Below, one piece after another: positions 1 through 64,000 of a DNA stretch of 64,000 nucleotides (positions within the stretch are counted from its first letter, which is position 1; every line of letters starts with the position of its first letter). The translations under genes and the position numbers were made by a program. This DNA comes from Thermophilibacter provencensis (GTDB lineage: Bacteria > Actinomycetota > Coriobacteriia > Coriobacteriales > Atopobiaceae), in contig NZ_JAUDEA010000005.1 of NCBI RefSeq assembly GCF_030372065.1, positions 1 to 64,000 on the forward strand, in the 5' to 3' direction. The notes beneath the pieces were generated by a model. The model was given only the letters and a program-made list of their open reading frames with translations. It was not told the origin of the DNA and made no database searches.

Positions 1-80
<80 letters not shown>

Positions 81-110
81 GGGGCCCTGGTTGAGAGCTT
101 AACGCCTGTG

Positions 111-1097
111 TTACTCGGCCATCTGCGCCTGGACCGCGGTGATGGCAACGACGCCCACGATGTCGTCGGCGGAGCAGCCGCGCGAGAGGTCGTTCACCGG
201 CTTGGCGATGCCCTGGAGAATGGGGCCGTAGGCCTCGGCGTTGCCAAAGCGCTGGACGAGCTTGTAGCCGATGTTGCCGGTCTCGAGGTTGGGGAACACG
301 AGCACGTTGGCGTGGCCGGCCACGGTGCTCTCGGGGGCCTTGAGGGCCGCGACCTCGGGAACGATGGCGGCGTCGAGCTGGAGGTCGCCGTCGATGGCGA
401 GCTCGGGCGCCTTCTCCTTGGCAAACTTGGTGGCCTCCTGGACCTTCTTGGCCGTGTCACCGCCGGCCGAGCCCATCGTGGAGTAGGAGAGCATCGCGAC
501 CTTGGGCTCCACGTCATCCATGAAGGTGGCGAAGGAGTTGGCGGAGGCGATGGCGATCTCGGAGAGCTCGTCGGAGGTCGGGGCGATGTTGAGGCCGCAG
601 TCCGCGAAGACGAGGGTGCCGTTGGCGCCAAACTGCGGGGTCTTGGTGCACATGACCATGAAGGCCGAGACGAGCTTGGTGCCCGGGGCGGTCTTCAGGA
701 TCTGCAGGGCCGGGCGCAGCGTGTTGGCGGTGGAGTGGCAGGCGCCGGAGACCAGGCCGTCGGCGTCGCCCATCTTGACCATCATGGTGCCGTAGTAGGT
801 GGCGTCCATCATCTGGGCGCGCGCCTGCTCGATGGTCACGCCCTTCTTGGCACGCAGCTCGGCGAACTTCTGGGCGTAGGCCTCGTGCTTGGGGGCGGTG
901 GGGGAGGTCGGGTCGATGACGGTCACGCCCTCGACGTCGATCTTCGCCGGGTCGCCCAGGATGACGAGGTTCGCCAGGTCCTCCTCCACGATCTTGCGCG
1001 CGGCCTCAAGAGTGCGAGGGTCCTCGCCTTCGGGCAGGACGATCGTCTTCTTGTAAGCCTTGGCGGCAGCCTTCATGCGGTCAAGAAACTCGCTCAT
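111..1097 (-). CDS. pta: Phosphate acetyltransferase
   Basis: Interconverts acetyl-CoA plus phosphate with acetyl-phosphate plus CoA, a cytosolic step that together with acetate kinase yields ATP during fermentation. The 328-residue protein has the compact single-domain Pta form without the long N-terminal P-loop region of E. coli Pta. It starts MSEFLDRMKAAAKAYKKTIV and carries the family signatures LPEGEDPRTL, GDADGLVSGACHST, and a glycine-rich SYSTMGSAGGD. The ATG at 1097 is preceded by GAAGGAG; an upstream extension to 1187 is open but lacks a ribosome binding site. ackA, the usual partner, is not in view and could lie beyond the left edge. Function confident. Confidence 0.93.
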   Translation of the reverse strand: MSEFLDRMKAAAKAYKKTIVLPEGEDPRTLEAARKIVEEDLANLVILGDPAKIDVEGVTVIDPTSPTAPKHEAYAQKFAELRAKKGVTIEQARAQMMDATYYGTMMVKMGDADGLVSGACHSTANTLRPALQILKTAPGTKLVSAFMVMCTKTPQFGANGTLVFADCGLNIAPTSDELSEIAIASANSFATFMDDVEPKVAMLSYSTMGSAGGDTAKKVQEATKFAKEKAPELAIDGDLQLDAAIVPEVAALKAPESTVAGHANVLVFPNLETGNIGYKLVQRFGNAEAYGPILQGIAKPVNDLSRGCSADDIVGVVAITAVQAQMAE

Positions 1098-1185
1098 GTG
1101 CGCTCCTTCACAAAACGCTCGATTTTCCCGCACGCTCACGCCGCAAAAACGCCCGGATTGGCGGCGAGCGCGCGCCTCGAAATTC

Positions 1186-1209
1186 ATTATAGGGTCGAGG
1201 TGCTAGAAT
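1186..1209. promoter_or_regulatory. Divergent promoter region between pta and glf
   Basis: A perfect TATAAT lies on the minus strand at 1191-1186, upstream of pta, and TAGAAT lies on the plus strand at 1204-1209, about 80 bases before the glf start. Neither has a convincing -35 box, so these are -10 candidates only. Confidence 0.35.
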
Positions 1210-1289
1210 CATGCGGACGAATGGGCGAGCGTTTCGTCCTTGTCGCCCGTCTCCACAAGGCTGCGGGCAAGATCGCTGAGAGGATTCCT

Positions 1290-2492
1290 ATGGGTATCGA
1301 GAACGGACTGTCCGCGGGCTTCTCGCCCGACTCCTACGACGCCATCATCGTTGGTGCCGGCTATGCGGGGGCGGTCTGCGCGCGGCGGCTCGTCGAGTCG
1401 TGCGGCTTCAAGGTCTGCGTGCTCGAGCGTCGTGACCACATCGCGGGAAACGCCTACGATTACGTGGACGAGGCGGGCATCTTGGTTCACAAGTACGGCC
1501 CGCACATCTACCACACGGTAAACGAGCGCGTGAACGAGTTCCTCTCGCGCTTCACCGAGTGGACGGACTACCAGCACAAGGTCCTCGCCAACATTCACGG
1601 TACGCTCATGCCGGTGCCCTTTAACCACCGGTCGCTCAAGCTCGCCTTTGGCGACCAGAAGGGCGAGAAGCTCTACCAGAAGCTCGTTGCCACCTTCGGC
1701 GAGAACAAGAAGGTGCCCATCATGGAGCTTCGCGAGAAGAACGACCCCGAGCTCGTTGAGGTCGCCGACTACGTCTTTGAGAACGTCTTCCTCTACTACA
1801 CGATGAAGCAGTGGGGTCAGACGCCCGATCAGATTGACCCCTCGATCACCGGGCGCGTGCCGGTCTTTGTGGGCGATGACGACCGCTACTTCCCCGGCGC
1901 CCCCTTCCAGGGCATGCCTGCCGAGGGATACACGGCGCTCTTCGAGCACATGCTCGACCACGACTGCATCGACGTCTTCCTTGGCGTGGACGCGCGCGAC
2001 CTCCTCAAGGTCTCCGAGACGAGCGTTGCGGTGTGCGGCCGTCCCTACGGCGGCGAGATCATCTACACCGGGCCGCTCGACGAGCTCTTTGGGCTCGACC
2101 TGGGTGCCCTGCCGTACCGCACGCTCGACATGGAGTTCGAGACGCTCGACATGGATCAGTTCCAGCCCGTGGGCACGGTGAACTACACCACGAGCGAGGA
2201 CTTTACGCGCATCACCGAGTTCAAGAACATGACCGGCCAGGTGGTTCCCGGCAAGACCACCATCATGCGCGAGTACTCCAAGGCCTACACGCCGGGCTCC
2301 GGCGAGACGCCGTACTACGCGATCCTCGAGGACCAGAACCTCGAGCTCTATCGCCGCTACCGCGAGCGCGTTGCCGGCCTCGTCAACTTCCACTGCGTGG
2401 GCCGTCTGGCGGAGTATCGCTACTACGACATGGACGGCGTTGTTGCCTCAGCGCTCGACCTCTCCGACGAGATCATCGCCCAGCACAGCTAG
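1290..2492 (+). CDS. glf: UDP-galactopyranose mutase
   Basis: Flavoenzyme that converts UDP-galactopyranose to UDP-galactofuranose for cell-surface glycans. The 400-residue protein opens with a 16-residue leader and then the FAD-binding motif IIVGAGYAGAVCARRL (around residues 19-34), followed by KYGPHIYHT typical of bacterial UGM. Later signatures such as VPVFVGDDDRYFPG and the C-terminal GRLAEYRYYDMD match the family. The reading frame is open far upstream, but residues before 1290 have no similarity, and GAGAGG precedes this ATG. It is followed after 9 bases by a family-2 glycosyltransferase, so the two probably form a galactofuranose or polysaccharide operon. Confidence 0.93.
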   Translation: MGIENGLSAGFSPDSYDAIIVGAGYAGAVCARRLVESCGFKVCVLERRDHIAGNAYDYVDEAGILVHKYGPHIYHTVNERVNEFLSRFTEWTDYQHKVLANIHGTLMPVPFNHRSLKLAFGDQKGEKLYQKLVATFGENKKVPIMELREKNDPELVEVADYVFENVFLYYTMKQWGQTPDQIDPSITGRVPVFVGDDDRYFPGAPFQGMPAEGYTALFEHMLDHDCIDVFLGVDARDLLKVSETSVAVCGRPYGGEIIYTGPLDELFGLDLGALPYRTLDMEFETLDMDQFQPVGTVNYTTSEDFTRITEFKNMTGQVVPGKTTIMREYSKAYTPGSGETPYYAILEDQNLELYRRYRERVAGLVNFHCVGRLAEYRYYDMDGVVASALDLSDEIIAQHS

Positions 2493-2501
2493 GAACTCCG
2501 C

Positions 2502-3536
2502 ATGAAGAAGACCATCACCTTTGGCATTCCCTGTTACAACTCGTCTGCCTACATGGACCACTGCATAGAGTCCATCCTCGAGGGAACGGGCTATGCCGAG
2601 GACGTAGAGATCATCATCGTCGACGACGGCTCCGTGAAGGACGACACGCCAGCCAAGGCTGATGCCTGGGAGAGGCGCTACCCCGCCATCATCCGTGCCA
2701 TCCACCAGGAGAACGGCGGTCACGGCGCCGCGGTCATGCAGGCTGTGCGCAACGCCAAGGGCGTCTACTTCAAGAACGTCGACTCGGACGACTGGGTGGA
2801 CGCCGACGCGGTGAGCGCCCTTCTGGAGAAGCTCCGCTACTTCATTGGCCTTGGCGAGCACGTTGACCTCGTGATCACCAACTACGTCTACGAGCACGTT
2901 GAGGACAACACGCAAAACGTGGTTGACTACCGCCACGTGCTTCCGGTGGGCCGCGTCTTCACCTGGAACGACATGGGCCACTTCATGATGTGGCAGTACC
3001 TGCTCATGCACGCTCTCACGTATCGCGTGGACGTGCTGCGCGAGGCGGGGCTCGACATGCCGCCGCACACCTTCTACGTGGACAACATCTACGCCTACGT
3101 GCCGTTCCCTGCGTGCCGCAGCATCTACTACCTTGACGTTGACGTCTACCGCTACTTCATCGGGCGCGAGGACCAGTCCGTCAACGACAAGGTCCTCACG
3201 AGCCGCGTGGACCACTACTGGCGCGTGGCGCGCGTCATGATGCACGCCTACCACGTCTACGACGACATCTCCTCGGCCAAGCTGCGCAGCTACATGATGA
3301 ACTACTTCACGATCATCATGGCCATCTGCTCGGTCTTCTCCAAGAAGAGCGACCGCCCCGACGCCATGGACGAGCTGCAGAGGCTCTGGGACGAGCTCAA
3401 GGCCTACGACAGGCGCATGTATCGTCGCGCTCGTCATGGTGTGGTGGGGCTTGCCACCAACCTGCCGGGCACGGTGGGGAAGGCCCTCACGCTCGCCGGC
3501 TACCGCGCCGCGCAGAAGCTGGTCAAGTTCAACTAG
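2502..3536 (+). CDS. Family 2 glycosyltransferase
   Basis: 344 residues with a GT-A fold. The N-terminus reads MKKTITFGIPCYNSSAYMDH; the nucleotide-sugar motif IIIVDDGS is near residue 48, and the DXD-type metal site appears as NVDSDDWVD near residue 90. No membrane segment is evident. Family 2 enzymes transfer sugars from activated nucleotide donors to glycans or lipids. Its position 9 bases after glf suggests a galactofuranosyl or other cell-wall polysaccharide transferase, but the donor and acceptor cannot be read from the sequence. Confidence 0.85.
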   Translation: MKKTITFGIPCYNSSAYMDHCIESILEGTGYAEDVEIIIVDDGSVKDDTPAKADAWERRYPAIIRAIHQENGGHGAAVMQAVRNAKGVYFKNVDSDDWVDADAVSALLEKLRYFIGLGEHVDLVITNYVYEHVEDNTQNVVDYRHVLPVGRVFTWNDMGHFMMWQYLLMHALTYRVDVLREAGLDMPPHTFYVDNIYAYVPFPACRSIYYLDVDVYRYFIGREDQSVNDKVLTSRVDHYWRVARVMMHAYHVYDDISSAKLRSYMMNYFTIIMAICSVFSKKSDRPDAMDELQRLWDELKAYDRRMYRRARHGVVGLATNLPGTVGKALTLAGYRAAQKLVKFN

Positions 3537-3559
3537 CTCGTCAATCGTACATTCAGTGG

Positions 3560-3631
3560 GGGAGTCCCGCCGTCCTTCTCTCCAGAAGTGCGCTTCGCGA
3601 AACTTCTTGCGAGAAGGACGGCGGGGCTCCC
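3560..3631. repeat. Nested inverted repeat between convergent genes
   Basis: Outer arms of 21 bases (3560-3580 and 3611-3631) pair with a single G-T mismatch. The 30-base loop holds a second dyad, AGAAGT (3584-3589) against ACTTCT (3602-3607), around the palindrome TTCGCGAA. It lies between the convergent glycosyltransferase and peptidase genes, so it may end transcription from both sides, but there is no T-tract. Its nested design resembles the elements near 19.0-19.2 kb. Confidence 0.75.
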
Positions 3632-3669
3632 TGCTTGCGCGCTGACCTCGCGAAGAATGAGCCGACTTG

Positions 3670-4644
3670 CTAGAGGTCGCATGCGGCAACGTAGCCGTAG
3701 GCGGACTCAGCCTGGCGCGCGCCGTCGGCGATGGCGCGCCCGAGCGCCTTGGTGGCCAGCGCGCCCACCACGTCGACCGGCGCCTCAACCGCGCCCGTCG
3801 CCATAACAAAGACGGTGTCGCCGTCGTTGGTGGTGTGGGTGGGCGAGATGGCGTGCGCGTAGGCGTCGGCCGCCATCTGCGCGACCTTGGTGGCCTGCGC
3901 CTTGGTGAGCCGGGCGTTGGTGACCACGCAGGAGATGGTGGTGTTGGTGCGGCTGAGCGGCATCGTCGCGTAGCCGCCGAGAAGTGCCTCGACGCTGCTG
4001 CCAAGCGCGCCGTCCTCGTTTCTCAGGCCCGCGATCTTCTCGCCGGTGTCGGGGTCGTGCACGTCGCCGCAGGCGTTCACGGCCGATATCGCGCCGCAGA
4101 GCAGCTCGCCCGCACACTCCACGAACTCGCCGAGGCCGGACTTCATGGCGCGCTCTGGGCCGGCGAGCTTACCGACGGTGCAGCCCGTGCCAGCGCCCAC
4201 GTTTCCGCGCGCGAGAGGCACACCGGCACCATCGAGCGCGGATGCGCAGGCCGCGCGGCCGTCCTCGACGCTCGGGCGGACGGTGGGGTCGCCGCATGCA
4301 AGGTCAAACAGGCACGCCCCGGAGACGATGGGCACGCGCGCCACGCCCACGTCGAGGCCATAGCCGCGCCGCTCGAGCTCCTCTGCCACGCCGCAGGACG
4401 CGCTGAGCCCGTAGGCGCTGCCGCCCGAGAGCACGACGGCGTGGAGCACCTCAACGGTCTCCTCGGGGCGCAGGAGGTCTGTCTCACGCGTGGCCGGCGC
4501 GCCGCCGCGCACGTCGACGCCGCCCGTGGCCCCCTCCGGACATGCGATGACCGTGCAGCCCGTCCCCGCCTCCTCGTTGGTTGCGTGGCCAACGTAGATG
4601 CCGGGAATCTGCGTGACGCTCGTTACGCTCTTCTCGCTAGGCAT
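3670..4644 (-). CDS. P1 family (S58, DmpA-like) aminopeptidase
   Basis: 324 residues of the DmpA/L-aminopeptidase D-esterase family, which self-cleave to expose an N-terminal nucleophile. Seen motifs: IPGIYVGHATNEEAGTGCTV at the N-terminus, LSGGSAYGL, GNVGAGTGCTVGK, and near the C-terminal third LSRTNTTISCVVTNA, where family members have the autoprocessing site. Peptide substrate unknown. The ATG at 4644 has GGAGGTG upstream; an earlier in-frame ATG at 4719 has poorer support and would lie deep inside maf. The gene overlaps the end of maf by 8 bases, so the two are probably co-transcribed. Confidence 0.85.
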   Translation of the reverse strand: MPSEKSVTSVTQIPGIYVGHATNEEAGTGCTVIACPEGATGGVDVRGGAPATRETDLLRPEETVEVLHAVVLSGGSAYGLSASCGVAEELERRGYGLDVGVARVPIVSGACLFDLACGDPTVRPSVEDGRAACASALDGAGVPLARGNVGAGTGCTVGKLAGPERAMKSGLGEFVECAGELLCGAISAVNACGDVHDPDTGEKIAGLRNEDGALGSSVEALLGGYATMPLSRTNTTISCVVTNARLTKAQATKVAQMAADAYAHAISPTHTTNDGDTVFVMATGAVEAPVDVVGALATKALGRAIADGARQAESAYGYVAACDL

Positions 4645-5269
4645 GGGCACCTCCGATTCTGATGGCGTCTGCGATGAGGTCTCTCTCGTCACAGACAAGC
4701 CTGCCGAGCTCTCGCACAAGGCGTGCGATGGGCAGGCCGACGACGTTGGGGTAGTCCCCCTCGATTCCTCTCACAAGAAGGCGTCCGGCCCCTTGGATGC
4801 CGTAGGCGCCAGCCTTGTCGAGCGGCTCCCCGGTGGCCACGTAGGCCTCGATCTCTCTGTCCGTGAGCTCCCAGAAGGTGACGTCGGTGGTCTCCACGAA
4901 GTGCGCGCGGGAGAGCTCGGAGCCATCGGGGGAGAGCCTCATGGCGCACACGCCCGTCGAGACCTCGTGCGTGTGCCCGGAGAGCTCTCTTAGCATGCGC
5001 GCCGCGTCCGACGCGTCCCTGGGCTTGCCGAGCGCCTCGTCCCCCATCCACACGATGGTGTCCGCGGCCACCAGAAAGCCGTCCGCTGGCACGTGGGAGA
5101 GGTTGGCCCGGGCCGCCTCGGCCTTCTCGGCGGCAAGGCGAAGCACCAGATCGACGGGCTTCTCGCCAGGTCGGCGCGTCTCGTCGATGTCTGCGGGGGC
5201 AATGGTGAGCTCAAAGCCGGCTTCGGCGAGGAGCTCCCGGCGGCGGGGGGACTGCGAAGCTAGAATCAC
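4637..5269 (-). CDS. maf: Maf-family nucleoside triphosphate pyrophosphatase
   Basis: 210-residue house-cleaning pyrophosphatase. Maf proteins hydrolyse non-canonical or pyrimidine NTPs (such as dTTP, UTP and methylated forms) to monophosphates. Diagnostic motifs are ILASQSPRRRELL at the N-terminus, ETRRPGEKP, the catalytic AADTIVW, and the C-terminal GDYPNVVGLP. The start is GTG at 5269 with GGAGGTA seven bases upstream. It is the first gene of a two-gene unit with the P1 peptidase. Substrate subclass is not assigned. Confidence 0.9.
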   Translation of the reverse strand: MILASQSPRRRELLAEAGFELTIAPADIDETRRPGEKPVDLVLRLAAEKAEAARANLSHVPADGFLVAADTIVWMGDEALGKPRDASDAARMLRELSGHTHEVSTGVCAMRLSPDGSELSRAHFVETTDVTFWELTDREIEAYVATGEPLDKAGAYGIQGAGRLLVRGIEGDYPNVVGLPIARLVRELGRLVCDERDLIADAIRIGGAHA

Positions 5270-5338
5270 GTGCTACCTCCATACAAAAAAGCGGGAGCCG
5301 GCATGCGGCCCCCGCAAGGCGTCGACTGACGCAACTAC

Positions 5339-5524
5339 CTACTCGACCACGATGGCAGAGACGGGGCAGTTGTCAGCAGCCTCCTGAGCGGCGTCCTCGG
5401 CGTCCTCGGGAACGTCCTCCTCGATGGCAACGGCAACGCCGTCGTCAGAGATGGAGAAGACGTCGGGGCAGGTGCCCTCGCAGAGCCCGCAGCCGATGCA
5501 ATCCTCGTTGACGGTAGCCTTCAT
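5339..5524 (-). CDS. Single-cluster [4Fe-4S] ferredoxin
   Basis: 61-residue acidic electron carrier. Cys9, Cys12 and Cys15 (CIGCGLC) plus Cys53 (NCPVSAI) supply the four ligands of one [4Fe-4S] cluster, as in Thermotoga-type ferredoxins; Cys19 is extra. It likely serves pyruvate:ferredoxin oxidoreductase or other low-potential enzymes in an anaerobe. An AGAGG site precedes the ATG at 5524. It stands alone, with about 226 bases of non-coding DNA upstream and a short gap before maf downstream. Confidence 0.93.
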   Translation of the reverse strand: MKATVNEDCIGCGLCEGTCPDVFSISDDGVAVAIEEDVPEDAEDAAQEAADNCPVSAIVVE

Positions 5525-5750
5525 GATGATTCCTCTCTCTAGCCTGGGCCTGGGCCCCTCGCCCAGGTTTCATTCTCGTTTTTACACGTTTCTCGCCGCG
5601 CGTGCAACCGTCTTTCCCGTATAGCCCAAAAAGACGGCCAACGGTTGTGAGCTGGGCTTATATTCCTAGCTGCAGAGTGGGTTTTGCCCGGCTCCGTGCT
5701 CCGGGCGCCCGCCCCCGCACGCATGCTCCGACGCTCGGAGGCGCTGCGCG

Positions 5751-6050
5751 CTACGGCGTGGCCGGCGCGCTCAGGCGCAAGACAAGCAGGTCGTTTCGTG
5801 TCCCGTTCACGAGGAAGCCGCACTTCTCGGCGACCCGACGGCTTGCTGCGTGGCTGGGGGAGCACTCGATGACCGCATCTCGTCCGGCCGCGTGTGCCCG
5901 GTCGGCGAGAAGCGTCGTGAGCTCGGTGGCGTAGCCACGTCCCCACGCCCGCGGGGCGAGTACCCAGCCGATTTCCATCGAGCGCTCGTCGGCGAGAAGC
6001 GCCGTGAGGAGCCCGAGGTCCTTCTCGGTCATGCGGCGTATCGAGGGCAT
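5751..6050 (-). CDS. GNAT-like acetyltransferase, internally shortened
   Basis: 99 residues, against about 160-180 for the RimJ/RimL-type GNAT family. It begins like a normal GNAT (MPSIRRMTEKDLGLLTALLA), then jumps at about residue 24 directly to the acetyl-CoA-binding part (IGWVLAPRAWGRGYATE) and the end (SRRVAEKCGFLVNG). The central strands, roughly 60 residues, are missing with the frame kept. It is probably an in-frame deletion remnant and may not be functional. The start is the ATG at 6050 after GGAGG, 41 bases downstream of the nucleotidyltransferase gene. Confidence 0.6.
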   Translation of the reverse strand: MPSIRRMTEKDLGLLTALLADERSMEIGWVLAPRAWGRGYATELTTLLADRAHAAGRDAVIECSPSHAASRRVAEKCGFLVNGTRNDLLVLRLSAPATP

Positions 6051-6091
6051 GAGGCCTCCGTCTCCTGCTGCCCAGGCGGATCGCGTCCGCG

Positions 6092-6874
6092 TCAGCGCCC
6101 GGCGGGGAAGAGCGTCGTGCCCAGGCCCGAGCGAACCCACTCCCAGAAGCGGAGGTCGAGCTGCGCGCGCAGGGACGGCTCCGCCTCGGCGAGAAACGCG
6201 CCGAGCGCCTGCGTCAGGAGCTCGGCGGCCCGCGGCAGCTCCGGCCCGCTCAGGTGGGCGTAGATACCCTCCAGCAGGCGGTAGCGCTCCGGCGACACGA
6301 TCTGGTTGAGCTTCTTGAGACCGAGAAACGCGTGGGTCGGGTCGTCCGGCCAGCGCAGCAGGACGGCGGCGGACCCGGCGGCGTCGCATAGGATCTTGGC
6401 CGCCCACGCGTAGTTGTCGCGGCGATAGGCGCTGTCGGCCTCCACGATGCAGTAGAGTGCGCTCGAGAAGAGCCGTGCCAGGGTCTCGTCGCTCACCGCC
6501 GCGCGCTCCCATGCGAAGCCCTCGAACAGGCCACTCGGGTCGCTCCACACGCGGATGGGGTCCTCGTGGCCGATCTCCTCCCTCAGCGCCACGTAGAGGT
6601 CAACGTGGGTCGCGTCGTCGAAAATTGCCACGAGCTGCGGTAGCCCGAAGCTCACCTCCTCGAGAAAGACCGGCTCGTCGAAGGCGGCCAGGTATGCTCG
6701 CCGCTGCGCGAGCACGGCCTCTCGCGCGGCGGGCGAGACCACGAGGTAGAGGTCGACGTCAGAGAACGCGTCCTCGTCATCGCGGCCGAACGAGCCCTTG
6801 AGAAGCGCTGCCTCGACGAGCCCGTCGGCCATGGCCGCCCCGGCAATAGCATCTATGGCCTCGGTCTGTCTCAT
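6092..6874 (-). CDS. Nucleotidyltransferase-domain protein (aminoglycoside adenylyltransferase-like)
   Basis: 260 residues. The N-terminal domain has the Pol-beta-type nucleotidyltransferase signature LLKGSFGRDDEDAFSDVDLY (residues about 24-43), with the G-S and D-x-D metal ligands present. The C-terminal half is helical and resembles streptomycin/aminoglycoside 6-adenylyltransferase-type proteins, so AMP transfer to a small molecule is possible. The substrate cannot be deduced, and resistance should not be assumed. It sits between an RNA methyltransferase gene and the shortened GNAT gene; all are on the minus strand. Confidence 0.7.
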   Translation of the reverse strand: MRQTEAIDAIAGAAMADGLVEAALLKGSFGRDDEDAFSDVDLYLVVSPAAREAVLAQRRAYLAAFDEPVFLEEVSFGLPQLVAIFDDATHVDLYVALREEIGHEDPIRVWSDPSGLFEGFAWERAAVSDETLARLFSSALYCIVEADSAYRRDNYAWAAKILCDAAGSAAVLLRWPDDPTHAFLGLKKLNQIVSPERYRLLEGIYAHLSGPELPRAAELLTQALGAFLAEAEPSLRAQLDLRFWEWVRSGLGTTLFPAGR

Positions 6875-6913
6875 GTCGCTGCCACGTCCTCTCGGCGATG
6901 CCCCGAGTGCCCC

Positions 6914-8245
6914 CTACGCGCGCTCGAGCAGGGTCACGGTCTCCACGTGGAAGGTCTGCGGGAAGAGGTCGACCGGCGTCACGCGCCTCGGCGAGAAGGT
7001 CCCGGCCTGCTCGAAGCGGGCGAGGTCGCGCGCCAGGGTGGCTGGGTTGCAGCTCACGTAGGCGATCGCGCGGGCCGGCTGCTCGGAGAGCCGCCTCACC
7101 ACGTCCTCGGCCAGCCCCGCGCGCGGCGGGTCCACCACGATGACGTCGGCGTCCGTGTCCGGGAACTCGCGCCCGGCGTCGCCGCCCACGGCGTCGACGT
7201 TGTCAAGCCCCGCGGACTCGAGGTTGCGGCGCAGGTCGCGCACGGCGGGCCCGTAGGACTCCACGGCAGAGACAAACCCCGAGCGACGGGCGAGCGGCAG
7301 CGTGAAGGTGCCCGCCCCGCAGTAGAGGTCCATCGCCTCCTCGTGCGGCTGGGGCCTCAGCGCCTCCATGACGAGCTCCACGAGCTTCTCGGCGCCCTTG
7401 GTGTTCACCTGGAAGAAGGAGGGGGCGGAGACGCGCATGCGCTCCTCGCCCACGACCTCGCCCCACGAGCCGGCGCCCGAGAGACACTCAACTCCCGCGA
7501 TGCGGCGGGCCTTTGCGGGGCCCTTCTGCATGACGCGAACTGCCGAGGTCGGCCTCAGCGCGTCCTCGAGGACCTTGGCGGCCTGGGCGCGCGGGAAGGC
7601 GCCGGGGCGGTCCCAGAGCGCCACCTCCACCTCGCGCGTGCGGCGCGAGATGCGGATGCCCACGCGCTCGAGGTCGATCCCGTTGCTTCCGGCAAGGTAG
7701 GAGAGGGCTCCGGCAACGGACTTGACGGTGCCGGAGTGCGCCTTGTCGAGCAGCATGCAGCTTTTGACGCGCACGACGTCCCCCTCGCCGGCGCCGTGCA
7801 TCCCAAGGGTGACGCGCCCACCCGCGCGCACGGCGGCGAGCTCGACTTTGTTGCGGTAGCCCCAGGGCTCGCCTGGCGAGACGAGCGGCGAGACGAGCCT
7901 CTCGGCGCGCTCCTCGCCCATGCGGCCAATGCGGGCGAGGGCGTCGACCACGCTGGCGCGCTTCGAGCGTGCCTGAGCGTCGTAGGAGAGGGCGGCCCAG
8001 GGGCAGCCCCCGCAGACGCCGGCATAGGGACAGGCGGGCCTCACGCGGTCGGGAGACGGCTCGACGACCTCCACGGCGCGCGCGTGGGACCAGCGTTCCT
8101 CCTCGCGGTCAAGGACGGCGCGAACCACGTCGCCGGCAACGGCGCCGCTCACAAAGACGGTCTTGCCGGAGGCGTCGTGTGCCACGGCGTCCGGGCCGTA
8201 TGTCATGCGCTCTATGCGGAGCTGCTCCTCGCGCACCTCTCTCAC
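6914..8245 (-). CDS. 23S rRNA (uracil-C5)-methyltransferase, RlmD/TrmA family
   Basis: 443-residue SAM-dependent enzyme that forms 5-methyluridine in RNA. Order: N-terminal TRAM-like domain (residues 1-60); a 4Fe-4S cysteine set with CPYAGVCGGCPW near residue 72 and a later Cys in KSCML; then the Rossmann domain with DLYCGAGTFTLPLA, the DPPRAGL motif, the catalytic Cys in SCNPATLARD, and the C-terminal QTFHVETV. The paralogue type (RlmD, RlmCD or TrmA) is not resolved. The GTG start overlaps the ppk stop codon by 4 bases (GTGA), so translation is probably coupled to ppk. Confidence 0.9.
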   Translation of the reverse strand: MREVREEQLRIERMTYGPDAVAHDASGKTVFVSGAVAGDVVRAVLDREEERWSHARAVEVVEPSPDRVRPACPYAGVCGGCPWAALSYDAQARSKRASVVDALARIGRMGEERAERLVSPLVSPGEPWGYRNKVELAAVRAGGRVTLGMHGAGEGDVVRVKSCMLLDKAHSGTVKSVAGALSYLAGSNGIDLERVGIRISRRTREVEVALWDRPGAFPRAQAAKVLEDALRPTSAVRVMQKGPAKARRIAGVECLSGAGSWGEVVGEERMRVSAPSFFQVNTKGAEKLVELVMEALRPQPHEEAMDLYCGAGTFTLPLARRSGFVSAVESYGPAVRDLRRNLESAGLDNVDAVGGDAGREFPDTDADVIVVDPPRAGLAEDVVRRLSEQPARAIAYVSCNPATLARDLARFEQAGTFSPRRVTPVDLFPQTFHVETVTLLERA

Positions 8246-10671
8246 TCGTCACCCCCGCCAAAGAGCGTTCCGAACGCCTGGCCAAAGAGCGAGAGCGCGC
8301 GGGAGACGCGACCGCGCCTGGGCGCGGGGGCGGGTGCCGGGGCGGGCGACGGCTTGTGCGCCGGGGCCGGTGCGGGAGCTTCGACGGCGGGCTCTGCCGC
8401 GGAGGGAACCTCAACGTAGCCGCCATCGGCATCCGCCTTCGGCTCGGCAACCGTTGCGAGCGCCGGGGCGGCGTCCGCCTCGGGCTCAACGCGGGACTCC
8501 CTGCGCGCCGCCGCGCGGGCCTCAACGGCTGCCCGGGCCTTCTCGTAGGCCTCCCTCAGCAGCACCTCCTGGCAGATGACGCGTGGGGCGTCCGGCTCGG
8601 ACTCAATGCGCGCCCAGGTTCCCTCGGAGGTGAGCTGGCGCGCCTTCACGTTGTCCGAGAGCTGGAGCTCGATGAAGTGGCGGACGATTTCGCAGCACGC
8701 GGGGTCGCGCACGGGGTAGGCGATCTCCACGCGCCTCTCGGTGTTTCTCGTCATCATGTCCGCGCTCGAGAGGTAGATCGTGTCCATGCTCTCGCCAAAG
8801 GCGTAGATGCGCGCGTGCTCGAGGAAGCGGCCGGCAATCTGGCGGATGACGAGGCCGTCGGTCTTGCCCGGCACTCCCGCCTTGATGCAGCAGATGCCGC
8901 GTACGATCATGACCACGCGCACGCCGGCCTCACAGGCCTCGGAGATCTTGTCGATGACGTCGCGGTCCGTGAGCGAGTTCATCTTGAGGAAGACGCGGGC
9001 GGGCTCGCCGGAGCGGGCGCGGGAGATCTCGCGGTCAAGGCCGCGCATCACGAGGGGCTTGAGGCCCACCGGGGCCACACCGAGGTGCTTGTAGGAGCCG
9101 CGGAGGTTTCCGAGCGAGAGGTTGCGGAAGAAGGTGTTGCCGTCCGCGCCAATGCCCTCGTCGGCGGTGAGCAGCATGAAGTCGGAGTAGAGGGTCGCGG
9201 TCTTCTCGTTGAAGTTGCCGGTGCCGAGGCACGTGATGCGGGAGATGCCGTCACGGTCGTGGTAGGTGATCTGGCAGATCTTGGAGTGGCACTTGAAGCC
9301 CTCCGAGCCGTAGATCACGGTGCAGCCCGCGTCCTCGAGGCGCTCCGCCCAGGCGATGTTGTTGGCCTCGTCAAAGCGGGCGCGCAGCTCCATGAGGACG
9401 GTCACGTCCTTGCCGGCCTCCGCCGCGCTGATGAGGCTCTCGCAGAGGTGCGAGCTCTTGGCCACGCGATAGAGCGTGATCTTGATGGAGATGCAGGCAT
9501 CGTCCGCGGAGGCCTCGCGCACGAGGCGCAGCAGCGGCGTCATGGACTCGTACGGGTAGGTGAGAAGGACGTCGTGGTCCTCCACCTGGCCGCGCATGGG
9601 CAGCGAGAGGTCCACCATCGGGGAGACCTGCGGCTCAAAGCGGCGGTAGACGCACGACGCGTGCTCGTGGTCGGGGATGTGGGACTCGAGGCCGTAGACG
9701 TACCCAAGCCCAATGGGGCGGTTGAGGCGGAAGATGCGGCGCTGCTCGAGAGAGAGCTCGTCGGCGATGAGGTCCTCGAGCTTCTTTCCGAGCTTGCCGC
9801 GGATCTCCAGGCGCACGGGCTGGAGGCGCTGGCGGAGCTTGAGGACCTTCTTCATGTGCTGGCGGTAGTCCTCCTCCTCCTCCACGCCCTCGCCGTCCGG
9901 GTCAATGTCGGCGTTGCGCGTCACGCGCAGCACGGCGGAGCGCTTGGGAACGTACTCGCCAAAGCACTGGTCGAGGCAGGTTTCGAGCACGTCCTCGAGC
10001 AGGGTGTAGCGGTATGCCTTCGAGGCGGACGGCAGCGCCACCACGCGCTGCTCGGTCGAGGGGACCTCGATGATGCCGAGAAGCCCCGACTCGTCGGCGC
10101 CGTCAAGCGAGCACGCCACGAAGAGGCGCCCGTTGCGCAGGTTGGGGAAGGGGTGGCGCGGGTCGACGATGAGCGGGGAGATGATCGGCGCGAGGCGGCG
10201 GTCGAAGTGGCGCTGCACGGCGGAGCGGTCGGCGTCGGTGTAGTCGGCGGGAGAGACGCGCTCGAGCCCCTTCTTGGCGAGCGCGGCCTCAACCTGGGCA
10301 AGGCCCTTCTCGTGACGGTCCACAAGGGTGGGAAGCGCCTCAAAAATGGCGTCGAGCTGCTCGCCGGGAGTGAGGTTTGACTTGTTGTCCTTGGGCTGGT
10401 TCTTGAGGGAGGCGAGGTCGGACAGGCCGCCCACGCGGATCATGAACCACTCGTCTAGGTTGGACTCCACGATCTCGCAGAACTTGAGGCGCTCGAAGAC
10501 GGGCACCTGCTCGTCGTAGGCCTCGTCGAGGATGCGGTCGTCAAAGCGCAGCCAGCTGATCTCGCGGTTCTGGGTGTAGGAGAAGTCGCGCTCGTGCTTC
10601 TCGCCCTTGGGCTTGTCGTCCTTCTCGGCCTTGGGGTCCTTGTCCTTCTTCTCGGCTGTCTCTTTGCTCAT
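8242..10671 (-). CDS. ppk1: Polyphosphate kinase 1
   Basis: 809-residue enzyme that reversibly polymerises the ATP gamma-phosphate into inorganic polyphosphate. Motifs: N-terminal NREISWLRFDDRIL, SNLDEWFMIRVGGL, HSKICQITY with the autophosphorylated His, CLGTGNFNEKTATLYSDF, and YLSSADMMTRNTERRVE. After the catalytic core comes an unusual tail of about 110 residues rich in Ala, Pro and Glu with PAPAPA repeats, ending in a basic-hydrophobic segment. A very Lys/Asp-rich N-terminal stretch of about 27 residues follows the chosen ATG at 10671 (GAGAGG upstream at longer than usual spacing). It is coupled to the downstream RNA methyltransferase. Confidence 0.92.
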   Translation of the reverse strand: MSKETAEKKDKDPKAEKDDKPKGEKHERDFSYTQNREISWLRFDDRILDEAYDEQVPVFERLKFCEIVESNLDEWFMIRVGGLSDLASLKNQPKDNKSNLTPGEQLDAIFEALPTLVDRHEKGLAQVEAALAKKGLERVSPADYTDADRSAVQRHFDRRLAPIISPLIVDPRHPFPNLRNGRLFVACSLDGADESGLLGIIEVPSTEQRVVALPSASKAYRYTLLEDVLETCLDQCFGEYVPKRSAVLRVTRNADIDPDGEGVEEEEDYRQHMKKVLKLRQRLQPVRLEIRGKLGKKLEDLIADELSLEQRRIFRLNRPIGLGYVYGLESHIPDHEHASCVYRRFEPQVSPMVDLSLPMRGQVEDHDVLLTYPYESMTPLLRLVREASADDACISIKITLYRVAKSSHLCESLISAAEAGKDVTVLMELRARFDEANNIAWAERLEDAGCTVIYGSEGFKCHSKICQITYHDRDGISRITCLGTGNFNEKTATLYSDFMLLTADEGIGADGNTFFRNLSLGNLRGSYKHLGVAPVGLKPLVMRGLDREISRARSGEPARVFLKMNSLTDRDVIDKISEACEAGVRVVMIVRGICCIKAGVPGKTDGLVIRQIAGRFLEHARIYAFGESMDTIYLSSADMMTRNTERRVEIAYPVRDPACCEIVRHFIELQLSDNVKARQLTSEGTWARIESEPDAPRVICQEVLLREAYEKARAAVEARAAARRESRVEPEADAAPALATVAEPKADADGGYVEVPSAAEPAVEAPAPAPAHKPSPAPAPAPAPRRGRVSRALSLFGQAFGTLFGGGDE

Positions 10672-10811
10672 GGATGGTCCGTACCTCTCAACTGGTGGTG
10701 GGTGCCCACCACAGATATATGGCATCTCTTGATGATAGCAGCCGGGACGGGGGCCCGAGCCGTCTGCGTGCGTTATGGTTATGAAAGGAAATGGCACTCG
10801 AGGGGGTCTTG

Positions 10812-12089
10812 ATGTACGAAGGTCTCAACGTCCGCTCGGAGATCGGGCGGCTGCGCAAGGTCATGCTCTACCGGCCCGGAAACGAGCTGCTGAACCTTTC
10901 TCCGGACACGCTTGGCCCGCTGCTCTTTGACGACATCCCGTTTTTGGAGGAGGCGCAGCGCGAGCACGACGCCTTTGCGCAGATGCTGCGCGACGAGGGC
11001 GTAGAGGTGCTCTACCTGGACGAGCTCGTTGCCGAGGCGCTCGACGCCGCACCGTCGGCGCGCGGGGCGTTCTGCGAGCGCTGGCTTGACGAGTCCGGGC
11101 TCTGCGGGCGTGCGGCACGGCGCGCGGTTCGCGAGCTGCTCGACTCCATTGACGACACGAGGGCGCTTGTCGACAAGTGCATCGAGGGCGTGCGCGCGGA
11201 CGAGCTCGACCTCTCGTCGAGCCAGGCCGCCTCCCTTGCCGACCTCATGCTCACGGACGGCAACGCCGGCTCTCCGCTCGTGGTGGACCCCATCCCCAAC
11301 ATCTACTTCACGCGCGACACGTTCTCGGTCATCGGCGAGGGCGTCTCCATCAACAGTATGCTCTCCCGCACGCGCCGCCGCGAGGGGGTCTTTGGCGAGT
11401 TCATGCTGCGCTACCACCCCGAGTATGGCGGCGCGCCCCAGTGGTACACGAGCTCGCAGCCGCACAACATCGAGGGCGGCGACATCCTCGTGCTCGGTGC
11501 GGACGTCATTGGCGTGGGCATCTCCGAGCGCACCTCTCCCGCGGCCATCGACGAGCTGGCGCATCGCCTGCTGTGGGGCGGGCCGGTCTCTGGAATCGAG
11601 CGCGTCTATGCGTTCTCCATCCCGCACAAGCGCTCCTTCATGCACCTTGACACCGTCTTTACGCAGGTTGACGTTGACGCCTTCACCGTGCACCCGGGAA
11701 TCCTGGGGACGCTTCACGTCTTTGAGCTCTCCCGTGGGGGGAGACCGGGCTCGGTGCGCATCAGGCGACTCGACGACACGCTCGACGTCATTTTGGCCCG
11801 GGCGCTCGGGCTCGACGCCGTGCGACTCATCAAGTGCGGCGGGGACGACCCCATCGCGAGCGTGCGCGAGCAGTGGAACGACGGGTCCAACACGCTGGCG
11901 GTGGCGCCGGGGCGCGTGCTCGTGTACCAGCGCAACGCCGTGACCAACGACATCCTGGCACGCGAGGGCATCGAGCTCCTGGAGATTCCCTCCGCCGAGC
12001 TCTCGCGCGGGCGCGGCGGCCCCCACTGCATGTCGATGGCCTTCTGGCGCGACCCCCCTCCCCGCATGATGACAAAGGTGACAGGGTAG
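10812..12089 (+). CDS. arcA: Arginine deiminase
   Basis: Hydrolyses L-arginine to citrulline and ammonia, the first step of the arginine deiminase pathway, which gives ATP and acid resistance. Family motifs: the substrate-binding FTRDTFSVIGEG, HNIEGGDILVLG, HLDTVFTQVD with the catalytic His/Asp, and the nucleophile Cys406 in GGPHCMSM near the C-terminus. The protein is 425 residues from the ATG at 10812, chosen because GAGGGGG sits 6 bases before it; an in-frame ATG at 10791 has its purine tract too close. arcB follows after 102 bases with two inverted repeats in the join. arcC and an arginine/ornithine antiporter are not in the window. Confidence 0.95.
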   Translation: MYEGLNVRSEIGRLRKVMLYRPGNELLNLSPDTLGPLLFDDIPFLEEAQREHDAFAQMLRDEGVEVLYLDELVAEALDAAPSARGAFCERWLDESGLCGRAARRAVRELLDSIDDTRALVDKCIEGVRADELDLSSSQAASLADLMLTDGNAGSPLVVDPIPNIYFTRDTFSVIGEGVSINSMLSRTRRREGVFGEFMLRYHPEYGGAPQWYTSSQPHNIEGGDILVLGADVIGVGISERTSPAAIDELAHRLLWGGPVSGIERVYAFSIPHKRSFMHLDTVFTQVDVDAFTVHPGILGTLHVFELSRGGRPGSVRIRRLDDTLDVILARALGLDAVRLIKCGGDDPIASVREQWNDGSNTLAVAPGRVLVYQRNAVTNDILAREGIELLEIPSAELSRGRGGPHCMSMAFWRDPPPRMMTKVTG

Positions 12090-12100
12090 TTTGTCATCAT
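12066..12100. repeat. Inverted repeat across the arcA stop codon
   Basis: ATGATGACAAA (12066-12076) and its exact complement (12090-12100) flank a 13-base loop that includes the end of arcA. It could be a processing or partial termination hairpin between arcA and arcB. There is no T-tract. Confidence 0.6.
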
Positions 12101-12113
12101 CAGGGCCCGGCGC

Positions 12114-12157
12114 CATGTGACACTGGGCTCTGACGCCCGTGTCACATGCGATACAAT
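12114..12157 (+). promoter_or_regulatory. Candidate operator-promoter upstream of arcB
   Basis: CATGTGACAC (12114-12123) and its perfect complement GTGTCACATG (12139-12148) form a dyad whose loop also pairs GGGC with GCCC. A -10 box TACAAT lies at 12152-12157, with CTGACG at 12130-12135 as a possible -35 (16-base spacer). The dyad overlaps the -35 region, which suits a regulator site or an RNA hairpin controlling arcB separately from arcA. The regulator is unknown. Confidence 0.45.
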
Positions 12158-12191
12158 CTGCAGGACACACGCCCCCTCGAAGGGAGAAACC

Positions 12192-13190
12192 ATGGCAGTT
12201 AGCCTCTCTGGACGCCACTTCCTCAAGCTCCTCGACTTCACGCCCGAGGAGATTCGCTACCTTCTCGACCTCTCGGCGGAGCTCAAGGCCAAGAAGCACG
12301 CCGGCGAGCCGCACCGCTACCTCGAGGGCAAGAACGTCGCCCTCATCTTTGAGAAGACCTCCACGCGCACGCGCTGCGCCTTCGAGGTGGGCGCCGCCGA
12401 CCTCGGCATGCACGCCGTCTACCTGGACCCCTCCGCGAGCCAGATTGGCAAGAAGGAGTCCATCGAGGACACCGCCCGCGTGCTCGGCCGCATGTTCGAC
12501 GGCATCGAGTACCGCGGCTACGGGCAGGAGCGCGTCGAGACGCTCGCCGAGTACGCGGGCGTTCCCGTGTGGAACGGCCTCACCACGGAGTTTCACCCCA
12601 CGCAGATGATCGCCGACGTCCTCACGATGGAGGAGGAGTTTGGCCGCGACGGCATGCGCGGGCGCAAGGTGACCTTCATGGGCGACGCGGGCAACAACGT
12701 GGGCAACTCGCTCATGGTGGTCTGCGCCAAGCTCGGCATCGACTTCTGCGCGTGCGGTCCCGCCGAGCAGATGCCCTCCGACGAGCTCGTGAAGACGTGC
12801 CGCGCGGTTGCCGCCGAGACGGGCGCCACGATCACGCTCACGCCCGACGTTGACGAGGGCGCGCGCGGCGCGAGCGTCATCTACACCGACATCTGGGTCT
12901 CCATGGGCGAGTCCTCCGACCTCTGGGGCGAGCGCATCCGCCTGCTCTCCCCGTACCAGGTCAACGCCGAGCTCATGGCCAAGGCGGCACCCGACGCGAT
13001 CTTCATGCACTGCCTGCCGAGCTTCCACGACCGCGAGACCACGATCGGCGAGGAGGTCTACGAGAAGTTCGGCCTGCCCGAGCTCGAGGTGACCGACGAG
13101 GTCTTCGAGGGCCCGCAGAGCCGCGTCTTTGACGAGGCCGAGAACCGCCTGCACAGCATCAAGGCCGTGATGTACGCGACGCTGAAGTAG
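12192..13190 (+). CDS. arcB: Ornithine carbamoyltransferase
   Basis: 332-residue transferase. In the arginine deiminase pathway it runs catabolically, splitting citrulline with phosphate into ornithine and carbamoyl phosphate. Visible motifs are the carbamoyl-phosphate-binding STRTRCAFE (around residue 57), HPTQMIAD, the ornithine-binding DIWVSMGE, and the catalytic HCLPSFHD. The ATG at 12192 follows GAAGGGAGAAACC. Context after arcA supports the catabolic role rather than arginine biosynthesis. A GC-rich hairpin follows within 20 bases. Confidence 0.95.
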   Translation: MAVSLSGRHFLKLLDFTPEEIRYLLDLSAELKAKKHAGEPHRYLEGKNVALIFEKTSTRTRCAFEVGAADLGMHAVYLDPSASQIGKKESIEDTARVLGRMFDGIEYRGYGQERVETLAEYAGVPVWNGLTTEFHPTQMIADVLTMEEEFGRDGMRGRKVTFMGDAGNNVGNSLMVVCAKLGIDFCACGPAEQMPSDELVKTCRAVAAETGATITLTPDVDEGARGASVIYTDIWVSMGESSDLWGERIRLLSPYQVNAELMAKAAPDAIFMHCLPSFHDRETTIGEEVYEKFGLPELEVTDEVFEGPQSRVFDEAENRLHSIKAVMYATLK

Positions 13191-13207
13191 GCGTTTGCAA
13201 AAGTTAC

Positions 13208-13229
13208 GCGGGGCGGGCGTCCGCCCCGC
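13208..13229 (+). terminator. GC-rich hairpin after arcB
   Basis: A perfect 9-base stem, GCGGGGCGG against CCGCCCCGC with a 4-base loop, starts 18 bases after the arcB stop. There is no run of T, so it may be a stabilising or weak terminator hairpin. Confidence 0.4.
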
Positions 13230-13232
13230 ACG

Positions 13233-13277
13233 CAAATCCCCCATTTGAGCAATTGACGCGCTCAAATGGGGGATTTG
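13233..13277. repeat. 18-bp perfect inverted repeat
   Basis: Arms 13233-13250 and 13260-13277 (CAAATCCCCCATTTGAGC and its complement) surround the 9-base loop AATTGACGC. The right end continues as GATTTGTGCA, a word that also ends the dyad at 13414-13435. Confidence 0.75.
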
Positions 13278-13299
13278 TGCATACGAGCTTTTGTGCGAG

Positions 13300-13338
13300 G
13301 TCCTTCTCGCCGAAAAAAGCACTGTTGGCGAGAAGGAC
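13300..13338. repeat. 12-bp perfect inverted repeat
   Basis: GTCCTTCTCGCC (13300-13311) and GGCGAGAAGGAC (13327-13338) flank a 15-base loop that starts with GAAAAAAG. The same GTCCTTCTC/GAGAAGGAC core forms the inner part of the arms of the element at 3560-3631. The remaining intergenic DNA to 13497 has one more dyad and no gene. Confidence 0.65.
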
Positions 13339-13413
13339 AATCAAGGGTGAGCCCCAAAACCACGGTCCCAATGCCGCCTCCCGTGCTCACATCTTGGATT
13401 TGAGCGCCACGTT

Positions 13414-13435
13414 TGCACAAATCGAGATTTGTGCA
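13414..13435. repeat. 10-bp perfect inverted repeat
   Basis: TGCACAAATC and GATTTGTGCA are separated by only two bases. Fifteen bases upstream lies ATTTGAGCGCC, which echoes the ATTTGAGC half of the dyad at 13233-13277, so these look like degenerate copies of one intergenic element. Confidence 0.6.
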
Positions 13436-13497
13436 CCCGGACTACAGGACGCGGCGGAACCCAGAGCGTGGCAAAAGCCACAGGGCCTCAGGCTCGC

Positions 13498-14547
13498 CTA
13501 ATACACCATGCCCATGGCCTCGCGGACCTCGTCGAGGGTCGCGGCGGCAATCTCGCGGGCGCGGCGGTTGCCCTCGTGCAGGACGTCGGCCACGTAGCCC
13601 ATGTCCTTGGCGATCTTCTCGCGACGCTCGCGGATGGGGGCAAAGTAGCCGTTCACGGCCTCGGTCACCACGCGCTTGAGCTGGCCGGCGCCGCCCATGC
13701 CAATCTCCTCGGCAATCTCGCGCGGGCCGCGCCCGGTGCAAATGCCGGCGGTCGTGAGCAAGCCCGATATCTCGGGGCGGTTCTCGGGGTCAAACGTGAT
13801 CATGCGCTCGGAGTCGCTCTTGGACTTCTTGATGAGCTTGGCCGTCTCCTCGGCGGTCATGGAGATGGAGATGGCGTTACCGTAGGACTTGCTCATCTTG
13901 CGGCCGTCCAGGCCGGGGAGCAGCGGCGTGGAGGTGAGAAGACCCGTCACGTCAGGGAAGACCTGGCCGTAGCGCTCGTTGAAGCGGCGGGCAATCTTGG
14001 AGGTGATCTCGATGTGGGGCAGCTGGTCGCGGCCCACGGGCACGATGTTGCCCTTGCAGAAGAGGATGTCGCACGCCTGGTGCACCGGGTAGGTGAGCAG
14101 AAGCCCCGTGAGCGCGTGCCCGGAGGCCTCCTGCTCGGCCTTGACGGTGGGGTTGCGCTCCATCTCGGCCTCGGTCACCAGGCTGAGGAAGGGCAGCATG
14201 AGCTGGTTGAGCTCGGGCACCGCGGAGTGCGTGAAGATCATCGTCTTGGCCGGGTCGAGCCCGCACGCCAGGTAGTCGATGACCATGTTGTAGACGTTGT
14301 CGCGAATGTGCTCGGTGGTGTCGCGGTCGGTGATGACCTGGTAGTCCGCAATGATGACGTTGGTGCGCACGCCCATGTCCTGCAGGCGCACGCGGTCCAC
14401 GAGCGTGCCAAAGTAGTGGCCGAGGTGGAGGCGCCCCGTCGGGCGGTCGCCCGTGAGCATCGTGTACTTCTCGGGGTGGACGAGAAGGTCGGCGTGGACC
14501 TCGTCGCTCTTGCGCTTTGCCGCCTCGTAGCTTCCCTCGTTGGGCAT
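13498..14547 (-). CDS. trpS: Tryptophanyl-tRNA synthetase
   Basis: 349-residue class I synthetase that charges tRNA-Trp. The HIGH-type motif is TGRLHLGHYFG near residue 33, and the KMSKS loop is intact in GRKMSKSYGN near residue 218. The N-terminal MPNEGSYEAAKRKSDEVHAD is a short lead-in. The ATG at 14547 has GAGGAGGCACC upstream. The gene is divergent from the folate cyclo-ligase, with a 31-bp palindrome 32 bases upstream of its start. No T-box leader is present. Confidence 0.95.
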   Translation of the reverse strand: MPNEGSYEAAKRKSDEVHADLLVHPEKYTMLTGDRPTGRLHLGHYFGTLVDRVRLQDMGVRTNVIIADYQVITDRDTTEHIRDNVYNMVIDYLACGLDPAKTMIFTHSAVPELNQLMLPFLSLVTEAEMERNPTVKAEQEASGHALTGLLLTYPVHQACDILFCKGNIVPVGRDQLPHIEITSKIARRFNERYGQVFPDVTGLLTSTPLLPGLDGRKMSKSYGNAISISMTAEETAKLIKKSKSDSERMITFDPENRPEISGLLTTAGICTGRGPREIAEEIGMGGAGQLKRVVTEAVNGYFAPIRERREKIAKDMGYVADVLHEGNRRAREIAAATLDEVREAMGMVY

Positions 14548-14578
14548 GGTGCCTCCTCGCTTGTCGCCCGCGTTCACT

Positions 14579-14609
14579 TGTCCACTTTGTACCGGGTACA
14601 TTCTGGACA
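14579..14609. repeat. 31-bp palindrome upstream of trpS
   Basis: Arms of 15 bases with three mismatches around a central G: outer TGTCCA/TGGACA and inner TGTACC/GGTACA. A close relative (GTCCACTTTG start, GGTACA core) lies inside the first codons of tyrA at 23720-23750. It may be an operator or 5'-leader hairpin for trpS, or a dispersed repeat. Confidence 0.6.
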
Positions 14610-14730
14610 CTCTGGGCGTCTTGTTCTTCAACGGCTCACTATGGTACGGCAAAAGACGTTCGTGCGGACGGGGCGCGGGCAAAACCCTGTTATCATTGAC
14701 TCGTTACCGACTGTGAGAGGGGAGGGCCCG

Positions 14731-15330
14731 TTGGCAAGCTCATACGGAACGGATGCCGACAAGAGCTCTCTGAGGAGCAACTACCTCTCCGTTCGCAAGG
14801 CGATTCCCACACGCAGCCGAGCCTCCTCGGATGCTTCCATCCGCTCCTCCCTGAGGGCGTTTCCCATCTTTGACGCTGCCGAGCTCGTGCTCACCTACGT
14901 CTCCTTTGGTCCCGAGGTCGACACGCGCTCGATCATTGCCGAGCTCCTCGAGGAGGGGCGTCGCGTCGCCGTCCCGCGCGTGAACAAGGCGGCGCACGCA
15001 ATGGACTTCTGCGAGATCTTCTCGCTTGACGAGCTCGAGCCGGGCGTCATGGGCATCCTCGAGCCGGCCCCTAACGCTGAGCCGCTGACCACGCCGGAGC
15101 TCGTCGGCTCCGTATGCCTTGTTCCGGGTCTGGTCTTTGACGGGTCTGGCCACCGCGTGGGCTATGGCGGCGGCTACTACGACCGCTTCCTTGCCTTCTA
15201 CCCGGGCGACAAGATCGCGCTGGCGAGAACCACGATGCTCTCGTCAAACCCCCTGCCGGTAGGGGTGCACGACGTTCCCGTTGACTTCATCGCCACCGAG
15301 AGCGGCATCTGGAACTGCCGCGGCCGCTAG
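14731..15330 (+). CDS. 5-formyltetrahydrofolate cyclo-ligase
   Basis: 199-residue enzyme that uses ATP to convert 5-formyl-THF to 5,10-methenyl-THF, recycling folate. The key motif GHRVGYGGGYYDRFL is near residue 141, with SFGPEVDTRSII in the first half and the C-terminal PVGVHDVPVDFIATE. The start is most likely TTG at 14731, with GGGGAGGG just upstream; no in-frame ATG or GTG fits the family N-terminus. A -10-like TATCAT lies at 14691-14696. It faces the aroQ fusion gene, with 63 bases between the stops. Confidence 0.9.
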   Translation: MASSYGTDADKSSLRSNYLSVRKAIPTRSRASSDASIRSSLRAFPIFDAAELVLTYVSFGPEVDTRSIIAELLEEGRRVAVPRVNKAAHAMDFCEIFSLDELEPGVMGILEPAPNAEPLTTPELVGSVCLVPGLVFDGSGHRVGYGGGYYDRFLAFYPGDKIALARTTMLSSNPLPVGVHDVPVDFIATESGIWNCRGR

Positions 15331-15393
15331 CTGCCGCGCTTCTTGTGCTGCCAGAGCGCCACATTTTAAAACGGGCGAGAGGGACAAAAGACC

Positions 15394-16350
15394 CTAGAGC
15401 CCCAGGTGCTCCGCCATGTCGAAGATGGCCTTGCGGTAGCCCTCGACGCCCAGGCCCATGATGGTCTCGAAGCAGGCGGCGCGGATGTAGGACACCTGGC
15501 GGAACTCCTCGCGCTCCTCCACGTTTGAGATGTGGACCTCGATCATGGGAAGGCCCACCGCCTTGGCCGCGTCGAGAATGGCGATGGAGGTGTGGGTGTA
15601 GGCGCCGGGGTTGATGATGATGCCGGCGTAGGTGCCGTAGGCGTCCTGGATGGCGTCGATGAGGTCGCCCTCGTGGTTGGACTGGAAGCAGGTGCAGCCC
15701 GCAAAGCCGGCCTCCTGCGCGGCGTCGTGGCAGATGCGCAGCATTGCCTGGTAGGAGTCGTGACCGTAGATGTCCGGCTCGCGGATGCCGAGCATGTTGA
15801 TGTTGGGGCCGTTGATCACGAGCACGCGCGCGCTCGTCTCGACGGGTTCTTCCTCGTCTTCCTCGGAGTTCCCCTCCTCAACGGGGGAAATCCCCGCGGC
15901 GTCTTCCGTCTCCATGGTGTCGAGCATGCTCACGAGGTCCTCGACGGAGGCCTCCTTCTCGGTGGGGGTCAAATCGTCGAGGTCTTCTGCCTCGTTCTGG
16001 GCGCGCGCGGCGTCACGAAGGGGGTTTGCGGTGATGTGGACGTGGAGCGGGGAGGGACCGGCGCCCGAGACGCCGTCAAAGATCTCCTCGTCGGCCTCAA
16101 CGCCGGTGAGCTGCACGAGCGCCTCATGAACGGCCTCGACCTTGCCGGGACCAAAGACGACCTCGATGCCGTTCTCGCCGCGCTTGACAAACCCGAGGAC
16201 GCCACGCGCCGCGGAGAGCTGCTCGGTGTCAACGAGGGAGGGGTCTTCGGTGAGAATCCTCAGGCGCGTCATGCAGATGTCATTCGCAGTGACGTTCTCC
16301 CTGCCGCCCACTGCGGCGAGGACTTCCTCCGCTATCTGGCGTCTGTCCAC
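15394..16350 (-). CDS. aroQ: PTS EIIB-like domain fused to type II 3-dehydroquinate dehydratase
   Basis: 318 residues in three parts. Residues 1-80 look like a glucose-family PTS EIIB domain: NDICMTRLRI holds Cys26, the residue phosphorylated in EIIB, and the following GVLGFVKRGENGIEVVFGPG matches the EIIB core. Residues about 81-173 are an acidic, low-complexity linker. Residues 174-318 are a complete type II dehydroquinase: INGPNINMLGIREPDIYG with catalytic Tyr195, QSNHEGDLID, INPGAYTHTS and EVHISN with His273. It dehydrates 3-dehydroquinate to 3-dehydroshikimate. The start is GTG at 16350 with GGAAGGG. It lies 173 bases after aroE-aroK and may have its own promoter. A PTS-dependent control role is inference. 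Confidence 0.88.
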   Translation of the reverse strand: MDRRQIAEEVLAAVGGRENVTANDICMTRLRILTEDPSLVDTEQLSAARGVLGFVKRGENGIEVVFGPGKVEAVHEALVQLTGVEADEEIFDGVSGAGPSPLHVHITANPLRDAARAQNEAEDLDDLTPTEKEASVEDLVSMLDTMETEDAAGISPVEEGNSEEDEEEPVETSARVLVINGPNINMLGIREPDIYGHDSYQAMLRICHDAAQEAGFAGCTCFQSNHEGDLIDAIQDAYGTYAGIIINPGAYTHTSIAILDAAKAVGLPMIEVHISNVEEREEFRQVSYIRAACFETIMGLGVEGYRKAIFDMAEHLGL

Positions 16351-16523
16351 TTCGCGACCCTTCCCGTCGTCGAATCGCGAGCTGGAGCCCCGTCTCCACT
16401 CACCTCATGCCCGACAGTCCAATTATCATTTCGAAAGCACAGTATACGGGCACCGGGGGTATGTGGCCCCCACTCCGCCGAGCGGTGCCGCAGACGGTGG
16501 CTGCACCAACAAAACTGCACGAT

Positions 16524-17807
16524 TTAGCCTATGAAAAGTCCGCGAACGGCCTCTGCGTCCCCCTCAGCGGAGCCTGTGCAGCGCACGGTGAGGTCGGCCC
16601 ACGCGCGGTAGAGCCCCATGCGCTCCTCCGCGAGCCGCTCGACCCCCTTGGCCTGCGAGACGGGACGCCCGCTGGACGAGAGCTCCTCGATCGGGCGGTC
16701 GAGAAAGACGATGAGTCCGTTCTGGTGGATGAGGTCGTAGTTCTCGGGTCTTGTGACCACGCCGCCCCCGCACGCGATGACGAGCCCCGAGCGAGCGCCG
16801 TAGCTGCCGGTGACGGCCGTTTCGACCGAGCGGAACGCGTCCTCCCCGTCCTCGCGGATGATCTGGGCCGCGCTGCGCCCGCACTCAAGCTCGAGGGCGT
16901 CGTCGATGTCAACGAAGGGCCTGCCTAAAAGCCGCGCGAGCGCGCGCCCGCAGGATGACTTTCCCGCCCCGGGCATGCCGATGAGCACGACGTTTTGGGT
17001 CTGAAGGCGTATCTCGCGCTCAATGGCACCCACGAGCCCCCGGTCCAGGGCGCGCGCCTGGAAGAGCTCGCTCGCAAAGAGGGCCTGCCCCACCAGCATG
17101 GCAAGGCCGCTCTCCGAGGGAATCCCCAGACGCTCGGCTGCAAGGCAAAGACCGGTGCGGCACGGGTTATAGACAACGTCAAGAACGCCGAGAAGACCAT
17201 GGAATGAGGCAAGCGTCTCCTCGTCGAGCGGGGAGGAGGGGCAGGCGGGGAACATTCCCACGGGCGTCGTGTTGACGATGAGGACGGCATCCGCGCGTCG
17301 ATCCACAAGCCCCTCGTAGGTCTCGTTGCCCGACCGCGACACCACCACGACACGAGCGCCCGTCTCCTCGAGCGCCGCGCGCACGGCACGGCTCGCCCCA
17401 CCCGAGCCCAGAACGAGCGCGGTGCGATTGGCGAGAAGCTCAGACGGCGCGACGCCGTGCTCGCGAAGGAAGAACCGCTCGAGCATGAGGGAGAACCCGA
17501 GCACGTCGGTGTTCTCGGCAAAGATCGAGCCGTCCGGCCTCCTCACAAGGGTGTTGGCAACACCGAGCGCGTCCACACGGCTCGAGCGCTCGTCGGCGAG
17601 TCCCGCTGCGAGCCGCTTGTGAGGGATGGTCACGTTGAGGCCGCGCCACGCGCCGCGGAGGATGAGGTCCTCCGCGCCCTTCTCGTCAAGGTCGTGGAGG
17701 TCGTAGGGAACCGAGCCCAGGCGCGCGTGGATCTGCGGCGACCAGCTGTGCCCCAGCGGGTGCCCGATGAGGCCATACGGCGCGGCGGCGCTGCTCTGAG
17801 GGGCCAT
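16524..17807 (-). CDS. aroE-aroK: Bifunctional shikimate dehydrogenase / shikimate kinase
   Basis: 427 residues, two complete enzymes in one chain. Residues 1-268 are AroE (3-dehydroshikimate plus NADPH to shikimate): GHPLGHSWSP, NVTIPHK with Lys64, ENTD with Asp101, and the NADP loop GSGGASRA. Residues 270-427 are AroK (shikimate plus ATP to shikimate-3-phosphate): Walker A GMPGAGKSS at 277-285, VDIDDALE, and CGGGVV. All expected active residues are present. The ATG at 17807 abuts the pheA stop codon (TAG-ATG), so translation is probably coupled. In most bacteria these are two separate proteins. Confidence 0.93.
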   Translation of the reverse strand: MAPQSSAAAPYGLIGHPLGHSWSPQIHARLGSVPYDLHDLDEKGAEDLILRGAWRGLNVTIPHKRLAAGLADERSSRVDALGVANTLVRRPDGSIFAENTDVLGFSLMLERFFLREHGVAPSELLANRTALVLGSGGASRAVRAALEETGARVVVVSRSGNETYEGLVDRRADAVLIVNTTPVGMFPACPSSPLDEETLASFHGLLGVLDVVYNPCRTGLCLAAERLGIPSESGLAMLVGQALFASELFQARALDRGLVGAIEREIRLQTQNVVLIGMPGAGKSSCGRALARLLGRPFVDIDDALELECGRSAAQIIREDGEDAFRSVETAVTGSYGARSGLVIACGGGVVTRPENYDLIHQNGLIVFLDRPIEELSSSGRPVSQAKGVERLAEERMGLYRAWADLTVRCTGSAEGDAEAVRGLFIG

Positions 17808-18959
17808 CTAGATCACCTCGGCATAGCTGCCCAGGTAGCGGCACTCCTGGCAGAGGCTCCCGATGGTGGCCATGAGCGAGGAGAACTCGGGCGAGGCCAC
17901 GGGGCACTCCACGTCGAAGTAGAACATGAACTCGAAGTCGCGCTCGGGGATGGGGCGGCTCTCGAGCTTGAGGATGTTGATGTCGAGCGCGTAGAACTTT
18001 GCGAGCAGCTTGTAGAGGGCGCCGGGGCGGTGCGGCAGCACGATCATGAGCGAGGTTCGGTCCGCACCGGGGTAGACCTCGAGGTCCTTTGAGATGCAGG
18101 CAAAGCGCGTGTAGTTGTTGTCGCGGTCCTGCACGTTTGAGGAGAGGGCAACGAGCCCGTAGAGCTCGGCGCAGGGGCGAGACGAGAGGGCGGCCACGTC
18201 GGCGCGCTCGGACTCCGCCACGCGCTTGGCGGCCACGGCGGTGTTCTCGCACACGTGGACGCGCACGTCCGGCAGGCCCGAGAGGAACTCGGCGCACTGG
18301 TTGATGGCCTGCTCGTGGCTGTAGATGTCGCGCACGTCGGAGAGCGCGGTCCCCGGCTTGGCAAGGAGGTTGTGCGAGACCTTCACGCGCGTGGTGCGGA
18401 CGATGTGAAACGAGTGCTCCATCATGAGATCGAACATCTGGTTGACGGAGCCCGCGGTGGAGTTCTCGAGCGGCAGCACGCCGTAGCGGGCGAGGCCCTG
18501 CTCCACGGTGCGGAAGACGCCGTCAAAGGTGGGGGAGTACGTGATGGTGGGGTGGCGGAAGATCTTCTCGGCCGCAATCTGCGAGTAGGCGCCCTCCACG
18601 CCCTGGCAGCTCACGTGTGCCGAGGGCGGGAAGAGCTCGGGCGTTGCGGCACGGGCGGCGTTGATGCGCGCGAGCGTGCGGTCGTCCGAGGCATCGCCGA
18701 GAAGGGCGTGCTGGCGCGAGCGCGAGGCCTCCATGAGAAGCTCCATGAGCACCTGCGCGTACGTCTCCAGGTCCTCGGGCGCCGCCTCTGCCGCGGCCGC
18801 GACCTTCGCGCGCTCTCTCGAGGGGTCAAACACGCGCATGCCGTTCTCGCGCTTGTACGCCGCAACCTCCTCCGAGACCTGCGCGCGCTCGGAGAAGAGC
18901 TCGAAGATCTTCCCGTCGATCTGGTCTATCCGCTGTCTCAGCTCGCTGAGCTCTGCCAT
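17808..18959 (-). CDS. pheA: Bifunctional chorismate mutase / prephenate dehydratase
   Basis: 383-residue P-protein. Residues 1-85 form an AroQ-type chorismate mutase (MAELSELRQRIDQIDGKIFE, then SRERAKV). Residues about 108-290 form the prephenate dehydratase with GVEGAYSQIAAEK, the ENSTAGSV loop and the catalytic NNYTRF. The C-terminal ACT domain (PHRPGALYKLLAKF, KLESRP) should give feedback inhibition by phenylalanine. It makes phenylpyruvate from chorismate. The start is the ATG at 18959 with GAGGGAGAA. It leads the downstream sub-operon pheA-aroEK, separated from aroC by inverted repeats. A minus-strand TATCAT at 18994-18989 may be its -10 box. Confidence 0.93.
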   Translation of the reverse strand: MAELSELRQRIDQIDGKIFELFSERAQVSEEVAAYKRENGMRVFDPSRERAKVAAAAEAAPEDLETYAQVLMELLMEASRSRQHALLGDASDDRTLARINAARAATPELFPPSAHVSCQGVEGAYSQIAAEKIFRHPTITYSPTFDGVFRTVEQGLARYGVLPLENSTAGSVNQMFDLMMEHSFHIVRTTRVKVSHNLLAKPGTALSDVRDIYSHEQAINQCAEFLSGLPDVRVHVCENTAVAAKRVAESERADVAALSSRPCAELYGLVALSSNVQDRDNNYTRFACISKDLEVYPGADRTSLMIVLPHRPGALYKLLAKFYALDINILKLESRPIPERDFEFMFYFDVECPVASPEFSSLMATIGSLCQECRYLGSYAEVI

Positions 18960-19004
18960 GTCTTCTCCCTCTATCGGAATAATCGTCAATGATACGTTAC
19001 CGGA

Positions 19005-19090
19005 CGCCCGGCCCATTCGGTCCGGCGCTCAGACAGCTTGCCGAGAAGAACGCTCGGCAAGAACTCGCGGCGGACCGAATGGCCCGGGCG
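19005..19090. repeat. Nested inverted repeat, 20-bp arms
   Basis: Arms 19005-19024 and 19071-19090 pair with one mismatch. Inside is a perfect 9-bp hairpin, CTTGCCGAG (19037-19045) with CTCGGCAAG (19053-19061). It lies in the 338-base gap between aroC and pheA, which contains no gene. Confidence 0.8.
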
Positions 19091-19132
19091 TTCTCGAGGC
19101 GGTCCCTGACCTGTGACGGAAATGACTTTCAC

Positions 19133-19240
19133 GTCGGGCGGGGACAGGCGGGAAGGTCCGCCGTGAGTTCCGCAGCCGAGCGCTCTTTGCGAGGCGAGGA
19201 CTGTCCGAGCGCCGGACCTTCCCGCCTGTCCCCGCCCGAC
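19133..19240. repeat. Perfect 28-bp inverted repeat
   Basis: Arms 19133-19160 and 19213-19240 are exactly complementary over 28 bases and flank a 52-base loop. It starts 43 bases away from the element at 19005-19090. A stem this long in RNA would be a strong barrier or RNase III-type substrate between aroC and pheA messages. There is no T-tract. Confidence 0.85.
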
Positions 19241-19297
19241 CTTGGTGCCCTTGCAGTGCCGGACCTTCGCGCCCGCCGCCCGCCAACCCCGAGGCGA

Positions 19298-20413
19298 CTA
19301 CTCGGCCGGCCAGGTGAGGAGGGCGTCGGCCACTGCGAGGGCGCAGACGGCCTCGACCACGGGGACCGCGCGGATGACCGCGGTGGTGTCGTGGCGTCCG
19401 TGGACCTTGAGGCGGGCGGGCTCCATCGTGGTGAGGTCAACGGAGTCCTGCTCGACCATCACGCTCGAGATGGGCTTGAGGGCGCAGCGCACGAGGAGCG
19501 GGGCGCCGGTGGTGATGCCGCCGAGGATGCCGCCCGCGTTGTTGGTGCGGGGCACGCAGGTGCCGTCGCGCACCTCGAACGGGTCGTTGTTCTGGGTGCC
19601 GCGCATGCGGGCGACGTCAAAGCCGCGCCCGAACTCCACGCCCTTGACGGCGGGGATGCCAAAGAGGGCGCGGGCGAGCACGTTCTCCATGCCGTCGAAC
19701 ATCGGCGAGCCCACGCCCGCGGGAAGGCCGGTGCAGGCGCACTCCACGATGCCACCCACGGTGTCCTTCTCGGCGCGGGCCGCCATGACCGTGTCGACCA
19801 TGCGTTGGCCCGCGGCCTCGTTGATGGTGGGCATGCGATGACCGTCGGCAAGGGACGCCATCTGCTCGGAAAGAAGCGCGTTGGCCTCGGGCGAGTTGTC
19901 GAGCGCGGAGAAGGGCTCATCGGGAATGCCCGCGAGCTCCGCCACGTGCGCGCGCACGCTCACGCCGCGCGTGGCGAGCCACTGCAGCGCCAGGGCCCCC
20001 GCCACGCAGAGCGGTCCGGTGAGACGCCCCGAGAAGTGCCCGCCGCCGGGGACGTCCTGGGCTCCGTGCCACTTGGCCCAGGCGGTGAAGTCCGCGTGGC
20101 CGGGGCGCGGGACGTCGAGGACGTTGCCGTAGTCCTGCGAGCGGGTGTTGGTGTTCTCGATGATGGCGGCGAGGGGCGCGCCGCAGGTCTCGCCGCGCGT
20201 GTTGAGCCCCGAGACGATGCGCGGGTGGTCGGGCTCCTTGCGCGGGGTGCCCCACGGATCGTTTCCGGGGGCGCGACGGGTGACGAAGGCCTCGAGCGCC
20301 TCGAGGTCAACGCGCATGCCGGAGGGCAGCCCCTCCACCACGCAGCCGACGGCGGGGGAGTGGGACTGACCGAAGACGCTCACCCTGAGCGTGGTTCCAA
20401 ACGAAGAGGGCAT
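19298..20413 (-). CDS. aroC: Chorismate synthase
   Basis: 371-residue FMN-dependent enzyme that turns EPSP into chorismate, the last common step. Family signatures: N-terminal SFGTTLRVSVFGQSHSPAVG, the central GGGHFSGRLTGP, and the C-terminal GRHDTTAVIRAVPVVEA. The ATG at 20413 shares one base with the aroA stop codon (TGATG), so it is translationally coupled. It is the last gene of the aroF-tyrA-aroB-aroA-aroC run. Confidence 0.95.
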   Translation of the reverse strand: MPSSFGTTLRVSVFGQSHSPAVGCVVEGLPSGMRVDLEALEAFVTRRAPGNDPWGTPRKEPDHPRIVSGLNTRGETCGAPLAAIIENTNTRSQDYGNVLDVPRPGHADFTAWAKWHGAQDVPGGGHFSGRLTGPLCVAGALALQWLATRGVSVRAHVAELAGIPDEPFSALDNSPEANALLSEQMASLADGHRMPTINEAAGQRMVDTVMAARAEKDTVGGIVECACTGLPAGVGSPMFDGMENVLARALFGIPAVKGVEFGRGFDVARMRGTQNNDPFEVRDGTCVPRTNNAGGILGGITTGAPLLVRCALKPISSVMVEQDSVDLTTMEPARLKVHGRHDTTAVIRAVPVVEAVCALAVADALLTWPAE

Positions 20414-21732
20414 CAGTTCTCCTTCACGCAGCTGCCGCCGAGGGCGACGAGGTCCTCGAAGAAGGCGGGATAGGACTTTGAGACGCACTCGGCGCCAACG
20501 ATGGTGACGGGCGTATCACAGCGGGCGGCGAGCACGGCGGCCATCATGGCGATGCGGTGGTCGTTGGCGGCGTCGACGGTGCCGCCGCGCGGCCGGGGCG
20601 TGCCGTCGATCACGAGGTCATCGCCATCGATGCTCGCAGAGCCCCCGAGGGCGCGAATGGCAGCCGAGACGGTGGCGAGGCGGTCGGACTCCTTGATCCT
20701 CAGGCGCGCGGCGCCGGTGATCCTCGTTGTTCCCTCGGCGACCGCGGCAACGGCGGCAAGGGGCGGCACGAGGTCGGGGCAGCTCCTGACGTCAAGGGTC
20801 CTGCCGACAAGGCGGTCGGGCTCCACGGCGGCACCGTCGGGGGAGCGCAGGACCCGCGCCCCAAAGAGCGCGAGCGCGGCGAGCATCTGGCGGTCGCCCT
20901 GCGCGCTCTTGTCGCTCAGGCCGCGCACCGCGACGCCCCTCTCGCCGAGCGCGCCCGCGGCGAGCCAGAACGCGGCGTTGGACCAGTCGCCGCCCACGCT
21001 GACGGTGCCGGGGGAGACGAGCCCGCGCGGGGCGGAGACCACATACGAGCGGGCCTCGGCGCCGTCCTCGGACACGGCGTCACTCTCGCTGACCTCTACG
21101 CCAAAGCGGGCGAGGGCGTCAACGGTCATCGTGATGTAGGGGAGCGACTCCACGGGCTTCCTCACGATCACCTCGACGGGCGCGCCCATGAGCGGGGCCG
21201 CCATGAGCAGGCCGCTCACAAACTGCGAGGAGACGTTTCCCGGCAGCTCAAAGCGCCCGGGGCGCAGCTTGCCGCTCACGCTGAGGGGCATCTTCCCCTG
21301 CGGCGAGAGCGTCACGCCATGGGCGACGAGCTCCTCGTAGAGAGGCGAGAGCGGGCGCTCGGGAAGCCTCCCCGAGCCCGTGAGGCGCCCGCCGCGGCCG
21401 AGGGCGGCCACCGCCGGGAGCAGGAAGCGCAGGGTGGAGCCGGACTCCCCGCAGTCGAGAAGGGCGTCCGGGGTGGGCTCGGGGACGTTGTCGGTGGCGG
21501 AGCTGCCCGGAACGGGCCTCACGCGAAAGCCCACCCTCGTGCGCGCGATCTTTGCCCCGAGCGCCTCGAGGCAGCGAACGGTCGCCTCGATGTCCGCCGA
21601 GGTGGTCGTGCAATCGATGTCGGTGGTCCCGGGGGCAAAGGCCGCGCAGACGAGCAGGCGGTGCGCCTCGGACTTTGACGAGGGCGCCCTGACCTCCCCG
21701 GTGAGCGGGGCCGGTGCCACGACGGCGTTCAT
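20413..21732 (-). CDS. aroA: 3-phosphoshikimate 1-carboxyvinyltransferase (EPSP synthase)
   Basis: 439 residues. Transfers the enolpyruvyl group of PEP to shikimate-3-phosphate. Motifs: APSSKSEAHR (phosphate and PEP binding Lys/Arg), LDCGESGSTLRFL, LPGNVSSQFVSGLL, RIKESDRL and DHRIAMMAAVLA. The gene overlaps neighbours by one base at each end (TGATG joins with aroB and aroC), a sign of tight operon coupling. No inference is made on glyphosate sensitivity. Confidence 0.95.
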   Translation of the reverse strand: MNAVVAPAPLTGEVRAPSSKSEAHRLLVCAAFAPGTTDIDCTTTSADIEATVRCLEALGAKIARTRVGFRVRPVPGSSATDNVPEPTPDALLDCGESGSTLRFLLPAVAALGRGGRLTGSGRLPERPLSPLYEELVAHGVTLSPQGKMPLSVSGKLRPGRFELPGNVSSQFVSGLLMAAPLMGAPVEVIVRKPVESLPYITMTVDALARFGVEVSESDAVSEDGAEARSYVVSAPRGLVSPGTVSVGGDWSNAAFWLAAGALGERGVAVRGLSDKSAQGDRQMLAALALFGARVLRSPDGAAVEPDRLVGRTLDVRSCPDLVPPLAAVAAVAEGTTRITGAARLRIKESDRLATVSAAIRALGGSASIDGDDLVIDGTPRPRGGTVDAANDHRIAMMAAVLAARCDTPVTIVGAECVSKSYPAFFEDLVALGGSCVKEN

Positions 21733-22844
21733 CAGCGCACCTCCTCGCGGCCGAGCTCAACAAGCTCGCGAAGCTCGTCGAGGGTCGCGCGCCTCACCTC
21801 AACGTGGCCCACCTCAACGGGCACGACGATGTTCACCGAGCCCCCGTGGCGCTTCTTGTCGTGCGCCATGTAGTGGAGCAGCAGGTCCGCGGGGAGGTCG
21901 CAGCCCGTGGGCAGCGCGTGGGCGGCAACGCAGCGCTCGATGCGCGCGGCGGTCTCGCTCGTGCACCAGCCCCTCCGGGCGGAGGCGCGCGTCATCATGC
22001 AGAGCCCCGCCGCAACGCAGGAGCCGTGCCCGAGGGTGAAGTCGCTCGCGGACTCGATGGCGTGTCCGATCGTGTGGCCGAGGTTGAGCGTCTGCCTGAG
22101 GCCGCGCTCGCGCTCGTCGGCGTCCACGACGTCGCGCTTGATCTCAACGTTTCTGGTGACGACGTCAACGAGCCTCCCCTCGTCCGTCCCGGGGGCGTTG
22201 AGGGGGCGCTCCGTGAGCTCGTCGAGCAGGGCGGGATCGGCGAGAACCGCGTGCTTGATCACCTCTCCGCAGGAGTCCGTGAGGAGCTCGTGCGGCACGC
22301 TCGCCAGGCAGCGCACATCGGCGAGCACGGCGCTCGGCTGCCAGAAGGCGCCCACGAGGTTCTTGCCGGCGGGGAGGTCCACGGCGGTCTTGCCGCCAAC
22401 GGAGGAGTCCACCATGGCAAGAAGCGAGGTGGGGACCTGCACGACTCGAATGCCGCGCAGGTAGAGCGCTGCGCAGAGCCCCGCCATGTCTCCCGTCACG
22501 CCACCGCCGAGGGCGATGACGGCGTCATCGCGCGTGAGGCCGCGCTCGGCAAGGCCCTCGAGGAGGCCGCCGAGCACCGCGAGGCTCTTCGATGCCTCTC
22601 CGGCGGGAAAGACGAGCCGATCGGTGACGTCAACGCCCGCATCCGCAAGCGAGGTCTCGGCCGCCTGGGCGTAGAGCGGGCCGACGTTGGTCTCGGTTAT
22701 CACGCAGGCGCGGGACGACCCCGTGCCCGCCACAACGCGTCCCAGGTCGTCAAGGTTGCCGGCCCCCACGTGCACGTCGTAGGAGCGCGACGCGGTCCCC
22801 ACGTGAACGGTGCGCGGCGCGGCACACGGGTTTATCTCGCTCAT
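21732..22844 (-). CDS. aroB: 3-dehydroquinate synthase
   Basis: 370-residue NAD- and metal-dependent cyclase that turns DAHP into 3-dehydroquinate. Clear motifs: ALGGGVTGDMAGLCAA (NAD binding), VPTSLLAMVDSSVGGKT, the metal-binding GEVIKHAVL, and LNLGHTIGHAIE. The ATG at 22844 overlaps the tyrA stop by four bases (ATGA). Confidence 0.95.
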   Translation of the reverse strand: MSEINPCAAPRTVHVGTASRSYDVHVGAGNLDDLGRVVAGTGSSRACVITETNVGPLYAQAAETSLADAGVDVTDRLVFPAGEASKSLAVLGGLLEGLAERGLTRDDAVIALGGGVTGDMAGLCAALYLRGIRVVQVPTSLLAMVDSSVGGKTAVDLPAGKNLVGAFWQPSAVLADVRCLASVPHELLTDSCGEVIKHAVLADPALLDELTERPLNAPGTDEGRLVDVVTRNVEIKRDVVDADERERGLRQTLNLGHTIGHAIESASDFTLGHGSCVAAGLCMMTRASARRGWCTSETAARIERCVAAHALPTGCDLPADLLLHYMAHDKKRHGGSVNIVVPVEVGHVEVRRATLDELRELVELGREEVR

Positions 22845-23770
22845 CGTCCCTCGATCTCTCTCTTGATGCGGTCTCCCTCGGAAAGGAGCGACTCAAGGCG
22901 CTCGGCGTCGCGGGCGTCGAGCGCGTCCTTGTATGCCTGGAGGTTCCCAATGACGCAGCCCAGCTCCTCGGAGAGGAAGTCGGCGTTGTCGAGGAAGAGC
23001 TCGGTCCACATGGGGGCGTTCAGGCGCGCCACGCGCGTGAGGTCGCGGTAGCTCCCGGCCGAGAAGCCCCTGTGGTCGCGGGCGGTGGGGCTCTTGACAT
23101 AGGCGTTCGAGACCACGTGCGCGAGCTGGGAGGTGAAGGCGATGTTGCGGTCGTGCTCCTCGGCCGTGGCCAGGGTGAAGCTGCCGAAGGCGCAGGGCGC
23201 GAGAAGCTCCTTCAGGCGCTCCAGGACGCTCGCGCGCTCAAACTCGTCCATCTCGGGGGGCACCACGACCATGGGCGCGCCCTTGAACATCGTTGCGCGG
23301 GCGTGCGCGAACCCGGAGTACTGCGTTCCCGCCATGGGGTGGCACCCCACGAAGGTGAAGGGGTAGTCGCGGCAGATCTTCTCGCAGCGCTCGCAGATGA
23401 CGCGCTTCACGCCCACGGTGTCGATGACGATGGAGCCGGGCGAGACGAGATGCGCGTAGCGCTCGAGCCACTCGACGGTGGAGGCGGGGTAGCCCGCCAG
23501 GACGATGAGCTCGCAGGTGGGGATCGTCTCCTCGTTGAGCTCGCCGGAAACGACCTCGATCATGGCCAGCTCGAGCGTGGAGCGGGTACGGTTCCACGCA
23601 TAGACCTCGGCGCCGGCGACGGCAAAGGCCTTGGCAAAGGAGCCGCCCATGAGGCCGAGGCTCACCACGCCGTAGCGTCCGGGCACAAACGTCGGGCTCT
23701 TCTCGCTGGTGTCCAGGGCGTCCACTTTGCACCCGGTACAAAGTGGACGCTGCTCGTTAGTGCCTGCCAC
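22841..23770 (-). CDS. tyrA: Prephenate dehydrogenase
   Basis: 309 residues. Oxidatively decarboxylates prephenate to 4-hydroxyphenylpyruvate for tyrosine. The NAD fold starts at about residue 33 with VVSLGLMGGSFAKAFA; later motifs are VGCHPMAGTQYSG and FTSQLAHVVSNAY. There is no fused chorismate mutase or obvious ACT domain. The GTG at 23770 follows GGAGG by five bases and directly abuts the aroF stop. This start gives about 30 residues before the NAD fold that are not family-like, and residues 7-17 are encoded by a palindrome also seen near trpS. Confidence 0.93.
   Translation of the reverse strand: MAGTNEQRPLCTGCKVDALDTSEKSPTFVPGRYGVVSLGLMGGSFAKAFAVAGAEVYAWNRTRSTLELAMIEVVSGELNEETIPTCELIVLAGYPASTVEWLERYAHLVSPGSIVIDTVGVKRVICERCEKICRDYPFTFVGCHPMAGTQYSGFAHARATMFKGAPMVVVPPEMDEFERASVLERLKELLAPCAFGSFTLATAEEHDRNIAFTSQLAHVVSNAYVKSPTARDHRGFSAGSYRDLTRVARLNAPMWTELFLDNADFLSEELGCVIGNLQAYKDALDARDAERLESLLSEGDRIKREIEGR
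23720..23750. repeat. 31-bp palindrome within tyrA codons 7-17
   Basis: CGTCCACTTTG and its exact complement (outer 11 bases), then ACC/GGT after one mismatch, around a central C: 15-base arms with one mismatch. It is related to the palindrome 32 bases upstream of trpS (14579-14609). In mRNA it would form a strong hairpin about 20 bases after the tyrA start codon. Confidence 0.7.
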
Positions 23771-24796
23771 CTATGCCTCCTCGATGGGCGCCGTGACGGC
23801 GTCGCGGATAAGGGCGATGCGGCGCATGGCGTCGGCAAACTGCGGGGGAGTGAGCGCCTGGGCGCCGTCCGACCATGCCTGCGAGGGGCAGTCGTGCACC
23901 TCGACCTCGAGGGCGTCCGCGCCCGCGGCAACCGCCGCGTAGGCCGCCGGGCGCACGTAGCGCGTGTAGCCGGTCGAGTGGCTCGGGTCGGCAACCACAG
24001 GCAGGTGCGTGAGGTGGTGGAGCACCGGGATGGCGTTCACGTCGAAGGTGTTTCTCGTGCGCGTCTCAAAGGTGCGGATGCCGCGCTCGCAGAGCATGAC
24101 GCTCGCGTTGCCCTCGCTCATCACGTACTCGGCGCTCATGAGCAGCTCGTCGATGGTCTGCGACATGCCGCGCTTGAGCAGCACCGGCGCTCCCGCGCGG
24201 CCCACCTCGCGCAGGAGCGGGAAGTTCTGGGCGTTTCTCGCCCCGATCTGCAGGACGTTCACGCCCTTGCGAATAAAGAGCTCCACGTCGCGCGGGTCCA
24301 TGACCTCGGTCACGACGGGCATCTCAAGCTCGGAGCCCGCCTCCATGAGCAGGTCGAGCCCGCGCTCGCCCATGCCCTGGGAGGTGTAGGGCGAGGTGCG
24401 CGGCTTGAAGGCGCCACCGCGCAGCATGGTGGCGCCAGCGGCCTTTGCCGCACGGGCTATGCGAATGAGGTTCTCGCCCTCCACGGAGCACGGCCCGGCG
24501 ATGACCTGGAAGTTCCCGCCGCCCACGAGCACGCCGTGGCCGCAGTCGATGACGGTGTCCTCGGGATGGAACTTGCGGTTGGCGAGCTTGTAGGGCTCGG
24601 AGACGCGCTGGACGCGCTCGACGATGTCCATGCTCTCGAGGATGAACGGGTCGATGCGCGTGGTGTCGCCGATGATGCCGATGAGGGTCTCGTTGTCTCC
24701 CTGGGAGACATTGGTCTTGAAGCCGCGGCCCTCGATCCACCGTACCAGGTGGTCGAGCTGCTCTGTGGTTGCCGAATCCTTGACTACTGCGATCAT
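23771..24796 (-). CDS. aroF: 3-deoxy-7-phosphoheptulonate (DAHP) synthase, type I-beta with N-terminal regulatory domain
   Basis: 341-residue entry enzyme of the pathway, joining PEP and erythrose-4-phosphate. Residues 1-75 form the ferredoxin-like regulatory domain seen in Thermotoga-type DAHP synthase, where it gives feedback by Tyr/Phe. The barrel follows: VIAGPCSVEG, RGGAFKPRTSPYTSQG, VLLKRGMS, and the metal site in ADPSHSTGYTRYV. The ATG at 24796 has GGGAGC upstream. A minus-strand TATCAT at 24840-24835 is a weak -10 candidate. First gene of the aromatic operon. Confidence 0.94.
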   Translation of the reverse strand: MIAVVKDSATTEQLDHLVRWIEGRGFKTNVSQGDNETLIGIIGDTTRIDPFILESMDIVERVQRVSEPYKLANRKFHPEDTVIDCGHGVLVGGGNFQVIAGPCSVEGENLIRIARAAKAAGATMLRGGAFKPRTSPYTSQGMGERGLDLLMEAGSELEMPVVTEVMDPRDVELFIRKGVNVLQIGARNAQNFPLLREVGRAGAPVLLKRGMSQTIDELLMSAEYVMSEGNASVMLCERGIRTFETRTRNTFDVNAIPVLHHLTHLPVVADPSHSTGYTRYVRPAAYAAVAAGADALEVEVHDCPSQAWSDGAQALTPPQFADAMRRIALIRDAVTAPIEEA

Positions 24797-24910
24797 ATGG
24801 GCTCCCGTGGTGGGGGTGCGGACAATTCCGCGCGATGATACCACGGTGATGTGACCGCGCGGTTACGTGGCCGTCACGTCTTTGGCGGGGCGCGCGCCCG
24901 TGGAATGCGC

Positions 24911-24916
24911 TATACT
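24911..24916 (+). promoter_or_regulatory. -10 box for tRNA-Arg
   Basis: TATACT lies 13 bases before the mature tRNA 5' end, the usual distance for a tRNA promoter. No good -35 is visible in the GC-rich DNA upstream. Confidence 0.45.
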
Positions 24917-24928
24917 CGTTCCCTGCGC

Positions 24929-25005
24929 GCGCCCATAGCTCAGTGGATGAGAGCGTCTGCCTCCGGAGCAGAAGGTCGTGGGTTCGAATCCCCCTGGGCG
25001 CACCA
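24929..25005 (+). tRNA. tRNA-Arg (anticodon CCG)
   Basis: Cloverleaf fits by eye: acceptor stem GCGCCCA with TGGGCGC, D arm AGCTCAGTGGATGAGAGC, anticodon stem TCTGC/GCAGA around loop CTCCGGA (anticodon CCG), T loop GGTTCGAATCC, and an encoded 3' CCA at 25003-25005. It reads CGG arginine codons, common in this GC-rich genome. Confidence 0.96.
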
Positions 25006-25018
25006 TGAGACTGCCTGG

Positions 25019-25052
25019 CGGCCCGAGCCCTTTGGTTCGGGCCGTATTTTGT
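25019..25052 (+). terminator. Rho-independent terminator after tRNA-Arg
   Basis: Perfect 8-base stem CGGCCCGA (25019-25026) with TCGGGCCG (25037-25044), extended by three further inner pairs, then GTATTTTGTT. It lies 13 bases after the tRNA. Confidence 0.8.
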
Positions 25053-25155
25053 TGCCCCTTGGGCTCGCGGAGACATTCTCTCTTTTTCGTAAGGTTTGAT
25101 GAGACTCGCCCGGCGCGTGGCACAATGTCCACGCACAGACGAGAGGGGAGAGAAC

Positions 25156-27543
25156 GTGGCCGAGAAGAACGAGGCGCTCCGAGGCCTCACGGACGCCGAG
25201 GTTGCCGCGCGCGTTGCCGAGGGCCGCACGAACGCCAACACCGACGTCAAGACCAAGTCCGTGCGACAGATTGTCGCGGAGCACGCCCTCACGCTCTTCA
25301 ACGGCGTCAACCTCGCGCTCGCCGTGCTCGTTCTGCTCACCGGGCAGTACCGCAACATGCTCTTCATGTGCGTCGTGGGCGCCAATCTGCTCATTGGCGT
25401 CTCGCAGGAGATTCGCGCCAAGCGCATGGTGGACAAGCTCACCATCCTCACGCAGAAGGAGGTCACGGTCATCCGGGCTTCGGGGGAGCGCGCGATTGCG
25501 CCCTCCGAGCTCGTTGCCGACGACCTCATGCGCCTTGCCCATGGAGACCAGGTGCCCGCAGACGCGCTCATCGTCGAGGGCTACGTGTCCATGAACGAGA
25601 GCCTGCTCACCGGCGAGGCCAAGCCCGTCTCCAAGGGCCCTGGCGACGAGCTGCTCTCGGGCAGCTTCGTCGATGCCGGCAGCCTCGTCGCCCGCGTCAC
25701 GCGCGTGGGGGCCGAGGGCTACGCCGCCCGCATCAACGCCGAGGCCAAGTACGTCAAGGCCGTGCGCTCTGAGATCCAGGACACCCTGCGCGCCATCATC
25801 CGCCTGGGCACCGTCGTTCTCGTGCCGCTCGGCCTGGGGCTCTTTCTCAGGTCCGTGCTCATGGACGGCGGGAGCCTCAACGACGCCATCCTCACCTCGG
25901 TTGCCGCCGTCATCGGCATGATCCCCCAGGGGCTCGTGCTGCTCACCTCGTCCGTCCTCGCCATCGCGACCTTCCGCCTGGGACGTCGCATGGTCCTCGT
26001 CCAGCAGGCCTACTGCGTGGAGACCCTCGCGCGCGTGGATACGCTCTGCCTGGACAAGACCGGGACCATCACCACGGGCGAGATGGAGGTGGCCGAGGTG
26101 GTCGCCGCGCCCGGGAGCACCCCGAGCGACGTGGAGCGCTCGCTTGCCGCCATCGTCCGAGCCAACGAGGCGGACGCCAACGAGACCGCCCGCGCGATCT
26201 TGCGCTATGCCGCCGAGAAGAACCTCCCCGCCACGCCCGTTGCGCGCGTGGTGCCCTTCTCGTCCGCGCGCAAGTTCTCCGGCTGCGTGACCGCCGACGG
26301 GCGCGCCCTCGTCATGGGGGCGGCCGCCTTTGTCCTGGGCGCGGGGCGCGCGGGCGAGGCGGACGCGCTCGCCCGCGCCTTTGACGCCACGGAGCGCGTG
26401 CTCGTGGTGGGGGAGGCGGAGGGCTTTTTAGATGACGGGGCGCTGTGCGGCGAGGTGACCCTGCTCGGGTGCGTGGCCATCAGGGACGAGATCCGCACCA
26501 CGGCCCCCGACACCATGCGCTACTTCCTTGACCAGGGCGTTGAGCTGCGCGTCATCTCGGGCGACGACCCCCGCACCGTCTCTGCCATCGCCGCGCGCGC
26601 CGGCGTTCCCCATGCCGAGAGGTACGTGGACGCGACGACCCTCGCCACGCCGGAGGAGCTCGACGCCGCCGTCGATACCGCGCGCGTGTTTGGCCGCGTG
26701 ACCCCCCAGCAGAAGCGAGAGCTTGTCCAGGCGCTCCATCGCAGGGGCCGCATCGTCGCCATGACGGGCGACGGCGTGAACGACGTTCTGGCGCTGCGCG
26801 AGGCGGACTGCTCCGTGGCCATGGCATCGGGGTCCGCCGCGGCGCGCAACGTCTCGGAGATCGTCCTCGCGGACAACGACTTCTCCCACATGCCCGAGGT
26901 CGTGGCGGAGGGGCGCCGCTCGATCAACAACCTCCAGCGCTCGGCGGCGCTCTTCCTCGTCAAGACGGTCTTCACGGCGGCGCTCGCGCTCGTCTGCATC
27001 GTCATGCCGCCCTACCCGTTCATCCCCATCCAGATGTCCCTGCTCTCCACCGCGGTGATCGGCATCCCCTCGTTCGTCCTCGCCCTCGAGCCCAACCACG
27101 AGCGCGTGCGCGGCAGCTTCCTCGCCAACGTGCTCGCGCGCTCGCTGCCGGCGTCCGCGGCAATTCTCGCCGCCCTCTTCTCGGAGCTCGTCGTTGGCCG
27201 CGCGCTCAACCACTCCTTTGACGAGATCTCAACCGTCTGCACGGTTCTCGTCGCCTTTGTGGGCGTGGCACTCATCTGGCGCATCTCCCAGCCCCTCACG
27301 GCGCTGCGCGCTGCGCTTCTCGCCGCCATCGTTTCCATTGTTGCGCTTGGGTGTACGGTCTTTGCCCCCTTCTTCGAGATCGTTGACCTAACGGGTAGCA
27401 TGGGGGTCGTGATCGTGGTCGCCGGGCTCGTGGCGGTGGCCTTCTTCAACTGGATGTACAACCGCTCGCTGGCGGGATACGAGACAAACGAGCACTTCCT
27501 GCGGCTCGTGAGAAGGGTGGAGGGTAAGCATGACGGTGAGTAG
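25156..27543 (+). CDS. P-type cation-transporting ATPase (CtpE-like)
   Basis: 795-residue membrane pump. It has the actuator loop SLLTGEAKPVSKG (residues about 149-161), the phosphorylation site DKTGTITTG with Asp300, a nucleotide-binding domain, TGDGVNDVLALREADCSVAM, and about eight or more membrane segments. The M4 motif is MIPQGL rather than the CPC or PEGL of other classes, which resembles the CtpE group linked to calcium uptake; the ion is an inference. The chosen start is GTG at 25156 (GAGGGGAG upstream); an ATG at 25096 is in frame but lacks support. The 3' end overlaps aconitase by 14 bases. Confidence 0.85.
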   Translation: MAEKNEALRGLTDAEVAARVAEGRTNANTDVKTKSVRQIVAEHALTLFNGVNLALAVLVLLTGQYRNMLFMCVVGANLLIGVSQEIRAKRMVDKLTILTQKEVTVIRASGERAIAPSELVADDLMRLAHGDQVPADALIVEGYVSMNESLLTGEAKPVSKGPGDELLSGSFVDAGSLVARVTRVGAEGYAARINAEAKYVKAVRSEIQDTLRAIIRLGTVVLVPLGLGLFLRSVLMDGGSLNDAILTSVAAVIGMIPQGLVLLTSSVLAIATFRLGRRMVLVQQAYCVETLARVDTLCLDKTGTITTGEMEVAEVVAAPGSTPSDVERSLAAIVRANEADANETARAILRYAAEKNLPATPVARVVPFSSARKFSGCVTADGRALVMGAAAFVLGAGRAGEADALARAFDATERVLVVGEAEGFLDDGALCGEVTLLGCVAIRDEIRTTAPDTMRYFLDQGVELRVISGDDPRTVSAIAARAGVPHAERYVDATTLATPEELDAAVDTARVFGRVTPQQKRELVQALHRRGRIVAMTGDGVNDVLALREADCSVAMASGSAAARNVSEIVLADNDFSHMPEVVAEGRRSINNLQRSAALFLVKTVFTAALALVCIVMPPYPFIPIQMSLLSTAVIGIPSFVLALEPNHERVRGSFLANVLARSLPASAAILAALFSELVVGRALNHSFDEISTVCTVLVAFVGVALIWRISQPLTALRAALLAAIVSIVALGCTVFAPFFEIVDLTGSMGVVIVVAGLVAVAFFNWMYNRSLAGYETNEHFLRLVRRVEGKHDGE

Positions 27544-30223
27544 CGCGTTTGGCTCGGCGGTTCTCGAGGCCCGTCGTCCGGTGGTCATCGAGCGCGACGG
27601 CATCTCTCGCCTTGCGTACGTGGTCTCGGGCATTCCCGGCGCGCAGAAGCTCCCCCGGGCGCTGGTCACGCTCCTGGAAAACGTCGTGCGCCGCGCCGCA
27701 ACGGACGACGACGCCGTGCGGATGGCAGATGCCATCGTCTCCGCGGGAACGGCCGGCACGGCAGGCGACGAGATCGAGTTCATGCCGGCGCGCGTCCTCT
27801 TCCAGGACTTCACGGGTGTGCCCGTCTTTGTTGACTTTGCCGCGATGCGCGATGCCATGGTGGAGCGTGGGGGAGACCCGCTGCGGGTGAACCCCCAGAT
27901 TCCCTGCACGCTCATCGTCGACCACTCCGTCATTGCCGACGTTGCCGAGTGCCCCGGAGCCGTCGAGAAGAACCAGGAGATCGAGGCCGCGCGCAACCGC
28001 GAGCGCTTTGCCTTCCTCAAGTGGGCGAGCCGCTCCTTCCAGAACGTGGAGATCGTCCCGCCGGGCGGCGGCATCTGCCACCAGCTCAACATCGAGCGCT
28101 TCTGCAGCGTGGTGACCACGGACGCCCTCTCCCGCGCCGAGAAGGACGTTGCCTGCTTTGACACGCTGGTCGGCACGGACTCCCACACAACGACCGCAAA
28201 CGGCGTGGGCGTGCTCGGCTGGGGCGTCGGCGGGATCGAGGCGGAGGCAGCGGCGCTCGGCCAGCCCGTCTCCATGCTCGTGCCGCCCGTCGTTGAGCTG
28301 AGGCTCCTCGGCGCGCTTCCCGCCGGCGTGTCCGGCATGGACGTTGCGCTCACGGTGGCGCAGCTCCTGAGGTCCGAGGGCGTCGTCGGCTCCATCGTCG
28401 AGGTCACGGGCGAGGGCGTCTCGTCGCTCACCGCAACCCAGCGCGCCTGTGTGTCCAACATGACGCCCGAGTACGGCGCCACCGCCACGCTCTTCCCGGT
28501 TGATGACGAGACCCTCGACTACCTTGCGCTTGCCGGCCGTGATGCCGCCGAGCTTGCCTTTGCACGCTCCTACCTCTGCGAGCAGGGTGTCTTTGGCTCA
28601 AGCGAGGAGCGCGTCTACGCGCGAACCCTCACGTTCGACCTCACCTCGATAAAGCCCTCGCTTGCCGGACCCTCAAGGCCGCACGACCGCGTCACCATCG
28701 GCGGCCTCAGGGAGCGCTTCGAGAGCGCTCTGCAGGAATCGGGACGCTCTCGTGAGGATAAGGTTGAGGTTGAGGGTGTGGGCGAGCTCGGCCACGGCGC
28801 CATCGCCATCGCGGCCATCACGAGCTGCACCACCGCAACCGACCCCGCCATGATGGTTGCCGCGGGGCTTCTCGCCAAGCACGCCGTGGAGCGCGGGCTC
28901 TCTCCCAAGCCGTGGGTCAAGAAGGTGCTCGCGCCCGGCAGCCACGCCACCGAGCTTCTCCTCGAGCGCTGCGGCCTCCTTGCGCCCCTGCGCTCCCTGG
29001 GCTTTTTCACCTGCGGATTTGGCTGCATGAGCTGCATAGGCAACTCCGGCGAGATCAAGGCGTGCCTTAAGTCCCACGCGGGCGAGCTCGAGCTCACGAG
29101 CGTCCTTTCCGGAAACCGCAACTTTGAGGGCAGGATCTCGCCGGACGTGAGCCAGAACTACCTCGCCGCCCCCGCCCTCGTCGTTGCCTACTCGCTTGCC
29201 GGAACCGTTGACGTGGACCTCACCGCCGAGCCGGTGGGGACCTCCCCGGACGGAACCCCGGTCATGCTCTCGGACATCATGCCCACAGACGACGAGGTCT
29301 CCACCGCCCTCAGCGCGCACTGTGACGCCTCTCTCTTTGAGGAGGGGTCGCGCGGTCTTCTTGAGGGTTCGGACGTCTGGCGCTCCATTGCCTCCTCCGA
29401 GTCCTCGACGTTCCCCTGGGACCCGACCTCGACCTACGTGCGCCGCGCGCCCTACTTTGACATCGCCCGTCCCGCCCAGACCCTCGAGGTCAGGGGCGCG
29501 CGCATGCTCGCGCTTCTCGGCGACTTCGTCACGACCGACCACATCTCGCCCGCGGGCTCGATTGCCGCGGACTCCCCGGCGGCGCGCTACCTGACCGAGC
29601 GCGGGGTTGCCCCCGAGGACTTCAACACCTACGGGGCGCGTCGCGGCAACCACGAGGTCATGGCACGCGGCACCTTTGCCAACGTGAAGCTCAGAAACGC
29701 CCTTGCCGATGGCCGTCAGGGCGGCTGGACCAAGAACCTCCTCACGGGTGAGGTGGAGCCCATCTTTGACGCCGCCGAGGCCTATGGCGCCGCGGGCGTT
29801 CCGCTCGTCGTCGTTGCCGGCAGGCTCTACGGATCCGGCTCGAGCCGCGATTGGGCCGGCAAGGGCCCGCTGCTCCTTGGCGTGCGCGCCGTGATCGCCG
29901 AGAGCTTCGAGCGCATTCACCGCTCCAACCTCGTGCAGATGGGGGTGCTGCCGCTTCAGTTTGCGGAGGGGGAGAGCGCCTCCGCGCTCGGCCTGCGCGG
30001 CGACGAGACGCTCGACGTCTCTCCCGTGGACCTCTCGGGCGGCCTACCCGCCTCCCGCACGGCGCGCGTCACGGCGACAAGGCCCGACGGGACCTCTTTC
30101 AGCTTTGAGTGCGTCGTGCGCGTTGACACGCCCATGGAGGGTTCGTTCCTCGCGCGCGGGGGTATCCTTCCCTACGTTCTGGACGCCCTTGAGGAGGGAG
30201 AGGGGAGGACCGCGTCGCAATGA
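27530..30223 (+). CDS. acnA: Aconitate hydratase
   Basis: 897-residue [4Fe-4S] enzyme that isomerises citrate and isocitrate. AcnA/IRP-type order: VGTDSHTTTANGVGVLGWG, AITSCTTATDP (first cluster Cys), GCMSCIGNSGE (the other two Cys), then the swivel domain with TTDHISPAGSI, and the C-terminal GSGSSRDWAGKG. The ATG at 27530 overlaps the P-type ATPase end by 14 bases, and the stop overlaps the next start (ATGA). In an anaerobe it most likely belongs to a partial citrate branch toward 2-oxoglutarate and glutamate; no citrate synthase or isocitrate dehydrogenase gene is nearby. Confidence 0.94.
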   Translation: MTVSSAFGSAVLEARRPVVIERDGISRLAYVVSGIPGAQKLPRALVTLLENVVRRAATDDDAVRMADAIVSAGTAGTAGDEIEFMPARVLFQDFTGVPVFVDFAAMRDAMVERGGDPLRVNPQIPCTLIVDHSVIADVAECPGAVEKNQEIEAARNRERFAFLKWASRSFQNVEIVPPGGGICHQLNIERFCSVVTTDALSRAEKDVACFDTLVGTDSHTTTANGVGVLGWGVGGIEAEAAALGQPVSMLVPPVVELRLLGALPAGVSGMDVALTVAQLLRSEGVVGSIVEVTGEGVSSLTATQRACVSNMTPEYGATATLFPVDDETLDYLALAGRDAAELAFARSYLCEQGVFGSSEERVYARTLTFDLTSIKPSLAGPSRPHDRVTIGGLRERFESALQESGRSREDKVEVEGVGELGHGAIAIAAITSCTTATDPAMMVAAGLLAKHAVERGLSPKPWVKKVLAPGSHATELLLERCGLLAPLRSLGFFTCGFGCMSCIGNSGEIKACLKSHAGELELTSVLSGNRNFEGRISPDVSQNYLAAPALVVAYSLAGTVDVDLTAEPVGTSPDGTPVMLSDIMPTDDEVSTALSAHCDASLFEEGSRGLLEGSDVWRSIASSESSTFPWDPTSTYVRRAPYFDIARPAQTLEVRGARMLALLGDFVTTDHISPAGSIAADSPAARYLTERGVAPEDFNTYGARRGNHEVMARGTFANVKLRNALADGRQGGWTKNLLTGEVEPIFDAAEAYGAAGVPLVVVAGRLYGSGSSRDWAGKGPLLLGVRAVIAESFERIHRSNLVQMGVLPLQFAEGESASALGLRGDETLDVSPVDLSGGLPASRTARVTATRPDGTSFSFECVVRVDTPMEGSFLARGGILPYVLDALEEGEGRTASQ

Positions 30224-31188
30224 GGTGCCCCACCTGCGGAGCAAGCGTGAGAGACGACGCTCTCGAGTGCCCGAGCTGCCATAGCGCCCTCGACGTTACC
30301 CGCAAGTTCTCGCTTGCGGGGGCAACGTGGTGCCCCGGCTGCGGCGCGCTCGTCGCGCCCGACGCGACGGTCTGCCCCAACTGCGGCTCCTCCCTTCGCA
30401 AGGCCGACCCTCCGCGCACCGTGCGCGAGGCCGGCGTCCCGGACATCGGCCACACCGGCATGATGGATGCCCTGGACGCCTCGGCCGTTCCCACGATGCG
30501 CATCGAGAGCGCCATCCCCCCGGAGAGCGACGAGGAGTCGCCGGCCGCTCGGCGCGACCGCATCCCGCGGCCCAGGGCGTTTGCCTTCGCGGCCCTCTTC
30601 GCGGTTCTCATCGTCGGCGGGGCAACGCTGCTCATCACGCACCCGTGGGACCCCATGGCAACGCAGACCCGTGCCAAGGAGCCCGCAGACACCTCGATGT
30701 CCGGCTTCCCGGGCGTCGTCGACTCCCTTACGGGGCAGGACGTGGGGAGAGACCCCTCGTCGGACGACCAGAGCGAGCTCGAGCGCCTCGAGTCCGCCCA
30801 TGAGAGCCTCGGCACCCTATCTGAGCGGGCGGATGCGAGCGAGGAGGAGCTCCGCGCCGCTGTGAGCGAGGGTGACGCCTCCGCCGGCGCCGAGGGGCTG
30901 AGCGGGGCGAGCGCCCTCTCGATAGAGGTCTCCAACCTCATCACCACGGTCACCGAGCTGAGGGACCTCGGCGGCGAGTATGCCGACGGCGCCACGGAGC
31001 TCCTGACGCTCGGGAGCTGGCTGCGCAACCGCTGCGACGCGCTCGTCGAGTCCTGGCAGCGCCTCGCGGACGCCGAGGGCTCCTCCGTCGACGGGAGCTA
31101 CGTCCTCTCTCCCGTCACCGCGGGGCGCGACTACGATCGGCTCTTCTCGTCGTCCTATGGCTCCTGGAGCGCCACGGGCTCAGATTGA
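30220..31188 (+). CDS. Double zinc-ribbon membrane protein, unknown function
   Basis: 322 residues. Two zinc ribbons at the N-terminus use Cys3/6/17/20 (CPTC...CPSC) and Cys38/41/52/55 (CPGC...CPNC). A single hydrophobic segment near residues 118-140 follows, so the ribbons are probably cytosolic and the rest (about residues 141-322, Ser/Glu-rich with possible helices) extracytoplasmic. No catalytic motif seen. ATG overlaps the aconitase stop (ATGA). Function unknown; zinc-ribbon-plus-anchor proteins are common and often regulatory or scaffolding. Confidence 0.8.
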   Translation: MRCPTCGASVRDDALECPSCHSALDVTRKFSLAGATWCPGCGALVAPDATVCPNCGSSLRKADPPRTVREAGVPDIGHTGMMDALDASAVPTMRIESAIPPESDEESPAARRDRIPRPRAFAFAALFAVLIVGGATLLITHPWDPMATQTRAKEPADTSMSGFPGVVDSLTGQDVGRDPSSDDQSELERLESAHESLGTLSERADASEEELRAAVSEGDASAGAEGLSGASALSIEVSNLITTVTELRDLGGEYADGATELLTLGSWLRNRCDALVESWQRLADAEGSSVDGSYVLSPVTAGRDYDRLFSSSYGSWSATGSD

Positions 31189-31204
31189 GGCTGTCTGCCG
31201 AATA

Positions 31205-31252
31205 TGTGAAACGCCCGTCTTCCTGATAGAATTACTCAGTTGAAGTATTCTG
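31205..31252 (+). promoter_or_regulatory. Candidate promoter and small dyad before the cyclophilin gene
   Basis: TAGAAT at 31227-31232 is a -10 candidate, with TGTGAA (31205-31210) 16 bases before it. It overlaps an imperfect dyad AGAATTACT/AGTATTCT at 31229-31252. Evidence is limited to the sequence match. Confidence 0.35.
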
Positions 31253-31286
31253 AGGCGCGCTGCGCCCCTTGGTCGGAAGGACGAAG

Positions 31287-31835
31287 ATGGGCTTCATGCC
31301 AGACCAGCTCTACACGCCGTCCTACAAGGTCGTCGGCGACGAGGTCGCCGTGTTTGACACTACCCGCGGCTCCGTGAGGGTTCGCCTTGACGGGGAGGGT
31401 GCCCCCATCCACGTGGCAAACTTCTGCGAGCTCGCCGAGAGCGGCTTCTACGATGGCCTCAAGTTCCATCGCTACGTTCCCGGCTTTGTGATCCAGGGCG
31501 GCTGCCCCAACACGCGCGAGATGACCCCCGAGCAGGTCGCTCGCGGCGAGGTTGGCCCGACGGGCCGCCCCGGCACCGGCGGTCCGGGATATCGCATCCG
31601 CGAGGAGTTCTCCGTCAACCCGCGCAACTCCCACGAGGACCGCGCCCTTGCCATGGCGCGCTCCATGGACCCCAACTCCGCGGGCTCCCAGTTCTACTTC
31701 TGCCTTGGCCCCCAGCACGGCCTTGACTCCGGCTACACCGTCTTTGGCCAGACGGTCGAGGGCTCGGACGTCATCGGCGAGCTCCGCCAGGGCGACGTCA
31801 TCAACTCTGTCACCATCGAGCACGCAGGTGCATAG
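31287..31835 (+). CDS. Cyclophilin-type peptidyl-prolyl isomerase
   Basis: 182-residue single-domain cyclophilin that catalyses cis-trans isomerisation of prolyl bonds. Signatures include KFHRYVPGFVIQGGCPN, with the catalytic Arg, and SMDPNSAGSQFYFCLGPQ. There is no signal peptide, so it is likely cytosolic. GGAAGG precedes the ATG at 31287. It is followed by a TPR membrane protein and the mre genes. Confidence 0.92.
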   Translation: MGFMPDQLYTPSYKVVGDEVAVFDTTRGSVRVRLDGEGAPIHVANFCELAESGFYDGLKFHRYVPGFVIQGGCPNTREMTPEQVARGEVGPTGRPGTGGPGYRIREEFSVNPRNSHEDRALAMARSMDPNSAGSQFYFCLGPQHGLDSGYTVFGQTVEGSDVIGELRQGDVINSVTIEHAGA

Positions 31836-31862
31836 CTCTGGGTTGCGTTTGAGGAGGACATC

Positions 31863-33158
31863 GTGAATCAGCAGGCTTATGAATCCGGAAAGCGCGCCTA
31901 CCAGAGCGCGGACTGGCTCGGCGCCGTGACCTACCTCGGCGACGCCAAGGCCCCCGGCGAGCGCGCCGGCGAGGTTGACCACCTGCGCGGCAACGCGTAC
32001 ATGAAGCTCGGCCAGTTCGAGGCCGCCGCCAACGCCTACGAGGAGGCCCTCTCCGACGCCTCCTACGGCCGTCGCGGCGCCCTCTCCTGCAACCGCGGCC
32101 GCGCCCTGCTCGCCGCCGGCCGTCCCCAGGACGCCATCGCCCCGCTCACCGAGGCGGTCTCCGACCAGGAGTACCAGACCCCCTACAAGGCCTACATGGC
32201 CCTCGGCTCCGCCTACGAGCGCACCGGTGACGTTCGCAACGCCGGCATTGCCTACCGCGCCGCCGCGATCGACGAGTCCAACCCCGCCCCTGCGGTTGCC
32301 CTCTCCAACCTCGGAAGCTGTTTCCTCAGGCTCGGGCGCGCCGTCGACGCCGTCGAGGCCTACCGCACCGCCCTCGACTTCACCACGCCGCTCGAGAGCC
32401 AGAGCCAGATCTGGTGCGACCTCGGCCTTGCCTACGTTGCCGCCAACCGCATGAACGAGGCTGTGGACGCCTTTGCCCACGCGACTTCTGACGGCTCCTT
32501 CCAGCTCTCTCCCGAGGCCCAGGCCTCCTATGACGCTGCCCGCAAGGCGGTCTCCTCCATCAACGGTCGTCGTCCCTCCGAGACCGACGCCTTCCTCGCC
32601 GCGGCCGGCTACGGCGGCGGCTACGACCCGCTCGATCCCATGGGCGAGTCCGGCGAGCTCATGCCCTCTCCTGAGGACACCGGCTTCTTCTCCATCACCG
32701 AGGAGGACATCGTCCAGCAGGACAAGGCCGACCGTAAGGTTCGCCGCAAGCACCGCCACACCGGCCTCAAGGTCTTCATCGTGATTCTCATCCTGCTCAT
32801 CCTCGTGGTCGGCGGGGCCGTCTTCGCATACACGAGGGGCTATGGCTGGCCCACCCAGCAGGCCGTCGCCGAGCAGCTCTTCCAGGCCAAGACCGACGGC
32901 ACGGACATCTCGTCCCTCGTTGCCAACAACGTCTCCGGCACGCAGCTCCAGGAGATCTCCGACTCGCTCCCCGCTGGCGCGCAGGTTGAGATCACCGGCG
33001 TCGACCGCGGTATGACCGAGTCCATCGTCAGCGCCGACGCCACCCTCGAGGCCGGCGGCGTTCAGAACTACACCATCCACCTCGTCCGCGACGGCATCGG
33101 TTGGAAGGTGAGCTCCGTCGAAGTGAGCTTCCTCTCCCAGGACACCACGAGTGAGTAG
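31863..33158 (+). CDS. TPR-repeat membrane protein
   Basis: 431 residues. Residues 1-230 contain about five to six tetratricopeptide units (for example AYMKLGQFEAAANAYEEAL and AYMALGSAYERTGDVRNAGI). A basic stretch RKVRRKHRH precedes one membrane segment near residues 305-326, and a domain of about 105 residues lies outside, without recognised motifs. The start is GTG at 31863 after GAGGA. It ends 8 bases before mreB, so it may be a scaffold linked to the elongasome; this is inferred from position only. Confidence 0.82.
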   Translation: MNQQAYESGKRAYQSADWLGAVTYLGDAKAPGERAGEVDHLRGNAYMKLGQFEAAANAYEEALSDASYGRRGALSCNRGRALLAAGRPQDAIAPLTEAVSDQEYQTPYKAYMALGSAYERTGDVRNAGIAYRAAAIDESNPAPAVALSNLGSCFLRLGRAVDAVEAYRTALDFTTPLESQSQIWCDLGLAYVAANRMNEAVDAFAHATSDGSFQLSPEAQASYDAARKAVSSINGRRPSETDAFLAAAGYGGGYDPLDPMGESGELMPSPEDTGFFSITEEDIVQQDKADRKVRRKHRHTGLKVFIVILILLILVVGGAVFAYTRGYGWPTQQAVAEQLFQAKTDGTDISSLVANNVSGTQLQEISDSLPAGAQVEITGVDRGMTESIVSADATLEAGGVQNYTIHLVRDGIGWKVSSVEVSFLSQDTTSE

Positions 33159-33166
33159 GACCTCGA

Positions 33167-34210
33167 ATGTCACTCTTTGACTCCCTCTTTGGTGAATACG
33201 GCGGCGACCTTGCCATTGACCTTGGCACCGCCAACACGCTCGTTGCTGTGCGCGGCCAGGGCATCGTCATCAACGAGCCCTCCGTCGTCGCCATTGACAA
33301 GAGCGAGAGCCGCGTGCTCGCCGTTGGCGCGGATGCCAAGCGCATGATCGGCCGCACCCCGGGCTCGATCATCGCCGAGCGCCCCCTCAAGGACGGCGTC
33401 ATCGCCGACTTTGACGTGACCGAGGTCATGCTGCGCTACTTCATCGAGAAGGCCCGTGAGCGCCGCTACCCCTGGTCGCCGCGACCGCGCGTCGTCGTGT
33501 GCGTTCCCTCCGGCGTCACGTCCGTCGAGAAGCGCGCCGTCTTTGAGGCAACCATCCAGGCGGGCGCTCGCCAGGCCTACCTCATCGAGGAGCCCATGGC
33601 GGCCGCCATTGGCGCCGACCTCCCCATCGAGGACCCCACGGGCTCCATGGTCGTTGACATCGGCGGCGGAACCACCGAGGTCGCCGTCATCTCCATGGGC
33701 GGCATCGTTGTCTCCCAGTCCATCCGCACCGCTGGCGACGAGTTTGACCAGACGATCCTCCAGCACGTCCGTGACGCCTACAACCTCTCCATCGGAGAGC
33801 GCACGGCCGAGGACATCAAGATCAAGGTCGGCTCCGCGGCACCGCTCGCCGAGGAGCTCGACGTTGAGGTCAACGGCCGCGACGTCATGAGTGGCCTTCC
33901 CAAGAGCGTTCGCATCGAGAGCGAGGAGATCCGCCGTGCCCTCGACCGCCCGCTTGACGAGGTCACCAAGGCCGTCAAGGACGCGCTCGACGTGACCCCG
34001 CCCGACCTCGCCTCTGACCTCATGTACTACGGCATCCTCCTCACGGGTGGCGGCGGCCTGCTGCGCGGGCTCGACCAGCGCCTCCGCGAGGAGACGGGCG
34101 TGCCCGTCAACGTGAGCCCCACCGCCCTCGAGAACGTCGTGAACGGCTGCGCCAAGGTCCTCGAGGCCAACGCGCTCTCCGGCGGCTTCGTCCAGAGCAC
34201 GGGTCAGTAG
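33167..34210 (+). CDS. mreB: Rod shape-determining protein MreB
   Basis: 347-residue actin homologue forming membrane-bound filaments that guide lateral wall synthesis. Motifs: phosphate-1 DLGTANTLV, the connecting EEPMAAAIGADLP, phosphate-2 DIGGGTTEVAVIS, and the adenosine motif LTGGGGLLRGLD. The N-terminal MSLFDSLFG may be an amphipathic membrane anchor. First gene of mreB-mreC-mreD-mrdA-rodA. Confidence 0.96.
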   Translation: MSLFDSLFGEYGGDLAIDLGTANTLVAVRGQGIVINEPSVVAIDKSESRVLAVGADAKRMIGRTPGSIIAERPLKDGVIADFDVTEVMLRYFIEKARERRYPWSPRPRVVVCVPSGVTSVEKRAVFEATIQAGARQAYLIEEPMAAAIGADLPIEDPTGSMVVDIGGGTTEVAVISMGGIVVSQSIRTAGDEFDQTILQHVRDAYNLSIGERTAEDIKIKVGSAAPLAEELDVEVNGRDVMSGLPKSVRIESEEIRRALDRPLDEVTKAVKDALDVTPPDLASDLMYYGILLTGGGGLLRGLDQRLREETGVPVNVSPTALENVVNGCAKVLEANALSGGFVQSTGQ

Positions 34211-34211
34211 C

Positions 34212-35228
34212 GTGCCGCTCTCCTCAAGGGGTCGTGGGGCGGCACCGACCTTGGGCAACGCAAAGCAGTCGAGTGGTGGGCGGGCGCTCGTCGTCTGCGC
34301 CGTCGTCTCGGTCATCCTCTTCACGGTGAGCTGCCAGACGGGGGATGAGGGGCCTCTCGGCATGGTTCGCGGAGCCTTTCAGACCGTCACCTCGCCCATT
34401 CGTCACGTGGGGGCGCTCGCTGCCGCACCCTTCCAGGGCCTCGGCAACGTCATGACCAACCTCACCGCCGACCAGGCGACGCTCTCCGAGCTCGAGGCGG
34501 AAAACGCTCAGCTCAGGGCCAGAAACGTTGAGCTCGAGGAGGCCGCGCAGTCCGCAGAGCGCCTGCAGGACCTTCTTGACCTGCGCGACTCCAACGATCT
34601 TCAGTCCACGGCCGCTCGCATCATCTCCGGCTCCGTCGACTCGTGGTCCTCCACGGTCACGATTGACAAGGGCTCCTCCGACGGCGTCACGACGGGCATG
34701 CCCGTGCTGTCCTCTTCCGGCGTCATCGGTCAGGTGGTCTCGTGCGGCGCCAACACCGCCACCGTCCGCCTCCTCTCCGACGAGAACTCGTCCATTTCCG
34801 CGATGGTCCAGTCGAGCCGTGCCCAGGGCATGCTAGAGGGCTCCGCCACCGGAGATGTGAGCCTGCGCCTCGTTCGCACCAGCCAGGAGGTTGCCATCGG
34901 AGACGTGGTCATCACGAGTGGCCTGGGCGGCGTCTTTCCCAAGGGTCTCCCGCTCGGCCAGGTGACGAGCGTCGAGAACAACCCCGGAGACCTCTACCTC
35001 GACATCTCCGTTGAGCTCTTTGCCGATGCCGAGAACGAGGGCGAGGTGCTTGTCGTCACCTCGCTCACCGAGGAGCAGCGCGCCAGCGCCGAGGACATTG
35101 CCGAGGCGGACGCCCAGGAGACCTCCGGTTCCCAGCAGGGCTCCGATGAGGACTCAGAGGACGGCTCCTCGGACGGCGCCAACCAGAGTCAGGATGACGG
35201 CACGTCCCAGGACGACCAGACGGAGTAG
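34212..35228 (+). CDS. mreC: Rod shape-determining protein MreC
   Basis: 338 residues. A membrane segment near residues 24-41, then a coiled coil (around residues 85-115, ELEAENAQLRARNVELEEA) and the beta-barrel MreC domain (SGVIGQV, LLSDENSSISAMV, VVITSGLGGVFPKGLPLG). The C-terminal 55 residues are a disordered acidic Ser/Gln/Asp tail. It links MreB to the periplasmic-side wall enzymes. The start is GTG, one base after the mreB stop. Confidence 0.94.
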   Translation: MPLSSRGRGAAPTLGNAKQSSGGRALVVCAVVSVILFTVSCQTGDEGPLGMVRGAFQTVTSPIRHVGALAAAPFQGLGNVMTNLTADQATLSELEAENAQLRARNVELEEAAQSAERLQDLLDLRDSNDLQSTAARIISGSVDSWSSTVTIDKGSSDGVTTGMPVLSSSGVIGQVVSCGANTATVRLLSDENSSISAMVQSSRAQGMLEGSATGDVSLRLVRTSQEVAIGDVVITSGLGGVFPKGLPLGQVTSVENNPGDLYLDISVELFADAENEGEVLVVTSLTEEQRASAEDIAEADAQETSGSQQGSDEDSEDGSSDGANQSQDDGTSQDDQTE

Positions 35229-35240
35229 GGGAGGAAGCGC

Positions 35241-35786
35241 ATGATCGTAGCCGATAAGAACCGCGACGTCCGCACCTGCGTCGTTCTTGCCGTCGTCTGC
35301 CTTGTGCTGCAGCTCGCGCTTGCCCCCAACCTCGGCCTCGGCAACGGGAGGGCAAACCTCGCCCTCGTCTTCGCCTCCCTCATGGCCCTTCTCATGGGCG
35401 GCTCGCGTGGCGTCATCGCCGGCTTTGTCGCCGGCCTCGTCTTTGACCTCTCCACGACCGGCCCCATTGGCCTCATGGCCTTTTGCCTCACGGTCTCCTC
35501 GTTCGTCCTTGGCCTCGAGGGCAGGGACCGCATGTCGGGCGACTTTGCCTCGAGCGTGGCGCTCTTCTCCGGCGCATCCCTGATCGTCTCGCTTGTCTAT
35601 CACCTCGCCATGCTGCTCGTGGGGCAGGCGAGCTCGTTCATTGACGTCCTCTTCCTGAGGACGCTTCCCACGGCCGTGCTCTCCATCGCGTTCTTCCTCC
35701 CGTTTGCCTACTACTTTGCGAGGCTCCGCTCCTCGGGGCCCTCGCTCGGCGGTCGCGGCGGGCACTTCTCCACCAAGGGGCTCTAG
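35241..35786 (+). CDS. mreD: Rod shape-determining protein MreD
   Basis: 181 residues with about five hydrophobic segments and little soluble sequence, matching MreD, the integral membrane partner of MreC. The internal RANLALVFASLMALLMG and FDLSTTGPIGLMAF regions fit the family. Starts at ATG after AGGGGAGGAAG. Confidence 0.88.
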   Translation: MIVADKNRDVRTCVVLAVVCLVLQLALAPNLGLGNGRANLALVFASLMALLMGGSRGVIAGFVAGLVFDLSTTGPIGLMAFCLTVSSFVLGLEGRDRMSGDFASSVALFSGASLIVSLVYHLAMLLVGQASSFIDVLFLRTLPTAVLSIAFFLPFAYYFARLRSSGPSLGGRGGHFSTKGL

Positions 35787-35795
35787 GGGTTGCGC

Positions 35796-37838
35796 ATGGA
35801 CCTCTCCCTCGTCATCATCATCGTCTGCGTCCTCGCGGCCATTGCCCTTGTGGTGGTGTTTCTCGTCTTTGGCCGCTCCGAGGCAAACTTCACCTTTGAC
35901 ATTGGCGGCGCCTCCCCGAGGGCGTCGGGCGGCTCCGACTCGTCCACCGAGAAGACCTCGTCGTCTCGCCTCGTGGGACTTGCCGCCATGGTGGGCACGG
36001 CCTTCTCGGTGCTGGTGGCGAGGCTCTGGTCCATGCAGCTCGTCTCGAGCGAGGAGTATGCCGAGCAGGCGGAGCGCAACCGCACGAGCACCGTCTACAC
36101 CCAGGCCCCTCGCGGTCGCATCCTGGACCGCAAGGGGCGTGAGATCGTGGGCAACCGCCCGAGCCTCACCGTCGTTGCGAGCTCGGACGTTCTTGACGAC
36201 GAGGTTGAGATGACGCTTCTCGCCAACCTCATCGGGATGCCCATGCAGGCCGTCCGCCGCAAGATCCAGGACACGACGGAGGGCCAGCAGAGCATGCGCA
36301 CGGTCTCCGTTGACGTCTCGCGGCGCGTGGTCGCCTTCATCGGGGAGCATCGCGAGCTCTTTCCCGGCGTGGACATCCAGGAGCGCACGCAGCGCTCCTA
36401 CCCGCACGGGTCGCTCGCCGCGCACGTTGTGGGGTATACCGGCACCGTGACGAGCGAGCAGCTGGAGGCGAGCGCCAACGCGGGGGACGGAGAGGTCGTC
36501 TACCGCTCAGGTGACATCGTGGGCCAGACCGGCGTTGAGCTGCAGTACGAGAGCGTGCTCCAGGGTGTGCGTGGCGAGCAGTCCGTCTACGTTGACGCGG
36601 ACGGCAACGTGCTCGAGTACTCCACCAACATCCGCCCCCAGAGCGGCTCCGACCTCGTCCTCACGCTCGACCTCGACATCCAGCAGGCCGCCGAGGACTC
36701 CCTGGCTCGCGTGATGAAGCAGCTCCAGGACACGGGTTATGAGGCCGAGGGCGGCTGCGTCGTTGCCATGGACTGCACCAACGGCGAGGTCATCGCCATG
36801 GCGAGCGCGCCCACCTTCTCTCCCAACCTCTTCATCGGCGGCATCTCCACCGCCGACTGGGATGCCCTTCAGGACGAGAAGTCCCACTTCCCGATGATGA
36901 ACCGCGCCATCGGCGGCCAGTATCCCTCGGGATCGGTCATCAAGCCGCTCACCTCGTTTGCCGCCCTCGACTACGGCATCGCGAACACCGGCACCACCTG
37001 GTACTGCCCCGGCTGGTGGACCTGGACCGGCGACCCCAACGGCCTTCCCTACATGAAGTGCTGGTGGGAGTCTGGCCATGGTACCCTTGACCTTGCGGAC
37101 GGCATTACGTTCTCCTGCGACGTCGTCTTCTACGAGATCGGCAAGGGCTTCTACAACGCCGACAACTCCCAGGGCATGCAGGAGACCTTCAGGAGGTATG
37201 GGCTGGGCTCAAAGACGGGCATCGACCTTCCCGGCGAGGAGCCGGGGCGCGTCCCTGACCCGGACTGGAAGTGGGACCACTTCAAGGCACTCGGCTACTC
37301 CGACGAGGACTGCACCTGGAAGGGCGGCGACAACTGCAACATTGCCATTGGCCAGGGCGACCTTCTCGTGACGTGCCTCCAGATGGTCACCGCCTACTGC
37401 AGCATCGCCAACCAGGGACCGGTGTGGCGCCCGCACGTCATGAAGGGCGTGCGCGCCCAGGTGGGCGACGGCCTCATCACGGAGTACAAGAACGAGGTCA
37501 TCCGCACCGTGGACGAGGACCAGGCCTTCCGCGACCTCGTCGCGCGCGGCATGGAGGGCGTCGTCTATCGCGAGGCGGAGTCCCAGACCATCCACTGGAC
37601 CAACCTCGACGTAACCGTTCGCGGCAAGACGGGAACGGCCGAGCAGTCCACCGGAAACCCCATCGGATGGTTCATCGGCTACGCTCCCGCCGAGAACCCC
37701 AAGTACGTCATCGGTGCCAACATGGACCGCGTCCTCTCGGGCGCCACATCCTCGATGTACGTGGTTCGTGACGTCTTTGGCGCCATCTACGGTCAGCCCG
37801 ACACCGCCGCCGCCTCCACGAGCGGCAATGCGGACTAG
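35796..37838 (+). CDS. mrdA: Penicillin-binding protein 2, class B transpeptidase
   Basis: 680 residues. DD-transpeptidase of the elongasome that crosslinks peptidoglycan with RodA. Motifs: APRGRILDRKG at the dimerisation domain, the SxxK serine in PSGSVIKPLT, SxD in TFSCDVVFY, and KTG in RGKTGTAEQ. Two hydrophobic segments occur, residues 3-26 and about 58-82; the second is the usual anchor, and the first is extra, joined by a Ser-rich linker. The ATG at 35796 is chosen because AGGGG lies six bases upstream; TTG at 35790 is too close. Confidence 0.94.
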   Translation: MDLSLVIIIVCVLAAIALVVVFLVFGRSEANFTFDIGGASPRASGGSDSSTEKTSSSRLVGLAAMVGTAFSVLVARLWSMQLVSSEEYAEQAERNRTSTVYTQAPRGRILDRKGREIVGNRPSLTVVASSDVLDDEVEMTLLANLIGMPMQAVRRKIQDTTEGQQSMRTVSVDVSRRVVAFIGEHRELFPGVDIQERTQRSYPHGSLAAHVVGYTGTVTSEQLEASANAGDGEVVYRSGDIVGQTGVELQYESVLQGVRGEQSVYVDADGNVLEYSTNIRPQSGSDLVLTLDLDIQQAAEDSLARVMKQLQDTGYEAEGGCVVAMDCTNGEVIAMASAPTFSPNLFIGGISTADWDALQDEKSHFPMMNRAIGGQYPSGSVIKPLTSFAALDYGIANTGTTWYCPGWWTWTGDPNGLPYMKCWWESGHGTLDLADGITFSCDVVFYEIGKGFYNADNSQGMQETFRRYGLGSKTGIDLPGEEPGRVPDPDWKWDHFKALGYSDEDCTWKGGDNCNIAIGQGDLLVTCLQMVTAYCSIANQGPVWRPHVMKGVRAQVGDGLITEYKNEVIRTVDEDQAFRDLVARGMEGVVYREAESQTIHWTNLDVTVRGKTGTAEQSTGNPIGWFIGYAPAENPKYVIGANMDRVLSGATSSMYVVRDVFGAIYGQPDTAAASTSGNAD

Positions 37839-37852
37839 GAAGGAGGGGAGCG

Positions 37853-39064
37853 ATGGCGCTTGACATGACGGGTCCCGGCATGGTGGCGCGCGGCCTCTCG
37901 TTCTTCTCGCGTCGTGGGGAGGGGAGAGGTGCCCGTGCCCGCGTGGGCGGCGGAGAATCCCCGCTGGGAAACCTCTATCTCTCCCAGCTCATCCCCGCGC
38001 TGCTCGTGGTTCTCATTGGCATCATCACCATCTGGTCGGCCTCGATCTCCATCCCCGAGGCCAACTTCGTGAGCCATCTTGCCGGCGCGGCCATTGGCCT
38101 CGTGGGCGCCTTCGTCATCTGGCGCTACGACTACCGGACGCTCTCTAACATGACGACGGCCCTCTTTGTCCTAGCCTGCGTCCTCATGGTGCTGCCGAGG
38201 ATCCCGGGCCTGGGCTACGAGGTCAACGGCATGATGGGCTGGGTCAGGCTCGGGCCGCTGCGCTTCCAGCCCTCCGAGCCCTCGAAGATCGTGACGATCT
38301 TTCTCATGGCCGCCGCCTGCGCCCAGTACAACGGCAAGATCGACACGTTCCGTGACTACGCCAAGCTCTGCGGCACGCTGCTCGTCCCGCTGCTGCTCAT
38401 CCTCACGCTCGACCTCGGCACGGGTCTCGTGATCTTCTTCATTGGCGCCACGATCATCATCTGCTCGGGCGCGCCGCGCTCGTGGGTCCTCGGGACCATC
38501 GCGCTCATCGTTGCCGTGGCGGCGTTTGTGGTCATCGAGTCGCAGATCGAGGGCATACCGCACATCCTCAAGGACTATCAGCTCAAGCGTCTCATCGTCT
38601 TTGTCGACCCAGACGTAGACCCCACCGGCGACGGCTACAACCTGCGTCAGGCGATGATCGCCGTGGGCTCGGGAGGCCTTTTTGGCAAGGGCTTTGGCAA
38701 CGCCTCGCAGGCGCTCTCGGGCTTTGTCCCCGAGGCACAGACCGACTTCGTGTTCTCGCTCTTTGCCGAGCAGTTTGGCTTCGTGGGCTCCGTCGTCCTT
38801 CTCGCGCTCTATGCTTGGATGACCGTCTCCACCGTTCTTCTTGCCATGAGGATGGAGTCCATGTTCTCCAAGCTCGTGCTCGTGGGGTGCGTCGGCATGT
38901 GGACCTTCCAGGTTCTTGAGAACGTGGGCATGTGCTTGGGCATCATGCCGGTCACGGGCATCCCGCTGCCCTTTGTGAGCTACGGCTCCTCCTCCATGGT
39001 CGTGCAGCTCGCCGCCGTGGGCATCGTCCAGTCCGTGTGGAGGCATCGCCAGAAGGCCGCGTAG
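37853..39064 (+). CDS. rodA: RodA, SEDS-family peptidoglycan glycosyltransferase
   Basis: 403 residues with about ten membrane segments. It polymerises lipid II glycan strands with PBP2. Signatures: GWVRLGPLRFQPSEPSK, DLGTGLVIFF, QAMIAVGSGGLFGKGFGN, and MPVTGIPLPFVSYGSSS. A hydrophilic N-terminal extension of about 40 residues with basic Gly/Arg content precedes the first helix. Confidence 0.95.
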   Translation: MALDMTGPGMVARGLSFFSRRGEGRGARARVGGGESPLGNLYLSQLIPALLVVLIGIITIWSASISIPEANFVSHLAGAAIGLVGAFVIWRYDYRTLSNMTTALFVLACVLMVLPRIPGLGYEVNGMMGWVRLGPLRFQPSEPSKIVTIFLMAAACAQYNGKIDTFRDYAKLCGTLLVPLLLILTLDLGTGLVIFFIGATIIICSGAPRSWVLGTIALIVAVAAFVVIESQIEGIPHILKDYQLKRLIVFVDPDVDPTGDGYNLRQAMIAVGSGGLFGKGFGNASQALSGFVPEAQTDFVFSLFAEQFGFVGSVVLLALYAWMTVSTVLLAMRMESMFSKLVLVGCVGMWTFQVLENVGMCLGIMPVTGIPLPFVSYGSSSMVVQLAAVGIVQSVWRHRQKAA

Positions 39065-39097
39065 GCGGGCGGACCCACCGCCCCCGATTGGAGTGAG

Positions 39098-40015
39098 ATG
39101 GCTAAGAAAGGTTGGACCTTCGCTCGTCTGCTCGAGGTTGCCGGCTCCGGCCGGGACTCCCTTAGGGGTATCGACGAGCGTCTCGTCATTCACGTCTGCG
39201 TTGACCCCTCGTGTCCCCGGGCCCTTGCGCTCGAGGTGAGGGATGCGCTGCGCGCCGAGCGCGCGGGCGGCGTGGTTGAGGTCATGAGCCTCCTTGGGTC
39301 ACCCTCGGCCGGCGCCGAGCAGCCCGACGCCGCCATCGTGCTCCCCGGGAGCCTCGACGCGGCCCCCGTCATCTGCTCGTACGCCCGCTCGGGGGTCCCC
39401 GTAGCCGTGGTGGTTGAGGGCGCGCTCGACGCCCCCGCGCTCGACCTTCCCGAGCAGGCCCTCGCGCTCGTGGGCGTTGTCGCTGCCTCGAGTCCGGAGC
39501 AGCTCCCGGAAAAGCTTGCGGCCTGGCTCGCCTCGGCCGTTGACAAGTCCATCGCGCTTGCCGCCAACTTCTCGTTTTGCCGCGACGCCGTTGTGGACTC
39601 GCTCATCTCGCAGTGTGCCGTGGAGAACGCCGCGGTGGGTGCCATCTCGCTCATTCCTGGCTCCGACCTGCCCATCATGTGCGCAAACCAGGCCATGCTC
39701 GCTCTCAACATCGCCGCGGCCTACGGGCATGGCCTCGAGCCCTCGCGCGCGGCCGAGCTCGCCGGGGTGCTGGGCGCCGGCCTCGTCTGGCGCGGCGTGG
39801 CGCGCTCGCTCGTGGGGCTGCTCCCCGGCATAGGGATGCTGCTCAAGGCGGGGGTTGGCTATGGGGGCACCCTCGCTACCGGCAATGCCATCAGGCTGCG
39901 CTTTGAGGCGGCTCGCTCCGAGCGCGCCCCGCAGGGCGAGGCTCCGGAGGCTCCCGAGCATGCCGTGCTCCCCACCACCCCCCGTACGGACGACTACGTG
40001 ACCATTGGGGGCTGA
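39098..40015 (+). CDS. DUF697-like membrane-associated protein
   Basis: 305 residues. The first half is a soluble domain without recognised motifs. The second half (about residues 145-275) has the hydrophobic helical pattern of DUF697/YcjF-type proteins, including ANQAMLALNIAAAYGHG and LPGIGMLLKAGVGYGGTLA. No GTPase P-loop is present. Placement between rodA and the radical-SAM pair gives no clear role. Function unknown. Confidence 0.7.
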   Translation: MAKKGWTFARLLEVAGSGRDSLRGIDERLVIHVCVDPSCPRALALEVRDALRAERAGGVVEVMSLLGSPSAGAEQPDAAIVLPGSLDAAPVICSYARSGVPVAVVVEGALDAPALDLPEQALALVGVVAASSPEQLPEKLAAWLASAVDKSIALAANFSFCRDAVVDSLISQCAVENAAVGAISLIPGSDLPIMCANQAMLALNIAAAYGHGLEPSRAAELAGVLGAGLVWRGVARSLVGLLPGIGMLLKAGVGYGGTLATGNAIRLRFEAARSERAPQGEAPEAPEHAVLPTTPRTDDYVTIGG

Positions 40016-40016
40016 C

Positions 40017-41894
40017 GTGCGGACCAAGCGAGAGAACCTCTTTCACCTCATCGAGCCGCTCCTCTCACGGGTTGAGCACCCGGCGCGCTACCTCGACCAC
40101 GAGTGGGGCGCCATCGCCGAGCAGGACGGCCCCTTCCACCTCTGCATGGTCTACGCGGACGTCTACGAGGTCGGCCAGCCCAACCTCGGCGTGGCCATCC
40201 TCTACAACAACGTCAACGCACGGGAGGGGATGAGCTGCGAGCGCTGCTACCTTCCCTGGAAGGACATGGCGGCGCTCATGCGCGAGAACCACGTGCCGCT
40301 TCTCTCGCTCGAGGGCGCCGCCCCGCTCTCCTCGTTTGACGCCATTGGCTTCACCCTTGCTCACGAGCTCATCGCCACCAACGTCCTGGAGACGCTCGAC
40401 CTCGCGGGCATCGCGCTCACCTCTGCCGAGCGCGACGAGGATGATCCCATCATCCTCGCCGGAGGCCCCTCCGCCTGGAACTGCGAGCCGCTCGCGCCCG
40501 TCTTTGACGCCGTTCTTCTCGGCGATGGAGAGGAGTCCATCGTTGAGGTCTGCGCCTGCATCCGCGATGCGCGTGCCGAGGGGGTCTCGCGCGCGGAGAC
40601 GCTGCGCCGGCTCGCGCGCGTTCCGGGGACCTACGTTCCCTCCCTCTACGACGTGGTGATTGACGAAACCTCGACCCGTTGGGGCTATGCGGTTCCGCGC
40701 GCCGGCGAGGACGTTCCCGAGGTTGTCCTCAAGCGCTGCGTGAACGACTTTGCGTCCACTCCCGCCGTGGCACAGCGCATCGTGCCGTACATGGGGATCG
40801 TCCAGGACCGCCTCTCGCTCGAGATTCTTCGCGGGTGCGCCCGCGGCTGCCGCTTCTGCCAGGCGGGCATGACGTACCGGCCGGTTCGCGAGCGCCCCGC
40901 CGAGCAGGTCGTCTCCTGCGGGGTCGAGGGACTTCTTTCCAGCGGACACAACGAGATCTCCCTTACCTCGCTCTCCACGACGGACCACTCGCAGTGCGAG
41001 GAGATCCTGCGCGGCATGAACGCCGAGCTCGCGTCGAGGGGCATTCGGGTCTCCATTCCCTCGCAGCGCCTTGACTCCTTTGGCGTCGACATGGCCGCCG
41101 CCGTTGCCGGCGGCAAGCGGGGCGGGCTCACCTTTGCCCCCGAGGCGGGAAGCCAGCGCCTGCGCGACGTCATCAACAAGAACGTCACCGAGGAGGATCT
41201 GGAGAGCGCGGCGAGAAACGCCTTTGAGGCGGGCTGGCGCCGCATGAAGCTCTACTTCATGATGGGCCTTCCCACCGAGACGGACGAGGACGTGGTGGGC
41301 ATAGCCCGCATGGCCGAGCGCGTGCTCGAGATCGGGCGCGGGGTCGTTGGGCGCGGTCCCAAGAGCGGCGTCTCGGTATCCATCTCGGTGGCGGTGCTCG
41401 TGCCCAAGGCCTATACCGCATTTCAGTGGGCGCCCCAGCTCGAGCCTGAGGAGGTGCGGCGGCGTCAGCAGCTGCTGCTCCATGAGATTCGCGACCGCGC
41501 CATCCGCGTCTCCTACCATGACGCCGACGTCTCGCTCGTGGAGGGCGCGCTCTCCAAGATGGGGCGCGCCGGCTTTGCGCTCGTGCGCCGCGCCTGGGAG
41601 CTCGGGTGCTCGTTCGATGCCTGGACGAGCGAGTTTGACTTTGACGCCTGGACGCGCGCGGCGTCGGAGTGCGGGCTCGACCTCGTGGACGTTGCGTGCG
41701 AGGAGTTTGCGCTCTCGGCGCGCCTGCCGTGGGACCACACCTCGCCCGGCGTCTCCAAGGGCTATCTTCAGCGCGAGTGGCTGCGCGCCGTCGAGGGCGT
41801 TACCACGCCCGACTGCTCGCGCGAGACCTGCACGGGCTGCGGCGTCTGCCCGTCTCTGGGGGTCCACAACGTCATTCAGGGGGTGAGGACATGA
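40017..41894 (+). CDS. Radical SAM protein, TIGR03960 family
   Basis: 625 residues. The N-terminal third is the B12-binding-like region of the TIGR03960 family (ARYLDHEWGAI, ILAGGPSAWNCEPLAPV). The radical SAM core has the CxxxCxxC cluster motif in GCARGCRFCQAGMTYRPVR near residue 280, and later FAPEAGSQRLRDVINKN. A C-terminal Cys cluster, CTGCGVCPS, could hold another metal site. The reaction is not established for this family. The start is GTG at 40017, one base after the previous stop; ATGA overlap with the next gene. Confidence 0.88.
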   Translation: MRTKRENLFHLIEPLLSRVEHPARYLDHEWGAIAEQDGPFHLCMVYADVYEVGQPNLGVAILYNNVNAREGMSCERCYLPWKDMAALMRENHVPLLSLEGAAPLSSFDAIGFTLAHELIATNVLETLDLAGIALTSAERDEDDPIILAGGPSAWNCEPLAPVFDAVLLGDGEESIVEVCACIRDARAEGVSRAETLRRLARVPGTYVPSLYDVVIDETSTRWGYAVPRAGEDVPEVVLKRCVNDFASTPAVAQRIVPYMGIVQDRLSLEILRGCARGCRFCQAGMTYRPVRERPAEQVVSCGVEGLLSSGHNEISLTSLSTTDHSQCEEILRGMNAELASRGIRVSIPSQRLDSFGVDMAAAVAGGKRGGLTFAPEAGSQRLRDVINKNVTEEDLESAARNAFEAGWRRMKLYFMMGLPTETDEDVVGIARMAERVLEIGRGVVGRGPKSGVSVSISVAVLVPKAYTAFQWAPQLEPEEVRRRQQLLLHEIRDRAIRVSYHDADVSLVEGALSKMGRAGFALVRRAWELGCSFDAWTSEFDFDAWTRAASECGLDLVDVACEEFALSARLPWDHTSPGVSKGYLQREWLRAVEGVTTPDCSRETCTGCGVCPSLGVHNVIQGVRT

Positions 41895-42667
41895 GCCGTC
41901 AGCAGACGCAGCCCTTCTCGGCGCGTCCGCAGGAGCTGCCCGTCAAGGCTGACCTCGCGCGCCTTCGCGTTGAGTACGGCAAGAGCGACCGCCTTGCGTA
42001 CCTTGGCCATCTTGACCTCATTGCGACCATCGAGCGGTGCGTGCGCCGCGCGGGGCTGCCCTTCTCACTTGGCAACGGCTTTGCCCGGCGCATGCGCATT
42101 CAGTTCTCGAGCGCGCTTCCCACCGGGACGAGCTCCGCGTGCGAGTACTTTGACCTGCGTCTTACTGAGGAGGTTGACCCTAAGGAGGCGCTTGGGCTGC
42201 TTCGTGCGGCAACGCCTTCGGCTCTGGTCCCCGTGCGTGCCGCCTACGTTCCCGGGCGCCTTCCGGCGCTCGAGGCCTGGCTCAACCAGGCGAGCTGGGA
42301 GATCGCCTGCGCCGGTGCGCCCTTCTCGGCGGAGGCGCTCCTTGAGGGGGTTTCTGCCGTGCGCGAGCGCGGGCAGATAACCTATCTGCGCGGGGAGAAG
42401 GAGAAGCGCGTCGACGTTGCCTCCTCCCTCGTTGACGTGACGGCTTGCGATTCCGGGGGTGGCGTCGTGGTGCGCCTCGAGACGCGCTCATCCGGTGCGG
42501 GTGCGCTCAGGCCGCAGGTTCTTCTCAACGCCGCGCTGGGGGAGGCGGGGCTCGAGCCGCCGCGTTCCGTGAGCGCCCGTCGGCTTGCCCAGTGGCATGA
42601 GGAAAATGGGCGTCTTGTGGAACCTTTCGGGCCGTTTGTCACCTCGGGCGACACACCATTATCCTGA
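41891..42667 (+). CDS. DUF2344/TIGR03936 radical SAM-linked protein
   Basis: 258 residues. Begins the conserved part with LRVEYGKSDRLAYLGHLDLI, the hallmark of TIGR03936, a family that occurs next to or fused with TIGR03960 radical SAM proteins. The internal PFSLGNGFARRMRIQFSSAL also matches. It probably acts with the preceding enzyme, possibly on RNA. In many genomes rng (RNase G) follows before rplU; here rplU follows directly. Confidence 0.86.
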   Translation: MSRQQTQPFSARPQELPVKADLARLRVEYGKSDRLAYLGHLDLIATIERCVRRAGLPFSLGNGFARRMRIQFSSALPTGTSSACEYFDLRLTEEVDPKEALGLLRAATPSALVPVRAAYVPGRLPALEAWLNQASWEIACAGAPFSAEALLEGVSAVRERGQITYLRGEKEKRVDVASSLVDVTACDSGGGVVVRLETRSSGAGALRPQVLLNAALGEAGLEPPRSVSARRLAQWHEENGRLVEPFGPFVTSGDTPLS

Positions 42668-42744
42668 TTCAGGTCGCATTGTCCCGACAAGGCGTGCGCA
42701 GCCGTCTTTTCCCTTACGGTTGCGCAGGTCACGGCAACTTTTCG

Positions 42745-42773
42745 TTGACGAGCCGGTACGGTGCTAGTAATAT
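42745..42773 (+). promoter_or_regulatory. Promoter of rplU-rpmA
   Basis: TTGACG (42745-42750), 17-base spacer, TAATAT (42768-42773), 42 bases before the rplU ATG. Near-consensus sigma-A type. Confidence 0.8.
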
Positions 42774-42814
42774 AAGCAACTGTTGCATTCAGCCAGCAAT
42801 GAAGGGTTTCGCAC

Positions 42815-43123
42815 ATGTACGCAATCGTAGCAACTGGTGGCAAGCAGTATAAGGTTGCCAAGGGCGACGTCATCGACGTCGAGAAGCTCGACGCGCAGCC
42901 TGGCGACAAGGTTGAGCTCCCCGTCCTTCTCCTGAACGACGGCGACAAGACCATCGTTGGCTCTGCCCCGCTCCAGGACAAGAAGGTCACCGCCGAGGTC
43001 GTCGAGCAGTTCAAGGGCGAGAAGGTCCTCGTCTTCAAGCTCAAGAAGCGCAAGCGCTATCACCGCGCCAACGGCCACCGTCAGAACCTGACGAAGATCA
43101 AGGTCGTCGAGCTTCCCGCGTAA
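42815..43123 (+). CDS. rplU: 50S ribosomal protein L21
   Basis: 102 residues, standard length. N-terminus MYAIVATGGKQYKVAKGDV and C-terminus KKRKRYHRANGHRQNLT are family hallmarks. It binds 23S rRNA in the large subunit. Forms an operon with rpmA behind a clear promoter. Confidence 0.97.
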   Translation: MYAIVATGGKQYKVAKGDVIDVEKLDAQPGDKVELPVLLLNDGDKTIVGSAPLQDKKVTAEVVEQFKGEKVLVFKLKKRKRYHRANGHRQNLTKIKVVELPA

Positions 43124-43155
43124 CTCTCTCCTCGGTTTAGAAGGCAGGTACTACC

Positions 43156-43404
43156 ATGGCACACAAGAAGGGCCTCGGATCTTCCCGCAACGGCCGTGAC
43201 TCCAACGCCCAGCGCCTCGGCACCAAGCGCTACGGCGGCCAGTTCGTGAAGGCTGGCGAGATTCTCGTCCGTCAGCGCGGCACGCACATCCACCCCGGTG
43301 ACAACGTGGGTATCGGCAAGGACGACACCCTGTTCGCCCTCACCGCTGGCACCGTTGAGTTCACCAAGGGCGTCAAGCATCGCGTGCACGTCCGCGAGGC
43401 GTAA
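43156..43404 (+). CDS. rpmA: 50S ribosomal protein L27
   Basis: 82 residues. Starts [20 protein letters not shown], with no N-terminal processing extension of the Firmicutes type, so Ala2 would be the mature end near the peptidyl-transferase centre. [20 protein letters not shown] is typical. Followed by a terminator. Confidence 0.97.
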
Positions 43405-43430
43405 GCTCCCAGCTTCATAGCACGATTCGG

Positions 43431-43460
43431 GCCCCGGTCTTTGAGCCGGGGCTCTTTGTG
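43431..43460 (+). terminator. Terminator after rpmA
   Basis: GCCCCGG (43431-43437) pairs with CCGGGGC (43446-43452), followed by TCTTTGTGTTT. Located 27 bases after the rpmA stop. Confidence 0.75.
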
Positions 43461-43504
43461 TTTGGGAGTTGTTCTTCTCGAGCGCGGTGCCTTCCCGGTG
43501 CTGC

Positions 43505-43738
43505 GCCGAGAGATCCGCCCCTCTGTACCAGCAATCAAAATTGCTGCCGAGAAAAGCGCGCCTCTGTACCAGCGAGGGACTCCGCTTGGCACGGAGGGTG
43601 GTTCAGGCGCGGCTTTCTCTCGGCACAAATGGTACAGGGACCGGCTCTTTTCGGCGTCTTGCGTTGTGCCATGGTACAGACCGCCAGTTTTCTCGGCGCT
43701 TATTCTGGAAAGCGGCACAGACCCCAGCTATTCTCGGT
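43505..43738. repeat. Six-copy 26-bp repeat in two opposing orientations
   Basis: Each 26-bp copy begins GCCGAGA or close and ends CTGTACCA or close. Plus-strand copies: 43505-43530 and 43546-43571. Minus-strand copies: 43599-43624, 43630-43655, 43672-43697 and 43713-43738. Starts are spaced by 41 bases (plus pair) and by 31, 42 and 41 bases (minus set). Between-copy sequences of about 15 bases differ. The copies are degenerate, with the ends best conserved. The 796-base gap 43405-44200 contains this array, a second repeat family, and no credible gene. Function unknown. Confidence 0.8.
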
Positions 43739-43790
43739 GTCAAGCGGTTCCTGCCCTTATCAGGCACATGTTCGAAATGCACCACTTTTG

Positions 43791-43988
43791 GGTTTTGGGG
43801 CATTGCACGTTCCGCAGAATCCCTTCAGCGAGAGGTTTTGCTTAGTTTTGGGGCAAGCATTTGATATTCAGGATACACCTGCTGCCAGCAATTCAGATTT
43901 TTCGCTCTTTTCGCCTCGTTATGAGTGGTTGTGGGCAAAACATTTTATGCTGCAACGTCCACTCCATCAAATCTTTTGCCCAAAACTT
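43791..43988. repeat. Second short-repeat family, four degenerate copies
   Basis: Copies resembling GTTTTGGGGCAAACATTTGA lie at 43791-43810, 43844-43866 and 43927-43949 on the plus strand, and 43965-43988 on the minus strand; the last two form an imperfect hairpin. Further right, TTTGTACGGGG occurs twice (about 43994 and 44070). The stretch is more A+T-rich than its surroundings. Confidence 0.55.
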
Positions 43989-44145
43989 GCCTGTTTGTAC
44001 GGGGACATGTGAGACGGAGGGCAATCGGATTGTGTGGGGGGATGAGGGGCAGAAGGCACCCGGTTTGTACGGGGTCCTGGGACGAAAACCGGTGCTGCGG
44101 CGACAAGAACCCCTGACTTGGGAAATCACCTCACGTCCCGTGGGG

Positions 44146-44175
44146 TTGGACGCGTTGCCGCAGTTGCCGTACCAT
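44146..44175 (+). promoter_or_regulatory. Candidate promoter of obg operon
   Basis: TTGGAC (44146-44151), 18-base spacer, TACCAT (44170-44175), 25 bases before the obg GTG. Moderate match only. Confidence 0.4.
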
Positions 44176-44185
44176 GTAAGCTTGA

Positions 44186-45592
<1,407 letters not shown>

Positions 45593-46705
45593 ATGGGCGC
45601 GCCGAGGCTGATGGTCGTGAAGATCGGCTCTTCGACTCTTGTCGACGAGCACGGGGCCCTCGACCGCGGCTTCATCCGCTCACTCTGCGACCAGGTGTCC
45701 GCGCTCGTCGCGCGAGGAACGCGCGTCGTGGTCGTCTCCTCGGGAGCCGCGGCCGCCGGTCGCGACCTTCTGGGCTTTGCCGAGCGTCCCTCCGACATCG
45801 CAACGCTTCAGGCCTGCGCCTCCGCCGGACAGGCGAGCCTCACCCAGGCCTATGCCGATGTGCTCGCCGAGCGCGGCATCCCCTGCGGGCAGGTCCTTCT
45901 CACGCGCCGCGACGTCATGGACCGAGACGGGTTCCTGAACGCGCGCACCACGCTCAACCGCCTGCTCGAGCTCGGCGCGGTGCCCGTGGTCAACGAGAAC
46001 GACACGGTCTCCACGGCCGAGTTTGCCTTTGGTGACAACGACATGCTCGGCGCGCTCGTGGCCGCGCTCGTTGGCGCCGATCTCTACGTGATCTGCTCTG
46101 ACGTTGACGGCCTCTACACCGCCAACCCCCAGGAAAACCCCGATGCCAAGCTCATCGAGCAGGTGAGCGAGGTCGATCACGCCCTGAGTGCCATGGCGGG
46201 CGGCTCCGGCACCTCCTATGGCACGGGGGGCATGTCCTCCAAGCTCCGAGCGGCGCGTGCCATGCTCGCGGCGGGGATCCCCACGGTCATCTGCCGGGGC
46301 CGCCGTGGGGGCGTGCTCCTTGACGTTGCCGGCGGCGCCACGATCGGCACGCGCTTTGAGGCGCCGCCGGGCTCCGCACACGAGGGGGGCAGGAAGCTCT
46401 GGATCGGCCTGGCGGAGGTCCCCCGCGGTACCATCGCGCTCGACGGGGGAGCCACGCGCGCGGTTCTCGAGCGCGGGGCGTCGATCCTGCCCGTGGGCGT
46501 GGTGTCCACGAGCGGCGGCTACGCCGCGGGCGACGTGGTGAACGTGCGCGCCGATTCCGGAGACATCATAGGCCGTGGCATCGCGCGCTACTCCTCAGAG
46601 GACATGGCGCGCGTTCGGGGCATCAAGCTTGACGTCATCGCGCGCTTTCTCGGCGAGGAGCGGGCGCAGCCCGCGATTCACCGCGACGATCTTCTCGTTT
46701 TCTAG
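45593..46705 (+). CDS. proB: Glutamate 5-kinase
   Basis: 370 residues. First step of proline synthesis, phosphorylating glutamate. The amino acid kinase domain has VVKIGSSTLVDEHG, VSSGAAAAG and VNENDTVSTAEFAFGDND; the C-terminal PUA domain starts near residue 280. ATG abuts the obg stop (TAG-ATG). Feedback by proline is expected from the family. Confidence 0.95.
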   Translation: MGAPRLMVVKIGSSTLVDEHGALDRGFIRSLCDQVSALVARGTRVVVVSSGAAAAGRDLLGFAERPSDIATLQACASAGQASLTQAYADVLAERGIPCGQVLLTRRDVMDRDGFLNARTTLNRLLELGAVPVVNENDTVSTAEFAFGDNDMLGALVAALVGADLYVICSDVDGLYTANPQENPDAKLIEQVSEVDHALSAMAGGSGTSYGTGGMSSKLRAARAMLAAGIPTVICRGRRGGVLLDVAGGATIGTRFEAPPGSAHEGGRKLWIGLAEVPRGTIALDGGATRAVLERGASILPVGVVSTSGGYAAGDVVNVRADSGDIIGRGIARYSSEDMARVRGIKLDVIARFLGEERAQPAIHRDDLLVF

Positions 46706-46719
46706 GAAGGGAGAGGGAG

Positions 46720-47979
46720 ATGTCCGAGGCACTGAAGAAGGCGACCCTTGCGCGCGCGGCCTCGTTTGCCCTTGGCCAGGCGGACGCCGCCACGAGGTCG
46801 AGGGCAATCCTTGCCGCCGCGCGCCTCATCATCGAGCGCGCGGACGAGATATGCTCCGCCAATGCGCATGACCTCGAGCGCGGTCGCGCTGCGGGCATGC
46901 CCGGCCCCCTCCAGGACCGTCTGCTGCTCAACAGGGACAGGCTCGAGGGCATCTCGTCCTCGCTTGAGGAGATTGCGCGCCAGGACGACCCGCTCGGGCG
47001 CGTTGTGGGCGGGCGGACGCTCGCCTCTGGCGTTCGCATCGAGCAGGTGCGCGTGCCCCTCGGAACGGTCGCCATCGTCTATGAGGCGCGCCCCAACGTC
47101 ACGGCGGACGCCTTCGCGCTCTGCGTGCGCTCCGGAAACGCCTGCGTCCTCAAGGGCGGCTCCGCGGCCCAGGAGTCCTGCGTCGCGATAGCGGACGCCT
47201 GCAGGGATGCGCTGCTCGAGGCCGGGCTCCCCGGGGACGCCGTCCAGTACGTCTCGGACGATGCCGCGCACTCCCAGACCGACGAGCTCATCCGCGCAAA
47301 CGGGCTCGTGGACGCGCTCATACCGCGCGGTGGCGCCTCGCTCATCCAGCACTGCGTCAAGAACGCCACCGTTCCCGTCATCGAGACCGGAACGGGCAAC
47401 TGCCACATCTACCTCCATCGTGATGCCGATGCCGAGAAGGCCGTGAGCATCGTCATCAACGCCAAGTGCTCGCGCCCCGGTGTCTGCAACGCGGCGGAGT
47501 CCCTGCTCGTGGACTCCTGCGCCGCCGAGCGCCTGCTCCCGCCCGTGCTTCGCGCCCTTGCCGAGCATGGGGTCGAGCTTGTGGGAGACGAGACCGCGCG
47601 CGCTGTTGCCGAGAAGTGCGGCGTTGCTATGGGGGCTGCGACCGAGGACGATTGGGGCACCGAATACCTCGACCTCAAGATGAGCGTTAGGTGCGTTGAG
47701 GGTGTGGGGGAGGCCGTGGCCCACATCAACCGCTACGGCACCGGGCACTCTGAGGCCATCGTGAGCGACTCCTACGCCGCCTGCGAGGCGTTTCTCGCCG
47801 GCGTTGACGCCGCCGCGGTCTACGCCAACGCCTCCACCCGCTTTACCGACGGCGGGGTCTTTGGCCTCGGCGGGGAGATTGGCATCTCCACCCAGAAGCT
47901 CCACGCGCGCGGCCCCATGGGGGCGGAGGCGCTCACCACGACCAAGTACCTCGTTCGAGGGGACGGGCAGATCAGATGA
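46720..47979 (+). CDS. proA: Gamma-glutamyl phosphate reductase
   Basis: 419 residues, aldehyde dehydrogenase superfamily. Reduces glutamyl-5-phosphate with NADPH to the semialdehyde. Motifs: PLGTVAIVYEARPNVTADA, SGNACVLKGGSAA, the catalytic Cys in AKCSRPGVCNAAE, and the C-terminal ARGPMGAEALTTTKY. Overlaps nadD by 4 bases. Confidence 0.95.
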   Translation: MSEALKKATLARAASFALGQADAATRSRAILAAARLIIERADEICSANAHDLERGRAAGMPGPLQDRLLLNRDRLEGISSSLEEIARQDDPLGRVVGGRTLASGVRIEQVRVPLGTVAIVYEARPNVTADAFALCVRSGNACVLKGGSAAQESCVAIADACRDALLEAGLPGDAVQYVSDDAAHSQTDELIRANGLVDALIPRGGASLIQHCVKNATVPVIETGTGNCHIYLHRDADAEKAVSIVINAKCSRPGVCNAAESLLVDSCAAERLLPPVLRALAEHGVELVGDETARAVAEKCGVAMGAATEDDWGTEYLDLKMSVRCVEGVGEAVAHINRYGTGHSEAIVSDSYAACEAFLAGVDAAAVYANASTRFTDGGVFGLGGEIGISTQKLHARGPMGAEALTTTKYLVRGDGQIR

Positions 47980-48683
47980 GCGTGAACGTTGCCGCCCTGC
48001 GCGCGGCCGACCTTCCCGTTCTTGGCAGGGACGAGGGGCGCACCTATCGCCTGGGCATCATGGGCGGCACCTTTGACCCCATCCACTACGGGCACCTCGT
48101 TGCCGCGGAGCAGGCCTTTGACGACCTCAAGCTCGACCTCGTGGTGTTCATGCCCGCCGGGCGCCCGGCCTTCAAGCTCGATTCCGGCGTCACCTCAGGC
48201 GAGGATCGCTTTGCCATGACGCTGCTCGCCACGGCGGACAACCCCCACTTCGTTGCCTCTCGCTTTGAGATCGATCGCGAGGGAGTCACGTACACGGCCG
48301 ACACGCTCCGCCTCCTGCGCGGGCTCTACCCGGACAACGTTGAGTTCTACTTCATCACCGGCGCGGACGCCATCACGGAGATCGTCTCCTGGCGAGACGC
48401 CGACGACATCGCGCGGCTCGCCCATCTGGTGGGCGCCACGCGCCCGGGCTACGACCTCGACCGCGCCTGGGACGCCATCGCCGCCTCCGGGCTGGACTTT
48501 GACGTGACGTATCTCTCCGTGCCCGCCCTCGCCATCTCCTCGAGCTATCTCCGGGAACGCGTGGAGGCGGGGCAGAGCCTTCGCTACCTCACCCCCGACC
48601 CCGTGACCGGCTACCTGCACAAGCACGGGCTCTACGGTGCGTCCCGCAGCCGGTACGGCCAGACGCGGGAGGTGGTGGACTAG
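47976..48683 (+). CDS. nadD: Nicotinate-nucleotide adenylyltransferase
   Basis: 235 residues. Makes deamido-NAD from NaMN and ATP. Nucleotidyltransferase signature GIMGGTFDPIHYGHLVAAEQ near residue 27 with the HxGH motif, and ISSSYLRERV near the C-terminus. About 25 additional residues precede the core. The ATG overlaps proA (ATGA), and the stop abuts yqeK. Confidence 0.94.
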   Translation: MSVNVAALRAADLPVLGRDEGRTYRLGIMGGTFDPIHYGHLVAAEQAFDDLKLDLVVFMPAGRPAFKLDSGVTSGEDRFAMTLLATADNPHFVASRFEIDREGVTYTADTLRLLRGLYPDNVEFYFITGADAITEIVSWRDADDIARLAHLVGATRPGYDLDRAWDAIAASGLDFDVTYLSVPALAISSSYLRERVEAGQSLRYLTPDPVTGYLHKHGLYGASRSRYGQTREVVD

Positions 48684-49319
48684 ATGGCGAGGAAAAAGCT
48701 CAAGGTGAGGTACACCCCCGAGCAGGAGGCGTTTCTCGACCGCCTCAAGCGCGACGTCTCGGAGCACCTTGCCAAGAAGCCCCGGCGCCTCTCGCACTCC
48801 CTCTCCGTGGCCAAGACCGCCGAGCGCCTCGCGGTGCTCTACGGCGTTGACCCCTTCCTCGCCCGCGCCGCCGGCACACTTCATGATTGGGAGAAGGCCG
48901 TTTCCGTGAGCGATCAGCTCGCCCATGCCCGGGAGCTCGGCATAGATCTGGGTGTGGACCTCGAGCTCGTCCACTCCCTCCTGCACGGGATCATTGCCGC
49001 GCGCGTGCTGCCCGAGCGCTACCCGGAGCTTCCCCCCTCGGTCTGGCACGCCATTGAGGTCCACACCTCTGCTGCGGCACACATGACCCCGCTCGACCAG
49101 GTCATCTTTGTGGCCGATGGCATCGAGCCCCTCCGCCCCTCGACCCCGGGTATCGAGCGCACGCGCTCGCTCGTGGGCGAGGCCTCGCTCGACGACCTCT
49201 TCTGGGAGTCCTTTGTCGGGGGTATCATCTACGTTTTGAGGGGTGGGAGATACCTCTATCCGGGTACCATCGAAGTGTACAACGCGCTCGCCTCAGAGAG
49301 GGCGAGCAGGACACGCTAG
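48684..49319 (+). CDS. yqeK: HD-domain hydrolase YqeK (Ap4A hydrolase type)
   Basis: 211 residues. HD phosphohydrolase with metal ligands in RRLSHSLSVAKTAERLA, TLHDWEKAV and HGIIAA, and FVADGIEPLRPSTPG. The family hydrolyses diadenosine tetraphosphate symmetrically. Conserved order nadD-yqeK-rsfS supports the call. A basic N-terminal run (MARKKLKVR) is present. Confidence 0.9.
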   Translation: MARKKLKVRYTPEQEAFLDRLKRDVSEHLAKKPRRLSHSLSVAKTAERLAVLYGVDPFLARAAGTLHDWEKAVSVSDQLAHARELGIDLGVDLELVHSLLHGIIAARVLPERYPELPPSVWHAIEVHTSAAAHMTPLDQVIFVADGIEPLRPSTPGIERTRSLVGEASLDDLFWESFVGGIIYVLRGGRYLYPGTIEVYNALASERASRTR

Positions 49320-49327
49320 GAGACTGC

Positions 49328-49684
49328 ATGACCGTAACCTCGCTCGAGCTCGCTAAGGTTGCCGCCCACGCCGCCGATTCCAAGAAGGCGGGCGACATCG
49401 TTCTTCTGGACCTCTCGACCAAGACGGACGTCTGCGACTACTTCCTCATCTGCACTGGCGAGAACTCCCGCCAGGTGGACGCAATTGTCGACGAGGTGCG
49501 CGAGAAGGTGAGCGCCAACTGCGGCGTCTCCCCGATCTCATGCGAGGGCAGGGAGGGCCTCTCCTGGGTGCTCGTTGACTACGGCTCCGTTGTCGTGCAC
49601 GTCTTTAGGCCTGAGACTCGAGACTTCTATCGTCTCGAGCGCCTCTGGGGCGACGCCCCCACAGTCGAGCTCAACCTCGACTAG
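49328..49684 (+). CDS. rsfS: Ribosomal silencing factor RsfS
   Basis: 118 residues. Binds L14 and blocks subunit joining under starvation. Signature DVCDYFLICTGENSRQVDAI and the end WVLVDYGSVVVHVFRPETR. The last 14 bases overlap the convergent dinB gene. Confidence 0.94.
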   Translation: MTVTSLELAKVAAHAADSKKAGDIVLLDLSTKTDVCDYFLICTGENSRQVDAIVDEVREKVSANCGVSPISCEGREGLSWVLVDYGSVVVHVFRPETRDFYRLERLWGDAPTVELNLD

Positions 49685-50966
49685 GCCCGCGCGCCCCGCG
49701 CCTCTCGTCCTTAGTGAAGCGGAGGCTGTGGCCGTAGCTCACCGCCTGCTCGCCAAAGCGCTCGCGCAGGGCGTCCGTGACGTGCCCGAGGGCCGAGCGG
49801 TCGCGCTTGTCCGCCGCGGAGGCGTCTCCAAAGAGCGCGAGCTGCGACGGAGCGCTCTCGCCAAAGCCCGAGACGCCCACCCCCACCAGGCGCACGTGAA
49901 CGCCCGGCGACCAGAGCTCGTCGAGAAGCGAGAGCGCGACCTTCCCAAAGACCCGCTCGTCACTGGTGGGGGAGTCCAGCGTCCTCTGCGCCGTTCTCGC
50001 ATGGCTCGCGTCAAACTTGAGCTTGAGGGTTACGGTGTGCCCCCGCAGCCCCTTCTTTCTCAGCCTGCTGCCCACGAGGTCGGATATGTGACGGATCGCG
50101 GCGCAGATCTCGTCTCTCTCAAGGAGGTCCGTCGCAAAGGTCCGCTCGTTTGAGACGGACTTGACCTCCTCGGGGGCGGCCGCCGCGGCGACCTCGCTGC
50201 GCTCGAGACCTGCCGCCCTGATTGCCATGCGCGGTCCCAGCACCCCAAAGGTTCGCTCGAGAAGCCCCTCGTCGGCGCGTGAGAGCTCCCCGAGCGTGCG
50301 AATGCCCAGCTGCTCGAGGCGGGCCGCGGTCGATGGCCCCACGCCGCTCATGGCGCCGACGGGAAGGGGTGCCAGAAACGCGCGCTCCGTTCCCGGCATC
50401 ACCACCGTCAGCCCACGGGGCTTCTCGCGTTCCGAGGCGATCTTTGCCACGGTCTTGTTGATGCCAAGGCCAATGGAGCAGGTCACGCCGAGCTCGGCCA
50501 CGCCCTGCTGGATTCTGCGGCAGATGGCGACGGGGCTTTCCCTCGAGAAGCGCCCGGGGGTCACGTCAAAGAACGCCTCGTCGATGGAGACCTGCTCGAC
50601 GAGGGGCGTCTCTCGCTCGAGGATCGCCATCACCTTGGCGCTCATCTCTCGGTAGCGGTCAAAGTGCCCGCGCGTCCAGATGGCGTGCGGGCAGAGACGC
50701 TCCGCCGTGGCGGAGGGCATGGCGGAGTGGACGCCAAACTTCCTTGCCTCATAGGATGCCGTCGACACCACGCCGCGCCGGTCCGAGGACCCGCCCACGA
50801 TGACGGGCTTGCCGCGCCACTCGGGATGGTCGAGCTGCTCCACGGAGGCAAAGAACGCGTCGAGGTCGAGCAGTCCCACGGCGGGTCCCTGCCAGGCAAA
50901 CGCCTCGGCGGGGCTGGGGCGGGGATCGTCCCCCTTGGGGGCGGATGTGGGCTGCGTCCTCTTCAT
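49671..50966 (-). CDS. dinB: DNA polymerase IV (Y-family)
   Basis: 431-residue translesion polymerase. Catalytic carboxylates appear in LLDLDAFFASVEQLD and SIDEAFFDVTP; the steric-gate region is FFASVEQ, and the thumb HhH has MSGVGPSTAARLEQLGI. A beta-clamp-binding type motif, QLALFGD, lies near the C-terminus. The start is the ATG at 50966, 7 bases downstream of the histidine kinase stop, so it may share that transcript. Confidence 0.94.
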   Translation of the reverse strand: MKRTQPTSAPKGDDPRPSPAEAFAWQGPAVGLLDLDAFFASVEQLDHPEWRGKPVIVGGSSDRRGVVSTASYEARKFGVHSAMPSATAERLCPHAIWTRGHFDRYREMSAKVMAILERETPLVEQVSIDEAFFDVTPGRFSRESPVAICRRIQQGVAELGVTCSIGLGINKTVAKIASEREKPRGLTVVMPGTERAFLAPLPVGAMSGVGPSTAARLEQLGIRTLGELSRADEGLLERTFGVLGPRMAIRAAGLERSEVAAAAAPEEVKSVSNERTFATDLLERDEICAAIRHISDLVGSRLRKKGLRGHTVTLKLKFDASHARTAQRTLDSPTSDERVFGKVALSLLDELWSPGVHVRLVGVGVSGFGESAPSQLALFGDASAADKRDRSALGHVTDALRERFGEQAVSYGHSLRFTKDERRGARGPSRG

Positions 50967-50973
50967 GCCCCGA

Positions 50974-52203
50974 TTATAGGGTTACGGTGAAGGTCGTTCC
51001 CGTCTCGTCGCTCGAGGAGGCGGAGATCTTGCCCCCCATGGACTCCACGAGGCTTCGCGCGATGGCGAGCCCCAGGCCAAACCCGCCGCTGCTCTGGCGC
51101 TCGCGGGCGTCATCCGTGCGGTAGAAGCGGTCAAAGATGTGCTTGAGGTCCTCTGCCGAGATGGTCTCGCCGTGGTTGTTGACGCTCAGGATGACGCGTT
51201 TGCCCTCTGCCTTGAGGCTCACGCTCACTACCGAGCCCGGGCGCGCGTACTTGGTCGCGTTGTCGAGGAGCGTCCGAACCACGCGCCGCAGCCCCTCCTG
51301 GTCGGCGTGGGCCGTGATCCCCTTGGGGAGGTCGCAGGCGATCTCGCAGCCGCGCTCAAACGCCACGGCGTCAAACTCGAGCGCGCAGCGCGAGGCGAGT
51401 TCCGAGACGTCGACGCTCGCGAGCTCGCGCTTGGAGCCGGACTTGGTCGCCGCCTGCTCGTCCGCGCGGGCAAGCGTGAGCAGGTCCTCGACGAGCCCCT
51501 TCATGTGGCCCGCCTCGTCTGCGGTGCTGTCAACCCAGCGGCGCGCGTCCTCGGGAAGCCCCTCCATGCCCTCGAGTATCTGCGTGTTGGCAAGGATGAC
51601 CGCGAGCGGCGTCTTGAGCTCGTGGGACGCGTCCGACACAAAGCGGCGCTGTCGCTCCCACGAGCGCTCCACGGGCTTGAGCGCCCAGCCCGAGAGCACG
51701 TAGGAGATGACAAAGAGCGCGCCCATGGAGACAAAGAAGATGACGAGGCTCGTCAGGGCCTGGACGCGCAGGCTCGCGGCGCGCGAGTACGTGTCCACGA
51801 GGGCGATGCGCCAGCCCCAGGGAGTCTCCGTCTTCATCCACGCCACGTGGTAGTCGTCGCACTTGCCGGCGCTCTCGGTGCTGGTCATCGCGTCGAGAAT
51901 GACGTCGCGCAGCATCTCGTCGGGGACCTCGATCGACGAGTTGCCGTACCCGGCGTAGGGGACGCCGTCCGAGGTCACCTCGATGACGACGGCCAGCATG
52001 AGGTCGGTGCTCTGCTCGCCGGTGGTGTCGCCCAGGGTCACGTCCTCGATCTGCCCCTGCAGGGCGCGCTTGAGGATCTCCATGGTCACGGAGCGCTGCA
52101 TCATCGCGTTGGAGAGCAGTGAGGAGCCGAGCACACCCGCGAGCACGAGGCCCACGAGGAGCATGGAGATGGCGATGAACTCCCGTCGGAGCTTGGCGAG
52201 CAT
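50974..52203 (-). CDS. Sensor histidine kinase
   Basis: 409 residues. Two membrane segments (about 11-33 and 148-171) enclose an extracytoplasmic sensor of about 115 residues. The DHp domain has the phosphorylated His194 in SDASHELKTPLAVILANTQI. The ATPase domain has N (LLDNATKYA), F and G (GGFGLGLAIARSLVESMGG) boxes. HAMP is not obvious. The stimulus is unknown. Partner of the response regulator 10 bases upstream. Confidence 0.93.
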   Translation of the reverse strand: MLAKLRREFIAISMLLVGLVLAGVLGSSLLSNAMMQRSVTMEILKRALQGQIEDVTLGDTTGEQSTDLMLAVVIEVTSDGVPYAGYGNSSIEVPDEMLRDVILDAMTSTESAGKCDDYHVAWMKTETPWGWRIALVDTYSRAASLRVQALTSLVIFFVSMGALFVISYVLSGWALKPVERSWERQRRFVSDASHELKTPLAVILANTQILEGMEGLPEDARRWVDSTADEAGHMKGLVEDLLTLARADEQAATKSGSKRELASVDVSELASRCALEFDAVAFERGCEIACDLPKGITAHADQEGLRRVVRTLLDNATKYARPGSVVSVSLKAEGKRVILSVNNHGETISAEDLKHIFDRFYRTDDARERQSSGGFGLGLAIARSLVESMGGKISASSSDETGTTFTVTL

Positions 52204-52213
52204 GGGCGTCCCC

Positions 52214-52888
52214 CTACTCGGCGAGGACCTCGAGGCGGTAGCCGAGCATCCTCAGGGTGGTGATCTGTACCTTGGAGCCAATGTGGGCGAGCTTCTTGCG
52301 GAGGAAGGAGACGTAGGCCTCGACGGAGTTCTCGGAGGCGTCCGAATCCGCCCACACGCGGGTGAGGAGGTCCTGCTTGGACACAACGCGCGAGCTGGAG
52401 GTCATGAGGATGCTCATCACCTCAAATTCCTTGCCGGAGAGGTGCACGGTGGATTCTCCGCAGCTCAGGTCGTGCGTGGCGAGGTCAAGGCGAACGTCGG
52501 CAAAGACCGCCTCGTCAAGGAGGACGTCACCGCGACGCCTCGTGAGAGCGCGCAGGCGGGCGAGAAGCTCGGGCGCCTCGAAGGGCTTGGTCATGTAGTC
52601 ATCCGCGCCGGCATCGAGTCCCTTGACCTTGTCGTCGGTCGCGGTGCGGGCGGTGAGCATGAGGATGGGGACGGACACGCCCTGGCGGCGAATCTCGTGC
52701 ACAACCTCGTTTCCGTCCATGCCGGGCAGCATGACGTCCATGATGATCGCGTCGTAGGCGCCCGAGAGGGCCGCCCTCAGACCAGCGCGACCGTCATAGA
52801 CGGCCTCGGCGTGCTGGGAATCCGCTTCGATGATATGCACGATCGCATCTGCGAGGTTGCGCTCGTCCTCAACAACCAGGATGTTCAC
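52214..52888 (-). CDS. OmpR/PhoB-family response regulator
   Basis: 224 residues. Receiver domain with Asp51 (DVMLPGMDG), Thr and Lys switch residues in LTARTATDD and YMTKPFEAPE, then a winged-helix DNA-binding domain from about residue 130 (LSGKEFEVMSILM, AYVSFLRKKL). Binds direct repeats when phosphorylated. The start is GTG at 52888 after AAAGGAGC. Heads the unit with the sensor kinase and perhaps dinB. Confidence 0.94.
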   Translation of the reverse strand: MNILVVEDERNLADAIVHIIEADSQHAEAVYDGRAGLRAALSGAYDAIIMDVMLPGMDGNEVVHEIRRQGVSVPILMLTARTATDDKVKGLDAGADDYMTKPFEAPELLARLRALTRRRGDVLLDEAVFADVRLDLATHDLSCGESTVHLSGKEFEVMSILMTSSSRVVSKQDLLTRVWADSDASENSVEAYVSFLRKKLAHIGSKVQITTLRMLGYRLEVLAE

Positions 52889-52941
52889 GGGTGCTCCTTT
52901 GGTTGGCGTTTCGCACGACGTTGCTCGTGCTCGGTCATGGT

Positions 52942-52977
52942 GGGTATCCTACCCAGCGGGGCTGAAATTCCTCTGAA
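52942..52977 (-). promoter_or_regulatory. Candidate promoter and direct repeats for the two-component genes
   Basis: On the plus strand CTGAA occurs at 52962-52966 and 52973-52977, an 11-base period typical of OmpR-family binding. Beyond it lies the dyad GGGTATCCTACCC (52942-52954), whose minus-strand TAGGAT could be a -10. No good -35 is seen, as expected for an activated promoter. Autoregulation is inference. Confidence 0.4.
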
Positions 52978-53026
52978 CCCTTCCTTTCATGTGGGTTTGA
53001 GCGCCCTTGTTCACAAAAACTGCACC

Positions 53027-53054
53027 TTGCCCCAGTTTTAAAGAGTCGTATGAT
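53027..53054 (+). promoter_or_regulatory. Promoter of the rpsP operon
   Basis: TTGCCC (53027-53032), 16-base spacer, TATGAT (53049-53054), 75 bases before rpsP. The spacing and -10 are good. Confidence 0.6.
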
Positions 53055-53129
53055 GGTTAACTGCTTGTGGTCAAGCGGTGCGGCCACCCCACAGTAACCA
53101 CGCGCACCGCACGTCTGAAGGAGTTTTCA

Positions 53130-53480
53130 TTGGCAGTCAAGATTCGCCTGGCCCGTCACGGTGCCAAGAAGCGCCCCTACTACCGCGTCGTCGTCGCTGA
53201 CGGCCGCATGCCGCGCGACGGTCGCTACATCGAGGAGGTCGGCCGCTACAACCCGCTGACCAACCCCAAGACCATCGACATCAACCTCGAGAAGGTTGAC
53301 GAGTGGGTCTCCAAGGGCGCTCAGCCGACCAACGCCGTGGCGCACCTCATTGACATCGCCCGCAACGGCCAGCCCGTCGTCGAGAAGAAGACGAAGATCT
53401 CCAAGAAGGCTGCCGCTAAGGCCGCTGCCGCTGCCGAGGCCGCCGCTGAAGCTGCCGCCGAGGCCGCCGACGCCGAGTAG
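53130..53480 (+). CDS. rpsP: 30S ribosomal protein S16
   Basis: 116 residues. [20 protein letters not shown] and [15 protein letters not shown] are hallmarks. The C-terminal 30 residues are a Lys/Ala/Glu-rich tail beyond the usual 80-residue core. The start is TTG at 53130, nine bases after AGGAG; no closer ATG/GTG fits the conserved N-terminus. First gene of rpsP-khpA-rimM-trmD-lepB. Confidence 0.95.
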
Positions 53481-53488
53481 GACCTGCG

Positions 53489-53779
53489 ATGGGCGCCCAG
53501 GAAAGCGGTCTCGTCGAGACCGAGGAGCAGGAGCTGCCCTCCGACAAGGTCGCCGATCTTGTTGAGTACATCGTGTGCGGCCTCGTTGACGACGAGTCGT
53601 CGGTCTCCCTTGACGTGACCGACTCCGAGAACGGCTCGCTTATCGAGGTGAGCTGCTCGGAGGAGGACGCTGGCAGGGTGATTGGCCGCAAGGGACGCAC
53701 GATCAAGGCGATTCGCACGCTCGCCCGCGCTCTCGGGCAGCGTGTCGGCACCTCCGTTGAGGTTGAGGTCGTGGGTTAG
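53489..53779 (+). CDS. khpA: KH-domain RNA-binding protein KhpA
   Basis: 96 residues. A single KH domain with the GxxG loop in VIGRKGRTIKAIR. It partners with KhpB in Gram-positive RNA regulation and cell elongation. The rpsP-khpA-rimM order is classic. The first 20 residues are a short acidic lead. Confidence 0.9.
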   Translation: MGAQESGLVETEEQELPSDKVADLVEYIVCGLVDDESSVSLDVTDSENGSLIEVSCSEEDAGRVIGRKGRTIKAIRTLARALGQRVGTSVEVEVVG

Positions 53780-53785
53780 CTGCTC

Positions 53786-54319
53786 ATGCGTTCTCGCTAT
53801 CGCATCATAGCCCGTGTGGAGAAGCCCCACGGGAGAAGAGGGGAGGTCGTGACGGTTCCCGTTCACGGCCTTCCCTCAGTTGTGCGCCCCGGGCTCGAGG
53901 TCGCCCTCGTTCCCCCCGCGCTTCGAGGGAACCGTTGGCACACCATCACCTCGGTGTCCTCGGACAACAGGGCCGGATCGCTCGTCTCGCTCTCCGGGGT
54001 CTCCGCGCTCGGTGACGCCGAGGGCCTCGTGGGCTCCTACCTGCTGGCGCGTGCCGAGGACCTTCCCGCCGACCTCCCCCTGCACGACCGCGAGCGCCTG
54101 ATCGGTCGCGTGGCCCGCGACGAGGAGACGGGCAGGGCCGGCGTCATCGAGGAGGTCATGACCGGACCGGCAAACGACGTCTGGGTTATCAGGGACGCCG
54201 GCTCGGAGGTGCTCGTTCCCGTCATTAACGAGGTGGTGAGCGCCGTTCCCGAGAGCGGCGAGATCCCCATCCGCATTCCCCGCGGTCTCGAGTGGCAGGG
54301 AGGGGTGGCGCGCTCATGA
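53786..54319 (+). CDS. rimM: Ribosome maturation factor RimM
   Basis: 177 residues. Assists 30S head assembly around S19. N-terminal [17 protein letters not shown], then a PRC-barrel domain with [19 protein letters not shown]. Overlaps trmD by four bases (ATGA). Confidence 0.92.
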
Positions 54320-55065
54320 GGTTTGAGGCGCTCTCGGTGTTCCCCGAGGTCTTTGACGCGTACCTCGGGGCCTCCATCATGGGGCGTGCGCAGCGTGCGG
54401 GCATCTTCTCCTTTGAGGCCCACGACCTTCGCGACTGGACGCACGACCGCCACCGCACAGTTGACGACGCGCCCTTTGGCGGCGGTCAGGGCATGCTCAT
54501 GAAGCCCGCGCCCATCTTCGAGGCACTCGACGAGCTCTCCGCCGAGGGCCTGCGCCCCCGCGTCGTGTTCTTCTCGCCCTGTGGCGAGCGCTTTGACCAG
54601 CGCGTTGCGGAGCGCCTCTCCACGGAGGAGCGCATTCTCTTTGTGTGTGGTCGCTACGAGGGCATCGACGAGCGGGTCTACACGCTTGCCGATGACGTCC
54701 TCTCCATTGGGGACTACGTGCTCACCGGCGGCGAGCTCGCCGCGCTCGTGGTGATCGACGCGGTGGTCCGGCTTCTTCCCGGCGCGCTCGGCGACGAGCT
54801 CTCCGCCGTGGACGAGTCCTTCTCGTCCGCCGGCCTGCTCGAATACGCCCAGTACACGCGTCCCGCGAGCTATCGAGGCTTGGATGTGCCAGAGGTCCTG
54901 CTCTCCGGGGACCACGCGAGAATCGCGCGCTGGCGGAGGCAAAACGCCGTCGAGCGCACCGCGCTCTGGCGCCCGGACCTTTTGGACGGCGCCGAGCTCA
55001 GCGATGAGGAGCGCGAGCTCGCGCAAAGGGTCATCGATGCCCAGGAGGGGAGAGGGGAGCTATGA
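54316..55065 (+). CDS. trmD: tRNA (guanine-37-N1)-methyltransferase
   Basis: 249 residues, SPOUT knot enzyme making m1G37. Motifs [45 protein letters not shown] and [16 protein letters not shown]. Overlaps lepB by four bases. rplS, usually next, is absent here. Confidence 0.95.
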
Positions 55066-55652
55066 GCGAGGGGTACGAGCCGCGTCACGCGGCCGCTCCG
55101 AACGAGCCCGCCAAGCGGGGCAAGAGGGGGCTTCCCTGGCCCGTGGGGGCGCTTCTCGGCGGCATTGCCATCGCTGTCATCTTGAGGCTCTTTGTCATCG
55201 GCGTCTACTACGTGCCGTCGGGGTCCATGCTCAACACCATTCACGAGGGCGACCTTCTCCTGGGGGAGATGGTCAGCCTTCACTTTGACGACCCGCGGCA
55301 GGGCGACGTCGTCACCTTTGATAGCCCGCTCACCGAGGGCGAGACGCTCGTCAAGCGCGTCATTGCCGTCGGAGGGCAGACCATCGACCTCGTTGACGGG
55401 ACCGTCTACGTTGACGGGGAGCCGCTCGTGGAGCCCTACACCGAGGGCAAGCCCACCGAATCGCTCTCCGACTACCTCGGCTCCGCTGGTATCAGCTATC
55501 CTTACGTCGTCCCCGAGGGCACGATCTGGGTCATGGGCGACAACCGCACCAACTCAAAGGACTCGCGCTTCTTTGGGCCCGTCTCCGTTGATGACGTGAC
55601 CTCGCGGGTTCTCTTTATCTACTGGCCGCTCTCGCACGTGGGCACCCTCTAG
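55062..55652 (+). CDS. lepB: Signal peptidase I
   Basis: 196 residues. One N-terminal membrane helix (about 28-50), the catalytic Ser55 in [10 protein letters not shown], the general base Lys98 in [10 protein letters not shown], and [14 protein letters not shown]. Cleaves Sec/Tat signal peptides on the outer membrane face. Directly after trmD. Confidence 0.95.
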
Positions 55653-55682
55653 GGCCGACGGCGAGACGAGAGAAGGACGGAC

Positions 55683-56594
55683 ATGAGCGACAACGTTCTC
55701 ACGTTTCAGGACATGATCCTCACGCTCGAGCGCTACTGGGCGGAGCAGGGCTGCACCGTCATGCAGCCCTATGACTCTGAGGTGGGCGCCGGCACGTTCC
55801 ACACCGCAACCACGCTGCGCTCGCTCGGGCCCAAGCCGTGGCGCACCTGCTACCCGCAGCCGTGTCGCCGTCCCGCAGACGGCCGCTACGGCGAGAACCC
55901 CAACCGCATGCAGCACTACTACCAGTTTCAGGTGATCCTGAAGCCGTGCCCCGTTGACTCCCAGGAGCTCTATCTCGGCTCGCTCGCGGCCATTGGCCTC
56001 GACCCCGCCGAGCACGACGTCCGCTTCGTCGAGGACGACTGGGAGAGTCCCACGCTGGGCGCCTGGGGCCTTGGCTGGGAGGTCTGGATGGACGGCATGG
56101 AGGTCACCCAGTACACCTACTTCCAGCAGGTGGGCGGCATCGAGGTTGACCCCGTGCCCGTCGAGATCACCTACGGCCTCGAGCGCATCGCCATGTACGC
56201 GCAGGGCGTGGACTCCGTCTACGACGTCATCTGGTCCTACCTGCCCGATGGCACCCCGATGACTTATGGCGACGTCTTCCACGAGAACGAGCGCGAGTTC
56301 TCGACCTACAACTTTGAGGTTGCCAACGTCGAGATGATGCGCGAGAAGTTCGACGACTACGAGCGCGAGTGCCACGCATGCCTCGAGCGCAAGCTGCCGC
56401 TGCCGGCGTACGACTGCGTCATGAAGTGCAGTCACGCCTTCAACCTGCTCGATGCCCGCGGCGCCATCTCGGCCACCGAGCGCGCCAACTACATCCTGCG
56501 CGTCCGCACCATCGCCAAGCTCTGCTGCGAGTGCTACCTCGCGGAGGTTGCCGGCAAGACCGATGACGATGCCAAGAAGGGGGAGGTGGCCTAA
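55683..56594 (+). CDS. glyQ: Glycyl-tRNA synthetase alpha subunit
   Basis: 303 residues, catalytic class II subunit of the alpha2beta2 enzyme. [53 protein letters not shown] and [11 protein letters not shown] are distinctive. The stop abuts glyS after one codon (TAA-ATG). Confidence 0.96.
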
Positions 56595-58691
56595 ATGGCA
56601 GAGACTCGCGACTTCCTGCTTGAGATCGGCACCGAGGAGATGCCCTCGGCCCCGCTCATGAACGCTGCCAAGCAGCTCGGCGGCCTTGTTGCCAAGGGAC
56701 TTGACGCCGCCGGTCTCGCGCACGGCGAGGTGCGCGTCATCTCGACGCCTCGCCGCCTCGCGGCGCTCGTCGCCAACGTTGCCGTGGCTACTGACGAGAT
56801 TCACGAGGTCAAGCGCGGACCCAAGGCCTCCATCGCCTTCGACGAGAGCGGTGAGCCCACCAAGGCCGCGCTCGGCTTTGCGCGCAAGTGCGGCGCCGAG
56901 GCGGCAGACCTCGTCCGCCGCGTTGACGCGGACGGCAGCGAGTACGTCTTCGCCGAGCGCAGCGTTCCCTCAAAGCCCGCCGCGCCCATCCTCTCCGAGC
57001 TCTCCGCCAACGTGATCGGCGGGCTGCAGTGGCCCAACTACCGTAGCCAGCGCTGGGGCTCCGAGCATGCGACCTTCGTGCGCCCCATCCGCTGGATCTG
57101 CGCGCTTCTCGGCGAGGACGTCGTGCCCGTGACCTATGCGGACGTGACCTCGTCCAACACCACGCGCGGACACCGCGTCCTTGCCCTGGGCGAGCACGTC
57201 GTTGCCTCGCCCGCGGACTACGAGGCCACGCTCGAGCGCGCCTTCGTGCTTTCCGCGGAGCGCCGCGAGGAGGTCATTCGCGAGGGCATCGCCAAGATTG
57301 AGGCCGAGCGCGGTGGGGCGCGCGTTGACACCCCGCGCAAGATCTTTGACGAGGTCGTGAACCTCTGCGAGTGGCCCACGGTTCTGGTGGGCACCTTCGA
57401 CGAGGAGTTCCTCGAGGTCCCGCATGAGATCATCTGCGAGTCCATGCTCTCCAACCAGCGCTACTTCCCGATCTACGACGCCGAGGGCAACCTCACGCGC
57501 GAGTTTGTGGTGGTCTCAAACGCTGACCCCCGCGTGTCCGCGACCGTCGTTTCCGGCAACGAGCGCGTGGTGCGCGCTCGCCTCGACGACGCCAAGTTCT
57601 TCTACGACGAGGACCTCAAGCGCCCGATGGAGGAGTTCGTTAAGCGCCTTGGCTCGGTGACCTTCCAGGAGCGCCTGGGCACGATGCTCCAGAAGGTCGA
57701 GCGCATGGAGGGGCTCGCTGCCGCCGTTGCCTCACAGGCGGGGGAGGGCGAGGCCGGTGTGGCCGCCGCCGCGCGCGCCGCGCACCTCGCCAAGGCGGAC
57801 CTCGTTTCGCAGGCCGTCGTTGAGTTCACCAACCAGCAGGGCGTCATGGGCGGCTACTACGCCGCGGCCGCCGGCGAGGCCCCCGAGGTCTGTGCCGCCA
57901 TCCGCGAGCACTACCGCCCGCGCTTTGCGGGGGACGAGCTTCCGTCCGGCACCTGCGGCCGCTGCGTGGCCATTGCGGACAAGCTCGACACCGTCTGCGG
58001 TATCTTTGCCATCGACGAGCCGCCCACCGGCTCCTCGGACCCCTACGCCGTCCGCCGCGCCGCCATTGGCATCATTGCCATGCTCCGCTCGCTGCCGGGC
58101 TGTGACCTGCGCCAGCTCATCGGCCTCTCGCTCGGCTCCTACCAGGCCCAGGGTCTCGGGTTTGACCTTGAGTCCGTTGCCGGAGCCGTGGTGAGGTTCT
58201 TCCAGGGCCGCCTTGTCGCCATCGCGCGCGACGAGGGCATCCGCCCGGACACGATCGAGGCCGTCTCCGCCGTGGGCGTCATCAACCCCGTGGAGTTCAT
58301 GGCGCGCGCTCACGCCCTCGAGGACGCTCGCTCCCAGAGCCCCGAGCTCTTTGACGACCTCGCCACCGCCTACGCCCGTGCCGCTCACCTTGGCGACGCC
58401 TCCCTGGGCGCAGACGTTGACACGGCCCTTCTCGGGCCCGCCGAGAGGAGCCTGCTCGATGCCTGTGAGCAGGGTTCCGTTGACGTCTCGGCCGCCCTTG
58501 CCAAGGACGACTACGCTGGCGCTCTCTCCGCACTTGCCGGCCTTAAGACCCCCATCGACCGATTCTTTGATGACGTGCTTGTCATGGATGAGGATACTGC
58601 GGTAAGGGAGAACCGCCTGCGCCTGCTTAACCGCTTTGTTGAGGTTTTTGTTGGCGTGGCGGACATTGGCGCTCTCTCTCGCAAGAAGTAG
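56595..58691 (+). CDS. glyS: Glycyl-tRNA synthetase beta subunit
   Basis: 698 residues, tRNA-binding subunit. N-terminal DFLLEIGTEEMPSAPL, KRGPKASIAFDE, RPIRWICALLG, an HD-like central domain, and a C-terminal anticodon-binding domain with FFDDVLVMDEDTAVRENRLR. The ATG directly follows the glyQ stop codon. Confidence 0.96.
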   Translation: MAETRDFLLEIGTEEMPSAPLMNAAKQLGGLVAKGLDAAGLAHGEVRVISTPRRLAALVANVAVATDEIHEVKRGPKASIAFDESGEPTKAALGFARKCGAEAADLVRRVDADGSEYVFAERSVPSKPAAPILSELSANVIGGLQWPNYRSQRWGSEHATFVRPIRWICALLGEDVVPVTYADVTSSNTTRGHRVLALGEHVVASPADYEATLERAFVLSAERREEVIREGIAKIEAERGGARVDTPRKIFDEVVNLCEWPTVLVGTFDEEFLEVPHEIICESMLSNQRYFPIYDAEGNLTREFVVVSNADPRVSATVVSGNERVVRARLDDAKFFYDEDLKRPMEEFVKRLGSVTFQERLGTMLQKVERMEGLAAAVASQAGEGEAGVAAAARAAHLAKADLVSQAVVEFTNQQGVMGGYYAAAAGEAPEVCAAIREHYRPRFAGDELPSGTCGRCVAIADKLDTVCGIFAIDEPPTGSSDPYAVRRAAIGIIAMLRSLPGCDLRQLIGLSLGSYQAQGLGFDLESVAGAVVRFFQGRLVAIARDEGIRPDTIEAVSAVGVINPVEFMARAHALEDARSQSPELFDDLATAYARAAHLGDASLGADVDTALLGPAERSLLDACEQGSVDVSAALAKDDYAGALSALAGLKTPIDRFFDDVLVMDEDTAVRENRLRLLNRFVEVFVGVADIGALSRKK

Positions 58692-58695
58692 AATA
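58667..58695 (+). promoter_or_regulatory. Promoter for the half-PDRP gene
   Basis: TTGGCG (58667-58672), 17-base spacer, TAGAAT (58690-58695), overlapping the end of glyS and 51 bases before the next start. The same -10 form occurs at 63454. Confidence 0.55.
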
Positions 58696-58746
58696 GGCTC
58701 ATACACACACCACACGCGCCACGAAGGAGATATAGGAGGTCTTGCG

Positions 58747-59148
58747 ATGGCTAAGCTCGATTTGGATGACGACATCTACGGTCAGGTCGTGCCCCTCATC
58801 TATGTTCTTTCCGACGCGCGCGGCGAGACGGCCAACACCGTCGTCATGGCGGCTGCTGCCCAGTTTGGCGATGCCTCCGTTGACATTCGCCGTCTCTCCA
58901 ACGTGAAGGACGTCGACACCGTCCGCGCCTACTTTGACGAGAACTTTGACGCCAGCCGTCCGTGCGCCGTGTTCCACACGTTTGCCAACGGCATCCTTCG
59001 ACGTGAGATTCGCCGCGAGCTCGACCGTCGCGGCATCCCCTCGATTGACCTTCTCGGCCCGGCCGTGACCGTCATCTCCACGTTGACGGGCGAGGAGCCC
59101 ACGCGAGAGATCGGTGCGGTGTATAAGGAAGAGGGTGCTGGCAAGTAA
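58747..59148 (+). CDS. N-terminal half of PPDK regulatory protein (DUF299), lacking the P-loop domain
   Basis: 133 residues, versus about 270 for PDRP/PpsR proteins, which phosphorylate and dephosphorylate the Thr beside the catalytic His of PPDK or PEP synthase. IYVLSDARGETANTVVMAA, the LRREIRRELDRRGIPSIDLL block and DLLGP match the first half of the family in order. It then stops at EIGAVYKEEGAGK; the catalytic half with the GVSRTSKTP-type P-loop is absent and is not found in any frame of the 230 bases after it. AGGAGGT lies just before the ATG. It is next to ppdK, so a regulatory link is likely, but kinase activity is not expected. Confidence 0.8.
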   Translation: MAKLDLDDDIYGQVVPLIYVLSDARGETANTVVMAAAAQFGDASVDIRRLSNVKDVDTVRAYFDENFDASRPCAVFHTFANGILRREIRRELDRRGIPSIDLLGPAVTVISTLTGEEPTREIGAVYKEEGAGK

Positions 59149-59178
59149 GGCCAAATCACTCCTCATGTTACTACCTCC

Positions 59179-59210
59179 GGGGTCGGGCAGCATGGCTCGG
59201 CCCCGATTTG
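59179..59210 (+). terminator. Hairpin after half-PDRP gene
   Basis: 10-base stem with two G-T pairs, 59179-59188 and 59195-59204, followed by GATTTGG. Weak T-tract; possible terminator. Confidence 0.45.
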
Positions 59211-59231
59211 GTATATCAGGTGCCGTTTACC

Positions 59232-59243
59232 CCAACATGTTGG
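59232..59243. promoter_or_regulatory. 12-bp palindrome upstream of ppdK
   Basis: CCAACATGTTGG is a perfect palindrome 20 bases before a -35 candidate. It could be a regulator site; the protein is unknown. Confidence 0.4.
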
Positions 59244-59262
59244 TCGAATGGCCGAAAAACGG

Positions 59263-59290
59263 TTGTGAGCGGTAGTGTGACTGCTACTAT
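59263..59290 (+). promoter_or_regulatory. Promoter of ppdK
   Basis: TTGTGA (59263-59268), 16-base spacer, TACTAT (59285-59290), giving a leader of about 80 bases. Moderate match. Confidence 0.45.
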
Positions 59291-59378
59291 TTCGTGAGGT
59301 TGCGAGCGCTTCGCTCGCCGCCAGTTGTAGGTGCGCGCCCGCATGGGCGCGCCAGGACCCAGGAAGCAAGGGGTAAAC

Positions 59379-62138
59379 ATGGCAGAAAAGCACGTCTACC
59401 GCTTTGGCTTCGACGCCAACGGCAACAACGTGACCGAGGTCGCGGGCGAGTCCGTTGCGGAGGCCAAGTGGATCACGGGTGGCAAGGGCGCCAACCTTGC
59501 CGAGATGGCCAACATCGGCCTTCCCGTCCCTCCCGGATTTACCATTACCTGCCAGACCTGCGTCGCTTACTCCAGCGCGGGTAACGTCTGGCCCGAGGGC
59601 GTTCTTGACGAGATTGACGAGTACCGCAAGGACCTCGAGGAGCGCATGGGCAAGAAGCTTGGCGACTCCGAGGACCCGCTGCTCGTCTCCGTGCGCTCCG
59701 GCGCGCCGTTCTCCATGCCCGGCATGATGGACACCGTCCTCAACCTCGGCCTCAACGATGACTCCGTCCAGGGCCTCATCAAGCAGACCGAGAACCCCCG
59801 CTTTGCCTACGACTCCTACCGTCGCTTCGTCCAGATGTTCTCGGACGTCGTCATGGGCGTCTCCGGCCAGCTCTTCGAGGACGCCATCGCCGCCAAGAAG
59901 GCCGAGAAGGGCGTGAAGCTCGACACCGAGCTCGATGCCGATGACCTCAAGGACCTCGTCGCCACGTTCAAGCAGATCTTTGCCGACAACGTCGACGCCG
60001 AGAAGTACCCTGAGGTGCTTGTCGACGGCAAGATCGAGTTCCCGCACGACCCGCTGGTGCAGCTCCGTCTCGCCGAGCAGGCCGTCTTCGGTTCCTGGAA
60101 CACCGACCGCGCCATCCTCTACCGCAAGCAGAACAAGATTCCTGACGAGCTCGGCACCGCCGTCAATGTTCAGGTGATGGCCTTCGGCAACAAGGGCAAC
60201 ACCTCCGCCACCGGCGTCGCGTTCACCCGCAACCCCGCCGACGGCACCAACGAGCGCTATGGCGACTTCCTGGTCAACGCCCAGGGCGAGGACGTCGTCG
60301 CCGGCATCCGCAACACCGAGCCGATCGCCGACCTGCCCAAGGTCCCGGGCCTCGAGGAGGCTGGCAAGGAGCTCTTCCACGTCTTTGAGATCCTCGAGGA
60401 CCACTACGCTGACATGATGGACCTCGAGTTCACCATCGAGCAGGGCAAGCTCTGGATGCTCCAGACCCGCGTGGGCAAGCGCACCGCTCTCTCCGCCCTC
60501 AAGGTCGCCATCCAGATGTACGAGGAGGGCCGCATCTCCAAGGAGGAGGCGGTCATGCGTGTTGCTCCCGAGCAGCTCGACCAGCTTCTCCACCCGCAGT
60601 TTGACCCCAAGGCTGACTACAAGGTCATCGCCAAGGGCCTCAACGCCTCCCCGGGTGCCGCCGTTGGCGCCGTCGTGTTCTCCTCCGCTGACGCCGAGGC
60701 CTACGCCGAGGCCGGCAAGCCCTGCATCCTCGTGCGCTGGGAGACCACCCCGGACGACCTTCACGGCATGGTTGCCGCTGAGGGCATCCTGACCTCTCAC
60801 GGTGGCAAGACCTCCCACGCGGCCGTCATCGCCCGTGGCATGGGCGCCCCCTGCGTCTGCGGCGTTGATGCTCTTCAGATCGACGCCGTCAACAAGGTCT
60901 GCACCGTCGCCGGCACCGACATCACCCTCCACGAGGGCGACGTTATCTCCATTGACGGCACCACCGGTGACGTCATCCTCGGCGAGGTTGCCCTTGTCCG
61001 TCCGGAGCTCGGTGGCGACCTCCAGACCATCCTCGACTGGGCCGACGAGGTCCGTCTCAACGCTGACCGCGGCCGCGTGATCGGCGTGCGCGCCAACGCC
61101 GATAACCCGGCCGACGCGCAGCTCTCCAAGGACAACGGCGCCTCCGGCATCGGCCTCTGCCGTACCGAGCACATGTTCCTCGGCGAGCGCAAGCAGCTCA
61201 TCCAGAACTTCATTCTTGCTGACGACGATGCCGTCAAGGCCGACGCCGTCGAGAAGCTCGGTGCTGCCCAGAAGGGCGACTTCCTCGAGATGTTCAAGGC
61301 CATGGACGGCATGCCCGTCATCGTGCGCCTGCTCGATCCGCCTCTGCACGAGTTCCTCGAGGATCCGCGTGACCTCGACGTCGAGATCGCCAAGGAGGAG
61401 GCCGAGGGCAAGGACGTCTCCGAGAAGAAGGCGCTTCTCGCCAAGCTCGACTCCTTCCAGGAGGCCAACCCGATGCTCGGCCTTCGTGGCTGCCGCCTCG
61501 GCCTGGTCTACCCCGAGCTCAACGTCATGCAGGTGAAGGCCATTGCCTCCGCCACCGCCGAGCTCCAGAAGCAGGGTCTCAACCCCAAGCCGGAGATCAT
61601 GATCCCGCTCGTTGCCTTCGAGGAGGAGCTTGCTCTCGTCCGTGAGGTCGTCGAGGAGAACATCAAGGCCGTCGCCGAGGAGTACGGTGTCGAGCTCGAC
61701 ATCCCGGTCGGCACCATGATCGAGATTCCGCGCGCTGCCATCACCTCCGAGGACATCGCCAAGCACGCCGACTTCTTCTCCTTCGGCACCAACGACCTCA
61801 CCCAGATGGGCCTTGGCTTCTCCCGTGACGACGTTGAGGCCGCGTTCATGCCGCTCTACCTCGACAAGAAGATCTGCAAGACGAACCCCTTCGCCACGCT
61901 CGACAAGGGCGTTGCCAAGCTCGTCAAGATGGGCGTCGAGGGCGGCCACGCCGGCAACCCGGACATCGTCTGCGGTGTCTGCGGTGAGACCGGTGGTGAC
62001 CCCGAGTCCATCCACATGTACTATGACCTCGGTCTTGACTACGTGTCCTGCTCGCCGTACCGCGTGCCCATCGCCCGCCTTGCGGCTGCCCAGGCCAAGA
62101 TCGAGGCCAACGGCGGCGCCGAGAAGGTCGCCAAGTAA
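59379..62138 (+). CDS. ppdK: Pyruvate, phosphate dikinase
   Basis: 919 residues. Interconverts pyruvate, ATP and Pi with PEP, AMP and PPi, supplying PEP (also the substrate of aroF, aroA and the PTS) or running glycolytically with PPi. N-terminal ATP-grasp domain (GGKGANLAEMANIGLPVPPG), swivel domain with catalytic His480 in GGKTSHAAVIARG and the regulatory Thr478 kept, and the C-terminal PEP/pyruvate barrel with CRTEHMFLGERK and VCGVCGETGGD with the catalytic Cys. GGGG precedes the ATG at 59379. Own promoter and terminator. Confidence 0.96.
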   Translation: MAEKHVYRFGFDANGNNVTEVAGESVAEAKWITGGKGANLAEMANIGLPVPPGFTITCQTCVAYSSAGNVWPEGVLDEIDEYRKDLEERMGKKLGDSEDPLLVSVRSGAPFSMPGMMDTVLNLGLNDDSVQGLIKQTENPRFAYDSYRRFVQMFSDVVMGVSGQLFEDAIAAKKAEKGVKLDTELDADDLKDLVATFKQIFADNVDAEKYPEVLVDGKIEFPHDPLVQLRLAEQAVFGSWNTDRAILYRKQNKIPDELGTAVNVQVMAFGNKGNTSATGVAFTRNPADGTNERYGDFLVNAQGEDVVAGIRNTEPIADLPKVPGLEEAGKELFHVFEILEDHYADMMDLEFTIEQGKLWMLQTRVGKRTALSALKVAIQMYEEGRISKEEAVMRVAPEQLDQLLHPQFDPKADYKVIAKGLNASPGAAVGAVVFSSADAEAYAEAGKPCILVRWETTPDDLHGMVAAEGILTSHGGKTSHAAVIARGMGAPCVCGVDALQIDAVNKVCTVAGTDITLHEGDVISIDGTTGDVILGEVALVRPELGGDLQTILDWADEVRLNADRGRVIGVRANADNPADAQLSKDNGASGIGLCRTEHMFLGERKQLIQNFILADDDAVKADAVEKLGAAQKGDFLEMFKAMDGMPVIVRLLDPPLHEFLEDPRDLDVEIAKEEAEGKDVSEKKALLAKLDSFQEANPMLGLRGCRLGLVYPELNVMQVKAIASATAELQKQGLNPKPEIMIPLVAFEEELALVREVVEENIKAVAEEYGVELDIPVGTMIEIPRAAITSEDIAKHADFFSFGTNDLTQMGLGFSRDDVEAAFMPLYLDKKICKTNPFATLDKGVAKLVKMGVEGGHAGNPDIVCGVCGETGGDPESIHMYYDLGLDYVSCSPYRVPIARLAAAQAKIEANGGAEKVAK

Positions 62139-62165
62139 GCGACGTCTTCTCACGCACGCCCCATC

Positions 62166-62197
62166 GAGGGAGGGAGCCCCGCGCTCCCTCCCTCTTC
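62166..62197 (+). terminator. Terminator of ppdK
   Basis: Perfect 12-base stem GAGGGAGGGAGC (62166-62177) with GCTCCCTCCCTC (62183-62194), loop CCCGC, then TTC. Strong stem but short T-tract. Confidence 0.7.
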
Positions 62198-62348
62198 TGT
62201 CATTTGGGGACGTGTTATTTCTCTCAGAAAAATTGGGACAGGTCTTGTATTGCCGCGTCGCTGCGTGGTCGAACGTGGTCTTTCACCTGCTGTCTTCTTG
62301 ACCTATCCCATTTTTTCTGAGAGAAATAACACGTCCCCAAATGACAGA
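62196..62348. repeat. 153-bp inverted-repeat element with 47-bp arms
   Basis: Arms 62196-62242 and 62302-62348 pair with two mismatches around a 59-base centre. The arms carry GGGGACGTGTTATTTCTCTC, which is AT-richer than the surroundings. The shape is that of a non-autonomous mobile or REPIN-like element. It ends 17 bases before dgt, so it may provide regulatory signals. Confidence 0.8.
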
Positions 62349-62365
62349 CGGGTCAAGGAGACGGG

Positions 62366-63409
62366 ATGAGGGTTCTGACGCGAATCGAGCTTGAGCGCAC
62401 CGAGCATGAGCGGCTCTCCCCGGACGCCGCCTTTGCGGATGCCTCTCTCGGGAGGCTCCGCCCCGAGCCCGAGGACGACCTCAGGACATGTTTCCAGTGC
62501 GACAGGGACCGCATACTCCACAGCAAGAGCTTTAGGCGGCTCGCGCACAAGACCCAGGTGTTTCTCGCCCCAGAGGGCGATCACTACCGCACGCGCCTGA
62601 TACACACGCTCGAGGTTGGCCAGGTTGCTCGCTCAATCGCCCGTCCCCTGGGGCTCAACGAGGACTTGACCGAGGCCATAGCACTGGGACACGACCTTGG
62701 CCACACCCCCTTTGGCCATGTGGGGGAGCGTGCCCTCTCGCATGCCATTGCGCTCTACCGGGGACTTGACCCCGATGCTCCCGCCTCGCGTCGGATGTTC
62801 TCGCACAACGAGCAGAGCGCCCGCATCGTCGAGCGCCTTGAGCGTGACGGCCGTGGGCTCAACCTCACGCGCGAGGTTGTGGACGGCATTCGCAGCCACA
62901 CCGGGACGCTGCGCGCCTGCACCCTCGAGGGGCGCGTCGTCGCCCTTGCCGACCGCATTGCCTACGTCTGCCATGACATCGACGACGCCGAGCGCGCCGG
63001 CCTCCTTCGTGAGGGCGACCTTCCCGCAGGCCCGCGCGACCTTCTGGGCTCGAGCTCGTCCGAGCGGATCGAGACCATGGTCCACGACGTTGTCTCAAGC
63101 AGCGCCGAGAAGGGCGACATCGTGATGTCCGCTCCCGTGCACGACGCCATGATGAGCATGCGCTCGTTCCTGTTTGAGAACCTCTACTCCCACGGTGACG
63201 CCAAATGGGAGGAGCCCAAGGCATATGCCATGCTCGTTGACCTTTTCTCGTACTTTGTCTCGCACCTCGACGAGGTTCCCGAGGAGTATCTCATCCAGGA
63301 TGACGCTTCCGAGATTCAGGTCGCGGACTTCGTCTCCGGCATGACCGACCGCTACGCGGTTGGGCTCTACGAGGAGCTCAAGATCCCGCAGTCCTGGAAG
63401 CGCCGCTGA
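62366..63409 (+). CDS. dgt: dGTPase-like HD-domain nucleotide triphosphohydrolase
   Basis: 347 residues. HD-domain family that splits dGTP or other dNTPs to nucleoside and triphosphate. RDRILHSKSFRRLAHKTQVF, HTLEVGQVARSIAR, the metal-binding ALGHDLGHTPFGHVGE, and LADRIAYVCHDIDD are diagnostic. The ATG has AAGGAGACGGG upstream. In many Gram-positive genomes this gene precedes dnaG-rpoD, which is not seen before the window ends. Confidence 0.92.
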   Translation: MRVLTRIELERTEHERLSPDAAFADASLGRLRPEPEDDLRTCFQCDRDRILHSKSFRRLAHKTQVFLAPEGDHYRTRLIHTLEVGQVARSIARPLGLNEDLTEAIALGHDLGHTPFGHVGERALSHAIALYRGLDPDAPASRRMFSHNEQSARIVERLERDGRGLNLTREVVDGIRSHTGTLRACTLEGRVVALADRIAYVCHDIDDAERAGLLREGDLPAGPRDLLGSSSSERIETMVHDVVSSSAEKGDIVMSAPVHDAMMSMRSFLFENLYSHGDAKWEEPKAYAMLVDLFSYFVSHLDEVPEEYLIQDDASEIQVADFVSGMTDRYAVGLYEELKIPQSWKRR

Positions 63410-63429
63410 CGCCCCCGGTTCCTGGTGTT

Positions 63430-63459
63430 TTGGCTGACCCCTGCTGCGCGCGGTAGAAT
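63430..63459 (+). promoter_or_regulatory. Candidate promoter before the last gene
   Basis: TTGGCT (63430-63435), 18-base spacer, TAGAAT (63454-63459), 30 bases before the next start. Confidence 0.5.
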
Positions 63460-63489
63460 ACGGTGTCTTGCTTCGTGGGAGGGGGTCGT

Positions 63490-64000
63490 ATGTCCAGGCG
63501 TGGGGGAGGCTGCCTTACGGCCGCTGCCGTAGCGCTCTCGCTTGTCGTGCTCGCGCTCGCCGCGGGGCTCGTTTGCCTCGTGCTTACCAACGGAGCGCCC
63601 ACGGCAGAGGTGGGGGCGCCCCTTGAGGAGGAGCTCGTCCCCAAGGCCTTTGACGAGTACGCGTGGGGAGAGCTCTCCGAGGTCGCCGCCATGATCTCCT
63701 CCGCCCCCTCGGACGAGGAGGGACGCGCCATAGCCGAGAAGTACGGCGTTTCTGTGGGGAGCGTCCGGCCCCTTGCGCTTGACGACGGCAGGACCTGCTC
63801 GCTCACCGTGGTTGGCATCCGCGCGGACGAGCGTGCCGACGGCTCGGGCGTGTCCGGGCTCACGCTCATGGCCTCGCCCATCTCCGTCAGGGCCATGAAC
63901 GAGGAGGAGACCAATGCCGGGGGCTGGGAGTCCTCGGACCTTAGGTCCTGGCTCGCCGCGGAGGGCATGGGCCTGCTCCCTGGCGAGCTTGCCGAGGCGA
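63490..64000 (+). CDS. Membrane-anchored protein with DUF6273-like domain, 3' end cut by window
   Basis: The open frame runs off the right edge, with 170 residues visible. MSRRGGGCLTAAAVALSLVV starts a single hydrophobic segment (about residues 9-33), so the rest is probably extracytoplasmic. ASPISVRAMNEEETNAGGWE followed by SSDLRSWL resembles the DUF6273 region, known from secreted or surface proteins of gut anaerobes. GGAGGGGG lies just before the ATG. Function unknown. Confidence 0.75.
   Translation, partial: MSRRGGGCLTAAAVALSLVVLALAAGLVCLVLTNGAPTAEVGAPLEEELVPKAFDEYAWGELSEVAAMISSAPSDEEGRAIAEKYGVSVGSVRPLALDDGRTCSLTVVGIRADERADGSGVSGLTLMASPISVRAMNEEETNAGGWESSDLRSWLAAEGMGLLPGELAEA

Follow-up and report, generated by a model that had tools for sequence, protein, structure and literature searches.

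In the family of Thermophilibacter provencensis a PTS EIIB domain, fused in front of the type II dehydroquinase (DHQ) AroQ, is kept in 20 genomes with a type I dehydroquinase whose fused DHQ has lost active-site residues, and in five genomes from which the DHQ is absent. This suggests that the relay domain has a job of its own, apart from the enzyme half. A sequence-only reading of the DNA had proposed that the EIIB exists to tune the attached dehydroquinase, a claim that the comparison speaks against. If the switch served the attached active site alone, the retention of the EIIB would be unexplained; therefore a module acting elsewhere is favoured. We read EIIB and linker as a regulatory module of the chorismate pathway that is phosphorylated by the PTS and has no need of the DHQ active site, and give this reading about an even chance of being right. 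It builds directly on the architecture, the conservation, the decay or deletion of the DHQ with the EIIB kept, the purifying selection and the operon context; from these observations we infer the phosphorylation, a partner, the direction of control and a scaffold.

The fusion gene and its operon

The window, i.e., the whole stretch of 64,000 nucleotides analysed, carries the fusion gene with these features:

15394..16350, minus strand: EIIB-linker-dehydroquinase fusion gene, GTG start, 318 aa
16358..16365, minus strand: Shine-Dalgarno-like GGGAAGGG, 7 nt upstream of the GTG
16096..16350, minus strand: EIIB domain, residues 1-85 (Pfam, NCBIfam, structure model)
16273..16275, minus strand: Cys26, predicted phosphorylation site, in ICMTRLR; C in 121/121 aligned fusions
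16258..16269, minus strand: TRLR, residues 28-31; T28, R29 and R31 in 121/121 aligned fusions, L30 in the motif of 122/122
16162..16164, minus strand: Glu63, specific to the fusion-type EIIB by comparison with transporter EIIBs
15835..16095, minus strand: acidic linker, residues ~86-172 (alignment, charge)
16030..16047, minus strand: linker motif LHVHIT, residues 102-107, strand-like, weakly conserved
15910..15966, minus strand: predicted linker helix, residues 129-147 (low-confidence model; Leu139 conserved in 98 % of 100 rows)
15397..15834, minus strand: type II dehydroquinase domain, residues 173-318, nine active-site residues present
15393..15412, minus strand: weak terminator-like stems at the gene end, their count in the region being about that of shuffled sequences

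The first reading had called the gene an EIIB-dehydroquinase fusion and had suggested a PF00367 profile search as a check. Both halves were confirmed over the Pfam cut-offs in one open reading frame of 318 aa: PTS_EIIB (PF00367) matched residues 8-41 significantly, with 42.4 bits against a cut-off of 27 (E 4.6e-11), and DHquinase_II (PF01220) matched residues 175-310 with 183.9 bits against 23.3 (E 1.5e-54). The NCBIfam model for aroQ (TIGR01088) was also over its cut-off (176.9 vs 169.85 bits). The best EIIB match in NCBIfam was the sucrose IIBC model (residues 3-86, E 1.5e-16), at 60.2 bits far under the cut-off set for the whole protein. The acidic linker, described at first with about 90 residues, was found at residues ~86-172 with a median net charge of -11.5 over the fusions. 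No promoter-like site was found in the region, terminator-like sites were at chance level, and an Rfam scan revealed one tRNA and nothing else.

The EIIB-AroQ gene is the last of a minus-strand aromatic set starting with DAHP synthase, the other members being identified by profile matches:

16524..17807, minus strand: AroE-AroK fusion, next gene upstream
17808..19016, minus strand: chorismate mutase / prephenate dehydratase (CM/PDT)
19298..20488, minus strand: chorismate synthase AroC
20413..21732, minus strand: EPSP synthase AroA
21732..22844, minus strand: 3-dehydroquinate synthase AroB
22841..23770, minus strand: prephenate dehydrogenase TyrA
23771..24844, minus strand: DAHP synthase

Judged from order and spacing, the set from DAHP synthase to EIIB-AroQ probably forms one operon. 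The stretch 15394-24844 (minus strand) thus holds a near-complete aromatic amino-acid gene set; the double use of PEP by the shikimate pathway, pointed out in the first reading, is represented by both PEP-consuming steps. In 119 of the 124 family loci fetched, the aroEK gene is the immediate upstream neighbour of the fusion and shares its strand; four loci are without an aroEK match. In one locus (L131, genome G033) EIIB-DHQ is located on the strand opposite to aroC, CM/PDT and aroEK, the sole such break among the 124. Shikimate dehydrogenase and shikimate kinase are one protein (16524-17807), whose match also precedes the DHQ in the outgroup loci L104-L108. A function of the EIIB as second shikimate kinase was considered and dismissed as unneeded, the upstream AroK half having its own Pfam match. 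The motifs of this AroK half look intact by eye. On the downstream side of the fusion lies a gene for 5-formyltetrahydrofolate cyclo-ligase (14749-15330, plus strand); its mechanically predicted ORF starts far too early (13429) and crosses a TrpRS-like gene on the opposite strand.

Spread and conservation of the EIIB domain

A type II DHQ was detected in 127 of the 140 genomes of the window's family (f1), and 124 of these 127 loci were fetched; among the three left out (G013, G081, G115), two, G013 and G115, had been matched over nearly their full length by the order scan. A search of related genomes for the same architecture, a further suggestion of the first reading, revealed a readable EIIB fusion in 122 of the 124 fetched family loci. 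With a one-frame architecture in so many loci, a chance fusion, a frameshift or an assembly artefact was ruled out. The rows dropped were L002, a duplicate of the window, and two without a readable motif, L034 (contig end inside the EIIB) and L067 (Ns, frame). L060, which has a masked stretch, was counted among the 122 readable fusions and is absent from the 121-row alignment; a 100-row alignment set left out L045, L060 and L067.

Beyond the family, the order scan (395 genomes) reached the EIIB part, among the matches listed, only within f1, while other families were matched in the DHQ part. In the class scan (396 genomes) with a profile of 85 fusions, the matches listed outside f1 started at profile position 117 of 307 or further on. 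Rarer fusions may exist in other families, as both scans gave shortened lists of matches. The named-genome scan picked loci by DHQ peptides; six of its 80 loci were full-length fusions, including Atopobium sp. UBA1382, an uncultured Olsenella and Atopobium sp. Marseille-P4126, and 74 had the DHQ only. By these names, f1 most likely corresponds to Atopobiaceae. The window's protein shares the complete catalytic domain with ordinary bacterial AroQ, which has neither EIIB nor linker. Such an ordinary AroQ stands alone behind aroEK, without an EIIB match, in the five fetched outgroup loci (L104-L108), one of which is without a CM/PDT match; therefore the fusion of the EIIB to the front of aroQ most likely dates from around the origin of family f1.

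The first reading had matched the domain to a glucose-type EIIB, with Cys26 in ICMTRLR, and had named a loss of this cysteine in close homologues as an argument against its proposal. None was lost: the motif C-x-T-R-L-R is kept in 122 of 122 readable fusions (111 CMTRLR, 8 CATRLR, 3 CLTRLR), as well as in five of five standalone EIIB copies. PF00367 was over its cut-off also for the standalone copy L149 (35.3 bits) and for L086 of genus g31 (38.4 bits). Position 63 is occupied by E in 121 and by D in one of the 122 fusions, and by E in all five standalone copies (Glu/Asp in 127/127). At the equivalent position of 16 transporter EIIBs from family genomes Gln was present in 15 and Glu in one, the fourth-strand Gln criterion being a comparison made in this analysis and not a published one. 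Further differences of the fusion-type EIIBs from these transporters are R57, F66 and an extra G61. By this alignment Glu/Asp63 is best taken as a sub-type mark and no ground to deny EIIB membership, as one transporter also has Glu. The Gln of E. coli EIIB matching position 63 is, we assume, located near the phospho-cysteine; a search of open-licence papers yielded no paper on EIIB active-site residues.

In the window's genus (29 rows) the median dN/dS (Nei-Gojobori) was 0.141 for the EIIB, 0.166 for the DHQ and 0.713 for the linker (406, 406 and 371 of 406 pairs), ratios that include only pairs with 0.05 < dS < 1.5 and are rough because many dS values are large. Thus, the EIIB is constrained as strongly as the enzyme. 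In genus g31 the medians were 0.223 for the EIIB (50 of 120 pairs), 0.537 for the linker (60 pairs) and 0.35 for the DHQ, the latter with only 22 of the 120 pairs usable; genus g34 gave no value.

Decay and deletion of the attached dehydroquinase

The active-site residues of type II DHQ are, in M. tuberculosis numbering, Asn12, Arg19, Tyr24, Asn75, His81, Asp88', His101, Arg108 and Arg112 (PMC6011038). These nine positions were mapped onto the fusions by motif order and a constant offset. All nine are present in the window, in agreement with the intact dehydroquinase described at first, and in 100 of 100 aligned fusions of genomes without a type I match (g31 set aside; 121 aligned in total). 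The type I dehydroquinase, unrelated to type II, was found in 24 of the 140 family genomes, all in the genera g31 and g35. At least one active-site position was lost in 20 of 20 aligned fusions of genomes with a type I match, counts that are not independent, g31 being one clade and the g35 cases lying in a neighbouring group and on the G130 branch. In 19 of the 20 the loss is within the essential Arg/Tyr/Asp trio. An exception is G071, a member of g31 with a genome 77 % complete, which lost residues without having a type I match. All 16 g31 proteins miss the lid Arg and Tyr, and the EIIB motif is intact in all 16. The fused DHQ of G126 and of G132 may still be active because each differs at a single one of eight positions in an eight-position scoring.

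A PF01220 match was absent from G122, G131, G135 and G137, all with type I, and from G139 (73 % complete), which is without a type I match. In these five genomes an ORF of EIIB and linker, ending at a stop codon, is located behind aroEK in the same gene order, and no DHQ match was found in the five loci. The tree of AroEK and CM/PDT, calculated without L100 and with L139 represented by one of its two genes, placed the standalone copies in two lineages: G131/G135/G139/G137 (support 85) stand beside the fused-but-decayed G132/G133 (joint clade 100), and G122 groups with G125, G126 and G129 (support 88; 57-58 inside). G125 has an intact fusion and no type I match in a genome 76 % complete. Among G131, G135 and G139 the EIIB had a dN of 0.011-0.035 at a dS of 0.52-1.00, hence a ratio of 0.02-0.04, and the linker one of 0.14-0.17; for the other seven standalone EIIB pairs dN/dS was 0.09-0.19 in six and undefined in one. 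In the lineage of G131/G135/G139, the linker motif ITPETPG and a helix around ALLE-x-LD can be made out in proteins with and without the deletion. Fused and standalone proteins of one g35 lineage (L147-L151, L063, L065, L068, L082) keep ITPETPG almost unchanged, and other lineages have ISPGRRxSYxAQ-like stretches where it would sit.

The selection data contradict the view that the EIIB is a neutral passenger of a chance fusion. Its confinement to a single family, with probably one origin, would suit such a passenger, but a dN/dS of 0.14 in the window's genus and of 0.02-0.04 in the close standalone pairs, against a fast linker, and a motif kept in 122/122 fusions and 5/5 standalone copies do not; we reject it and leave it next to no probability.

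The 13 genomes without a type II DHQ consist of the five with a standalone EIIB, three with the operon cut by a contig end and five without an aroC match. A loss of the DHQ gene in G011, G053 and G082 was rejected: because the contig end cuts the operon, the missing gene is no evidence of loss. Neither aroC nor the EIIB module was detected in G008, G009, G010, G030 and G138, and G030 alone among them is at least 90 % complete; these five fit a link to the pathway, yet loss of the operon would remove both. No readable locus with an assembled aroEK end of the operon was without the EIIB, a hint and no more that its job belongs to the aromatic pathway.

In the structure model of the fusion monomer (mean pLDDT 87.1, pTM 0.64) the EIIB and DHQ domains are confident and the linker is of low confidence, with helices at residues 110-123 and 129-147; the EIIB appears in this model to have no fixed packing on the DHQ. 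The model of standalone L149 (mean pLDDT 76.5) comprises a confident EIIB and a low-confidence tail with one helix. Foldseek matched the L149 model, the window's own model being outside this search, to 3bp3, 1o2f, 3bp8 and 3ipj (E <= 1.2e-5), 3bp8 being the EIIB complex with Mlc. After the EIIBs, the next fold matches were arginine repressor C-terminal domains (E from 0.008), a likeness that perhaps reflects a shared general fold only.

Phosphorylation of Cys26 could alter the activity of the attached dehydroquinase and so tune the shikimate flux. Such a control in cis agrees with the strict retention of the fusion where the type II enzyme is the only DHQ found, both active sites being complete in 100/100, and with the similar constraint on EIIB and DHQ in the window's genus. 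It leaves unexplained the intact EIIB on 20 dehydroquinases (21 with G071) that lost active-site residues and the five standalone EIIBs under purifying selection, and the low-confidence linker, the pTM of 0.64 and the lack of a fixed EIIB-DHQ packing in the model also speak against it. We consider this explanation unlikely. The joint occurrence of type I and a decayed type II serves as a natural experiment in which the role of the EIIB can be told apart from that of the enzyme; it directs bench work to a possible partner in trans.

Candidate PTS partners, proposed mechanism and known systems

EI was detected in 126 of the 140 family genomes (97 of 101 of good quality) and EIIA_1 in 134 (100 of 101), and no genome without PTS was found in the family. 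G075 (98 % complete), which carries the fusion with an intact motif, lacks an EIIA_1 match and shows EI only in part, at the edge of a contig; G013, G042, G066 and G129 (90-91 % complete) have a type II DHQ gene and EIIA_1 and no EI match. These genomes count against a PTS-phosphorylated module, though the missing matches are likely assembly gaps. The window's genome possesses EI and four EIIA_1 domains, three of these freestanding. The freestanding proteins are encoded at C1:70077-71096 and C35:21160-21531 (L122-L124), with a tandem pair among them. The window's contig gave no further match to EIIA_1, EIIB or EIIC, as expected from the first reading, which had seen no EIIC or EIIA nearby.

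The main rival takes the EIIB for a working transport component: charged by a soluble EIIA, it would phosphorylate a sugar bound to an EIIC encoded elsewhere, and would stand next to aroQ by accident. In its favour, the fusions share with the 16 transporter EIIBs compared an invariant Cys, Thr and pair of Arg in C-x-T-R-L-R. A sugar-phosphorylating EIIB would likewise keep an intact TRLR, a point against the regulatory module. However, the only glucose-family permease with an EIIB match in the window's genome carries its own EIIB and EIIA, Glu/Asp63 takes the place of the transporters' Gln, and the aroEK-linked position is kept in 119/124 loci. We give a transport function the same low probability as the control in cis. 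The other three EIIC matches of this genome we take, by eye, to be of the cellobiose, fructose and mannitol types, and no orphan glucose-family EIIC was seen in it.

The dephosphorylated form of E. coli EIICB-Glc sequesters the repressor Mlc (PMC3901232; complex 3bp8). EIIB domains are thus able to bind proteins, and the EIIB might be a protein-binding or stabilising domain independent of phosphorylation. The invariant Cys and Arg residues are hard to account for without phosphate chemistry, and we hold this for less likely still than a transport function.

In B. subtilis, glucose-family EIIAs, including the freestanding PtsA, phosphorylate EIIBs without a cognate EIIA (PMC6148471); by analogy, a route from EI via EIIA to Cys26 is plausible. 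In the favoured reading as a regulatory module, a glucose-type EIIA, charged from PEP via EI and HPr, would phosphorylate Cys26 of the soluble module, whose state would thereby vary with PEP supply and sugar uptake. In one of its two states, phosphorylated or not, the module would use the EIIB face and the linker motifs to bind a partner. This would most likely be either a neighbouring pathway enzyme, e.g., AroE-AroK, whose gene directly precedes the module in nearly every locus, or an operon regulator, and we make no choice between them; a regulator could be held as dephosphorylated EIICB-Glc holds Mlc. The fusion to AroQ would provide co-expression and perhaps a multivalent scaffold or oligomeric display, with AroQ as carrier. 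Against the regulatory module it can be said that the poor conservation of the linker and its low-confidence model define no partner site, and that the operon position may persist by inertia. Somewhat short of an even chance is given to a more specific proposal: a specialised PTS reporter with an acidic residue for the strand Gln and a partner-binding linker, born as an AroQ fusion and able to outlast the enzyme, would regulate the whole aromatic operon, and as a pseudo-dehydroquinase fusion in some species or a free EIIB (~145-160 residues) in others would couple PEP status to chorismate biosynthesis in trans.

The fusion shares EIIB family and fold with E. coli EIICB-Glc, which conveys a regulatory signal through its state of phosphorylation. 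The E. coli EIIB belongs to a membrane permease, whereas the EIIB here is soluble, attached to a biosynthetic enzyme or alone, and has Glu for the strand Gln. B. subtilis SacX (PMC6148471) is comparable as an EIIB that receives its phosphate from a glucose-family EIIA, non-cognate or freestanding, and was examined by way of a regulator; SacX retains an EIIC, the fusion protein has none. An EIIB joined to a cytosolic metabolic enzyme is already known from the triosephosphate isomerase / PTS IIB fusion of NCBIfam (NF011497), which has another enzyme and the EIIB at the opposite end; its match to the window's protein is weak (24.4 bits vs a cut-off of 485) and covers the EIIB part alone. Also known are dead DHQase domains kept after replacement: the inactive type I DHQase domain of Candida albicans Aro1 is compensated by the type II enzyme Dqd1 (PMC9074039). 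As in Aro1, a dead domain is retained in a multidomain protein beside a non-homologous DHQase. The situation is a mirror image, however, since here type II decays with type I present, the EIIB is the partner domain and the DHQ is gone in five genomes.

Neither an EIIB-AroQ fusion nor an EIIB outliving its enzyme was found in searches of open-licence papers, and the same holds for a PTS control of a PEP-consuming amino-acid pathway; both are weak evidence of absence. The part of PTS proteins in regulating sugar use is well established. If true, the control of a PEP-consuming amino-acid pathway by a PEP-derived PTS signal would be a link of a new kind.
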